DNA of 64,000 nucleotides. It comes from Salvelinus alpinus. Lineage: Eukaryota; Chordata; Actinopteri; Salmoniformes; Salmonidae. Both the position numbers and the translations under genes were made by a program. This document shows, piece after piece, positions 1-64,000 of this stretch (position 1 is its first letter; every line of letters begins with the position of its first letter). Location: positions 22,468,925-22,532,924 of the forward strand of contig NC_092087.1 of assembly GCF_045679555.1 (NCBI RefSeq). The letters run 5' to 3'. The notes under the pieces were generated by a model that was not told the origin of the DNA, searched no databases, and saw only the letters and a program-made list of their open reading frames with translations.

Positions 1-612
1 TCAATACGGAAAATTTTAAGAACTTTGAAAGCTTCTTCAAGTGCAGTCGCAAAAAACATCAAGCGCTATGATGAAACTGGCTTTCATGAGGACTGCCACA
101 GGAAAGGAAGCTGCAGAGGATAAGTTCATGAGAGTTACCAGCCTCAGAACTTGCAGCCCAAAAAAATGCTTCAAAGAGTTCAAGTAACAGACACATCTCA
201 ACATCAACTGTTCAGAGGAGATTGCGTGAATCAGGCCTTCATGGTCGAATTGCTGCAAAGAAACTACTACTAAAGGACACCAATAATAAGAAGAGGCTTG
301 CTTGGGCCAAGAAACACGAGCATTGGACATTTGCCTGGTGGAAATCTATCCTTTGGTCTGCATTCCAAGCATTCCAGGTGAAGCTGGTTGAGAGAATGCC
401 AAGTGTGTATAAAGATGTCATCAAGGCAAAGGGTGGCTACTTTGAAGAATCCATAATAGAAAATATATTTCAATTTTGTTTTTAAGCACTTCTTTTGGTT
501 ACTACATGATTCCACATGCATTATTTAATCGTTATTCTACAATGTAGAAAATAGTAAAAAATAAAGAAAAATCCTTGAATGAGTAGGTGTGTCCAAAGTT
601 TTGACTGGTACT
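1..612 (+). mobile_element. Tc1/mariner-like transposon remnant, cut by window edge
   Basis: Plus-strand translation at 222-485 reads like the middle of a fish Tc1 transposase: a [10 protein letters not shown] stretch, then [10 protein letters not shown], then a tryptophan-rich stretch. It then jumps to the far C-terminal part (residues resembling MPSVYKDVIKAKGGYFEE), so the catalytic core between them has been deleted. The right end has the usual terminal text (GTGTCCAAAGTTTTGACTGG, followed by a TA-rich target at about 610). The left end lies outside the window. Non-functional. Confidence 0.75.
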
Positions 613-711
613 ATATATAGGGGACCACAAAAAGCATCATACTAATTGGTTATGATAGAAGTCATTTAAGTAGGCTAGCAACTGTGAGGCTGGGGAACCA
701 GTATTACCTCA

Positions 712-957
712 ATTTTATTTTTATTTTTTAAATTTAACCTTTATTTTAGTAGGCAAGTCAGTTAGGAACAAATTCTTATTTTACAATGATGGCCTACACA
801 GGCCAAACCCGGATGACACTGGGCCAATTGTGCGCCGCCCTATGGGACTCCCAATCACGGCTGGTTGTGATACAGCCTGGATTCGAACCAGGGTGTCTGT
901 AGTGACACCTCTAGTACTGAGATGCAGTGCCTTAGAGTGCTGCACAACTTGGGAGCC
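712..957 (-). repeat. tRNA-derived SINE
   Basis: On the minus strand the element starts with a tRNA-like head (B-box-like GGTTCGAATCC near 890), continues with a GGGCGGCGCACAATTGGCCC core, and ends with a TTGTTCCTAACTGACTTGCC tail and A/T-rich 3' end near 712. This is the general layout of abundant salmonid SINEs. Subfamily not assigned. It lies just downstream of the third exon remnant of the DEPTOR-like pseudogene. Confidence 0.75.
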
Positions 958-995
958 AAATGTAATGGGCCAAAGGTCAAAAGGTAACATCTCAC

Positions 996-1991
996 AACGG
1001 GATGAATGATGCCATGCTCCAGCAAGGCATGGCAGAGCTCCAAACCCTGGCGCCTGCTCTCTGTCTTTCCATTCTGTAGCAACCAGTCGATCAACTGGCA
1101 GCCAGGGAAGGAGCGCTGGTATGCAACACCCTGCGCCTCCCTTAGATGCAGAATGGAGTCTGACAGTTATTACACTGCAAAACACACCACACACACAAAA
1201 CATGTCACATCCATTTTGCACTCGAGAGACAGAATGAATGGAACAGTTACACACAAACTTGTGTACACAATTGGTAAAGTTGAATGTTTCAGTCCATAAT
1301 CACCAAAACCAGCACATACTGAGAACATTCTGTAATTCAGATGATGTGGCTACCCTTCTTCCTAAGCTAGGCTTGACTTCTTCAAGGGCACCAGTTCCTA
1401 CCAGACAGAGACCCCCAGGGTAAACAAAGTAGTTCTTACTGCTTATACAATCGTTGTCCTTGGATGAAGACCTTGACAGTGTTAAATGGAAATATGTCAT
1501 CATCCTTACGGAAACGGTACAGAAATGTTGCATCCTTGAACATAGGGTACTTGTCACAAACTAAAGAGATCAGAAAGGAAACATTTCCTGAAAATGTTTT
1601 CACATTTCCCTACTTTATAGTTCAGCATTTTGGATCTCCTGTATCAATGTTAGTATATTGGCAAAGCTCCTTGGCTCTTGGTATCCCTGATGTAGGAGGA
1701 AGTGTATAATAGGAGTTGAATATACACTTGGTCCTGTGTCAGGGCTATAGGCTCTTGGAAAAGCTCTTACTGTGCATTTTATATCCCCTTAGAGATGTTA
1801 CTGTGGTGCCCTACAGTACCATGGTGCACAATGTCATGTCCATAAGGTGTTGCATGAGGCAGACCACCGTTGCCCGATCGAGAGCTTCCTTGTGGCTGAT
1901 CAGTCAGTCTGTAAGCTCTTGGGCCACAAAGTAGTTGGGGTAAGTGTGCAGATGGTACAGTCGGTCCTTGATCAGTTTGCCATCATGCAGC
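996..1991 (-). pseudogene. DEPTOR-like (DEP-domain) unprocessed pseudogene, three exon remnants
   Basis: Read on the minus strand, three blocks line up in order with the two DEP domains of DEPTOR, the mTOR-binding inhibitor. Block 1 (1991-1820) contains KLIKDR, HTYPNYFVAQEL, LISHKEA and LMQHL. Block 2 (1560-1440) contains CDKYPMFKD, LYRFRKDD and GQRLY. Block 3 (1174-996) contains LREAQGVAYQRSF, LIDWLLQNGK and LCHALLEHGII. Splice signals remain: donors at 1819 (GTACTG), 1439 (GTAAGA) and 995 (GTGAGA); acceptors before 1560 and 1174. Joining block 1 to block 2 across the predicted sites restores the HV-CD junction typical of the family. Breaks: TGA at 1906-1904 replaces the conserved DEP tryptophan, about one base is missing near 1833, and block 3 is out of frame with block 2 with TAA-TAA at its start. 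Intron retention rules out a retrocopy. The first exon and the C-terminal PDZ part are not seen; downstream sequence is SINE, Tc1, then window edge. Confidence 0.8.
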
Positions 1992-3600
1992 CTCAATGTT
2001 GCAGTGAGATACAATGTACAATTAATCAGCTATAACTAGTATAAGTAGGCAAGGGCACATAATTTTTTTTTATTGAAACATGTATTTAATCAATTTCAGT
2101 TATGACATTTCTGCATGATATATTTTATCTAATATTGTTAGATTTTTTATGGGAAGGTCGGCTGAAGAAAATATGTGACTATCTGAAATGAACTTGTTGG
2201 ATTTCAACACAGTATGTTTCTACAGGTAGCATAACTGTAAAGAAAACCAAGCTTCTCTTTCTCTCTTTCTCTCTCTTCCATACCTCAGTTGTTCTACAGC
2301 AATCATAATTTCCGCCTTGTGCAGTCTGGTCATTGCTTTTATGTTTATGCTGCTTTCCATTTTCTCCATGTTCCTTTACTGACACTGGTCTAAAAAAACA
2401 ACTAATTTCATTAGAAGCCAGTATGTTTACCAAATAACCAGTGCCTAGCTGCAGCCTCTGACCATGTGGGATAGATGTTGTGAGAGAGAGGGAGAGAAAT
2501 CCTGATGGTGTTTAGAATAACTGCAACACTCACATCAATCAGGAGGACACTTGGTTTCTGATGAGGTATTCTCATCAGAATCTGTTCTGCCATGGACAAA
2601 AACAACTTAAGAGGTAGAGAAAGCTATGCCAGACCCTATAACCAAGGGGCCAGACTGAATGGAGGGGGGTATTGAGAACCACAAGCCACCATCATCATAC
2701 TTACTTACTGTGCATGCTCTGTACATTCTGACATTATAAAAAGCCAATATTTAAAAAATTATTAAGGAAAAAATTACAGGGTAGATATCAGACAATGACA
2801 CAACACTAGCTTTCATTCACTGCTCAGTATACTCTGAGGGTCAATAGTGACGTTTTCCTCATATCACCACAAGGGGTCAGCATAGATCTATAAATATACA
2901 ATTTGGCTACCAGAACTCTCAGGAGAAACCCCATAGAAATACAGTTATTTATAATTTACCTATTTCTAACTCTATGGTCCACCCTTTATGCTTGTCCATA
3001 TAATTTAACCAGAAATCAAATAATAACACATACAAGTGGAATATAAATATTTATTTTCAGTGGGCTAGTCATGGACTAGAGAGTATAGGCTATTTGTTTA
3101 TTATGGGTGGTGGTGGATTATTGCAAACGCACAACAGCTCTATTAGAATTATTGAATTGTGTTTTTGCATGATGGACTTCCACTTAAATATAAAGACCAT
3201 TGTCCAAATACAATTGTGACTTTAAAACTGTGATAGTTTTATGTTATTTATATGGAAAGTCAGATGGTAATTTAGTGCGTCTACATTTTTAATAACTAGC
3301 CCTATTGACTATAATATATCCCTGGACATATAGTCTACAGACTAAATATTTAGTCCTCAGATGCTTTGCATTCCAGCATCAGTTCCCTTGTGGTCTTTCA
3401 CAATAAACTATGTTAATACATCAAGTGGTGAGGTAGTGTGTGAGAGAAAGAGAAACATATGCACAAATTAAATAAAGTAGGCCACAGTAGCCTGTAAAAT
3501 GTGTAGTCTACAATATGTCTTTGCAGGTCTATGTAAAAGAAATGTTGGGCATCATTCTACATTCAACCTTTGTTGGATTGTCAAAACGCACACATCAGCT
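1992..3600. other. No gene recognised between the pseudogene and mafb
   Basis: AT-rich sequence with only short open frames. A minus-strand stretch at 2593-2535 reads as a short peptide ending at a GTGAGT donor-like site, but it matches no family I know and does not resemble the DEPTOR N-terminus. Nothing else supportable. Confidence 0.5.
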
Positions 3601-3967
3601 ATTATGCAAATTACCCTTCTCGTCGTCTTTTTATTGGAGAAGAGCAGGGAGGTGTAGTCTATACCGTGTGACATCATGCAACGGTTCTTTATGAAGAAAG
3701 TGCGCTCGCAAGCATAAACCAGGACAGCTACACATATGCAGAGCTTTTGGCCCCGCCGTGGACTCAGAGCACCTTTCTTCTATCCGATTAAGAGGACGGT
3801 TATCTTTCCATTTTTACGCACGCGTGTTTTCACTGTAGATTTAATTTGACGGACTTACTAATTGTATGAAGCGTCTCATCAATAGTGCAATTGTTGCAAA
3901 AGACTGCATGAAAGAATAGAGTTTTGTGCCCCTTGGAAGTGGCCAAGACAAATAGATCCTGGAAAGA
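3601..3967 (+). promoter_or_regulatory. mafb proximal promoter and 5' UTR (approximate)
   Basis: Sequence immediately before the mafb start. It contains an exact octamer ATGCAAAT at 3604-3611 (POU/Oct-type site) and becomes richer in CpG towards 3700-3830, as expected near a transcription start. No clear TATA box. The exact start site cannot be fixed from sequence. Confidence 0.35.
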
Positions 3968-4954
3968 ATGACCGCCGAATCGCATACAAATCTGGGTCTG
4001 CCGAAAACCCCTTTGGGTTATGTCAGTGAGTTCGACTTGATGAAGTTCGAAGTGAAGAAGGAGACAATGCAGGGGATTGATCACTCATTCATTGGGCCGT
4101 GCAGCGAGCTCCAGAGACCGGACTCAGTCTCCTCTACCCCGGTCAGCACCCCTTGCAGTTCGGTGCCATCGTCACCGAGTTTCAATCCGGGTGAGCAAAG
4201 GAACCCTGATGATCTTTACTGGACGCCCAGCAGTGGAGGTTATTCTCAGCAAATGTATCCCCACACTTTTGGCCTGACACCTGAGGACGCAGTGGAGGCC
4301 CTTATCGGTACCACTGTCCACGGGCACCAACCCACTCCGAACGGTCACCAACAGGCTCTCCAAGCAGAATTCGAAGGGTACGGGGCGGCACATAACCTCA
4401 ACGGCCATGTCCAGCAGTACCCTGGACTTATCCGTCAACCCGACGGTCTCTCGGGTCACCCTGATATGCAAGATATGCACTGCCAAAATCAATATCACCA
4501 CAAGCAGGACCTCGACAGCTCGGCTCCGCACTCACCCGACTCCCAGCTTAGTGCGCACCACCTCCATCAGCAGAATCGCCACGACAGACGACTCAACGTG
4601 GAGAGCGCCTTCTCGGACGACCAGCTGGTCTCCATGTCAGTGAGGGAGCTCAATCGGCACTTGAGGGGTCTGACCAAGGACGACATGATGCGTCTGAAGC
4701 AGAAGCGCCGAACCCTGAAAAACCGTGGTTACGCACAATCGTGCCGCTACAAACGCGTTCAGCAGAAACACGTTCTTGAGCACGAGAAGACCAGCCTTGT
4801 CACACAGGTGGAGCAGCTGAAGCACGAGCTCAACCGACTGGCACGCGAGAGGGACGCATATAAACTCAAATGCGAGAAATTGACTGGTTCGAATGGTTAC
4901 CATGAAACTGGGTCTACCAGTGACAACCCTTCCTCGCCTGAATATTTTATGTGA
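3968..4954 (+). CDS. mafb: Transcription factor MafB (large Maf, bZIP)
   Basis: Single-exon gene, 328 residues, close to human MAFB (323). Large Maf proteins bind MARE sites as dimers in the nucleus; MafB patterns hindbrain rhombomeres and drives monocyte/macrophage, podocyte and islet programmes. Visible parts: N-terminal transactivation segment with [11 protein letters not shown] (about 22-32, including the VKKE sumoylation-type site), the Ser/Thr-Pro run [17 protein letters not shown] (55-71; GSK3 targets in large Mafs), [12 protein letters not shown] (103-114), extended homology region (about 214-241), basic region with [20 protein letters not shown] (247-266), leucine zipper (about 268-303) and the family C-terminus ending SSPEYFM. 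The middle has dispersed Gln/His rather than the long His run of mammals. The start is the first ATG in this frame and matches the family N-terminus. Which teleost co-orthologue (mafba or mafbb) is undecided; c-Maf and MafA fit less well, and fam83d/zhx3 linkage supports MafB. Confidence 0.95.
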
Positions 4955-5696
4955 GTGTATTCTTTGTACCAGCTACCAAAGTTATTTTACTGATTTTATT
5001 GATAAGCTTATTTGTTTCAACAATATTAATGATTTCATACCAGTTCTTGATGCAAACCTACCATTTAATTCACCTTTTCAAATTAAGATAATAAGATTTG
5101 TAATATGAATCTATAATCAATCATGCATGCTGGACATGTATGGAACTGTCTATTTAGTAGGTCTAAAATCTGTTGTACATTGTCACACAAGTCTTCGTGA
5201 AAATACTTTAAATAGTTCCTCTTACTTTTGTTGAATTGAATAACCAGTCTGGTTTATGAAATTACATTACTTTTGGATTCATGTACTAGGCCTACTCTCA
5301 ATTTAGTCTTAAATGGATTCATCCATCAAAACAATTTGAAATTATTTTTCTTTTTTGTGTTCAAATCTTCACTTGAGTGGTATTCATGTATTAATTCTGC
5401 CTGCCGTAGGCTATCTATTATAACAAATATAATGAATACATGGGTGATGATGATGTATCTCCTTGTTCTAGATATCCTTTTATGTTATATTACATTTTGA
5501 GGAGCTGGTTCTGCTGGCCAGATGTGGCTAATGTTTTTGTTCTTTTCTTTCACATACATTTTTATTAATTGTACAAGAAAAAGAGCGAGATCTTTTAAAA
5601 GTATTATTAATGCATTATTGCCTGCAAATGACCATCATTGTTACCTGTCCAGTTGTGTTGAAATCTATTGTCATCTGCTTTAGACTTGTAAAGATC

Positions 5697-5702
5697 AATA
5701 AA
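5697..5702 (+). promoter_or_regulatory. Candidate mafb polyadenylation signal
   Basis: AATAAA about 740 bases after the mafb stop, in AT-rich 3' UTR-like sequence and followed by a T-rich stretch. It is the first canonical hexamer downstream of the coding region that I noticed. Confidence 0.5.
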
Positions 5703-5719
5703 GCCATTAATACTTTTAT

Positions 5720-6600
5720 TCTGCAACTTTGTGTTTAATCTGTTGAGTAATCATTGGATCCACTTATAGACATTGTGCTGGCTCACTTATCTATGTATTC
5801 ATTTGGAGCTGGTCTGATTAATTAATTGATTACATTTATTGAGCATGGAAGCCAGGGGCTTTAAAATAAAAATCATATTTATTTTTCCAGAATATTTTGT
5901 TTTTACAGAGATAAAGGTTTGCTTCATGTGGCCATATTGTTAGCAGTATGAGAATAGTTTTTCTCATGTCTATAAAGAAGAAGTGAAGTGCGACTGGCAG
6001 ACATAATGTAAAGGAGCATCTTGCTTACATCTAATTAGGCTAATTGATGTAGAAATATTTGATTGCTGAAAAAGAAAGAGTCATTACAACAAGAAGGAGC
6101 TCAATAAAACGCAAAATTCAAAGTTTTAGACAAATGTGTTTTAGAAAAATTGAAAAACAAATACAGTTGAGTGATTGATTGATTAAAACAAATGTCTCTT
6201 CATTTACACTCTTACTTTCACCTTACTATACCTTCTATTATTACTTTCATCATGGAAAAACAAGTGCAAACTTTGCACCTGGTGCGTAAATTAGGCGCCA
6301 AGTAAGCTGCGGAATCCTTTTTTAAAAGTCTGTTCTGTGCACTGCATACAATATATCACACAAATGCCTGTGCTGCATAATACACATAATCCTACACCAT
6401 TTTACTAATTCACTTGTGTGGAAGAAGAGCAGTGAAAGTCTCCAATGCACAGTATAACATTCCAGGTTATTGGTACTGTCATGACAGGAACAACGTTTTT
6501 TGGCATTTATAGTGAAAAAATTTAGTTGTATTTATTTATATTTTTACACACAGTTATTGCATTTTGCACACAGTCAACTGATTTGATAGACAAATAATTT
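5720..6600. other. No gene recognised downstream of mafb
   Basis: AT-rich sequence with homeodomain-type TAATTA/ATTAATTG clusters near 5815-5850. It could contain conserved non-coding regulatory elements, but this cannot be judged without comparison to other fish. Confidence 0.4.
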
Positions 6601-6609
6601 GAATACAAA

Positions 6610-9578
6610 AAGTAAATATAACTGCGAGCAGCAATGAATGGGGTTCACAGGATGACGGAAAGGACACAACACTAGTTGCATAACAAAGCAAGCACTCTAT
6701 CATGTGGGAACTCATTGTCTTACGTCAGATCGCGACGCTCATCCCTCAACCGATCTGTCTTGTAGGACATGGAACACATCTAAAACAAAAATTGATTTTG
6801 CTCATCCGCCTAACACTAGTTCCTAATTCTGAAAATCACTCCGCTCTCGGTAGCTATAGATGCACCTGATCTTATGGCAATCCAAACCATGCTCCAGCTA
6901 GCAGCAAAGTGCATGCTTGTTTCAGTGGTCATATGTGACTCCACCTGGATTCGGTCTTATGTAGCAAAATTTGAAATTGTGTTTTTTACATTGGAGACTC
7001 AGAGTTACAAAAGGGTATATCATACACTGCATTTGAGGAACAATGTGGAAGTAATTCTGCTTTGAAAGTTGATCAACTTGTAAACTTACTTTTGAGAAAA
7101 TGGCCTTTGAATATTTTGGTATCTAGTGAAGAGCTCCTCTTTGTCTACACCCATTCAGGATCGCTCACACCCTCTTAGACAGTAAATCATACAGCGCCTT
7201 GTGTCACAAACGCAGATTTTAGAGAAACAACAAATGTCGGTACATATAAGTATCTTATATCGCCTGAAAGCTTAAATTCTTCTTAATATAACTGCACTGT
7301 CCAATTTACAGTAGCTATTACTGTGAAAAAATGCCATGCTATTGTTTGAGGAGAGCTCCTAACAACAAAACACTTTTTTTCACCGCGATAGGTTTGATCA
7401 ATTCACCTCTGAAGGTGAAATGTGTACTTCCATTCTGAAATATTGCTCTGATTTATCATCCAAAGGGTCCCAGAGATAACATGAAGTGTCGTTTTGGTAG
7501 ATAAAATCATTTTTCCTATCTTAAAAAGGTCCATATAGCATGCACGATTAATTTTATATTTCCACTCGTTCAATTTGCAAAGAAGAGAATCTGTGAAAAT
7601 CTAACCCAAAACATTGTTTCAACCAGTCAAATCAAGTTCGTACATATTCCTCAGAGATCCTAAAACGTAACCAGACTTCACTATATCATTAGGGGTGTAG
7701 TATATCCTATAGGACACCAAATGTGGTCATAGCACGCGATGACGCGGGTGGTCTTCACTTGAACAACTCTACCTTTGTGAAATAAGCGCCAATCGGGGTC
7801 AAACAAAGCTAGCTAGATAGCCAATGAGCTGGGCTTTACGGAAGTATCTGGAAACCCTGTATCTGTCGTAAAATGTAGCTACTAACATTGTGCGACAGCA
7901 TGCCTTTTCCTTTTGGACAAAAATTATAAGAATATTCAGAGTTACGAAGTTATGAAAACTGGTTGTTTTGCAAATGTTGAACTTATAATATGGCTACTAA
8001 TACTGGAAAAGCTAAATCAAAGTCCAAGTATACAGATCTGACAATATTCTTGCAGAAAAATGTAATATGAATGCAAATGTCTCCTTCATGATTTGCCCAA
8101 ATATACCTGGGTGACTTCACACTAAATGTCATGTAGTTTGCTCATACTTCAAGTTATCCGCCTGAAACTTTGCACATACACTGCTGCTATCTTGTGGACA
8201 CCATCGGAATTACAACTAGAGTGATGGCTAGAACTGGGAACTTTCTCTTGAATTTCAAAGATGGTGGTAGAAAAAAAACAGTTGTTTTTTTCTTTGTATT
8301 TTCTCCTACCAGATCTATTGTGTTATATTCTCCTACATTCAATTCACATTTCCACAAACGTCAAAGTGTTTCCTTTCAAATGGTACCACAAATATGCATA
8401 TCCTTGCTTCAGGGCCTGAGCTACAGGCAGTTAGATTCGGGATGTTATTTTAGGCGACAATTGAAAAAAGGGGGCTAAACCTAAGAAGTTTTAAGCTTTA
8501 GCCCCACCCATCTTGTTTCGCTCTCGGAGCGCACACCTGATGTTCTGGCCGATGATTTGTTTACCTAGGGATAACATGAAAACAGCCTAACCAGCTCTGC
8601 TGACAACAATTTCATTACACTTTTTTGCAGACGTTTAGGGGTGTTGTACACACGTCATGTAACGTTAGCTAACAAGCCAGCCAGCTAACGTTAGCTAGTT
8701 AAACAACATTGAACACATTGCCAACAATGCCACGGTGCTGGGAGCTAACCAACCAGATTCAACGTTAGCTAGCTAACATTAGGCTCTAACTAGAAAAGCA
8801 AACTGCTCTGGGATACGAGTCATAACGTCTGCTAGGGAGCCAGCAAGCTAACGTTAGCTAGCTAACAGTACACTTTAGCTTGAAATGAAACCACTTTCTG
8901 TCAAAATTAGAAATGTGTAATGTCTGAAAATGTAGCTAGCTAACGCTAGACTATCTTACCTGTATACATCATCATGCATGATGGGCGTGTCTCACTGTCA
9001 GGAATGCCATGCCACGGTTGCCCTTAGTTTGAAGATGTAATCCAGAAACAGGTGTTTTCTCCATCTCTTTAGCTATCATACTCTAATTCCACTGATTTCA
9101 AAACTTGATCCTCCAGAAAGTGGAAAGCAACACCTATGCAGCTCCACTACACAATACATTTAAAAAAGCCGCGTTCGACAGGATTACCAACACAGACTGA
9201 TGAGCTCAAATAGACAGAAGCCTTCTATATGCCAGACCAATCCAAACTCATCTCTCAGCATGTCCAGCCCACTCATTATCTAAGCCAATCATAGCTAGTG
9301 GGAAGGTTGCTTGCTTTTTGCTTGTAATTTAACAATTTTATTGTATTTACAGATGGCATACAAGTTTGTTATTAATAGCTACTCACTTTAGCGTTAACTT
9401 CTTTGAGGTATTTTCTGAACAGCTTCTCACTTCCTTGTTTCTCCAGTTGTCAGTTCGACTAAACGCGGTTTAATGTTATACACTAATTTGTGGTGCCCAA
9501 ATGTAAAAAAATGACAGTTGGAACTCCACAGCTGAAAATACATGATTCTTGTTGCTAGGAAACCAGTTACAGTGCTTA
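6610..9578. repeat. Unclassified interspersed repeat block, left part
   Basis: Non-coding text that I recognise in style as a common salmonid interspersed repeat: a boundary-like motif GCAGCAATGAATGGGGTTCA at 6631-6650, and phrases such as CCCAGAGATAACATGAAGTG near 7470. A cluster of short palindromes built on AACGTTAGCTAGCTAACGTT lies at 8660-8950. No transposase or reverse-transcriptase reading frame is visible. The right-hand continuation is probably 12651-14590, beyond the LTR element inserted at 9579. Confidence 0.45.
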
Positions 9579-9935
9579 TGTCACGGCCGATGCTGGAAGA
9601 AGACCAAAGTGCAGCGTGGTAAGCGTACATTTTCCTTTTTATTTAAAATGTCGCCAACAAAACAACAAACGAAATAAACAACCCTGAAGCTTACAGGGCT
9701 ATAGTGCCACAAACAAAGTTAACTACCCACACTGAAAGGAGGGAAAAAGGGCTACCTAAGTATGATTCCCAATCAGAGACAACGATAGACAGCTGTCCCT
9801 GATTGAGAACCATACCCGGCCAAAACATAGAAATAAGGAAACATAGAAAACAAAACATAGAATGCCCACCCCAAATCACACCCTGACCAAAGCAACTAGA
9901 GACATAAAAAGGCTCTCTAAGGTCAGGGCGTGACA
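9579..9935 (-). repeat. 3' LTR of the non-autonomous element
   Basis: Direct-repeat partner of 12289-12645. It keeps a minus-strand AATAAA at 9643-9638, about 60 bases from its 3' end, consistent with an R-region polyadenylation signal. The equivalent site in the other LTR has decayed to AATAAG. Confidence 0.9.
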
Positions 9936-9988
9936 GTACCCCCCCCCCCCCCCCCCAAATGTGCAGACTCCGGCCGCAAAACCTGAAC

Positions 9989-12340
9989 CTATAGGGGAGG
10001 GTCTGGGTGGGCATCTAGCCGCGGTGGCGGCTCAGGTGCGGGACGCAGACCCGGCTCCACCTCTGGCTCACCCCACTTTGGTGGCACCTCTGGTGCGGGG
10101 ACCCTCGTTGCCGACCCTGGACTGGGGACCCTCGTTGCGGGCCCCGGACTGGGGACCCTCGTAGCTGGCCCCGGACTGGGGACCCTCATTGCGGGCCCCG
10201 GACTGGGCACCCTCGCTGCGGGCCCCAGACTGGGCACCCTCGTTGCGGGCCCCGGACTGGGCACCCTCGCTGCGGACCCCGGACTGGGCACCCTCGCTGC
10301 GGGCCCCAGACTGGGCACCCTCGTTGCGGGCCCCGGACTGGGCACCCTCGTTGCGGGCCCCGGACTGGGGACCGTCGCTGGAGGCTCCGGACTGGAGACC
10401 GTCGCTGGAGGCTCCGGACTGGAGAACGTCGCTGGAGGCTCCGGACTGGAGAACGACGCTGGAGGCTCCGGACTGGGGACCGTCGCTGGAGACTCCGGAC
10501 TGGAGACCGTCGCTGGAGACTCCGGACTGGAGACTGTCGCTGGAGACTCTGGACTGGGGACCCTCGTTGCGGGCTTCGTGCCATGACTCCTCACTGGAGG
10601 CTTCGTGCCATGGATCAACACTGGAGGCTTCGTGCCATGGATCATCACTGGAGGCTTCTTGCCGTGGATCATCACTGGAGGCTTCGTGCCATGGATCCTC
10701 ACTGGAGGCTTCGTGCCATGACTCCTCACTGGAGGCTTCGTGCCATGGATCAACACTGGAGGCTTCGTGCCATGGATCATCACTGGAGGCTTCTTGCCGT
10801 GGATCATCACTGGAGGCTTCGTGCCATGGATCCTCCCTGGAGGCTTCGTGCCATGGATCATCACTGGAGGCTTCGTGCCATGGATCATCACTGGAGGCTT
10901 CGTGCCATGGATCCTCACTGGAGGCTTCGTGCCATGGATCATCACTGGAGGCTTCGTGCCATGGATCATCACTGGAGGCTTCGTGCCATGGATCATCACT
11001 GGAGGCTTCGTGCCATGGATCATCACTGGAGGCTTCTTGCCATGGATCATCACTGGAGGCTTCTTGCCATGGATCATCACTGGAGGCTTCTTGCCATGGA
11101 TCATCACTGGAGGCTTCGTGCCATGGATCATCACTGGAGGCTTCGTTCCATGGATCATCACTGGAGGCTTTGTGCCATAGATCATCACTGGAGGCTTCTT
11201 GCCATGGATCATCACTGGAGGCTTCGTGCCATGGATCATCACTGGAGGCTTCTTGCCATGGATCATAACTGGAGGCTTCTTGCCATGGATCATCACTGGA
11301 GGCTTCGTGCCATGGATCATCACTGGAGGCTTCGTGCCATGGATCATCACTGGAGGCTTCTTGCCATGGATCATCACTGGAGGCTTCGTGCCATGGATCA
11401 TCACTGGAGGCTTCTTGCCATGGATCATCACTGGAAGCTTTGTGCCATGGATCATCACTGGAGTGAGGAGATGTTTGGGCAGTCTGGTACGTGGAGCTGC
11501 CACAGGGCTCACCAGGCTGGGGAGACATACAGGATGCCTGGTTCTGGCCGCAGGCACAGGACTCACCAGGCTGGGGAGACATACTGGAGGATTGGTTCTT
11601 GGCGGAGGCACCGTATACACTGGGCCGTGGAGGTGCACTGGAGGTCTCGAGCGTAGAGCCTGCACAACCCGTCCTGGCTGGATGGTTATCTTCACCCTGC
11701 ACATGCGGGGCGCTGGCACAGGACGCACTGGGCTGTGCAGACGCACCGGAGACACCGTGCGCAGAGCCGGTGCAGGATATCCTGGGCCGAAGAGACGCAC
11801 TGGACACCACACGCGCTGAGCCGGCACCATCCATCCTGGCTGTATGCTCACCCTAGCCCGGCAGATGCGGGGAGCTGGGATGTAGCGCACCAGGCTGTGA
11901 ATGCGCACTGGAGACACCGTGCGCTCCACCGCCCTAACACGGTGCCTGGCCATTACCACGCTTCTCCCCACGGTAAGCACGAGGAGTTGGCTCAGGTCTC
12001 CAACCTGACTCAGCCAATCTCCTCGTGTGCCCCCTCCCAGAAAATTGGGGGGCTGCCTCTCGGGCTTCCGTGCTAGCCGTGTTCCCTCGTAACGCTGGGC
12101 CCCTTTACTCGCTGCCTCCGCCTTCCTCGATGCTTCCACCTGCTCCCACGGCAGGCAATCCTTTCCGGCCAGGATCTCCTCCCATGTCCAGGATCTTTTG
12201 CCGTCCAGGATGTCCTCCCATGTCCAGTCCTCCTGAAAACGCTGCTCCCCCTTACCACGCTGCTTGGTCCGTTTGTGGTGGGTAGTTCTGTCATGGCCAA
12301 TGCTGGAAGAAGACCAAAGTGCAGCGTGGTGAGCGTACAT
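9989..12340 (-). CDS. Gag-like N-terminus fused to 9-residue repeats (retroelement ORF)
   Basis: Uninterrupted 783-residue frame on the minus strand, starting in the 5' LTR. Residues 38-70 carry a duplicated W-T-W-E-D/E-I-L motif (EDWTWEDILDGK, then WTWEEILAGK and CLPWEQVEA). I associate this with the start of the internal frame of this salmonid LTR family; it is gag-like by position only. A basic, proline-rich segment follows, then about 50 nine-residue repeats (PPVMIHGTK type, then ATVSSPESP and ATRVPSPGP types), then a tail ending DAHPDPPL. No CCHC zinc knuckle, protease or polymerase motifs. Because the repeat unit is 27 bases, all frames in the array stay open, so openness there is not proof of selection. 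The conserved-looking ends are the better argument for a real protein. Function unknown. Confidence 0.45.
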   Translation of the reverse strand: MYAHHAALWSSSSIGHDRTTHHKRTKQRGKGEQRFQEDWTWEDILDGKRSWTWEEILAGKDCLPWEQVEASRKAEAASKGAQRYEGTRLARKPERQPPNFLGGGTRGDWLSQVGDLSQLLVLTVGRSVVMARHRVRAVERTVSPVRIHSLVRYIPAPRICRARVSIQPGWMVPAQRVWCPVRLFGPGYPAPALRTVSPVRLHSPVRPVPAPRMCRVKITIQPGRVVQALRSRPPVHLHGPVYTVPPPRTNPPVCLPSLVSPVPAARTRHPVCLPSLVSPVAAPRTRLPKHLLTPVMIHGTKLPVMIHGKKPPVMIHGTKPPVMIHGKKPPVMIHGTKPPVMIHGTKPPVMIHGKKPPVMIHGKKPPVMIHGTKPPVMIHGKKPPVMIYGTKPPVMIHGTKPPVMIHGTKPPVMIHGKKPPVMIHGKKPPVMIHGKKPPVMIHGTKPPVMIHGTKPPVMIHGTKPPVMIHGTKPPVRIHGTKPPVMIHGTKPPVMIHGTKPPGRIHGTKPPVMIHGKKPPVMIHGTKPPVLIHGTKPPVRSHGTKPPVRIHGTKPPVMIHGKKPPVMIHGTKPPVLIHGTKPPVRSHGTKPATRVPSPESPATVSSPESPATVSSPESPATVPSPEPPASFSSPEPPATFSSPEPPATVSSPEPPATVPSPGPATRVPSPGPATRVPSLGPAARVPSPGSAARVPSPGPATRVPSLGPAARVPSPGPAMRVPSPGPATRVPSPGPATRVPSPGSATRVPAPEVPPKWGEPEVEPGLRPAPEPPPRLDAHPDPPL
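10085..11465. repeat. 27-base minisatellite (about 50 units, three sub-arrays)
   Basis: Three adjoining variants of one 27-base periodicity: about 10085-10374 (CCCTCGTTGCGGGCCCCGGA type), about 10370-10565 (GACCGTCGCTGGAGGCTCCG type) and about 10580-11465 (ATCATCACTGGAGGCTTCGT type, about 33 units). A five-unit (135-base) block starting with GACTCCTCACTGG at 10584 is repeated at 10719, a higher-order duplication. Confidence 0.9.
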
Positions 12341-12645
12341 TTTCCTTATTACTTAAAATGTCGCCAGCAAAAGAATAAACAAAATAAACAACCGTGAAGC
12401 TTACAGGGCTATAGTGCCACAAACAACGTTAACTACCCACACTGAAAGGAGGGAAAAAGGGCTACCTAAGTATGATTCCTAATCAGAGACAATGATAGAA
12501 AGCTGTCCCTGATTGAGAACCATACCCTGCCAAAACATAGAAATAAGGAAACATAGAAAACAAAACATAGAATGCCCACCCCAAATCACACCCTGACCAA
12601 ACCAACCAGAGACATAAAAAGGCTCTCTAAGGTCAGCTCGTGACA
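12289..12645 (-). repeat. 5' LTR of the non-autonomous element
   Basis: Direct-repeat partner of 9579-9935; TGTCA...TGACA ends. On the minus strand it carries the ATG (12340-12338) from which the long internal reading frame starts, so the first 17 or so residues are LTR-encoded. Confidence 0.9.
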
Positions 12646-12650
12646 GCTTA

Positions 12651-14590
12651 TGGTTTGCACATTACTTTATCCAGAGGGAATAGAAGAATTATAGCTAGCG
12701 TCTGAAAGAATGATATGGATTTAATATTTGTCAAATTATTGAGCATGTACTGAAAACTCAGAAATGCATCAGAAATCATCCTTATTTTTAGCATATCGAA
12801 AAGCCTATCAAGATCCGGAGATGGACCTCAGCCAAGATAAGGATATCTGGAATCAATATAGCTTCATATCTTGAATGTGCTGAGAAAACACAAATATGCA
12901 ATGTATACAGTCAGTATTTGTCAACATAAAGAGAGAAAGTAGGATGTCGCATATCTCAGGATATTGAATGAGGTCATATCCGGCCATAAGAAATGTCCAT
13001 GTGTGATATTCAGAGTAATCCCAATATTATATATATCTAAAAGACACATCTGGATTCGGAATTTGCCAAGATATGGTGCATATCCAAAGGATATGGTGCA
13101 TATCAACTCAAAATATTAATTGGAAATTGTCTGTATTCTTTAAAATATCAAAATGTGTCATGTATTGACCCTTTTAACCCAGTGGATGATGTCAGCTTGT
13201 ATATTGTAGCCGGACTTCTTTTTAGCTATCCCATGAGTGTTTTCGAGTTATTAGACAGATCAGTGCAGACAGCCGTTGCGGTATCTGATGTGAGACAATG
13301 GTAGGAACTATCTTCCTTTATGTGCAATCATGAGTCTATTTAAAAAATCTGAGGTATGGTTCATGAGGAGAAAATTATTACATATAATTTTGAGCATTAG
13401 CGTTACATATGCAAAGAATTAGTCATTAATAGTTTCCTTGTTTTTTGAGGTATCAATACCAAATTTAGTGTGGTTCATGTAAGGGACATCCATGATAGCG
13501 ATTACAAGTTTCATGTTGATAGGCCACTGTGGAGATGATATACAGTGATTTAAATGGACACGTAAAATCTGATTTATGATTTGTCAATAACTCAGCCATC
13601 ATTCGAACAGTACATTAGCTTTTCTCAAACGAAGATAGATGTACCATTGGCCTACATTCCAAATGTGGTGTCATTTGGTCTTTTTGATTCATGAGAATAT
13701 TTTTGAAATATTTTTTGCACATTTTAGTATATTAGTGTATGTGCTAATATGCATCTACTGGTATAGTGTGGCCATTTTTGAATGCATCAATGTTATTTTC
13801 TCATACTCTTTAGGGACTATTGTGATGAGTTCAAAGACCACATTTTGCGTTAATCTGACTTTTAGTCCGCGAGAAAACATTTTTAAAGATTATTTTAAGC
13901 ATTAGCATGACATAGTCCAAAAAGTGAATTGTTCATAGTTTCCTTATTTTTTAGGATATCAAAGCCAAACTTAACATGGTTCATCATGGTAATGTATTTG
14001 TTGACCCTAAAAGGCTTCAAATTGATAGTCCATTGTGGAGTGGATTTACAATGGATTTAAATGGAAATCTGATTTCCTGATTCATTAATAACTCAGCCAT
14101 CTCTTAAACAATCCCTTAGCTTTTCTCAAACTAAGTTAAGAGATGTACCATGGGCCTACATACCGAGTTGTTGTTATTTGGACTTATTGTTCATGAGAAT
14201 ACGTTTTTTCAAAGGTTTTCAAAAATTTGAAGATGGAGGAAAATCTATCCTGATAGACCTTTTTGGTGCTTGAGGCAAATGTATTCAGCTTGAAGAAAGA
14301 CAGCGACATACAAAGTTTCAAGTCTCTAGATCCCACAGGGAAGCGGATATGAGGGTTTAAGTGAGACTGCTTATAACAGCACTTATAAGCACTTGCACTT
14401 ATTTGCTAATCGGTGCAATTCTTTTTGACCAAGTACTCAAGGCTTCTAGTTTCTGTGTTCCAAATTAGAAAAAAAGTTACCAATCTATGCTTGAGTTATT
14501 TGACCATCTCAAGGAAAAAACAATCCTAAGAATAACATTAGGTTGCACAGCTTTGCTGTGAACCCCTAATAATAAACTATTTTCCATACC
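12651..14590. repeat. Unclassified interspersed repeat block, right part
   Basis: Non-coding AT-rich sequence that probably continues the repeat interrupted at 9579. It contains two diverged direct copies of about 490 bases (13365-13860 and 13868-14300). It ends with a hairpin CACAGC-TTT-GCTGTG followed by AACCCCTAA at about 14555-14578, resembling a Helitron 3' terminus. No Rep/helicase reading frame is present. Confidence 0.4.
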
Positions 14591-14599
14591 AATGCACTC

Positions 14600-15160
14600 A
14601 TTTGACTCATGACAAATGAAAGGATGAGTGTCTTTTTTCTCTGTGCTGACCTTTGACCTTCATGGACGGCTGCTTCCTGAGGGACCCCTGGATGTGAAGG
14701 CACTGAAGACTCGCTGGCTGGGGCTGTGTGGTGGAGATAATATGAGTGGAAATCAGGCTTCCCCTCTGCTCTCTTCCTCAGACAAACAGGTCACCTCTGC
14801 ATTCATTAACAGAGGAAAAGAGAAACACCAAGCACAGCACATTATTGTGCACTTGTCTCTTTCGGTGAACTCTATAGGGTATTTTTCATTAGAACTGTTC
14901 CAACCTTTTTAGTTATTTTCAAGTTTTGGTAAAAGTTTAATATGATGAAAGGAAAGTCCTTGGACAAAATGTGACAGTTTCTGCCCGGTGAACAGTGCTG
15001 AAATGCACAGAACCAACCATATTCACAATACATGCAGTGGAGTTGATCTTAGAATGTATCTTCATAAAATGTCCATGAGATGATGGCAATCATTTAATAC
15101 TTTCTGTAGATCTAAAAGGTAAATGTATATAACGCAATCACAAACTTCAGTACTGCAAGC
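14600..15160. other. Unique-looking intergenic sequence with a perfect DR1 site
   Basis: No gene recognised. TGACCTTTGACCT at 14647-14659 is a perfect direct repeat with one-base spacing of the nuclear-receptor half-site (minus strand AGGTCA-A-AGGTCA), the type bound by RXR heterodimers, HNF4 and COUP-TF. The open frame over it (14628-14912) resembles no known protein. Confidence 0.35.
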
Positions 15161-15164
15161 TTGT

Positions 15165-15418
15165 TCAGATTTTATTTTTTATTTTTTATTTAACCTTTAT
15201 TTAACTAGGCAAGTCAGTTAAGAACAAAGACTTATTTTACAATGATAAAATACCCCTTCCCCTTCCCTAACCCGGACGATGCTGGGCCAATTGTGCACCA
15301 CCCTATGGGACTCTCGATCACGGCCGGATGTGTTAAAGCCCTGGATCGAACCAGGGTTAGTAGTGACGACTCGAGCACTGAGATGCAGTGCCTTAGACCG
15401 CCACTCGAGAGCCCGGAT
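15165..15418 (-). repeat. tRNA-derived SINE
   Basis: Second copy of the SINE type seen at 712-957. Minus-strand head at 15418 with TCTAAGGCACTGCATCTCAG and a B-box-like GGTTCGATCC, core ATTGGCCCAGCATCGTCCGG, tail TTCTTAACTGACTTGCCTAG and A/T-rich end at 15165. Confidence 0.8.
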
Positions 15419-18400
15419 TAAGGGACTTCTCAGAGCCGTATATGTGGAGAAATGGCTTGGAATACGTTTAATTGAAATTGTGCACCATAGTCCCATTTCA
15501 TATTAAGTGTTGTTAAAGCATTTATGTAGTAGTTACAAACTGTAGGCAGGTGTAATTTTATGTTACTGTATAATTACACAATATATACACATTTGTACAA
15601 TGTGGTTGGTGTGACTGCATATTGATTTTAATCAAATGTTGTACATCTATTACATTTGCAAACAAACTCATTTATTGTATTAAGCCTTCCCTCACGTTTT
15701 ATCACGCAAATTTTATTTAAAATCTCTGAAATTGGGCAAGTTGCAAAGATATTTAACATTTGTAAGTGCTACAGTACTGTACCAACCATGTAGCCTAAAT
15801 AGGCTAATACAATTTTTGCAATGCTTTCACAATAAAGTGGGACATAAATGTGTAGTTATTTTTGGTATGATATTTACATATACCCACTGGCTGTTCAGTA
15901 GACACAATAAAATTGCATAAAAAAATACATTGAAAACAGATTGAAGTGTTGCCTCAGTGTGTGTTCTTTTTCCCGTACCTTTTTTTCTCCACAGTTAGAT
16001 GAGCAGGTAGGGTACTATTGGCTCTAACCTTTAACCTGGCTGACTGTTTCTCCTCCACTCGTATATTACCTCACAGTGTTGACCTTGCCCTCTGTGCAGT
16101 GTGCAAACTGCCTCAGAAACAGAGCACAGATGCAAAGGCACTTTCCCACTGAAAACAGAAGGTAGATTCCTGAAGGTCACCCCACTGCTCAGGGTGAGGA
16201 TCAAGTGGTCTGTAGCGTCTTCAGCTTACCATCACCAATGTGACACAGGAGGAGGAATACGTGAATCAGGGATGGACCCACCCCCAAGATCTAAATATTG
16301 ACTTTAATAACCAGTGCAGTTACCTTGCAAAAGCACACTGGAAAATCATTTTCACACACTTTCATCTGCATAAGAATGTGTTTATTTGTGTTTGTGTGTG
16401 TGCGTGTGTGCACGTGTGCATGCATGTCTGCCTGCATGGTCACTGTGTTCAGTATGGAGTAGACTGTTGGAAGAGAGGAGACAGCGGTTTGTGGTCATGT
16501 AACACAGCTTGCAGGGTGCCATTGTAAAAGCCATTAGCCAGCTCTTTTTCTTTGCATGTGATACGCTAGTGTGCCTGATGTGGGAGCCCAGCACTTCCCC
16601 CTTGCTCGCGGCCTCGCTCTCTGCCACCAACACCCCCACCTCAAACCCACCGCCTCAGGCTGATTACTGAGTCAGCAGGAGGAAAAGGTGTCTGCTTCTC
16701 TGTGGCGTCAGAGAGAGTTGAAGAGAGTGGAGAGAATGTTGGATAGAGAAAATAGACGAGAGATGGAGAGGAGATAGAATATATGGATGGGAGAACAAGC
16801 GAAAAAGAGATATATTGAGATAGTTGAGAGCGAGAGTGGTTGAGAGGGAGGAAAAAATGAAGAAGGAGGGCAATCATCATCAGTCACCTTCACTCCTTTC
16901 AATGTCACAAACGGTGAACCTTCATTGATACCAGCAGGTCATCACAGTAGAGTAGACCATTTTAAAGTGTCATCATCATTTATTACAGCTGATTTAGTTG
17001 TATTTGTAATGTAATACATATCAATAGACTGTTTGACTTTAAACTCTGTTACACAATAAAAATGTGTAAACGGAGGTGACAACATTCCTTTAGGGATACT
17101 GCTCTCAGTTGTAGGGATGGTGACTGTGAGATGAGGTTTGGGGCAGGCAAATGGAATCCTGCTTGGCGCTTTGTGGTGGTTTGCAGAGGCCTGGCTGCTC
17201 CCAGTGGGCACTGGTGACAGAGGAATGTCAGAGATGTGCGCCATTGTGTGGGGAGATGCACAGGAATGCAGGCCGCCAGGCTGCAGTGTCACCAATGAAC
17301 ACAGCCAGGGGCGTCAGTAAAGGAGGGGTGCGGGGCAAAAGGGGCTGTTCCTTCTCAAACATGAAGCCAATCCACCACCGCCGTTCTCACAGTCATACCC
17401 ATTATTTAGCTAAACCCATACATCAGAAATGCAAGACCTTGGTATAACATTATAACTAATCCCTCTCCTGCCAACAGTTCCAGTAAAATTATTATTTCTC
17501 ATTATTCAACTGCTTGCTGAGGATATTTCTATGATAATACCATCCACTGACCAGACATTTGACCTCTACAGCAGCAGGACGTTACCAGTCAGAGCCAGTT
17601 ATTTCCAACTTAACCATTGTTATTGTGCAATGGATGAGGCTGGTTCAGATGACCTGTCTATCTGTGACTTCACATGAACAGCAGAGCAGAGTGGAATAGA
17701 GGATGGAATGGGGTTCCTCTTTCACTTCCTATATGAGGGTCCAGTCAAGTGACTCTTTGTGAGAGCGGGTTGTTTAGTGCAGGAAAATGCAGCTTGTGGT
17801 TTCCGCTCAGGATGTCCAGTCCTATCTGTGCAGAGTTGTGACAGTCTGAATCATTCACAGATTGTGCATGCACATGCACACATGCACTCATGCACACACA
17901 CAAACATGTACATTAGGATCATTATTGAAAGTACTGCATGATCCTAAATGTATTAGTCAAGTCTCTCAAGTCTTAAGTTTCTCTTGTTCCTATAGCTAGT
18001 CCCTTGGGCATACCATAAAATACACGTCTTCAAGCCAAGATGGCCACATTTTAAAGGGTTATATTGTAATTATGTTGGCACTACTGTAAATGACCCAGGT
18101 TATCACATGACGGCCTTAGCAGGTTTCAGCAGAGGACACTCATGATCCAGATTAATGTGTAGCTCCAGCGTTGTAATAAAGGTCGGTTTGATGTAATAGA
18201 GCGTCAGGAGACGATACTGTTTACTGCGTGTTTGCAGGCGTGAGTCACTGAGGATCTGATAAGGATCCCCCCCAGTCACGTCTCACTGAGCACTTCTGAG
18301 AGGGATGTGACAAAGTCCTGTCAGATTACTGACCATGGACTTTAGAGACAGAGCAAAGGTGACGTTCTGCATATAATAATTCACAGTTCAAAGGCCCTCA

Positions 18401-19660
18401 ACAACTGTAACCATAATTAAATGGGGGGTATCTATATAATTTGAATATCAGATTGAAATCCAGACATGAGCACAATGTAACGGTTAAATCAATTGTACAG
18501 AGACCTAAAATCATCTTGTGTCCAATTCCTACCCTTGTGCTTCTGAAACTCCTGACAGTTATTACAGTAAACAGTGCTTTCTCTTTTTTTCTATTCATAG
18601 AGGTGACATGGCAGTTGATTGGCAGAGAGGGGAACATGAAAGTTAATCCATGTAGTGCTTAATGAACAGAGTGCAGCAGCAGTAAGCTGGAGGTCAAAGA
18701 CTGAAACTGGTCATGTGAGAGATAACAGAGAGAAGAAAGAGAGAGTGGTTGAAGGAGAGAAAAAAACTAGTAGGAGTTCCTCTGTCCCTCACTCTCGTTC
18801 CCCTGCTAAGATTTCCTGCTCTGTTTTATGGGGGTCACGCAGCTGGCAGGCGCCCTCCTGTTTCAGTCCGTAACGATGACAGGTCTCCATTAGTGCCCAG
18901 TAGAAACATGAGCCACGGAGGTTAACTCAGGCTGTTCCCCCTTGACTGCCTCTTCCCTTTTCACAGCCCTGGCACTGGTTCTGGTTCTGTATCTGGACGG
19001 CAAGGGCAGAGTTGGGGCTCTCAGTGTTGTTAGCAAAGCACTGCTGATAAAGGCTCAGCCCCATTCAGACGCCAGTCTGCACCCTGTTGAGTTCAACACA
19101 AACTGCAAAGCAAGTCCCGGAACTGTGTGGTCTTATGCACAGCTGTTTAGTGTTTGAAGTAATGAGACTGACATCCTGAAGTCACTGAGGCGTTTGGTTA
19201 TTGGCAAGTAGGCTGTTGATGTAAAGCTAAATAGCTGTTTCCTCATGGTTCAATAATAAAGCAGAACTCTAATTAAGATTAGGATGATGTGACAGTGAGA
19301 ATGAATAAGAAGGTAGAGTGTCACAACAAATGTTAGTATGTGTGACTGCCTAGCGTATGTGCATGTCTGTTTGTGTGTTTGGAACAGGGTTAGATCCTTC
19401 TCTGCTGCTGGGGTTAGCTATGCTGGACAGTGGCTTAAATGTCTTGTCAGTTGTTTATCCTAAAGGCTGCATTCATATGTCCTTTGATTTGTATGACCAA
19501 CCCCAGATTTAGGGAGAGACTTCCTTTAAAGAGCAGATTGTGCAATTTAGAAGTAAAGAGGAAACTTGCTCACCATCTGTCATTCTTTGGTAGAAACTAA
19601 GGTAAAATATAGATTTACCAGAAAATTGCTCATCTTCTTACACTAAAGAGTGAATACGAA
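15419..19660. other. Gene desert, no coding region supported
   Basis: Only short chance frames, GT-rich simple sequence around 16380-16430, purine-rich sequence near 16680-16870 and CA-rich sequence near 17870-17905. A short frame at 18942-19157 starts beside an acceptor-like TTTTCACAG and has a hydrophobic N-terminus, but it matches no family and has no partner exon. Confidence 0.5.
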
Positions 19661-19664
19661 ACTT

Positions 19665-21215
19665 CACTTTGACAGTACACACGTCTGGGGGGAAAAAAAT
19701 AGCCTTATGCCCAATAGAGCATTCATCATTCATCGACCTGGCCAAGGCTTTTGACTCTGTCAATCACCACATTCTTATCGGCAGACTCAACAGCCTTGGC
19801 TTCTCAAATGACTGCTTCGCCTGGTTCAACAACTACTTCTCAGACAGAGTTCAGTGTGTCAAATCGGAGGGCCTGTTGTCCGGACCTCTGGCAGTCTCTA
19901 TGGGGGTGCCACAGGGTTCAATCCTCGGGCCGACTCTTTTCACTGTATACATCAATGATGTCGCTCTTGCTGCTGGTGATTCTCTGATCCACCTCTAAGC
20001 AGATGACACCATTCTGTATACTTCTGACCCATCTTTGGACACTATGTTAACTAACCTCCAGACGAGCTTCAATGCCATATAACTCTCCTTCCGTGGCCTC
20101 CAACTGCTCTTAAATGCAAGTAAAACTAAATGCATGCTCTTCAAACGATCGCTGCCCACACCTGCCTGCCCGTCCAGCATCACTACTCTGGACGGTTCTG
20201 ACTTAGAATATGTGGACAACTACAAATACCTAGGTGTCTGGTTAGACTCTCCTTCCAGACTCACATTAAGCATCTCCAATCCAAAATGAAATCTAGAATC
20301 GGCTTCCTATTTCGCAACAAAGCATCCTTCACTCATGCTGCCAAACATACCCTCGTAAAACTGACTATCCTACCGATCCTTGACTTCGGTGATGTCATTT
20401 ACAAAATAGCCTCCAACACTCTACTCAGGAAATTGGATGCTGTCTATCACAGTGCCATCCGTTTTGTCACCAAAGCCCCATATACTACCCACCACTGCGA
20501 CCTGTATGCTCTCGTTGGCTGGCCCTCGCTTCATATTTGTCGCCAAACCCACTGGCTCCAGGTCATCTATAAGTCTTTGCTAGGTAAAGCCCCGCCTTAT
20601 CTCAGCTCACTGGTCACCATAGCAACACCCACCCGTAGCACGCGCTCCAGCAGGTATATCTCACTGGTCACCCCCAAAGCCAATTCCTCCTTTGGCCGCC
20701 TTTCCTTTCAGTTCTCTGCTGCCAAAGACTGGAATGAATTGCAAAAATAATTTAAGCTGGAGACTTATATCTCCCTCACTAACTTTAAGCACCAGCTGTC
20801 AGAGCAGCTCACAGATCACTGCACCTGTACATAGCCCATCTATAAATAGCCCATCCAACTACCTCATTCCCCATACTGCTATTTATTTTATTTATTTTGC
20901 TTCTTTGCACACCAGTATCTCTACTTGCACACTCATCTTCTGCACATCTATCACTCCAGTGTTTAATTGCTATATTGTAATTATTTTGCCACTATGGACT
21001 ATTTATTGCCTTACCTCCCTTATCCTACCTCATTTGCACACACTGTATATATACTTTTTATATTGTATTATTGACTGCATGTTTGTTTATTCCATGTGTT
21101 ACTCTGTGTTGTTGTTTGTGTCGCACTGCTTTGCTTTATCTTGGCCAGGTCGCAGTTGTAAATGAGAACTTGTTCTCAACTAGCCTACCTGGTTAAAAAA
21201 AGTTGAAATAAATAA
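19665..21215 (+). mobile_element. 5'-truncated LINE with broken reverse transcriptase
   Basis: Plus-strand translation shows reverse-transcriptase blocks: FIDLAKAFDSVNH, MGVPQGSILGPTLF, then the ADDT box, then the YLGVWLD block, and further on LPILDFGDVIYK and the C-terminal thumb. The catalytic YADD tyrosine codon is a stop (TAA 19996-19998), and further stops/frameshifts follow to 20750. The 3' UTR ends with CAACTAGCCTACCTGGTTAA and an A-rich tail near 21215. The L2/Rex-type assignment is by resemblance only. Confidence 0.85.
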
Positions 21216-22469
21216 AAGGGTAATTTAGTGAGTTTACTCTGGGTGTCATTACCATGAATTTGGTTTTGGTGTCTTGCTATATTTTAGATAAAGTTATATT
21301 GGCAGTTGGGTGCTAAGATGTACTATCTGGGAGTTGGGTGTGTCCATCCAAGACCAATGTGTCATGTCAACTTCTCCAAAGTGTCATACCTCTCCTCTCT
21401 CTCCATTTTTATCAAAAGTTTGTGTTTCTCAGAAGAGCCAAAAAGGCCTCAAGGCCACTCCTCCCTCTGGTTTCTTCTTGACATCTTTTTCCTTCCTCCT
21501 TCTCTTCTTCATACACAGTCATAACAGCTGAAATGGTTGCTTTTCCCATACACACACCCATTCTTTGATTCCAAACCCAGTTCTCACCATCATTAAAGTC
21601 TGGCTAAAACAAACAACTAAAGCAACCAGACGCAAACCAAATCTGTGCTGTGGTCTAACTGCATGGAGGAGGGCTTTTCATTGACACAGCATATATCCTA
21701 TAAGAGTTATATTTAAGGCCAAGCCATCCTTTATACAGTATGCTTAAGTATTTGTTTTCTCTTTTTGTGGTTGAGATACAGGAAGTACTTTGTTCTGGGA
21801 TTTTAACAACAGAAAGAAGAAAAAACCCAAGCAGTATTTTCCCAGAGTAGGAAAACGAATGAGAAGATTGAAAGTTGAATGACCATGTTCTTTCGAAGTG
21901 GTAAGCAGATTTTGAGGAAAACAGTTGAAATATTAATTAAATGTTCTTCTCCCCTTCCTTTTTATTTATCTCCACTGTCCACTTTTCTTTTTGTATGCTA
22001 TCTTACTTGATAGCATGCGCAAACACAAGATACAGAGCCTCATTCCTGTTAATACAAATCTGTTGACATGACAAAGGGCGTGCTAGAATAGAGAAGGGAG
22101 AGAGGTCTGTTTAAGAGGATACCATGCCCACATGTGGCTGAGCAGTGATCCTGCATCCCTCACAGACAATATGTTGTGTAACTGTGTAACAGGGGTTTAC
22201 AGACCCCTGACACGTGACCCCACACCGTTTGACCTTAACCTATCCCCGTCAGGTGTTCTGCAACGCTCAAGAGGGCTCCATTGTTGTGGGAATTTCCAAC
22301 TGTCTTTCTCCCGTACTCTCACTTAACCAACATAATTGGTAAGATAAATGATGTCCAAGAAGTCAGCCATAGATATACTATTATGATAACCAAATCAGCA
22401 CACGTGAAATCAGCCACTAAACGTATGGTACATTTACCTAACAAAACATATGGTGGGAAAATAATTTGC
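21216..22469. other. No gene recognised
   Basis: AT-rich intergenic sequence between a LINE and a transposon stack; no features supported. Confidence 0.5.
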
Positions 22470-23515
22470 TACAGTGGGTATCATAAGTACTCATCCCCCT
22501 TGGATTTTTTTCACATTTTGTTGCATTACAAAGTGGTATTGAAATAGATTTAATTGTGATTTTTTGTCACACAAAATACTCCAGAATATCAAAGTGAAAA
22601 GAACATTCTACACATTTTTACAAATTAATAACAATTTAATAACTAAAATATAGTCATTGCATAAATATTCACCCCCTTTGTTTAGGCAAGCCAAAATTAG
22701 TCCAGGAGTGAAATTTAGCTTAACAGATCAACAAAATAAGTTACATGGACTTTGTGTGAAATAATAGGGGTTGACATGCTTTTTGAATGACTACCCCTTC
22801 CTCTGTCCCACAAACATACGACATCTGTAAGGTCCCTCAGCCAAGTATTGAATTTCAGGCACAGATTCAACTACAAAGACCAGGGTGCTTTTCGAAAGCC
22901 TCATAAAGAAGGGCAGTTATTGGTAGATGGTTAACAATAACAAATCAGATATTGAATTTCTCTTTACGCATGGTGAGTTAATAATTATGCTGTGGATGAT
23001 GTATTAAACCACTCAGACACAATCAAAGATACAGTCATCCTTCTGAACAGAGCTGCAGAACAGGAAGGAAACTGCTCAGGGATGTCACCATGAGGCCATT
23101 GGTCATTTTAAAACAGCAATGGAGTTGAATGGCTATGATGGGAGGATGGATCAACAACATTGTAGTTGACTCCACAATAATTACTTAAATGACAGAGTAA
23201 AAATATATATAGAGAGAGAATACATGGATCCAAATCCAACAAAACATTACTGAGTAACCTCCTCCCTAATTTCAAGCATGGTGGTGGCTGAATCATGGTA
23301 TGGGTATGCTTGACATCGGCAAAGAGTGAGGAGGTTTTCCGGATAAAAATAAATGGAATGGAGCTAGGCATAGGCAAAATGCTTTACATCCCGATCACTC
23401 TGTGGCATGCAACGAGTTCAAGGCAAGCATGTACGAACTCCTCAAATCCATTAGGGATGCAAAAAGACAATATAGATTCAAACAACTCAGACTTGCGACG
23501 CATGTGACCCGACAT

Positions 23516-23820
23516 CTCCCGGGTGGCGCAGTGGTCTAGGGCACTGCATCGCAGTGCTAGCTGCGCCACCAGAGTCTCTGGGTTCGCGCCCAGGCTGGGC
23601 TGGGTTCGCGCCCAGGCTCTGTCGCAGCCGGCCGCAACCGGGAGATCCGTGGGGCGACGCACAATTGGCATAGCGTCGTCCGGGTTAGGGAGGGTTTGGC
23701 CGGTAGGGAGGGTTTGGCCGGTAGGGATATCCTTGTCTCAGTATGTAAAAATGTAATAAAATGTATGCACTCTACTGTAAGTCGCTCTGGATAAGAGCGT
23801 CTGCTAAATGACTAAATGTG
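23516..23820 (+). repeat. SINE inserted in the nested LINE
   Basis: Plus-strand SINE: tRNA-like head GGTGGCGCAGTGGTCTAGGG, an internal duplication of a GGGTTCGCGCCCAGGCT segment and of a GGGAGGGTTTGGCCGGTAG segment, and the 3' tail AAGTCGCTCTGGATAAGAGC (V-SINE-like core). Flanked by a near-perfect 12-base target duplication (GACGCATGTGAC before, GACGCATGTCAC after). Confidence 0.85.
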
Positions 23821-24644
23821 ACGCATGTCACGGACTACAAAGGCAAATCCAGCTGTGTGGTGCCCACCGAAGTCTCCCTCCCAGATGAGCTTAACACATT
23901 CATGCTCGCTTCGAGTCAGACAATACCGAGCCATCCAGGAAGACTGTTGCTGCTCCGACATCTTCAACCTGTCCCTGTCCCAGGCTGTAGTCCCCACCTG
24001 CTTCAAGGAGACCACCATCATCCCAGTGCCCAAGAAAAACAGTGTGACATGCCCAAATGACTGTTGCCCCATAGCACTCACCCCGGTCATCATGAAGTGC
24101 TTCAAGAGGCTGGTCATGGCCCACATCAAGGCCAGCATGCCAGGCACAGTGGACCCACTCCAGTTTGCCTAACGCTCCAACAGAAGTTGCCATGTCCATC
24201 GCTATTCACATGGGCGAAACAACAACACCACAACTCTTGTCAAGAGGGTGCAACATAGTCTCTACTTCCTAAGGCGGCTGAAGAAATTTGTCAAATACTA
24301 CTGCTGCATCAATGAGCGCATCCTGACCGGTTGCTTCACGGCCTGGTACGGAAATTACCCACCCATCCAGGACATCTACTCGAAATGGTGCCTGAGGATG
24401 GCCCGCCACATCATCAAGGACACGACACACCCAAGCCATGAGATGTTCACTCCCTTACCGTCAGGCAGACGGTATCGGAGCATGAGATCTGATACCAACA
24501 GGCTCAGAGTTTATATCTACAAACCATCAGACTGCTGAACACTTGAACTGGACTGAAAACCTGCTCTGATTCTCCGCACCTTAACATAGATGCACTCTCT
24601 CACGCACACACCCACACAGACATCCACACATCCACACACACACC

Positions 24645-25435
24645 AGTGGAGGCTGGTGGGAGGAGCTATAGAAGGATGGCTAATTGAAATGGCTGGGACG
24701 AAGGTTCACCTTCCAACAGGAAACGACCCTAAGCACACAGCCAAGACTACGCAGGAGTGGCTTCAGGACAAGTCTCTGAATGTCCTTGAGTGGCCCAGCA
24801 AGAGCCGGACTTGAACCCGATCGAAAACCTCTGGCGAGACCTGAAAATAGCTGTGCAGCGATGCTCCCCATTCAACCTGACAGAACTTGAGAGGATCTGC
24901 AGAGAAGAATGGGAGAAACTCCCCAAATACAGGTGTGACAAGCTTGTAGCGTCAAACCCAAGAAGACTCAAGGCTGTAAATGCTACTAAAGGTGCTTCAA
25001 CAAAGTACTGAGTGAGGGGTCTGAATACTTATGTAAATGTGATATTTCAGTTTTGTATTTTTTATAAATTAACAAAAATGTCTAAAAACCTGTTTTTGCT
25101 TTGTCATTATGGGGTATTGTGTGTAGATTGATGAGGAAACGTAACAAAATGTGGGAAAAGTCAAAGGTTCTGAATACTTTCCGAATGCACTGTATAGACA
25201 GGTGTGTGCCTTTCCAAATCATGTCCAATCAATTGAATTTAACACAGGTGGACTCCAATTAAGTTGTAGAGACATTTCAGAGATGATCAATGGAAACAGG
25301 ATGCACCTGAGCTCATTTTCAAGTCTAATAGCAAAGGGTCTGAAAAAAGTATTTTATCCATTTTAGGCTGTAATGTTACAAAATGTGGAAAAAGTCAAGG
25401 CGTCTGAATACTTTCAGAATGCACTGTAAATATTT
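24645..25435 (+). mobile_element. Tc1-like 3' half plus MITE-like end inside the LINE 3' UTR
   Basis: 24645-24700 is the end of a fold-back repeat (GTGGAGGCTGGTGGGAGGAG). From about 24705 there is the C-terminal part of a Tc1 transposase ([17 protein letters not shown], then [11 protein letters not shown] after a frameshift near 24805), its 3' UTR with TTTGCTTTGTCATTATGGGG, and the right terminal sequence ending CGAATGCACTGTA near 25193. 25194-25434 is a second copy of Tc1 5' or 3' flank ending CAGAATGCACTGTA. Confidence 0.7.
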
Positions 25436-25665
25436 TGTCTTGCCCATTCACCCTCTGAATGGCACACATACACAATCCATGTCTCAATTGTCTCAAGGCT
25501 TAAAAATCCGTATTTAACCTGTCTCCTCCATTTCCTCCTCTTCATCTACACTGATGAAGTGTTTTTAACAGGTGACATAAATAAAGGAGCATAGGTTTCA
25601 TGACATCGTCAGTCATGTCATGGAAAGTGCAGGTGATCCTAATGTTTTTTACACTTAGTGTATGT
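25436..25665. mobile_element. MITE-like Tc1 end fragment
   Basis: Begins TTTTGTCTTGCCCATTCACC and ends CCTAATGTTTTTTACACTTA followed by GTGTAT. I recognise this as a frequent salmonid Tc1-derived end fragment. No coding content. Confidence 0.45.
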
Positions 25666-26440
25666 TCATGCTACACACACTGAACTGTTGCTACCAGAGT
25701 CAGACTATGGTTGCTAAATGCTGCACAATTTTAACACTTCCCCCCCAATCCCCGCTTCCCTTTAACACGTGTAAATATTGGACTATAAATTGTGCCTTCA
25801 TGTATTATACTTATGCCCCCAAAAATGTTATTTTCTACTGAACCATTTACTTTATGTTTGTATTCTTATATTTCATTATTTATTATTGTTGTTGCATTGT
25901 CGACAAGGACCCTGCAAGAAATAATTTTGTTGGACGGTGTATATCTTGTGTATTACATATGAGTAATAAAACTTGAAACTTGAACATTTAACTACACCAG
26001 ACACTGGGAGAGGAATTCGCCTTTTGGCAGTAAATAATCCACAACAAGGCCAAATCTACACTGACGTTGCATACCAAGAAGACAGTGAATGTTCCTGAGT
26101 GGCCAAGTTACAGTTTTCCCTTAAATCTGCTTGAAAATCTATGGCAAGAGACATTTGCTGTCTAGTCATGATCAACAACACCTTGACAGAACTTGAAGAA
26201 TTTTGAAAAGAATAAAGGGTAAGTATTGCACAGTGCAGGTGTGCAAAACTCTAATACTTTCCCAAGAAGAGTTACAGCTATAATCGCTGCCAAAGGTGTT
26301 TCTAACATTTATTGACTTGGGGGGTGAATACTTATCTAATTAAGATATATTAGTTCATTATTTTTCATTAATAAAAATACATTTAAAAAATAGTATTTTA
26401 TGTAGATCGTTGAAGAAATGAAGCTCTAATTTTAAGCTTG

Positions 26441-27468
26441 CATGCCAGGAAAGTGGTCATGCCTGGATTCAAGATCATATTAGGCTCCTTTAGCTGCTTT
26501 GTGTTTCTCACATGAAGATACAAATACATCTGCAAATCCGTTGGATATTTAGGACAACCCAAAAATGTAGTATCTAGGTCACCTAACAGGTGAGATACAA
26601 ACCATGCTACTATTTATTGATACAATAACAGGCTTTCAATACAATATGGTTTATATAGATTTCATTGATTTCTGAGTTAAAATGAACTCCCCCTCGCCTC
26701 CCAAATTGTGACTTCTCAATATCGTGTCGAACACATCTGACAGAGTCCTCATCTTGCTTTGCGTTCACTAGTTGACTATGATGACTGGAACTGTGTGGCA
26801 GTTGTGGTTTCTGGTGGAAGTGTAAAGCAGGGACATTGGGCTTACCCACAGCATCAGGGGAGACACTTTGAAATAGGAGCAGCTTCTATCACTGATCACT
26901 TGATAAACCTGTCCAAATCAACCTCGAGACTCCCCCCACAAGTAGTTGTGACTGTCATTTCAACTTTACACATTGACTAGTTACACAAAGGGGAGACAGA
27001 GTAGAATAATACATTTTGAAGTTCTAATCCTGTTAAGGCTAATCCAAAAACCAATTTAAATTCATAAGTAGATAAGGAAACACATCGCTTCATCACTATG
27101 TGTTTGTTTGTGGAAATGTTGATACACTCATTATTTATTGTATCAACTTAACACCTCACTGAATAGTTTATTATTATTTTTTATATTTTTACTGAAACCA
27201 AATATGGAAATGTTGTAGTTGTTTGGCTCTCATTCTGTCAGACACATACACCGTCTCCCACACTCTTCATGTTTCTAAACTCACCGGCCCCCTCGGCTAT
27301 TTTGACACACACATACATAACTATCTCTGTATAACCTACCAGTATCGGTGTCAGCAGTGGGCTGAGGCTGGAGCCTGAGACACAGGGGAGAGCTCAGTCC
27401 CACAGATAGGGGCTGTCAACTCAGCTGTGACACCCCTGGTTGTGATATTAACACTGTTAAACAGCCTC
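26441..27468. other. No gene recognised
   Basis: Intergenic sequence with short chance frames only. Confidence 0.5.
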
Positions 27469-27615
27469 TGTGTGTGTGTGTGTGTGTGTCTGTGTCTGTG
27501 TGTGTGTCTGTGTCTGTGTCTGTGTCTGTGTCTGTGTCTCTGTCTCTGTCTGTGTCTCTGTCTCTGTCTCTGTCTCTGTCTCTGTCTCTGTCTCTGTCTC
27601 TGTCTCTGTCTCTGT

Positions 27616-27674
<59 letters not shown>

Positions 27675-27691
27675 TGTGCGTGCGTGCGTGC
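27469..27691. repeat. Compound microsatellite (TG)n-(TCTG)n-(TCTCTG)n-(TG)n
   Basis: About 220 bases of alternating purine-pyrimidine dinucleotides with an inner block of TGTCTC/TGTCTG variants, bounded by plain (TG)n on both sides. Open frames in several phases here are products of the repeat. Confidence 0.95.
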
Positions 27692-27699
27692 GTGTGTTT

Positions 27700-30295
27700 C
27701 ACTGGAAAAGCGGCAGGACGAGCCTTCCCTCAGGAGTGGAGAGAGCGCTACAGTCCCACACCTCGCTCCCGGCCTGACAGGTGACTTATCACTGCCTTGA
27801 TCTACAGGGCAGATATGGGTCTGTTCTGTCACTCCACAGAGGCGTTTGGGGATTAAAGAGCAGAAACTGCACCCATTGTGGTGTTTAATACAGTTAACGT
27901 GCCAATAAGGGGCTCTCTGCTTGTGACCCAAGACAATGCACTCCTAAATTCTGTCATCAATGCTAAAAACCCTGCTCAAGTACGTTCACAAAGGCACTGA
28001 AATTGTGCAGCCTCAAAAGTAAACCATTATTCAGCGCTTCGACAACAAAACCACAAAACTGATCTTTGGGAAATTAGCCTATTGTGTCATGTGACAATAT
28101 GTTACAGGGGGCTGTGCCAGACAGACAGACATAACACAGATACTCAGCATCAGATCATCCCACTGGCTATAATGAACTAGCTTTGACTTACACATTTATG
28201 GAAATTATTTGTTTTTTACTGGCACTCTCCATTCTCCTTGGCCTTGGCTTGTGTTGTGGGGAAAGCTGTTTGTTTATAGCAACTACAGTCAGTACACACA
28301 ATCACTCTCAAAGTCTCTAACATTTGATTATGGCAAAATGTATCATTCAATTCCAACAAGAGGACAATAATGGATGAAAGAGAAAGGAGAAAAGTACCAT
28401 TTAGCCGTGCGCTGCACTAAGTTCAGAAGATTCCAATAGAGAAACCAGCGGCATCATCAAAGCAGCGATTCCACCTTTCCTAGTCACCCGCCATTATAAA
28501 GAAGAGTTGACCTTGCCTTTGGCCTCTTGGCTGCCTGACAAAGCACTCCCCATGCTCTAGTGCAGTGCGGCTATCCTCTAAATGAAAGTAGCTGAGAGGG
28601 GAAGGGCAGAGAGGCCTTTGGAATATCAATGTGTGATGCTCTCAATTAAGATTAAAGCTTCCAATAGAAGACTATGGAGCCACATCCCTGAGAGATGGTT
28701 GACATCACACCCTTGCTGACTCTGTATAAAATCATTGAGTCCAGAAGCATGTCTACTACTAACTACGATTACTACTATTACCTGTCCCTCCTTAATATTG
28801 ACTCATAGTCACACTTATTAGACAGACGTAAAATGTATAATTTTTCTGCTGCTGGATGATAAGAATATTGAAATATGAGAAATGTTTGGATCAGCAAATT
28901 TATAAACTGGAAGGAATATATGAGGCAATCAGAATAAACCTTCAGGCACAGAAATCCCTTCAGCTAGATGGAGAGAGAGAAAGAGGGGGTGGGTTAGGTC
29001 GCTGGGAAAGATTTTTCCTAAAATGTCTTTGTCTCCTTGTGACAAACTGAAATAGCGTACTAGTATCAGACCCTTCCAGCATAAAGGACAGCCCCACAGT
29101 CTTTATGCTAAATATTGTTGATAGAGAGGCACACTTGCAGGAGATTAAGGCCTTTAATCAATTAATGTATGAATTATGTTCTCGTTAGGAAATAAAGACC
29201 TTGGGAAAATGCATTACAAGCATTTCTTTTTACCACCAAAACATTTAATCAACATCACCCACACATCATTGTATTACACTAATCCTATCTCGTGTGCAGC
29301 TATACCACATTGTACTACGCTACTGCTTACTATAAGTAATAGAGCATAGGATGATTATGGCTACAGTGTAAGAAATGAGAACAAAATGGAGACCAGCGTG
29401 TAAACCTCCCCCGATAAACAGAATTCCACATCAAGCGCCAACTCTGCAGTTAACTGAATCAATGCAATTCCAGTTGTGCTGATCTTGCAGTCTGTGCCCC
29501 TTCCCCCACTCCTGCACCCCTCTCCCTGCGCAGGTCTACCCATCGTAACACATTAGCAGCGGTAGCCATCACACAATCAAGACAAGCTACTGTATGAGAT
29601 GTCAGCCCAATTTGTTTCCTTCTTCCAGCAACATCACATTAGCTGGGTGGATGTACCCTTGAGCTAAATCCAAGTTCACACACAGAGACAGTGTGGTGTT
29701 GGACAGAAACTGGCTGCATTGTCAGCATTATTGAGACAGCTGCAGACATGCAACCAGAAGACTGACATACAGAAAATGCTTAATGGTTAGAAATGGTTGT
29801 TTCATTGTTGTTTTTGGAGCTCCTCCAACATAATATAATTTAGGGTTATAGCGAGGTTTATACTGTATACTGTATAAAAGGAAAATTAAACCAAAGGAAA
29901 ATTGGGTCCTGATTCGATTTATGCAATGAGTGCACCAGATCACTCAAGAATTAGTCACATTTCAGTATTATCTCATGCTTCTCAACCAAGCCCATACTGT
30001 TCTGAACCACACATATAGGACCCCAGGATCAGTAGCTTTATCTGCACTACTCGTTATTATGAAAGACAAATGTTACTGAGAGGCCAGTCAATAGTTCAAT
30101 TATCCAAGGTCCATTTCAGTTAATTAAACAAATAATTGACCATCTAAAGGAGTAATGATATCAATCCCATTAGCCATGAATCCATCCAATACGGCACACC
30201 CACCACTTGACCCCACTGTGGATTGACTGGCCTCAGTAACAGGGTCAAAGTTTATCCTCTGTTAACTGGACTCTCTACTTTCTCAGTGACAGCCT
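27700..30295. other. Gene desert, no coding region supported
   Basis: Mixed-composition intergenic sequence. Stretches around 28440-28700, 29400-29480 and 30090-30190 have non-repetitive, motif-rich text that could be conserved non-coding elements of the mafb regulatory domain; this is a guess from appearance only. Confidence 0.35.
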
Positions 30296-30486
30296 GTTGC
30301 CTTAACTAGCCTAGGTCAGTGTCAATGGCTGCGATTACACAGGCAGTCCAATTCTGATTTTTTTGTCCAATTATTGGAAAAATGTCTGATCTGATTGGTC
30401 AAAAGACCAATTAGTGGCAAAAGATCAGAATTGGGCTGCCTGTGTAAACACAGTCATAGACGCAGGCCTAGGCTAGTTAAGGCAAC
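30296..30486. repeat. Nested inverted-repeat MITE (hairpin)
   Basis: Outer arms: GTTGCCTTAACTAGCCTAGG at 30296-30315 is a perfect 20-base inverted repeat of 30467-30486. Inside it lies a second inverted repeat: ACACAGGCAGTCCAATTCTG at about 30339 against CAGAATTGGGCTGCCTGTGT at about 30426, with an inner DNA-like TGATTGGTC/GACCAAT pairing. The inner element resembles the MITE at 35278-35465. Confidence 0.85.
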
Positions 30487-30489
30487 AAA

Positions 30490-32328
30490 AATATAAAAGC
30501 AGTTATTGCAAAATAATTTTAGTTCCTCTGACTTATTTCACATAAACTGTTCACAAAATATTTCTATGAAATCCCCTTTATGTTGATATGTCCATTTCCA
30601 TCCACTCTTTTCTCAATCACTTTATCCATGCCCCGGTCTATGTATGGCTATATCACCAACCTCTGGACTTCACCAGCACTCACCTTAATAGCTCAGTCTG
30701 ACTAGTCATTTAAAAGCTAGCTGAAACAGACAGATGGGTAATGGATTGCATGGCAAATCAATGCCTGAATCAATGGAAGGCATGCATCAATACATGGATA
30801 GAGAGCTGATGAAATAGACACCACAGTAGGTGTCACGTGGAACACACAGAATACACTGTCCAAATGCTTTGCCAAAAATAGTTGTCTATTTATCATTATA
30901 AAATAAGAGTATTTGACTGCATTGTATTGTGTGTATGTGCGTGTGTGTGAATGTGTGTGTTTGTGGTAAGGACAGTAACTGAATGATAAGGTGTTTCCTT
31001 GCCTACCAGTGTGATCATGTATACTGGTCTCACTGTGAGAGGAAGGTTGTCGCAAAGCCTTAGCCAGGAACTGGACTGCAGATACAGTATCAGGGAGTGG
31101 GGGGTTGAAAGGACTGTAACCTACTATTGCAAAACAAAAAGGTTGTAGTAGGACAAGCAAAGGGAAGACATATCTCGTCTGCCGGTCATAAACAACGCAA
31201 GTAGTTTGTTGAATGATTTCTTGGGAACAGGCAGGGCATGCTTAAATACTGTTCTAGTTCTCATTTGTTATAATAAAGCATGGTGTCCTATTGAGTGTAC
31301 TACGCTAACTAAATCATGTCTCTTTGTGCAAGGACTTGTCTGTGGGTTGGATACCATGGAATGACCACAAGTGTGTTACTTGGGTTGGGTCCAGGTGCTG
31401 TTGACTCATCATTACTGTGACTGTGTGACATCATATGACAAGTGTTAGAGGTCTAAAACATGGTTGTTCTCTGTCTGACCTCAGCAAGTGTGTATCTGCA
31501 GAACCGGAGCCAGCACTTCCACGACAGCAAGGGCAACAGCAACATAACAACAGTTGTCACTTTGAGGGATTTCTCCTGGTACTTACACATTACAAATAAA
31601 AATAGTAAATGTTGTAAGTTTGAAAATATGTAAAGTATAGGCCTATATATAGTTTTCATATTCACTTTTCTAAAACGTATCACCATTAATGAGGCCTGAC
31701 CAATCTTAGCTGGCACTGCTCTTACAAACCAAACATGTGTCCCAACACTACAACTGTTTCACATGGACTCTTCCTATAAATCATTGGTGAATAGCTGGTT
31801 AAAGGGTGGTGCAGGGGAGCAGCTGGACTCGTCTAAAAATAGCAGTCATGCTGTTGTTGAACAGTGTGTAAATGCAGAGCATGCAGTTAGCATAGAGAGT
31901 CTATCAACAATACCCTCCGCCTGAGTCATCAGCATTTGAAGGCAAGGAAGTAACAGAATTCCGTGCATTTGAACCATGATACGTGCCATCTTACTCACCC
32001 ACCCAAACAACCACAGAACAACAGCATTAAACCTGACTACATGCTTTAGACTCACTTTATTTTCCAATGACTTGAACATTTATATCTATGCTTTGTAGCC
32101 TGAGGCAGAACACTCCCTCTCCAGTGCAGTGACTACCCCGGCATCCCTTCATGGAAAATAAAGCAGAGATTAAAAACAGGATTAATCAAGACAGGGGACA
32201 GCTAAACAAAGCAGGATTCAGCCAACTGAGCAGGTTTTACCAGTATTTATATGTCAGGGTGTTTTAACAGTTAGTAGCCTTCTGAAATTAAATGCTTAGA
32301 CCAAGTTATTCAGGCTGATAACAGAGAG

Positions 32329-32427
<99 letters not shown>

Positions 32428-34035
32428 TGAGAGGTTTACTTTAGGCATCAGGAAAGCCATTTCAATCTGTCACATTAATTAAACACTAGGCAAACCAGAA
32501 AGTTGTGGTGACCAGAAACTGCCTTAACATTTATGTTGGCATTATAAACCCTACATTTGAAACTAGTATTAAAACAATTTGAGTAAAACTGCACAGAGGA
32601 TGAGTGTGCCTACCTCGCTATGTGTGCTCTTCAAATCACCCTCTAATGAATGTCATTGCAAATGTGTGACTTAGGCTACAGATAGAAGCAGTCAATACCT
32701 CAGCACCCAGGCACCAAGGGAGCCAATACAAATCCACAGGGTGATGGATACAAATCCAATAATCAATGGAGGTGGCTGTTACTGTCCGTCTCACCCCGTC
32801 TATGCTGTTCAATAAGGGATCAGTGTGGGGTGGACAGGGTGGGGTCAGTTGGGGGGTGGACAGGGTGGGGTTGGTATGGAAATACTTGACAAAAGTAAAG
32901 GGCAAGTGCCCCTTGCCAAATACTTTTCTTATTGCTAAAGATTTCAGCAAGATTTCCTGTGTGAATTTACATTGTTGATGTTATAGGTGAGAGGAATTCC
33001 CCAGCACATGTGAACACACGCTCACGAGCACTGACGCAAACACTGTCCACCTTATTTGAGCTATAAAACAAGAATTTCAAAACTGTGACCTATCAGCCAA
33101 AAAAAGGTTAATGCACAAAGCATTAGTATGACTGGAATGCATGCATCATGTCTGCCTCAGTTATAGATAGCAAAAAGTGATTATACAGATGTTGCTCTAA
33201 AAACAGACAAATTAAAGGTAATCACTAATGGCATACTCTAAGTTACTAATCTAATTACATTTTAATTCAATATGTGTCGGGACACAATGTTACACCTTTT
33301 GTCAGCCACTATGACAGCCAAGATGACTTTACCCAGCATGCTTTTGGTTTAGGAAACATTCTGCCCTCCTGGGATTACAGAAATGACCTGAAAAGGACAT
33401 CAAATGACTCTAATTGTGTACATTGTCTATATCAAGCCTCCAATTGATTTGAGAAACTGGACTGTTGTGGTAAACAGACGATATGAAATGGTTAAGTCCT
33501 CGAGTCTCAGAGGAATTGAAGACCGACACAATAGATCACACCATATGCCATGTTGATATAACCAAGGCTACAGCTCTCTCTGGTGGCAGAGACATGGTAC
33601 TGTTGATGCAATGAATAATTAGGAAGATCCCTTTACCCCCCATACATTACCGTTTCAGACAGCATTCAGCATTAGTTTTAGTTATTAGCAATTTAGTAAT
33701 TATAGTAGATCATTATAGTCGTTCCTAATGAATGCTATGACGGAACATGGTAGAACTTCTACAAGAGACAGTCAACTGTAAATAAACTTGTTTTCAGTAC
33801 CAAAATTGCTCATCAAGAGCCAGTTTAAACCCTACTGATAATCTCAATCTTTGCATGCCTTTCTTTCCTGTCAAAGTAGTTAAAGCACAAGTTAATAATG
33901 TAAAACCACTAGTTGGGTCCAAAAGCATGTACCCCAATTTGTGCCATGTACTACTGAAAACAAATACAATATTTTAATAGCAGAAGCCTTTCAGTGTCTG
34001 AAAATAGGATATACTTGCAACTGAAAACAAGTTTG
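30490..34035. other. Gene desert with one long (GT)n array
   Basis: No coding region supported. The notable feature is an uninterrupted (GT)n tract at about 32334-32424. Confidence 0.5.
32334..32424. repeat. (GT)n microsatellite
   Basis: About 45 uninterrupted GT dinucleotides; likely highly polymorphic. Confidence 0.98.
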
Positions 34036-34950
34036 TCAATTATCAAATCAAAAATTAAATCAAATTGTATTTGTCACACGCCATGTAGACCTTACAGTGA
34101 AATGCTTACAAGCCCTTAACCAACAATGCATTTAAGAAAAATAAGTGTTAAGAAAGTATTTACTCAAATAAACTGAAGTAAAAAAATAAATACTTTTGGA
34201 CCTAGACTTGGCGCTCTGGCAACATTTGGCGTGCAGTAGAATTGAGAGCAGTCTATGACTAGGGTGGCTGGGGTCTTTGGCAATTTTTAGGGCCTTCCAC
34301 TGACACCACCTGGTATAGAGGTCCTGGATGGCAGGAAGCTTGGCCCCAGTGATGTACTGGGCCGTACCACTATAGTGCCTTGTGGTCAGAGGCCGAACAG
34401 TTACCATACCAGGTGGTGATGCAACCAGTTAGGATGCCCTCGATGGTGCAGCTGTAGAACGTCTGAGGACCCATGCCAAATCTTTTCAGTCACCTGAGAG
34501 GGAATAGGCGCTGTCGTGCCCTCTTCACGACTGTCTTGGTGTGTTTGGACCATGATAGTTTGTTGGTGACGTGGACACCAAGGAACTTCAAGCTCTCAAC
34601 CTGCTCCACTACAGCCCGTTGATGAGAATGAGGGCGTGTTCGGCCCTCCTTTTCCTGTAGCTCACGATCATCTCCTTTGTCTTGATCACGTTGAGGGAGA
34701 GGTTGTTATCCTGGCACCATACTGCCAAGTCTCTGACCTCCTCCCTATAGGCTGTCTCATTGTTGTCTGTGATCAGGCCTACCACTGTTGTGTCGTCTGC
34801 AAACTTAATGATGGTGTTGGCGTCGGGCTTGGCCATGCAGTCATGGGTGAACAGGGAGTACAGGAGGGGACTGAGCACGCACCCCTGAGGGGCCCACGTG
34901 TTGAGGATCAGCGTGGCAGATGTGTTGTTACCTACCCTTACCACCTATAC
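34036..34950 (-). mobile_element. 5'-truncated LINE (Rex/L2-like) fragment
   Basis: Minus-strand translation of 34944-34609 has reverse-transcriptase palm motifs: PQGCVLSPLLYSLFTHDC, IIKFADDTTVVG, then NNLSLNVIKTKEM. It is followed after breaks by the C-terminal segment (YTRWCQWKALKIAKDPSHP at about 34310-34250). The 3' tail at 34036-34070 is made of CAAAT/ATTTG units on the minus strand. Frameshifts near 34610 and 34400 make it inactive. It belongs to the same broad family as the copy at 23385-25985. Confidence 0.85.
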
Positions 34951-35002
34951 ACTAAATTATATACATTTCATTAATAGTGCTGTGTGTAGCAGGATATGCA
35001 CA

Positions 35003-35177
35003 GACAGGAGGTTGGTGGCACCTTAATTGGGGAGGACGGGCTTGTGGTAATGACTGGAGCGGAATTAGTTGAAAGGTATCAAATACAAACACATGGTTTC
35101 CAGGTTTTTGATTCCATTCCATGTGCTCCGTTCCGGCTATTATTATGTGCCGTTCTCCCCTCAGCAGCCTCCTGTGA
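35003..35177. repeat. Fold-back MITE
   Basis: CAGGAGGTTGGTGGCACCTT at the left end pairs with the right end (CAGCAGCCTCCTGTG). The whole element is an imperfect palindrome, with CACATGGTTTCC near the centre. Typical salmonid non-autonomous DNA element; another partial copy lies at 24645-24700. Confidence 0.75.
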
Positions 35178-35277
35178 CACACACTATTTACAAATGAGTG
35201 AAAAACCTAATAGAAAAAAAGAGTGCTATGTTATGGAACCCCTGTGGCTTCTTTCATTACAAACACACTTGTTGTCT

Positions 35278-35465
35278 TAGGCTGCGTTTATACAGGCAGC
35301 CCAATTCTGATCTTTTTCACTAATTGGTCTTTTGACCAATCAGATCAGCTCTGAAAATGAGCTGATGTGAAAAGACCTGATGGGATAAGACCTGATGGGA
35401 TTGGTCAAGACTAATTAGTGAAAAAAATATCAGAATTGGGCTACCTTTGTAGAAACAGCCTTACA
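35278..35465. repeat. Fold-back MITE
   Basis: AGGCTGCGTTTATACAGGCA at the left pairs with the right end (GGCTACCTTTGTAGAAACAGCC). ATTCTGATCTTTTTCACTAA pairs with TTAGTGAAAAAAATATCAGAAT. Same family as the inner part of 30296-30486. Confidence 0.8.
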
Positions 35466-36850
35466 GCACTTAATTAGAATCTCATTTTACCTCACAATAC
35501 AACCAGTGCATTTACTCACAGATCAGTTCCCTTAGGTTGCACTACTAGAATACATGAATACAGTGGGTTCTAATATGCTGCTCTGTGGGGATATACAAGT
35601 CTGAAAGAGAGTTGGTAAAATGCCTGCCTTATTTTGGGAACATAAATTGAGCCTGCTGGCTTCTGATAACGTCATTAAAATAAAAAACATGTTTCTGTTA
35701 ATGTATTTTTCATTGTTATTACTTCAATAATATAATCATATTTTATGGAGATTATAATTATGAGGCAGTGGCCCTAAAGTGATAATGTTAGCTACAGATC
35801 ACACAATAATGAAGCACTACTACCTCTGGCCTTCAGCGGGGGTGTTATCATACTTCTAGGTAACCATCCAATGTTTTCCTTTTGTACAATTGAATGAACT
35901 ATATAAAAAATATTTACAAATAATATTTTTTTATAAAAATGTGGTATACCAAGGGACATTCCAATCAATAAACTGGTTTATAGTGAAGTGACTCCTAACT
36001 TCAGACTTCAAACTTGGGACAAAGTTTAATCTATACTACCAGTCACTGTGTCCCTCCCCTCTGGGTTAATATTGCTCACAAAACTGAGTAACACATTTAT
36101 GAGGGCATTTTTCAAAGGAGCAAAGACATTGGCTTGATCATCGAAGGACCTTTGTGCTCAGATGAGAGAAAAACAACATGTTCTTGCCAAACCCAGATGA
36201 CGCTATGAACTATAGCAGTATAGTACAAGGCCTTACATATAATGTCATAGGAGATAACCAACACATACCGGAAATACATTAGTCTAATGCGTATATTGTT
36301 ATTGTATTACTCCATTTGTGCTGCTGCTCAGCTTCCCTTGACATATTCTATGAAAATATTGGCTAGATGAACGTCTACCACATGTAAAGCAAAGGCTACA
36401 GAGTGAAGAGAGATGATTTCCCTTGCAAAGTGGCCCACAAATACCCAGATGTTAAACTGAGGCAAGTGGCACAATGTTATACAATAGTTATTAGCCAATT
36501 ATTCAATAACATAACAATATAAACACAATATTCTTATGAATGAGACTCAAAAAGCTATTGCCCTCAACATTATCATTCATTTAAAGAAGATCTCCATAGT
36601 GATCACGTCTCATAATACAACAATCAGCATGTTTAAGCATTGGGCTTCAGGACACACGGTCACTGGTTCCAAGTACTCATTGTGAGGTTGGGAGAGTGTA
36701 CATGTAATAAAAAAAGTGATAGATGAAAAAAGATACATAAAGTACTCCTTTATTTTAAGTGTCAGCAATAAAGTACATCAATTGATATCACGTAACTGCT
36801 TTCTCAGTACTCAGATTTAGTTTGTTGGATTCTGGGTAAACTTAACATTG
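35466..36850. other. No gene recognised
   Basis: AT-rich intergenic sequence without supportable features. Confidence 0.5.
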
Positions 36851-37386
36851 CTGTACTAGAGACATGACAGATCAGAAGTATGGTATCTGCGGGATGATAG
36901 AGACTGGTTTTTACATCAGAAGTTAATGGTTATCTGTAGGAGTGAGATGGCTTTGGGAATGTGTAGGGGAGACGGGTGGAGAGCTTAGAACCTAACAATG
37001 TCACTGAGGGAAAGAGGGTGATGTATAATTATGTCAGGATATGTTATTGTTAGCCATCAGGGATCCTCTGGGTGGAGAAGAGACACCGTCTGGTATCAAT
37101 AACCATGACAGCCTTGGAGTTGGGGAGGAGTGAGCACTTTGGGGTAGAGGTCAGGTTAGATGAAGTGAGGAAGAACAGATATCACTAAGGTCCTGTCTAG
37201 CAACAGGAATGCATTGGCTGTTCAGTTGCAGAGGAGACTCAGCCTAGGAGAAAGGGTTAAATATCAGTGCTTGTGTGAAAAAAGTTTTGGTCTGAATTAC
37301 CGCTGTAACGACTCTTTGGGAAGAATTAAACTTGGTTAAGCTTCTCTAGTGTCTGTGAGTTATTTAATCAAAATTGGAATCTAACA
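36850..37386 (+). repeat. Possible solo LTR of a retroelement (boundaries uncertain)
   Basis: The stretch ends GAATCTAACA at 37386, preceded by ATTAAA (37326-37331) and a GT-rich segment, like the R-U5 end of an LTR. The text resembles a repeated salmonid sequence by memory. I could not define the left boundary or a target duplication. Confidence 0.3.
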
Positions 37387-37926
37387 AGTTAAACTGCATG
37401 TTAGAATGCTGATTAATAAAATGTTAGTTACAGACAAAATGTCTCATGTAAAATGTTCATCAAATATCAATTTATGAATTGCAATTACAGTATTTCTCAA
37501 ATAAATCTTTGGACAATCTTATTGTTTCAATATATATATTTTTTAATCATCAAAACTATATATAGATTGTGTCTTACTGCACAATGTCTACGTTTAAAAA
37601 CATTACATTTTGTAGCAAAAATAGTCAAGGCAAATGACAGTATATCCATCGCCTGTCTACTGCCATTTGACATCAGTTTCTAAAGTAGAAATGTTCAAAC
37701 AGGGGTCAAAGAAAAGGGAGATTCACAATAAAAATAGGAAGAAGGCTGCATCACAACACAGACACAGTGACACATACTTTCAAATTCTAAACACTAAGGA
37801 AGACTAATTCTCATATTTCATACTGCTCTTTAAACCCATTTGTTTCAAGTAGTGTATACCTACGAAACACAGAGCGGTTTCAACAACACCCTCCACCTTC
37901 AAGCCCCTGCAGCCCTGTAAGTCCTG

Positions 37927-40900
37927 TTAGTGTAAACATCTAGCCCTTGGCCATGTGCCCATGCCCACACTGTCCATCAGCAGGTCAGGGTTATGCCCCT
38001 GCCTCTGCCATTGTCTCCGCTCTTTCTGGGCATTGCATGCTCTGTGCAGCCCGGGCCCCAGGGCCATGTTGGTGAGGTCCACCAGCTCACGGCGGTGGGA
38101 CAGCATGGTCACCATGTGCTCCAGCTTGGAGCGGATGGTGGAGTAGTGATACTGACGCTCTTTGGTCAGCTTGCGGAAGCACTCCCTCAGGTTCCCATCG
38201 GGGGGTGCAGTACAGTGACGGATTGCAGGGCGACGGTCCACCCCATGGGGGGCGAGGTGCTGCCTGGGGGAGGTAGAGACAGAATCTGAGGAGGCAGCTT
38301 CACTCTGAATGTTGTTGGTCTGGGTAGTGGTGCTGGTAATGGGAGTAAATATAGCCTTGTTGGGGGAGAGGTGCTTAGTGTACTGAGTCAGATCAGTCTG
38401 CACTCCAAGGTCCACCGCAGGGCAGCTGGTCTGGGTGGAGACATGGCAGCAGGTAGGGACGGAGGGTGTGACCTGCACATCCACTGCTGATGTGACAGTG
38501 GCAGGGTCACCTGTGGGCAGGCACTGGGCGGCACTTCCAGCCAGGACCTCCTGCATGTGTTGCTGCTCCATCCAGTCTTCCCCTATGGTGGAGGAGGCCG
38601 ACACCGGGCTGCTCTTCCCAGTCATTTCTCTGGAGGGCGGCACTGCCACAGCCTGGGCCCGGCTGGGTGTGCTGGTCAGACAGGCAGTTTTCCCCAATAC
38701 TTCCAGACAGACAGGCTTGACTGGGGACCTCTCTTTGGCCGGCTGAGGGGATGAGGTGACGGGGTGTTTGATGAGGTGGTCGTAGATGCCACTGTTTCGT
38801 GCACTGGCTGGGCCCCTGGTAATAACAGGCATGGACTGGGCGTAAAGAATCCGGAACTCCTCATCAAAGTTCTCAGTGATCTGACCAGACAACTCGATCA
38901 TGTTGCTGCTGTTTAGTTTCCCATCAGTCCAATTGAACCTAAGAATGTAAGCAAAGGGCTTTACAGTTGTATACCCCATATCAGTCAAATAAGGATGGCA
39001 AAGTCACTTACAGCAGCTAGGTTCATACAAGTTGAAAGTATTGAGTGTTTTATAGGCTTTTTGCTCGGGGGTCTTGTAAAAAAAATTGGACATTTTTCAA
39101 TGCTATACTGCATATAATTATGTGGTAGTAAAGCAAGAAGTCTTTACCTGTAGGAGCCTGTAGTCACTCTGTTCCCATCAATCAACATAAACCGTTCATG
39201 AACCTTCCCAGTAATCTTGGCCCCTGACCTCATGAAGTATGTACCACCAGTTATGGTCCGCACTCGCATTTGCTTTGTTGAGGAATGAAACAAAAACTGT
39301 ATGAAATACTGAATTATCATGCTTCTAAATCAGTAATAAAATATCAGCTTATTGGCGATAAGACATGACACACAGGTGGAGTCATAACAACATATACCTT
39401 AAGATCGTCCAGGCGCACATTGATGTTGTTGCACATTTTGAGGAATGCCGGCACACAGGACCAGTCCAGCAGGATGTAGACTGGAACTCTGCGCTGTGTG
39501 CACGCCTCCTGGAGATCCTTAAAGATGTCCAGGTCTGTCAGAGAGTCTGTCACTATGGCGATCACCTGTAATGGTAAATCAAATCATTTGTTAGTCAAAG
39601 CACAATTGATATAGGCCCAGTTTACAATTTAAAAGAGGCTGCTCTTCTGCCTTACTATTTAGGGTCACTCTAAACGGGCTCTTATGCATGCTTGTGCCCA
39701 CAAACCAGGTCTTAATCAAACATTAAGAAGGAGTAAACACTAAGCCGGCTCCTCTATTGGCCACACTCTCTCTGTCGTGTATCTAGATGAGCCTCCCTGC
39801 AGTCAACTGTGGTATGTTGCCATGGCAATCATCTTTAATGCTTGGACTGCAAACAAATGTGTTTCTATGACATGGACAATCTGGACAATCAACAATAACT
39901 CAATAGCTTACAGATCAAGGGCCATTTGGGGCATTTCCTAAATTGTTATTCTGAAACTGATCAACTATAAGGCCTGAAGCAGAGAGTAATTAAATTCCCT
40001 GTAAATACAAAGATGTAACTCAACTCTGATTTCTCCCACTTAGCTGTAAACCAACCTACAGCTCACCTGCACACAGAGGCAGATGACACACAAGGATAAG
40101 CATTAAGAAAAGTGCACACCAACACTATTACATGTGAAAAGCATGTTCAGACACATTCATTAAATGTACTATTACTGTAGGCGCTCCTCTGAACCAGACT
40201 TGGAGTTGAAGCTTTTCATCAATCTCTCCATTCTGGAACGATAACTCATCAGGATGGTAAGGAAACTGCATTAAACTGACAGTTCCAAACACGTCCAGAA
40301 ATGTGTTGAGTTTGAACATGTGACTAACAGGTGTCTTTCTTTCCTCTGACCTTTCAAGTATCTTGTGCTCCTCACATTAGGTGATATAGTTTTCAAAAAG
40401 ACTATCTGTGAATTATAAGAAAATGCAACAGTACTTTAAATATGAGTATTGAGAAGAGCATCACAGTATAAAGGTTCATCCAGACCTCAGAAAGATGTAG
40501 TGTATTCGGAAAGTATTCAGACCGCTTCCCCTTTTCGTTACATTACAGCCTTATTCTAAAGTGGATTAAATATTTTTCCCCTCAATCTACAGACAATACC
40601 CCATAATGACAAAGTGAAAAGACGGCCACTCTTCCTAGAGCTGCCCCCCCCCCCCCCCGACCAAACTGAGCTAACAGAACCCTAGAGGTCCTCTGTTGAG
40701 ATGGGAGAACCATATGTGTAGCACTCCACCAATAAGGCCTTTATGGTAGAGTGGCCAGATTGAAGTCACTCCTCAGTAAATGGTATATTACAACACGCTT
40801 GGAGTTAGCCAAAAGGCACCTAAAGGACTCTCAGACCATGAGAAACAAGATTTTCTGGCCTGAACGCCAAGTGTCACATCTTGAGGAAACCTGCCACCAT

Positions 40901-42426
40901 CCCTATGGTGCATCACGCTGTGGGGATGTTTTTCAGCGGCAGGGACTGGGAGACTAGTCGGGATGGAGGAAAAGTTAAACGGAGCAAAATACAGACAGAA
41001 CCTTGATGAAAACCTGCTCCAGAGCGATCAGGACCTCAATGACCCTAAGCACACAGCCAAGACAACGCAGGAGTGGCTTCGGGACAAGTCTCTGAATGTC
41101 CTTGAGTGGCCCAAACTTGAACCTGATAAAACATCTCTGGAGAGACCTGAAAATAGCTGTGCAGCAACACTCCCCATCCAACCTGACGGAGCTTGAGAGG
41201 ATCTGCAGAGAAGAATGGGAGAAACTCCCCAAATACAGGTGTGCCAAGCGTCATACCCAACAAGACTCAAGGCTGTAATCGCTGCAAAGGTGCTTTAACA
41301 AAGTACTGTGTAAAGGGTCTGAATACTTATGTAAATGTAATATTTCAGTTGTTGCTTTTCTATACATTTCAAAAAATATATATAAAAACCTGTTTTTGCT
41401 TTGTCATTATGGGGTATTGAGTGCAGATTGATGGGGGGGGGGGGGCAATGTAATCGATTTTAGAATAAGGCCGTAACGTAAGAAAATGTGTAAAAAGTCA
41501 ACGTCTGAATACATTCCGAATGCACTGTATAAAGGCCTAGAATACCATCAGTCAGTGACTGAGTGGATGCTTTGGATGGTCACGTTTGAGTAAACAGACA
41601 CACCCAGGGTCAGGAGCCGATTGACTGACTGACTCAAATCAAACAATCAATACGTGGCTGGTATCGTTTGAATTGTACATCTGAGGTGTACAAAATTGAG
41701 TAAAATAGCAAAATGGTTCTTTCCATAGGTTATAGGCCTAGTCCTGAAACAATCTATATCAATAAGGCCGTCATTGTAAATAAGAATTTGTTCTTAACTG
41801 ACTTGCCTAGTTAAATAAAAGGTTCAATAAAATAAATGCACACATTAAACACTGTAGTCTACAGAGCCGACTAAGCTCAACAATTTAGTTGATTTTACTG
41901 TGCTCACCTAGGTGACCATTTTAGTGTTTTGTTAATGTTTTACCTCCTTGGCACTTTGAATCATTCTTCTCGCAGCTTCCTTGCAACTATAGATACATTC
42001 TCCATAACTGGGTTGGAAGTGGGCGACAGCACGAGTGACTCCTCGGTAAGAGCCCGATGTAAAGGCGGGCCAGCCGATTTCCAACAGTGGTGGCTCCACG
42101 TCGGAGACCTCGGGGAAGTAAGTGACGGAGGAGCAGTCCATGGAGCTGCTTACCGACTGTTCAAAAATCACGTCCTCTGCGTGGAGGGACACACAGCGTG
42201 GAACCACCGCAGCACGGCCAATGCGTCTGATCTCGTCATCCGAGAGAAAGTTCGGAATTCTCTCTTTTCTTAGAAATCCCAAAAACGAATCAACTCCACC
42301 TGAAATAAGTTCCTCTAACGCCAGTCGGTGCCTTTCGTTGTATAACTCCTTTACATTCAAATCATTTCCCTGTTTTCTTGACGGCCACCTTACAGGTGAA
42401 TCTTCCAAACATTGCGATAGAGCCAT
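37927..42426 (-). CDS. fam83d: FAM83D, spindle CK1-anchoring protein (4 exons)
   Basis: Four coding exons on the minus strand: 42426-41944, 39565-39398, 39272-39148 and 38938-37927. All have GT donors and AG acceptors in compatible phases, giving 595 residues (human 585). FAM83D brings casein kinase 1 alpha to the mitotic spindle through HMMR and so helps spindle orientation. Visible parts: the FAM83 (DUF1669) domain spans exons 1-4, with [18 protein letters not shown] near the start, [19 protein letters not shown], a degenerate PLD motif [12 protein letters not shown] in exon 3, [17 protein letters not shown] across the exon 3/4 join, and [12 protein letters not shown] (283-294), the region of the CK1-binding phenylalanines. 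The C-terminal half has TQT-type dynein light chain motifs (STQT 426-429, VQT 438-440, TQT 464-466) and the conserved block [20 protein letters not shown] (515-534). The start ATG matches the family N-terminus (MAL). Introns carry a decayed Tc1 (antisense) and a SINE tail. Confidence 0.95.
40498..41531 (+). mobile_element. Internally deleted Tc1-like element in fam83d intron 1
   Basis: The left terminus at 40498 (GTATTCGGAAAGTATTCAGA) and right terminus near 41529 (CATTCCGAATGCACTGTA) are inverted copies. Between them are transposase scraps: [20 protein letters not shown] (40766-40825), [12 protein letters not shown] (about 40910) and [17 protein letters not shown] (41041-41091). Deletions and frameshifts separate these. 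A C-run at 40646-40658 and a G-run at 41433-41445 are additional slippage sites. Orientation is opposite to fam83d. Confidence 0.8.
41764..41838 (+). repeat. SINE 3' tail fragment
   Basis: GGCCGTCATTGTAAATAAGA, then the TTCTTAACTGACTTGCCTAG tail and an AATAAA-rich end: the 3' end of the salmonid SINE type seen at 15165-15418, without its tRNA head. In fam83d intron 1. Confidence 0.75.
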
Positions 42427-42566
42427 AACGTTAGGTGAACTATTTAGAATAGACAGTAACCATTCAATTCAGTGTCCCTCTGATACGCGTGATATAATAT
42501 AGCCTAGCCAGAAGAAGCAAATTTGTATTTTGCAATTTGCTCAGTTCCAGCCCATCCGTAGTCGGC

Positions 42567-42667
42567 ATTGGCTACTCGAAAGTTAGGAACCAGAATCGTG
42601 TACACAAGCCTGCGCTTTAGACCTGTCACTCCGCTATAAGCGCTCGCTCATTGGCCAGCAGTTTGAA
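42567..42667 (-). promoter_or_regulatory. Candidate fam83d promoter with CCAAT boxes and CHR-like TTTGAA
   Basis: Upstream of the fam83d start: two CCAAT boxes on the minus strand (plus-strand ATTGG at 42567-42571 and 42650-42654) and a TTTGAA cell-cycle homology region motif at 42662-42667. NF-Y sites plus a CHR are typical of G2/M genes repressed by the DREAM complex, matching the mitotic role of FAM83D. Here the CHR lies distal to the CCAAT boxes, which is unusual, so the match may be partly chance. Confidence 0.4.
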
Positions 42668-42779
42668 TTTGGAGGCAAACAAACCCTATCCAGTATCCAC
42701 TCTGAAGTCACGACCTCAAATGCCCGGACTAGCCTACTGTAGAACTACTGTACATTTTGACACTACGAAAAATCACGGA

Positions 42780-43455
42780 AGGAGTAGGCTATATCATATG
42801 ATTATAAAACTAAGCACAAGCCTAATTATCTGACTGGTGACATTTATGTCCCTAATATTTAAAAAGGAGACCACTTAATCATTAATCATGTGTGTTATCA
42901 AGTTATGTTAGTTGTGGTATCGTGGTATAGATCATGTATGTGTAGTTTATGCCTAATAATTCAAACGTTTAAACAGTGTAACTTAGTTGGCAATAAAATG
43001 AATAATTAACCTTGCAATTCAAATGATGGACGCAATGTCCCAATGCCACATATTGGAACCTTCTGTTTTTACCACAAGTCTATAATCAAGGAGTAAGACC
43101 ATGTACATTTTTACAGACACGATGAAGGTTCACGGTAGGCCTTTGGGTATAGGCCTGGTCTGAAATAAGCTATATCATATGATGATAAAATAACACGTCT
43201 AATTGGCTGATTTATCATGACATTGATTCCTAATATTTAAAAATAGCACCAGCCCAGCATGATTTAAAGTGATTGATACGGTCTATGTATTCCTGAATTG
43301 AATTCAAAAGATTAAACATATTGTTGTTGGCAATCAAAATAATAATTATCATCTGGCAATGCAAATGATGGAGTCAATGTCCCCATATTGCCACAAATTG
43401 TGCCTTCTTTTTACGCACACGTACTGTATAACCAACCAAGGAGTAAGAGCCTAGT
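42780..43455. repeat. Diverged tandem duplication between fam83d and zhx3
   Basis: Two direct copies: about 42787-43102 and about 43168-43452. Shared landmarks in order: GCTATATCATATGAT, CCTAATATTTAAAAA, TTGGCAAT(A/C)AAA, GCAATTCAAATGATGGA versus GCAATGCAAATGATGGA, CAATGTCCC and CAAGGAGTAAGA. Non-coding; not a transposon type I recognise. Confidence 0.75.
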
Positions 43456-44074
43456 CTTTGGTATACCTTATTTGTTTAATGGACCAGTGAAGCTAGCTAG
43501 CTATGACCTCAGATGGATTGTCCCTCGATGAAGCTTGAGTCAGTAAAGCTGGAAAATGTAAATAGAAATAGGATATGGCGCGTCGGCGCGACATATTTGT
43601 GGCAAGAGCTATCCAGCCCTTTACGCGCACTATTCATTACGCTGAGCAGGCCTTTTTGATATTCAGGGACAATCTCACTCTCAACGTTCCTGTGGTTAGA
43701 CAGACGAGGCGCCTTAACACACGTTAAATTGGCAAAACAGAGTTACCCAATTATGTAGCCTATAGGTATTCATTAGGCTAGACTGCTTTCATTATGTGGC
43801 AGGTAAGACCTTTTCTGATAGGAAAGGACGTCAAAATTATTAAGCCACATCTTTGGCAAATTCTCAAATACACTCTTCAGTTTTCAACAGGCATAGGCTA
43901 ATTAAGACATCAAAACTATGACCGACCGTGGTTCGTGTCCAACACTTTCGCTTCGTTAGAGCGTATCTCTCTATACATTCACCGTCCAACCCCCGCCCTT
44001 CTCCAAAATTTAGATGAAAGGGTTTAGGATGTTGGGTGACGCTCTGAATCACGTGTTCATAGGAAATACACTCC

Positions 44075-44315
44075 GTATAATTTTTGGCTACCTAGTCCTG
44101 CCGCCGAGCATAGTTGTTTTCTGTCCATACAGTGTGCGAGGAGAGGTAATGTACCTTACTGTGGTCACTGTCGGACGGGTTCACGCCAGTTGATCGGGTT
44201 CAACTGAGGAGAGGACCCACCCCCTCCTCTCAAAGCGCAACGAACGGAGCTAATCTAATATTATTAATTTCTATATTAATGTCGTATTCCATTTTACCCC
44301 GGTCGAACTATCAAG
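44075..44315 (+). promoter_or_regulatory. Candidate zhx3 promoter and first non-coding exon
   Basis: GC/CpG-richer island after a TATAATTT at 44077-44084. The putative untranslated exon ends at AAG/GTAAGG (donor GT at 44316). It is the best candidate 5' exon for zhx3, whose next exon begins at an acceptor at 57222. It has no coding content and was chosen for its splice donor and composition only. Confidence 0.4.
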
Positions 44316-47300
44316 GTAAGGTCACTTTTCCTTGTAGCCTACAATAGAATAGCTCGAATTATTTTTGTATAATCACTGATAGTTTACTCCAATTCTGGCT
44401 ATTGAATTGTATCTGGTGCTGTAGTCTAGGCAGTATATATGAAGTCGCCAATATATAAAATGGCGACAGTAGGTGGGGGGTGCCGAGTTAGGATTTTTGG
44501 GAATATGTTTCATTCTAACGTTACAGTATGAGTTGAAGATAGTCGCAAATAGCCCAAACACCGAGCCAATGTTTGCCAACAGGCTACTGGAGTGAAAGGG
44601 TTAACTTGACTTTTTGTTACAGTTTCAAGAATGTAGTCTACTCAACGTTGTACTTGCCCTCTCGCACGCTACAATGTGACGTTTCTGATTAATTTATTGC
44701 ACAACGCTGAATATTTCCCCTGCTTTTTGAGCGAGTCAGTGCTGACTATTTCAGTATCCAAGTTCTAAGGACTTTTTATATAACGAATACATAATCTTAT
44801 TGGATGTGATGTCTGGTAGTCTAATTTAGACCCAGACGTCCGGCTGGATTTACTACCCAAAATGTCTTCCTTTTTAATCTATGAATTTTAAAGCGACGTT
44901 AATCCATCCTTTCAATTAATCAGTTCAGTAGGCTAATGTATGATGTTTCATTGCAGACATTGTTGTTTTAGCCTATGTATTGAACAATTGTTTTGTTTTA
45001 CCACCTGTTACCGCCTTGCGTTGATGCTTAGAGCTCGACAATCAACTGCATTTTGGAAGCTGTCATCATGTTTTCATCTGTCTTTTTTAATGTGTGTCAA
45101 ACTGTCAGGATATTGCACACTGTAAACTTTTCCTCACGATTCCAATCTCACTAAAACAGACAGGACTCGCACATTATTCATGTGTAGCCAATTAATTGAC
45201 CCTGTAAAATCAAATTTTTGTTGTCTCTTAGCTGGCCATCATGCCTACAACTTTATATTGGACCATAAGATGGTATTCTACCTCTTGAATGAGCAGCACA
45301 AAATATTCATCTGGAAACTATTGGTTTAAATATTCAACCCTCTAATCAGGGGAAATGTGTGAGTGATTCATGCACATGCAATGAGCCAGGGGCATCATGC
45401 CCATTGGAACTGAAGGAGCATGTCATGCTACCAGTGGTATATGAAATATCATTTAAGGTTATTAAACTAGAATGAATATGCAGACACCTAATTTGACCAT
45501 TATTGCCCCCTCAAAATACATAGATGCATGAAGTTCGTAAAAGAGCCTCATTCTGCTACTATGCTTGGCAGACGTCTCTCCTTACTGACTAATACAAAGC
45601 TAGACAAGCTAGCTCCCATAGCTTGGCTCCTCTAGGCTAGCTAGGTTCAGCCTGGTCCAGTGAGTGTGTCTGTGTAGAGGTTTGCACTCTTCTAGGCGGT
45701 TACACTGGGGGAATGTCAATTCCCTTACTGGGGGAATGTCAATTCCCTTAATGTCAATTCCCTTACTGGGGGAATGTCAATTCCCTTTGTGGATCCCTGG
45801 GAACGTTCTTCCATCTCCCTTCTCAGAACTGTTCTAATGAGGCCAGGCATATTGCCTTTTATCATGACTCCCTGCAATTAGGAACAGCTCACAGTTTTGG
45901 TTATGGCCATAACAGAGAGTGTTTGTATACACAGACACTGTGTAATGGGCAGAGAGTGCCCACCCCACTCTACAAAAACATAATTGAATGCCACTCCTTA
46001 GTTACTGTACGAATATACCGCTTTGAGGATTAAATGTTCTGATGTCTATCGACACCAGTCAGATAATATTTTCATGTCTGTAGCTTAGGTTTCACTGTGC
46101 CGTATAGTCATTGCCAGAGCACCATCAAGGAGGTCATATGGTCGTGATTTGCAGTTTTAGCTGACATCGAGTGTATAACATTCCTCGAGTTCAGAGAGGA
46201 AAATCAGCTATCTAATGCCAACCAGATCTATTTCCCAGCAGTTCCGTACAAACAACCATATTCGTGATAACAGCATACTTCCCCCTCCTCACAAAAACAG
46301 TCCCATAAGCATACTACTTAGAGAGCTTTGTTTTGTTAGTCTGAAAGTCTATACCACTCTGTATGGGTTTGCTCTTATTCTCTCCTATTCATCGTATGGT
46401 ATTGCTTTTGTCTTAGGAGTATCGAGGCACAAAGCGATCGAAAGCCTCCCTGAGACAGCATGTTTGCTCAGTTCCAACCAAAAGAAACTTCTCTGCACTC
46501 GTGGAAGAAAAAAACTGGGGGCTAGAGAGGAGAGAGCCCCTGCCACTTTCTCTGTCCCGTGCAAGAAAGGTTTGGTCAGCAGGAGCTGGCATTTGCCAAG
46601 CTCTGGCACTTACAAGAGGCTGTGATGTCAGCCATTTTAGGTTGGACAGTACAATGCGCGATACGCCGCCATTTTTCTTCGTTTTTCTTTTTAAGTTGCC
46701 ATATCAATGGCATGGAGTCCAAGATACAGAACTGAAGGAGATTTATTCATTAAAAAAACACAGAAATAGGCTCTCATTACTCAGGATTTTTTCACACATT
46801 TTTGGTCTGTCATTCAGCCAGGCCATAGAGGAAGGCTTTGGTGAACAATATAAGATTGTGGTGGATGACATGAAAATGCATTTGAACAGAACAAGAGATG
46901 CTTTGGCAGTGTACATTATACTGTATTACAATACCTCAGTCCTCAGACCTCTGTACCAATTTTACAAGACAACACTGACAGGATGTCCTTTGCAATGTAT
47001 ATATCCCTCATTTGTCTTTTATGAAAGGACTGTCACAAACACTTAATCAGTAGAGTGGACTGTGCAGTCGAGCAGGTATTTATGTATTGTCATTGTGAGA
47101 AGGTGTCTTTACCACTGACCCACCCAACCCCAATGGTCCGGAACAGCTAAGCCAAGACTGGCATTTTCAAAGATGGCACAGCAGGAGGCTTAACTTTGTC
47201 CTTTGCCTGGCATAAAAGGTGGTCATTTATGTGTTTATGTGTGTGTGTGCGTAAATGCGTCTGGATGTGTGGTGGGTGTAGTCGAGAGACTCCTCTGTGT

Positions 47301-49250
47301 GTGGTGTGGTGGGCAAGGAGAAGAGAGGGGTTGCTATGGCAATGTTAACACATGAGTGGCACCGCCGACTGGTCTCCCAGCGGACCGGGCTGCAGTCATG
47401 GAGGCAAGGGGGGCGAGGAGGAGACGTTGACAACACCTGCGTCTCTCAGCAGGCATTCACACGTTCACACACCCTTAGTCATATACTGGTACACACATAA
47501 ATACATAGAACAGACAGACACACACACACACACGCCCTGAAGACACAGTCAAACACAGAATTAAGGGGCATACAAACGACCAGATGCTGAAGACGGATAC
47601 ACTGGGTTAACCACTTACATCCTTGGCTGAAGGTGTGACAGTGGAGCTTACAACTCTGTAGTTAATGTGGATATTATGGACATACCAACACTAACCCATG
47701 AGAATACACTTGAATTATGATGTGCAAACTAAGTCGCAGCCATTCAGTCAAACACACATTACTAGTCACAGAAATCATAATAGACACAGCAGACACCCAG
47801 ACATGCAGGAAATTGAACAATGGCAAGTTGACGGACAGTCGTCTAAATAAGGTTCCCAGTGCTGGATCACTTTTCTCTTATAAATGAGGCGCCATTGTTC
47901 CCAACATCTTCCTTGTTCAGGGAAGTAATTGCTATCTGTTTCTGACTTATATTTGGATGTCCAGTTGATCCACTCACATGACTTTAATCTATTTAATGAA
48001 CATTTGGCAGAAGATGTACTCCTAAACAGATTTTTCCTATTGTTTAGATGTGTCTATCAGGAACTGTTTTGTCTGTCCCACACCCACTTATGCCAGGCAC
48101 TGTTTCTGTTGATTTTCAACTCAAAACCAGGGAAGCAGGCTGAGGCTGTCAGACTTTCAAGACAGCCATGGATCACTGAAATGATAATATATGGAAAACA
48201 AATGTTGTCATAAAACAGCCAAGATTTCTCATCAGCCCTTGTGTGACTGCAGCACCACCAGACTGTTTACTGGCAGTTGAGTTTAAAGAGAAATATTTCT
48301 GAAAGCTTTGGTGTAAAACGATGTTGAAGAGAACAGGCAAGAAGGGTGTGTGTTGTGTGCGTGTATTGGAGGAAGTGGAATACTAAAACACTTTCTCTGT
48401 CATAATCACCCAGCTGTCTGTCTTGGTCTGCTTTCCCTATGTCGTTCTTCTGTCCCCTCACTCCTCAGTCATGTGACCAGCGACATGGCATTGCAAATAC
48501 CAATCTGTTTGCAAATGTCAACAGTGCGAGTGCCTATGGGCTATTTTATTGAATGTGTACCACTTTACACCCCTTCAGATATGAAGCCACATTTTTTCTT
48601 AACATTTTATTCTAAAAAGCCAAACATGAAGTAGTCTCTTGAAATTAAATCATGCTGGCTGAGTTGAGCACACAAGGTAATACGAGGACTTTGCTTGTGA
48701 AGAGTGAGCGGAGGTGTTCTAAGAGCTTGTCTGAGAGCTCTGTCACTTTGCCTCAGTTCAGATCAGTACTCCCCAGGTCTACGGAGATTAAACTCTTTTA
48801 ATCTCAGCCATAGAGCCAGTGCCAGTATCGGGACATATGACACACCAGGAGATGGTGCTCGTCTGAGTCGTCTCCTTCAGCGCTGAAACACGAGGCCCCT
48901 CTTTTCAAAGTGCACAATTCATTGGCTCCAGTCCCTGTCTGGGAAGCCCTTGTCTTGTGTCTGATCGCACCTCTTACTCGCTAGATAATGCACCCCATTC
49001 TTTTGAAAGGTGACCTGGTTCTTTATGTACCCATGCTCAACTTTTGGCCTGTCTTTGGTTTGTCATGCAGGAAATTTTATGTTTTAGGAGGAGAGATACC
49101 AGGGCAACGGCTGTCTTGCCACTAGGATATTGCTCAGCACAGTACTCCTGTCCTGGACCACATCCACACAGGCTACATCAAATAACCTATTAGTGCTCAG
49201 ATAACATTATTTTCCATCACATGGTCTTTTTTTAAATGGCATGGCCTTTG
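44316..49250. other. zhx3 intron, left part; no gene recognised
   Basis: If the exon at 44075-44315 belongs to zhx3, this is its first intron. Two overlapping plus-strand frames at 46215-47046 have no recognisable domains and are treated as chance. A short tandem repeat lies at 45703-45788. Confidence 0.5.
45703..45788. repeat. Short tandem repeat, near-palindromic unit
   Basis: Four partial copies of ACTGGGGGAATGTCAATTCC plus CTT, one lacking its first 11 bases. The GGAAT...ATTCC core is an inverted repeat. Confidence 0.85.
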
Positions 49251-49259
49251 TATTTTCTT

Positions 49260-49690
49260 ACCCCTTTTTCTCCCCAATTTCGTGGTATCCAATTAGTAGT
49301 TACAGTCTTGTCTCATTGCTGCAACTCCCGTACGGACTCGGGAGAGGCGAAGGTCGAGAGCCGTGTGTCCTCCGAAACCCAACCCAACCAAGCCTCAATG
49401 CTTCTTGACACAATGCCCACTTAACCCGGAAGCCAGCCACACCAATGTGTCGGAAAAATCACCGTACACCTGGCGACCGTGTCAGCGTGCACTGCGCCCG
49501 GCCCGCCACAGGAGTCGCTAGTGCGCGATGGGACAAGTACATCTCTGCCGGCCAAACCCTCCCCTAACCCAGATGACGCTGGGCCAATTGTGCGCCGTCC
49601 CATGGATCTCCCGGTCGCGGTCGGCTGCGACAGAGCCTGGAGTCGAACCCAGAATCTTTAGTGGCGCAGTGGTCTAAGGCTGTGCCACTA
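49260..49690 (-). repeat. Long SINE (about 430 bases)
   Basis: Minus strand: head near 49690 with CCTTAGACCACTGCGCCAC and GGGTTCGACTCCAGGCTCTG, core GGCGCACAATTGGCCCAGCG, then an additional GC-rich segment (AGTGCACGCTGACACGGTCG) and the 3' part ATTGGATACCACGAAATTGG near 49290. The first half is shared with the SINE at 23516-23820; the second half is longer and different. Confidence 0.8.
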
Positions 49691-49704
49691 TACATTTTGG
49701 GAAG

Positions 49705-49976
49705 CCCCTCAAGTCGGAAAATCTGGCATCTTTCTAGAGCTCTGATTTTCTGACCGGAAGATCACTGAGGTCATGATTCAACCTTGTTTTTTTTCAGAGT
49801 TCCCAGTTGTCTTGAAAGCACCATTCGTCACTTGCCACATGGCTAGTCTGATGGTGCTTTCAAGACAACTGGGAACTTGGAAAAGATCAAGGTCAAATCA
49901 TGACCTCAGTGATCTTCAAGTCGGAAAGCAAGAGCTCTAGAAAGATGCCTGAGTTTCCGACTTGGAATTTGGAATT
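49705..49976. repeat. Fold-back MITE with long arms
   Basis: Left arm 49707-49832 and right arm 49851-49976 are inverted copies: TCCCAGTTGTCTTGAAAGCA pairs with TGCTTTCAAGACAACTGGGA, and GATCACTGAGGTCATGATT pairs with AATCATGACCTCAGTGATC. The loop of about 18 bases contains CACTTGCCACATGG. It lies directly beside the SINE. Confidence 0.85.
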
Positions 49977-49999
49977 CCAAGTCGGAGATTTCCGGGTTC

Positions 50000-51866
50000 C
50001 CAGTTGTTTTGAACGCAGGATCAGTACCAGTCTCTTTTAGTCTGGTTACCGGTCTTTTTAGCTAACATTCTACTCCTTGCCACTCTTGTCATTTGCTTTC
50101 GGCAATCTCAACGTTCAATATAGAGCCGGATTTATGGCGCAGTTGCTGATTGGTAGTTGGAAACAACATTCATATTTTCCATGACAATGTTATGGAACAT
50201 GTGGTGCTTGCAAATTTTGCGCAATATATAGTTTGAATTTTAAGAACAACAATAAACAACACCGTTACAACCTGCTGCAGTCAATGCAAGATCATGTTGT
50301 TCATAGTGGCTAGAGAAGACTCCGTAATGAGAGAGAATTAATGATACTGAAAATATTAGCCAACAAGATTCAATCGAGCTATGTTTGCTTCAGTTGCATC
50401 CCCATTAATGATAACGAGAGGAAAGAAACTAAAAAACTGACACCTGTTGTCATTCCTCGTACATATGCTGATCATCATAATTTTCTTATATTTTTACAAT
50501 TTTGTTATATTATTTGTCATTAAGAGATGGAGTCTAGACCGGCTACTTTAGGAAACTTTTTGAATGGAATTAGCGAACTCACACGTGTCCTAAAAGGATA
50601 CTACACTGAGCACTCGTGCTTGGCTGCCATTTTGGGACAGTATCAACAGTGGACTAATGAAAAACACACCAAAACATTGTTTTTAGTGGATTTTTCCTTT
50701 AACTACGGTATCATAACCAGTAACTTAACTTCATTGGCTGCCCGTCCACTGTCCACACTATACTAAAACCATAGCATCACATTTTATTAGATGAGCATGA
50801 GAAGACCAGACTCTCGCATGAGAGCTATAGCCTTCATCTCAATGGAATGCACTCACTAAACCTGCTGTCAGGGGTTAATTGTGTGCTGTATCATGACCTC
50901 TCCGCTGGCTAAACATACAGCAAATGCCCACGTCTGGATGCAGCAAACCGGGATTACTGCATAAGAGGCTGGTGACCTAGTTTTTTGGGGTGTTTTTTTT
51001 TTGTTGTTGAAAGGGAGCCGTCATTAGAAATAAAGAGGCAGTTACAAAAAGGACGTCACGGCCCATCTGGGATCAGCATGTATTGTGGGAAGTCATTTGG
51101 GATTTTAAATTCTGGAACAGGTTCATTTTTTTATTTACTGACCAGCAGGCCATGGTGAATGCATACATGTGACTCCATTCAGTTTCACTGGCTGAAGACA
51201 TATTGTTTTGTTTTAGGAGTGTAGCCATGTTCAAGAGAATGTGGATGACTGTAAATCATTTGACTTAAGATTTCAATAACGTAATAGTGTGCGCATTCTG
51301 CATACTGAGTAGCGGGCTCTATTGTAATATATAAAGTAATAACACTCCTTGTAATAAATACTTTTAAGTACTGAGAGCGGCACTGATGAGGATGATGATG
51401 AACATTCGCTAAAGAGAGCTTACACATGTCTATCTACCAAAGCATCATGATATCTCTGTGAGAACTAGATGAATCAAGGGCAGTTTTCAACACCACATCA
51501 CACGTCAACAAATCCACAGCAAGAGAGTCAGAGAGAGGGAGAGACAGAAAGATAGAGAGAGAGAAAAAATATGTGTGGGGAGGGTAGGGTTCACCAAGAG
51601 TGCAGCGAGTAAGAGAAGCCGATTCGTGTTCTCACTTTCCGATTCTGTTTTTGTGCTCAGAATGTTGTTGCATATGATAGAGTGCCCAGAGAAACAATCA
51701 TTATGAGATATTTAGCTACATAACTGTAAAAACAGAATAAGCGGAAATCACTGACCTGTGTCCTGAAAAGGTTTCAAACTGCATTAAGGGGTGTGCGTGC
51801 ATATGTGACATTTTAAGCAATTGTGAAGAACGTCATGCGTGAGTGTTTTACAGTACAAAGGGGGTA
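50000..51866. other. zhx3 intron, no gene recognised
   Basis: A frame at 50527-50766 has no domain match. A polypurine GAGAGA stretch lies near 51530-51570. Nothing else supportable. Confidence 0.45.
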
Positions 51867-52134
51867 TTCATGGATGGATAGGCATGCACCCCAAAAATCT
51901 GAGGGGGCACAAAGTACGTGAGGATGGCTGGGGGTTGGTCTGGAAGGGGGATAGGCCCCCGGGTCCGGAAGTTGGAGAATTTAGCATTTTTCAAACACCT
52001 GAAATAGCTTTTTCCTGCAATCTAGAGCCATAATCATTATGCTTAATTCAATGCATACTTATTGAGCTGTCTGTATCCTCCCGACTGGTGGTTCGTACAT
52101 GTAAAACATGTATATATATATATATCTATATATA
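51867..52134 (+). repeat. Unclassified repeat, outer host of nested insertions
   Basis: CACCCCAAAAATCTGAGGGG and following text look like a salmonid interspersed repeat. It appears to continue after the Tc1 element (53635-53873) and again after the LINE (about 56845-56930, CAGATCTGGGGGTGCATATG). It would then have been split by both. Confidence 0.4.
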
Positions 52135-53634
52135 CAGTGGGGAGAACAAGTATTTGATACACTGCCGATTTTGCAGGTTTTCCTACTTACAAAGCATGTA
52201 GAGGTCTGTAATTTTTTATCATAGGTACACTTCAACTGTGAGAGACGGAATCTAAAACAAAAATCCAGAAAATCACATTGTATGATTTTTAAGTAATTAA
52301 TTTGCATTTTATTGCATGACACACTGCAGCAGGGATTTTGGCCCACTCCTCCATACAGACCTTCTCCAGATCCTTCAGGTTTCGGGGCTGTCGCTGGGCA
52401 ATACGGACTTTCAGCTCCCTCCAAAGATTTTCTATTGGGTTCAGGTCTGGAGACTGGCTAGGCCACTCCAGGACCTTGAGATGCTTCTTACGGAGCCACT
52501 CCTTAGTTGCCCTGGCTGTGTGTTTCGGGTCGTTGTCATGCTGGAAGACCCAGCCACGACCCATCTTCAATGCTCTTACTGAGGGAAGGAGGTTGTTGGC
52601 CAAGATCTCGCGATACATGGCCCCATCCATCCTCCCCTCAATACGGTGCAGTCGTCCTGTCCCCTTTGCAGAAAAGCATCCCCAAAGAATGATGGTTCCA
52701 CCTCCATGCTTCACGGTTGGGATGGTGTTCTTGGGGTTGTACTCATCCTTCTTCTTCCTCCAAACACGGCGAGTGGAGTTTAGACCAAAAAGCTCTATAT
52801 TTGTCTCATCAGACCACATGACCGTCTCCCATTCCTCCTCTGGATCATCCAGATGGTCATTGGCAAACTTCAAACGGGCCTGGACATGCGCTGGCTTGAG
52901 CAGGGGGACCTTGCGTGCGCTGCAGGGTTTTAATCCATGACGGCGTAGTGTGTTACTAATGGTTTTCTTTGAGACTGTGGTCCCAGCTCTCTTCAGGTCA
53001 TTGACCAGGTCCTGCCGTGTAGTTCTGGGCTGATCCCTCACCTTCCTCATGATCATTGATGCCCCACGAGGTGAGATCTTGCATGGAGCCCCAGACCGAG
53101 GGTGATTGACCGTCATCTTGAACTTCTTCCATTTTCTAATAATTGCTCCAACAGTTGTTGCCTTCTCACCAAGCTGCTTGCCTATTGTCCTGTAGCCCAT
53201 CCCGGCCTTGTGCAGGTCTACAATTTTATCCCTGATGTCCTTACACAGCTCTCTGGTCTTGGCCATTGTGGAGAGGTTGGAGTCTGTTTGATTGAGTGTG
53301 TGGACAGGTGTCTTTTATACAGGTAACGAGTTCAAACAGGTGCAGTTAATACAGGTAATGAGTGGAGAACAGGAGGGCTTCTTAAAGAAAAACTAACAGG
53401 TCTGTGAGAGCCGGAATTTTTACTGGTTGGTAGGTGATCAAATACTTATGTCATGCAATAAAATGCAAATTAATTACTTAAAAATCATACAATGTGATTT
53501 TCTGGATTTTTGTTTTAGATTCCGTCTCTCACAGTTGAAGTGTACCTATGATAAAAATTACAGCTCTCTACATGCTTTGTAAGTAGGAAAACCTGCAAAA
53601 TCGGCAGTGTATCAAATACTTGTTCTCCCCACTG
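52135..53634 (-). mobile_element. Near-intact Tc1-like transposon with about 186-base terminal inverted repeats
   Basis: Terminal inverted repeats at 52135-52320 and 53450-53634, each starting CAGTGGGGAGAACAAGTATT when read inward, with TA at both flanks (TA target duplication). I see only a few differences between the repeats. One complete transposase frame lies inside (52289-53266, minus). The element sits in the zhx3 intron. Confidence 0.95.
52289..53266 (-). CDS. Tc1-type transposase (DD34E), C-terminus altered
   Basis: 325 residues, uninterrupted. Two N-terminal helix-turn-helix parts (about 10-50 and 65-115), then the DDE catalytic domain: D153 in WSDETN, a glycine-rich [13 protein letters not shown] (187-198), D244 in [10 protein letters not shown], and E279 in LNPIENLW. 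The D244-E279 spacing is 34, as expected for Tc1. The protein would cut and paste the element at TA sites. The last 10 residues (from H317) are read out of the inner part of the terminal repeat. The family's usual C-terminal tail of about 25 residues after IPAAVC is missing, suggesting a deletion that fused the gene to the repeat. Whether it is still active is unknown. Confidence 0.9.
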
Positions 53635-53873
53635 TATATATATGCTTCTCTGCAAAATTCTGGGTAAAAGATTGCTAAACTTATTCATTACATTTCATTA
53701 TTGATTGCTTTTCTAAAGTCTACCAACCTTGCAGCAGGCATGCCAGCTAAGGTAGTTGGACAAGCTAGCTACTCTAACTTGATTGACAGCCTGAAATGGC
53801 TTCTTGGCAAGTAGTTATGAGGTTGGGAACCTATCTGGACTAGCTAAAGCCAACTTCTTAAAATTGCTAGGTG

Positions 53874-53927
53874 GCTAACCCAACCACGATCCCCCTGAAA
53901 TATCAGACTGTAGGGACCATGGCACTA
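53874..53927 (+). pseudogene. Patch copied from the zhx3 coding exon (two joined pieces)
   Basis: 53874-53912 matches 58696-58734 of the zhx3 coding exon in the same orientation, with about 34 of 39 bases identical (reads ANPTTIPLKYQTV against ATPTMIPPKYQTV). Immediately after it, 53913-53927 (GGGACCATGGCACTA) is identical to 58961-58975, with the 226 bases in between missing. The LINE 3' tail starts at the next base. Too short and reframed to encode anything. Confidence 0.8.
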
Positions 53928-56835
53928 AATCAAATCAAATGTATTTATATAGCCCTTCATACATCAGCTGATATATCAAAGTGCTGTACAGAAACCCAGC
54001 CTAAAACCCCAAACAGCAAGCAATGTAGGTGTAGAAGCACGGTGGCTAGGAAAACTCCCTAGAAAGGCCAAAACCTAGGAAGAAACGTAGAGAGGAACCA
54101 GGCTATGAGGGGTGGCCAGTCCTCTTCTGGCTGTGCCGGGTGGGGATTATAACAGAACATGGCCAAGATGTTCAAATGTTCATAAACGACCAGCATGGTC
54201 AAATAATAATAATCACAGTAGTTGTCGAGGGTGCAACAAGTCAGCACCTCAGGAGTAAATGTCAGTTGGCTTTTCATAGCCGATCATTGAGAGTATCTCT
54301 ACCGCTCCTGCTGTCTCTAGAGAGTTGAAAACAGCATGTCTCGGACAGGTAGCACGTCCAGTGAACAGGTCAGTATCCATAGCCGCAGGCAGAACAGTTG
54401 AAACTGGAGCAGCAGCACGGCCAGGTGAACTGGGGACAGCAAGGAGTCATCATGCCAGGTAGTCCTGAGGCATGGTCCTAGGGCTCAGGTCCTCCGAGAG
54501 AGAGAAAGAAAGAGAGAATTAGAGAGAGCATACTTAAATTCACACAGGACACCGGATAAGACAGGAGAAATACTCCAGATATAACTATCCCCCCGACACA
54601 TAAACTACTGCAGCATAAATACTGGAGGCTGAGACAGGAGAGGTCAGGAGACACTGTGGCCCCATCCGATGATACCCCCGGACAGGGCCAAACAGGCAGG
54701 ATATAACCCCACCCACTTTGCCAAAGCACAGCCCCCACACCACTAGAGGGATATCTTCAACCACCAACTTACCATCCTGAGACAAGGCCGAGTATAGCCC
54801 ACAAAGATCTCCGCCACGGCACAACCCAAGGGGGGGCGCCAACCCAGACAGGAAGACCACGTCAGCGACTCAACCCACTCAAGTGACGCACCCCTCCTAG
54901 GGACGGCATGGAAGAGCACCAGTAAGCCAGTGACTCAGCCCCTGTAATAGGGTTAGAGGCAGAGAATCCCAGTGGAGAGAGGGGAACCGGCCAGGCAGAG
55001 ACAGCAAGGGCGATTCGTTGCTCCAGAGCTTTTCCGTTCACCTTCACACTCCTGGGCCAGACTACACTCAATCATATGACCTACTGAAGAGATGAGTCTT
55101 CTGTAAAGATTTAAAGGTTTGAGACCGAGTCTGCGTCTCTCACATGGGTAGGCAGACCATTCCATAAAAATGGAGCTCTATAGGAGAAATCCCTGCCTCC
55201 AGCTGTTTGCTTAGAAATTCTAGGGACAATTAGGAGGCCTGCGTCTTGTGACCGTAGCGTACGTGTAGGTATGTACGGCAGGACCAAATCGGAAAGATCG
55301 GTAGGAGCAAGCCCATGTAATGCTTTGTAGGTTAGCAGTAAAACCTTGAAATCAGCCCTTGCCTTAACAGGAAGCCAGTGTAGGGAGGCTAGTACTGGAG
55401 TAATATTAAAAATTGTTTCTAGTCAGGATTCTAGCAGCCGTATTTAGCACTAACTGAAGTTTATTTAGTGCTCTATCCGGGTAGCCAGAAAGTAGAGCAT
55501 TGCAGTAGTCTAACCTAGAACAAAAGCATGGATACATTTTTCTGCATCATTTTTGGACAGAAAGTTTCTGATTTTTGCAATGTTACATAGATGGAAAAAA
55601 GCTGTCCTTGAAACAGTCCTGATATGTTCGTCAAAGGAGAGATCAGGGTCCAGAGTAACGCCGAGGTCCTTCACAGTTTTATTTGAGACAACTGTACAAC
55701 CATCAAGATTAATTGTCAAATTCAACAGAAGATCTCTTTGTTTCTTGGGACCTAGAACAAGCATCTCTGTTTTGTCCGAGTTTAAAAGTAGAACGTTTTT
55801 AGCCATCCACTTCCTTATGTCTGAAACACAGGCTTCTAGCGAGGGCATTTTTGGGGCTTCACCATGTTTCATTGAAATGCACAGCTGTGTGTCATCCGCA
55901 TAGCAGTGAAAGTTAACATTATGTTTTCGAATGACATCCCCAAGAGGTAAAATATATAGTGAAAACAATAGTGGTCCTAAAACGGAACCTTGAGGAACAC
56001 CAAAATTTACAGTTGATTTGTCAGAGGACAAACCATTCACAGAGACAAACTGATATCTTTCTGACAGATAAGATCTAAACCAGGCCAGAACTTGTCCGTG
56101 TAGACCAATTTGGGTTTCCAATCTCTCCAAAAGATGGTGGTGATCGATGGTATCAAAAGCAGCACTAAGGTCTAGGAGCACGAGGACAGATGCAGAGCCT
56201 CGGTCTGACGCCATTAAAAGGTAATTTACCATCTTCACAAGTGCAGTCTCAGTGCTATAATGGGGTCTAAAACCAGACTGAAGCATTTCGTATACATTGT
56301 TTGTCTTCAGAAAGGCATTGAGTTGCTGCGCAACAGCTTTTTCAAACATTTTAGAGAGGAATGGAAGATTCGATATAGGCCGATAGTTTTTTATATTTTC
56401 TGGGTCAAGGTTTGGCTTTTTCAAGAGAGGCTTTATTACTGCCACTTTTAGTGAGTTTGGTACACATCCGGTGGATAGAGAGCCGTTTATTTTGTTCAAC
56501 ATAGGAGGGCCAAGCACAGGAAGCAGCTCTTTCAGTAGTTTAGTTGGAATAGGGTCCAGTATGCAGCTTGAAGGTTTAGAGCCCATGATTATTTTCATCA
56601 TTGTGTCAAGAGATATAGTACTAAAACACTTGAGTGTCTCCCTTGATCCTAGGTCCTGGCAGAGTTGTGCAGACTCAGGACAACTGAGCTTTTGAGGAAT
56701 ACGCAGATTTATTTTGCTTTCTAATGATCATGATCTTTTCCTCAAAGAAGTTCATGAATTTATTAGTGCTGAAGTGAAAGCCATCCTCTCTTGGGGAATG
56801 CACTAGGCATTACAGAGAGAGATATTTTTTTTAAT
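53928..56835 (-). mobile_element. L2/CR1-like LINE, 5'-truncated
   Basis: Minus-strand element with 3' tail of ATTTGATTTG units at 53928-53940. The reverse-transcriptase frame 56601-55510 keeps [56 protein letters not shown] and the catalytic [10 protein letters not shown], so the palm is intact. A one-base frameshift near 55515 separates it from [20 protein letters not shown] and the C-terminal domain (to about 54900). Reading upstream of 56601 continues the ORF ([14 protein letters not shown]) to about 56810, where the copy is truncated beside an A/T run. No endonuclease domain. Inactive but fairly well preserved. Confidence 0.9.
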
Positions 56836-57435
56836 TAATTACATTTTTTTTTTAAACCGGACAGATCTGGGGGTGCATATGCCCCTGTGTCCCCTATGGG
56901 TATGAAGCCTCTGCATGGATGTGTGTGTGTGCCAACACTCATACTTCACTCATACGTCATAAATATGTGAACAGTGGCTCTCATCCAAGGTTGGCAGAGT
57001 TTGGCATTAATATGAGGCACATGATCAGGATGCTCATTAGACACTCGCTGATGGTATGGGTGGGGGGTTGAGGACCCATATAGAAGGATAGGATACAACC
57101 ATCATTTTATTTACTGACAGTGTAAAAAGAACTAAATAGCTAATTAACCAATTGTGTGTGGTGTTATTCTTATAAGGAATGATTTACCTTATCACATATT
57201 TGTTCTGTTTTCTCTCCTATAGGTTCCCAGTGAACTGCTAAAACAGCTGTCTAACCCTAACTCATCGTGTGAGAGGAGTCCCAGAAGCTGAGGGCAAACA
57301 TGAAGCAACACTGTGAAGTCATCGCGGCCGGCCCATGACACTTAAACTCTCAGCCCTATCCACAAACCACTCGCCCTCCGTTACCATACGGGACAAACAG
57401 TCAGTCACCCATCATCTGCACACAGCTACATTACA

Positions 57436-60400
57436 ATGGCCAGCAAGAGGAAGTCAACAGTGCCCTGTATGATCACATCCAAAAGCAAACACATGCGTGA
57501 GGAGATCATACTTGGCTGCCTTCCTGAGCTCCTACCCACAATCCCAGAGGACAGCATCCTCAGTATATCTGGAGAAGACAGAGGCCATTTCTCCCATGAT
57601 TCCTCCAGACCTGAAAGGGGCGACAAATGGCAGAAAGGTAGCACATACAGCTGCCCACCCTGCCGCTTTGAGTCCAGAGAGCTGAACTACTTTTTGGACC
57701 ACCTGCACAACTGCCACATAGACTTCAGGGCCCAACCCAGCTTCTCCTGCCTGAACTGTGGCGTGTCAGTGGTCAGGTTTGAGGCCCTGGCTCTGCACAA
57801 TGCTAAAGCCCACCCTGGGGTGTCAGGGGGCTCTGTCTACGCTTCCCTGCATGTCAGGAAGAGAGATGGTGCGACCACCGTAGAGCAGAGCCTGTTCACG
57901 ACCAATGGGGAGGACTCGCGCGAGACTGCAATCTTCCTCACTAAAACACCTATAGTGAGGGTGATGAAGGCCAAGGGAGAGCACAAGAAGATTGTGGTCT
58001 CCCACACAGTGGAGGTGCGGAGGATAGACACTGGGAAGAAAATGGAGCGGACAGACCCCACCATGTTGACGAATGTGCCTGAACTACAAAATGGGTCTCT
58101 CAGTGGGACCGGTGGTGCTGCTATGTTGAGAAACCCTGTCACTCATGTGATAACAACAGTGCCCAATCAAACCTATCACCAGCACAGCTCTCCCACCTTC
58201 TCCTCCTCGGATTCCAGCAAAAACCTTCCAAAGGTGATGATTCCCCTGAGCAGCATCCCCACTTATGATGCTGCCATGGACACCAGTAGCTTTCTCAAGA
58301 CTTCCTTTGGTAAGTTCCCCTACCCGACCAAAGCTGAGCTCTGCTACCTGACTGTGGTCTCTGATTGGCCAGAGGAGCAGATCAAACTGTGGTTCACTGC
58401 CCAGAGACTCAAACAGGGGATCAGCTGGTCCCCCGAGGAGATAGAGGAGGCCAGGAGGAAGATGTTCAACACGGTCTTCCAAGGAGCAGCACCCCAAAAA
58501 CAGCCCCCCAAGCAACGGCACACAAATCACATTGTGACCCATCACACTGTCCATGCCCAGCCTGCTCCAGTGGGCCCCAGCCACCAGGCTGCCAAGGTGA
58601 CCCATGGCAGTGTAGTGAGCAGGCATACTGGAGTCATATCCACTTCGGCTAGCATGTCAGCCGCTGGTCACCCGGTCACCACTAGGGTCTCTTATGCTAC
58701 CCCAACCATGATCCCCCCAAAATATCAGACTGTAGTCAGCAGAACAACACAGGTAGTGGCCAGGAACACTATCCCCACTACTGTGGCCAGCCAGGAGTCT
58801 GACAAGACTGTTGCTCTGAGGCTGGGCAACAGTTGTGTCATTAGCACCAGCGGCAGAAGCAGCAGTAACAGTAGTAGTTGCAGTAGCAGCAGCAGTAACA
58901 GTAGTAGTTGCAGTAGTAGCAGCAGCATCAGTAGTAACTCCTCCATCAGTAGTAACAGCAGGGACCATGGCACTAGGAAACCAATGAACAACATCAGTTC
59001 CAGCAACAGCATTGTCAGTTGCTCCTCCAACATTGGCAACAAAGATGACTGTAGCACTGACAGCCATGACAAACCAAACAATCAAAGCAGCAGACATATT
59101 AGCATTGCATCTGTCTTGGAAGGCTTCAGCAACAGCAGCAACAAAGGTAAAGTGATCATGAGTAACACCAGCAAATCTAACGTTATCGCCTATAACATTC
59201 ATAGCAATGGCAACACAGCTAACCAGGATCAGTACACATCAACAAAGAACGATGATGACAGTAACAACAACAATATCCACAAGTCCAACAATGGCAATTT
59301 TAGCAGTGGCTACTCCAGCACTAGAAATAATGATAGTGTCAACAACCTGAACCTTGCCAGCAAAGCCCAAATTGAAAACACCAGCATCAGTGTCATTACC
59401 AAAAGCAGCAGTAGCAGCAACAGCATATCTATCATTAAGGATGGCAAATGCATCAAGGAGGTTCCTATGAAAGCTATATCAGTCTTGCGGCAGCTTATCA
59501 AAGAGGAAGACCATTTTGGGGACGACAGAACCTGCCCTGAACTAAAAGTTGACCCCATCAAGATCAACCTGCAGAGGCTCATGGTGAGCGATCCAGCTGC
59601 CAAACCTGGTTCAGAGGCCTTCCCTCCAGAGCTCAAGTCTGAGACACATGTCTCAGACCTGTCACACCCATCCAAGAAAAGCCCCCAGCAGGTACACCTT
59701 TTGAGGCTGGCATTCACCAGCACACGGTGGCCCAGCAGCCAGCAGTATGAGGAGCTGAGTATCATGACGGGCCTGCCAAATCCAGAGGTGGTCCGCTGGT
59801 TCAGCGACAGCCGCTACATCCACCAGAATGGCCAACTGAAATGGCTGGAGGGCTACCAGTGCCTACCTGTAGAGGGAGAGGAGGGAAAGGGCCACAGAGA
59901 CTCTGAAGCACTGATCAATCCCCAGGAGGTTAATAGGAAACTAGTGGAGCAGGAGGTGAACAAGCAGCTTAATGAAGGACCTAAGGAGCTCCACTCAGGG
60001 CAGCTGGGATTCTGGTGGGGCGCAGACACACAGAAGCCACTGCTGAGTCCAACAGAGCCAGAGGAGACTGGGGAGAGAGGGAGAGCTGTGGAGACAGAAG
60101 GACTACATGGTCACTGGGCAGAGAGGGAGGATGACCACCCTCAGCCGGTTAGCAGCCAGGCCTTTGGGGAGAAGCAGGCAGAGGCCAGGTGAGTTCTATC
60201 AGTTACCGTTGTCTACTGAAAATGACTCAATCTGTGATCACCCCATACCTTCATGGAATGTATATGTTAGGTCAGTTGTTTACTTGTCAGACTCTTTGAG
60301 ACTGATGATGATTTTTCAAAAGTTAATATTGCTCCTTGGCCATAACAGAATGTCAAACACTATACTGTTGATTTCTACAGTAGCTATATATTGTTCTGAA

Positions 60401-60854
60401 ACTGGATATGATTTATTTAGGGCTTTGTAAACTGTGAAAATTAAGTTAAAGAAATAAATGTCAGTTATGTGTTTGTAGTTGTTACTGTGATTTCTGAAGA
60501 ACAAAATAAACCCGGGGAGGGAGTGTGGGTACTCATACAGAGTGGCTTTAACAGACAATCAAAGGTCTGTGTATTAAGAAGCTATTTTTAGAAGAGTTGG
60601 AGTCTGGGTCATTGAATTATAGATTAAGAGAGAGTGCTAATATATGTGAATAAATCATGAAAATTGTATTTTATGAGTTGGCTGTTACATAACTTAGTCT
60701 CTGATTTCCTACCACCTGTTAACGGTGCTGATTCTAAAGACACTTAATGACATGTATTCATGGGAAATGTAATTTAATCAGAACAATATTGTACTAATGC
60801 GTGTGTGCGCGTGTTTTCAGGGATCGTCTGAGGATAGAGCTGCTTGAAGTCTGA
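57436..60854 (+). CDS. zhx3: ZHX3, zinc fingers and homeoboxes transcriptional regulator
   Basis: Coding exons 57436-60188 and 60821-60854 give 928 residues (human ZHX3 956). An untranslated start of the first exon follows an acceptor at 57222. ZHX proteins are nuclear repressors that dimerise and bind NF-YA. The start MASKRKST-PCMI matches human ZHX3. Two C2H2 fingers: C73-C76-H89-H94 and C105-C108-H121-H126. Homeodomain 1 (about 287-346) and its lead-in (KVMIPLSSIPTY, FPYPTKAELCYLTVV, IKLWFTAQRLKQGISWSP) are almost human-like. Residues 465-670 are Ser/Asn-rich low complexity where human has homeodomains 2 and 3. Homeodomain 4 (about 745-800, GLPNPEVVRWFSDSRY) is kept, and homeodomain 5 is not recognisable. 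The first coding exon ends EA-R at AG/GTGAGT; the TGA that would end an unspliced frame is inside this donor. The acceptor TTTTCAG at 60820 adds DRLRIELLEV and a stop. Confidence 0.93.
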
Positions 60855-62232
60855 TGGAGTGGCCCAAACGTACTAGGGGTAAAGGATGGGTTGGCTGTCC
60901 GGCTTTACAGATGGCCATGGTCTGGTGTGTTCATTATGACAGCAGATGTGATTGTTGCTGGACCGTTGGACTGTAACTGTGAATACCCCCCCCCCCTCCC
61001 CCTTATACCATCACTTCCTGCCATCCTCTAAAGAAAGAACTTCTCACCATTGAGTCCTGTGATGTTCAAGCCTTTCTTCATGCTTCTTTGTGGTCATGTG
61101 GGGAATAGGAAGATGCATGTAGAGGGCGGTGAAACTGAGACAGAAAGGAGGCGCACACTGACTGGACAATTGACTTGAGTGAGGGAAGATGGGAGAGGGA
61201 TAATGAGATGTACAGTATATGATTCAAACTGCACTATAGAGGGGTTTTGTTGACTGGACAAAATGACAAGTGTCTAGGAGATGTTGTTGTTGGCTTTGTG
61301 ATATTTTTTACTTTTTTAGCAACCAGTACTTCACTGCCTTGAATTTTTCTTTTCTCTGTAAAACATTTTTTTTCTCCAATTCTTACTCTTCTTCTATAAT
61401 CACTGTAAGTCCAGAAGCAATTGAGCCTTTAGTTTTATTTAGCTCTGTATAAATGTTGGTGATGACTTAACAGTTCAGCTATACGCAACAGACAATACAA
61501 TGCACTAGCAGACAGCAATGCTAAAACCACACTGCCCCAGAGTAAAGATATTTGGCAGAGAGCTGACAGAATCAATACACTGCCCTGGCTTCATCTGCAA
61601 ACCCAAACATAAAAGAAGCCTGTCACGCAAACGTTGCCTTACTCAGTCTGTCCATGCATTTATATGACTGGTCTGCCCATCACTTATAGCTTTCCAGCTG
61701 CTGTGATGTTGAGATCAAAACAAGGTGCCAGTGTATTAGTCACTCCTGTGATGGTCTATATCTAGGAATAAAAAAATATGCTGCTTCTGTATTCTTGGAA
61801 AAGCTTAACATTCAGCTGTAATAATATGAAATATCATTACTGGCAAATGTTATAAAATAAAGGTAAATTTGATCAAATGCCCTTGAGTACACAGAGGTAG
61901 GTCTTGTGCTAGCTAGAGAGCCAAATGAAGAGATCTTTTCACTCTACTGAATTTTCATATAAACGTAGTCACTACATGAATCCTACAAAGCTGCATCCCT
62001 GATAGCTGCTAAATAGAGAAAAACGGTGCTATACCATCCAAATTGGAGGTGATCTCCTACCAGCAGTGTATGCACTTGTGTTGAATGTTAACAATTTATT
62101 TTGGTTAGAAAAATAAAGATGAAAAGAAATCTGGACTTACGGTGTTATGATCACTTTAACTTTTATGAAATAGTTTGATCAAAAAGCACTGTTGTATCAT
62201 CCTTTCTACACTTTGAATCTTTACTGAATAAA
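60855..62232 (+). other. Presumed zhx3 3' UTR
   Basis: No coding region. AATAAA hexamers at 62112-62117 and 62227-62232 are plausible polyadenylation signals; a C-run lies at about 60970. An AATAAA at about 60452 inside the last intron could serve an intron-retained short form. Confidence 0.45.
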
Positions 62233-62354
62233 TACTCAGAGAAAGTTTACTTGTTTTTATTGCCACATTAAAAGCTATCACACCTGTAGAATGATTATAG
62301 TACATGACATTTGCTAATGAATTCAAGATGCCATTGGATATTTATATCCCAATT

Positions 62355-62412
62355 TGTAAGTCGCTCTGGATAAGAGCGTCTGCTAAATGACTTAAATGTA
62401 AATGTAAATGTA
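62355..62412 (+). repeat. SINE tail fragment (V-SINE-like core)
   Basis: AAGTCGCTCTGGATAAGAGC and TCTGCTAAATGACTTAAATG, followed by (TAAATG)n: the 3' end of the SINE type seen at 23516-23820, without its head. Confidence 0.8.
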
Positions 62413-63041
62413 TATGGGTGTATTAATTTACATAAATTGCATTGAAGAATTGGCAGGTTATTTTATAAACACAGGTAGTGCCATCTACTGGTAGAGGACA
62501 AGTTGATGCACTGTTCTCTCTGTTAAGAACTACATGCCAACAAGAACAATCAATTGGTTAGGGAAATTGAGCTCTTGCTGCCATGGCAGCAGAAGTCTAT
62601 AATCATTATTTCCAGTGTACTGTATTTGGCAAGTTGTAATCAGAGCCATACAAAAATGTATTGTGTAGGCCTATGTCAATATGAACAGCTCAATCTTGGG
62701 ACTCCGAATCTAAGGCCTGATCACTAGCTACTTTTGAAATGGCATTTCACTGGTCCTTTGAATGATTTTCCATACTTAAGTCTAGGGACATGAAAGAATG
62801 CATAATAATGGGTTTAAAGATGTAAGACATTTTAGATACCTTTGTTACAATAGAGGATATCCAAAATCTGCAGATGTTTGCCTTACTGATGATATTTATT
62901 GAACAATACTGAAAACATTATGCATATCAGTCCAATCAGCCTCAGTTATTGCTCATGTTGAATGGATCCCAGCACAGAAACATGCCCTTAAGTGCAAATG
63001 GACCATCTTGGAAGTCTGCACTCACGTTATACTTAAGCAAT

Positions 63042-63180
63042 AAGGCACCTCGGAGGTTTGTGGTATATGACTAATATACCACGGCTAAGGGCTGTTCTCA
63101 GCACGACGCAACACACAGTGCCTGGATATAGCCCTTAGCCGTGGTATATTGGCCATATACCACAAACCTCCGAGGTGCCA
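63042..63180. repeat. Fold-back MITE with near-perfect arms
   Basis: The 26 bases at 63044-63069 are a perfect inverted repeat of 63154-63179 (GGCACCTCGGAGG... ends). Pairing continues inward through ATATACCACGGCTAAGGGCT against AGCCCTTAGCCGTGGTATAT, giving arms of about 50 bases. A related fragment (GATATACCACGGCTGTCAGC) follows at 63254-63273. Confidence 0.9.
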
Positions 63181-63273
63181 TAATGCCATTATAAACTGGT
63201 TACCAACGTTATTAGAGCAGTAAGAAAAAAAGTCATACCCATGTTATACGGTCTGATATACCACGGCTGTCAG

Positions 63274-64000
63274 CCAATCAGCATTCAGTGCTCAAACCAT
63301 CGTTTATAATAAATCTTACGTAGAGCACTTGTACGGGCCTTGACGTCTGCACTCAACTGGTCTCGTTCACCCTGCACACAGCAGTCTGTCAGAGGCACAA
63401 TTTGATAGCTTCATCTTTTCATTAAAAATAAAAGATGTCAAGGGTTGATAAAGAGATCCAAGGTGTTAAAGAATTCCAAACATGAGAGCCAGGCCTGTGC
63501 CAAACCCTGCTTAATCCCTCATAGCGACTGGTCTAAAATCAACAGGCAGTGGTGCTTCCTGGGTTCTGTTCTCAGGAAAGATTGAGCTGGTTATTACACT
63601 GGGTTTTGGGAACACAGGAACCCTCCTGAAACATAACCACAGAACACATTCAAGAGAAATGTCGAAAAGTGACTAAGCAGGCTGAACATACCAGTGACGG
63701 ATCCAACTTCTGTGGAGGAAGTTTGACAAGAAAAAAAAAAACTATCCACTTGGTGCAAGGCCTATCAGTCAAGTGCAGCAATAACACAAAATAGACCAAG
63801 TGTGGAGTTGAGGGGTTTTATTCATTTTCAACCTACAATGAGCATAAAACAAGAACATGATTGGAGGCTATGACAGAAGAGGTTGAAAAACACTAGTGAG
63901 TGGAATAAAATTCACATTGAAACTCCTGTTAATGTTCTTCATCCTCAGTCTTTAACACAATTTAAGAAATAACTGCCTAAACTGTAACAGATTGGTATTT
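63274..64000. other. No gene recognised at the right edge
   Basis: AT-rich sequence with only short frames; window ends here. Confidence 0.5.

Follow-up and report, generated by a model that had tools for sequence, protein, structure and literature searches.

A decayed DEPTOR paralogue beside mafb and its intact twin in the genome of Salvelinus alpinus

The window analyzed in this study is a stretch of 64,000 nucleotides (C2:22468925-22532924) within the 2.37-Gb genome of Salvelinus alpinus, and positions given without a contig name are counted from its start. It carries mafb as an intact open frame on the plus strand at 3968-4954 (bZIP_Maf 3.1e-33, Maf_N 3e-13), which is oriented head-to-head with the fossil gene described below. 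Further along, fam83d-like exons were found on the minus strand at 37927-42426 in two pieces (37927-38988 and 41932-42426; SACK1 7.2e-10 and 3.9e-33), followed by a zhx3-like gene on the plus strand at 57436-60192 with a ZHX-type zinc finger (zf_C2H2_ZHX 1.9e-20) and homeodomains. The "d" in the label of the SACK1-domain exons and the "3" in the label of the ZHX-type gene are our assumptions. Three further open frames lie on the minus strand. The one at 9989-12340 (783 aa) consists mostly of a tandem MIHGTKPP-type repeat with several frames open and looks like a minisatellite. At 52289-53266 a transposase frame of the Tc1/Sleeping-Beauty type (325 aa) was observed, and at 55510-56601 a reverse-transcriptase frame (363 aa, RVT_1 1.4e-36), which is probably LINE-like.

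Left of mafb, the minus strand of the window carries four exon remnants, E1 (2369-2284), E2 (1997-1820), E3 (1560-1440) and E4 (1174-998), which together encode a broken DEP1-DEP2 region. A previous sequence-only reading of the stretch had recognized E2, E3 and E4 in place and missed E1. Identities in the following refer to the exons of the intact copy on contig C12. The 86 nt of E1 match exon 1 at 89.5% without gaps and retain the ATG and the donor gtatgg. E2 holds most of DEP1 (91.6%, exon 2). Its acceptor AG was changed to AC, the GT after it is kept, with a small insertion at the donor, and one base was deleted near 1839/1838, causing a frameshift. The in-frame TGA of E2 (1906-1904, minus strand), already noticed in the sequence-only reading, is real and occupies the position of a conserved DEP1 tryptophan, which is present in C12, in the canonical gene on C4 and in human DEPTOR. 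E3, encoding the end of DEP1 and the linker to DEP2 (90.9%, exon 3), has an open frame, both splice sites intact and a 3-nt in-frame deletion. E4 contains most of DEP2 (91.0%, exon 4) with its acceptor cag; here a 2-nt deletion near the 5' end shifts the frame and the donor GT became TT. Two frameshifts were found where at least two had been proposed, and the claim of surviving splice sites stands for the E1 donor, the GT after E2, both sites of E3 and the E4 acceptor, but fails for the E2 acceptor and the E4 donor.

Six of the nine exons were matched in total. Exons 5, 6 and 7 remained without a match (E up to 0.01) when 25 kb of C2 were searched on the minus strand. Exons 8 and 9 lie outside the window, approximately 2.8 kb to its left (about C2:22466099-22465848), and are damaged: the exon 8 acceptor is lost, the exon 9 acceptor is shifted by one base, and three deletions (7, 6 and 12 nt) were observed. 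Former intron 4 harbors a dispersed repeat (720-957) with four partial copies elsewhere in the window. It is absent from the C12 intron, with which its flanks are collinear. Exon skipping as a way to rescue the gene was examined via the reading phases and dismissed, given that exons 5-7 are missing from these 25 kb.

For the assignment to a protein family, E1-E4 were joined into one protein query with X at the stop and at the frameshifts. Query residues 6-173 of 175 matched human DEPTOR with an E-value of 3.5e-59 (203 bits), in agreement with the DEPTOR-like coding capacity suggested earlier, and Pfam recovered two tandem DEP stretches from the same reading (E=9.4e-28). Searched singly, E4 passed the Pfam DEP cutoff (9.6e-13) and E2 remained slightly under it (1.7e-7, 31.5 versus 32.7 bits), with no Pfam DEP match for E1 and E3. 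In view of the E-values of the joined query for DEPTOR and for Pfam DEP, and of a locus with 85% identity on another contig, a chance match is ruled out. What lies next to mafb is a DEPTOR paralogue that has decayed but still contains introns.

The second locus became visible when a 996-base stretch of the fossil was compared with the whole genome. Only two matches were obtained, the stretch itself and C12:15114458-15115434, the latter with 85% DNA identity. The sequence-only reading had proposed to inspect the ohnologous chromosome for an intact two-DEP/PDZ gene, and such a gene was indeed found there (C12:15115868-15113021). Its 9 exons are separated by 8 introns, all of them GT-AG, and form an open frame of 408 aa; the gene is called deptor2 throughout the paper. 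Its protein aligns with human DEPTOR over almost the full length (E=1.2e-142, residues 15-406 to 29-407). Pfam detected two DEP domains and a PDZ domain (PDZ_6 1.7e-9) and nothing else, and an in-frame stop directly upstream of the ATG marks a free-standing DEP-DEP-linker-PDZ protein. The counterpart of the PDZ domain in the fossil is the damaged exons 8-9 beyond the window. C2 and C12 align collinearly across exons (705 of 771 aligned bases identical) and introns (660 of 784 bases). Introns, disabling lesions and an intact sister gene in a collinear block are the features of an unprocessed pseudogene from a genome-duplication pair, and all of them were found here. With high confidence we regard the fossil in the window as the 5' half of such a pseudogene, the dead twin of the living paralogue deptor2 on C12. 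Judged by open frame, splice sites and omega, the C12 copy is apparently functional. An automatic annotation of this intact gene may well exist. In a literature search of titles and the beginnings of abstracts, which had most subscription papers and the genome databases outside its range, none of the matches listed named a second DEPTOR gene; in the paper joining deptor, paralog and teleost, DEPTOR occurs solely in the reference list. The available sections of the structural papers speak of a single vertebrate DEPTOR (PMC8439649, PMC8439657).

Selection was analyzed on 251 codons from E1-E4 and E8-E9; 7 of 258 codons were left out, five misaligned ones in exon 7 and two at the end of exon 4. 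Between fossil and C12 copy a dS of 0.146 and a dN of 0.070 were obtained, a ratio of 0.48 (bootstrap 0.29-0.85), which was also found with all 258 codons and hence is unchanged by trimming. The distance in the four introns was 0.178 (784 bases, microsatellite left out). The two proteins differ at 38 amino acids, 37 of which were scored against the outgroups human and C4, the remaining one falling into a gap in an outgroup. A total of 21 changes were assigned to the fossil branch and 5 to the C12 branch, with 11 ambiguous (two-sided p 0.0025). Using only sites where human and C4 agree, 18 changes fell on the fossil branch versus 4 on the C12 branch. Omega of the C12 branch was estimated at approximately 0.15-0.18 (0.05-0.36 across the interval tried), and the neutral share of the fossil branch at 0.54-0.69 (point estimate; 0.24-0.85 across the interval tried). 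Because of the branch counts, omega and neutral-share estimates, the C12 gene looks to be under purifying selection and the fossil looks long dead, with a rough date.

Other origins of the fossil were weighed against these data. The high exon identity would agree with the fossil being either a processed retrocopy that has degraded or a segmental copy recently derived from C12. However, the introns are present and aligned, as the sequence-only reading had argued for a decayed gene and against a retrocopy, and mafb, fam83d and zhx3 were duplicated alongside in unchanged order, so that we give this origin hardly any weight. Equally improbable is a decayed tandem of the PREX type. PREX1 and PREX2 are Rac exchangers with tandem DEP domains followed by a PDZ-like region, distantly homologous to deptor2, and they were the next-best matches of the fossil query. 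PREX1/2 rank behind DEPTOR, however, with at most 80 bits versus 203 for the fossil (PREX2: 2.4e-21, 79.8 bits), and the margin over other DEP families is also large for the C12 protein (479 versus 132.8 bits), which stands free with its own upstream stop and contains only DEP and PDZ domains. The lesions were read from the assembly and might be assembly errors in a live gene. Several independent lesions, lost splice sites, three exons not found and the excess of amino acid changes on the fossil branch (21 versus 5) stand against this, and we consider it very improbable, if marginally less so than the two other origins.

On both C2 and C12, the twin loci are embedded in a block whose genes follow each other in identical order and orientation, namely deptor2 (-), mafb (+), fam83d (-) and zhx3 (+). 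At the protein level, the C12 copies agree to 93% for mafb, 88% for the second fam83d-like piece and 86% for zhx3. The start codons of deptor2 and mafb face each other at a distance of approximately 1.6 kb in the window (2369 to 3968) and approximately 1.5 kb on C12. A promoter region common to both genes is possible. A genome search for zhx genes (25 matches) placed the zhx3-like genes approximately 55 kb (C2) and 66 kb (C12) from deptor2. More mafb and zhx3-like genes are located on C17 and C30, yet none of the 30 deptor matches fell there. From the canonical-type deptor loci to a zhx-type gene the distance is approximately 0.9 Mb on C4, 0.11-0.13 Mb on C26 and 0.13-0.15 Mb on C29. The zhx-type genes near these three loci are far less similar to zhx3, and we infer that they are of the zhx1/2 type. 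In human, 8q24 carries DEPTOR, ZHX1 and ZHX2, and 20q12 carries MAFB, ZHX3 and FAM83D.

The canonical deptor of this genome lies on C4, has 9 exons and shares 78.4% identity with human DEPTOR. In two genome searches for DEP, considering the best-scoring candidates only, 9 of 9 and 11 of 16 matches were located on C2, C12 and C4; the other 5 matches of the second search were weak and fell on C10, C14 and C20. At C26:11045446-11044576 (-) and C29:38163868-38164761 (+) only exons 6-9 of canonical-type deptor were observed, covering linker and PDZ. Their splice sites are intact, the frames open, and dN/dS between both is 0.32 (145 codons). No DEP exon was found within approximately 24 kb upstream of each, nor did the genome searches yield one, and the two loci may represent DEP-less DEPTOR genes.

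The C12 protein is 55.6% identical to human DEPTOR and 54.4% to the C4 protein, and the phases of the exon junctions agree between C4 and C12. That deptor2 sits with mafb, fam83d and zhx3, and canonical-type deptor with different zhx genes, suggests a duplication early in vertebrate history, although the rooted tree is unstable. Most likely, deptor2 arose when a block was duplicated early in vertebrates, an event by which zhx3 and zhx1/2 were separated as well. Rooted with PREX, the trees placed C4 outermost (96/94 in one, 89/86 in the other) and did not group it with human. The AU test did not reject a human plus C4 clade (p 0.107 and 0.173) and only marginally disfavored a duplication confined to fish (p 0.0405 and 0.0502). 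A teleost-specific (3R) duplication of canonical deptor draws on this instability, which leaves the older split unproven by topology. Human and C4 are, however, 78% identical to each other versus 56% and 54% to C12, the clade of fish copies only is the one disfavored in the AU test, deptor2 lies next to zhx3 and mafb and the canonical-type loci next to other zhx genes, and C26 and C29 look like later duplicates of canonical deptor. We therefore consider the 3R origin unlikely and favor the early vertebrate duplication. A late genome duplication, which we take to be the salmonid one from the genome size, the doubled blocks and the repeat types, then produced the two deptor2 copies on C2 and C12. 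On C12 the gene was preserved, and purifying selection apparently acts on it. On C2 it lost its function and decayed via the stop, the frameshifts, splice-site losses, the loss of exons 5-7 and the repeat insertion, leaving a fossil without function as a protein gene.

According to the available sections of two structural studies, the PDZ domain of DEPTOR binds the FAT domain of mTOR, linker plus PDZ form the minimal inhibitory unit with the DEP domains increasing inhibition, the PDZ domain alone mildly activates mTOR, and mTOR phosphorylates a degron in the linker, which leads to degradation via betaTrCP (PMC8439657, PMC8439649). The order DEP-DEP-long linker-PDZ is common to deptor2, human DEPTOR (DEPDC6; PDB 7owg/7dkl/7ped) and the C4 protein. 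Most of the mTOR-contact motifs compared are retained in C12, namely VGWGF (338-342, PDZ) and CNPKS (304-308, linker), both shared with DEPTOR; the PDZ interface at 358-362 is altered from SGPAA to GSPAA. Beyond the identity of about 55%, the mafb/zhx3 locus and the dead copy in the window, deptor2 differs from DEPTOR in its linker. The phosphodegron SSGYFS, treated here as a regulatory and not a homology-defining feature, is absent from C12, where HASGYL stands in register, and C4 has SSGYYS. The fossil exon that would carry it was not found in the 25 kb of C2. Linker Ser/Thr are sparse in C12 (13 in 107 residues) versus human (30 in 96) and C4 (25 in 96), and SP/TP occur once versus six times in each of the two others. 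The living C12 protein would bind mTOR via PDZ and linker, acting as a brake like DEPTOR, and would escape removal via the SSGYFS phosphodegron. With most contact motifs kept and the degron and most linker Ser/Thr lost, deptor2 is predicted to be a degradation-resistant mTOR brake, a prediction to which we assign about an even chance.

Tentatively, and with less confidence than in that prediction, a broader picture may be drawn. Vertebrates would at one time have possessed two DEPTOR genes, owing to an early genome duplication, and the one head-to-head with mafb would live on in fish as an mTOR brake poorly phosphorylated and destroyed via mTOR, and thus outside the mutual antagonism of DEPTOR and mTOR. 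The DEP-less linker-PDZ copies on C26 and C29 would possibly be weak or opposite regulators. With mafb, deptor2 and zhx3 linked on one side and deptor and other zhx genes on the other, these loci offer a clear example in which gene loss following genome duplication can be traced. A second, degron-less DEPTOR, if true, would show that this lineage coped with losing one of two copies of an mTOR inhibitor while its twin was retained, and would provide a natural test of the weight of phosphodegradation in mTOR control.
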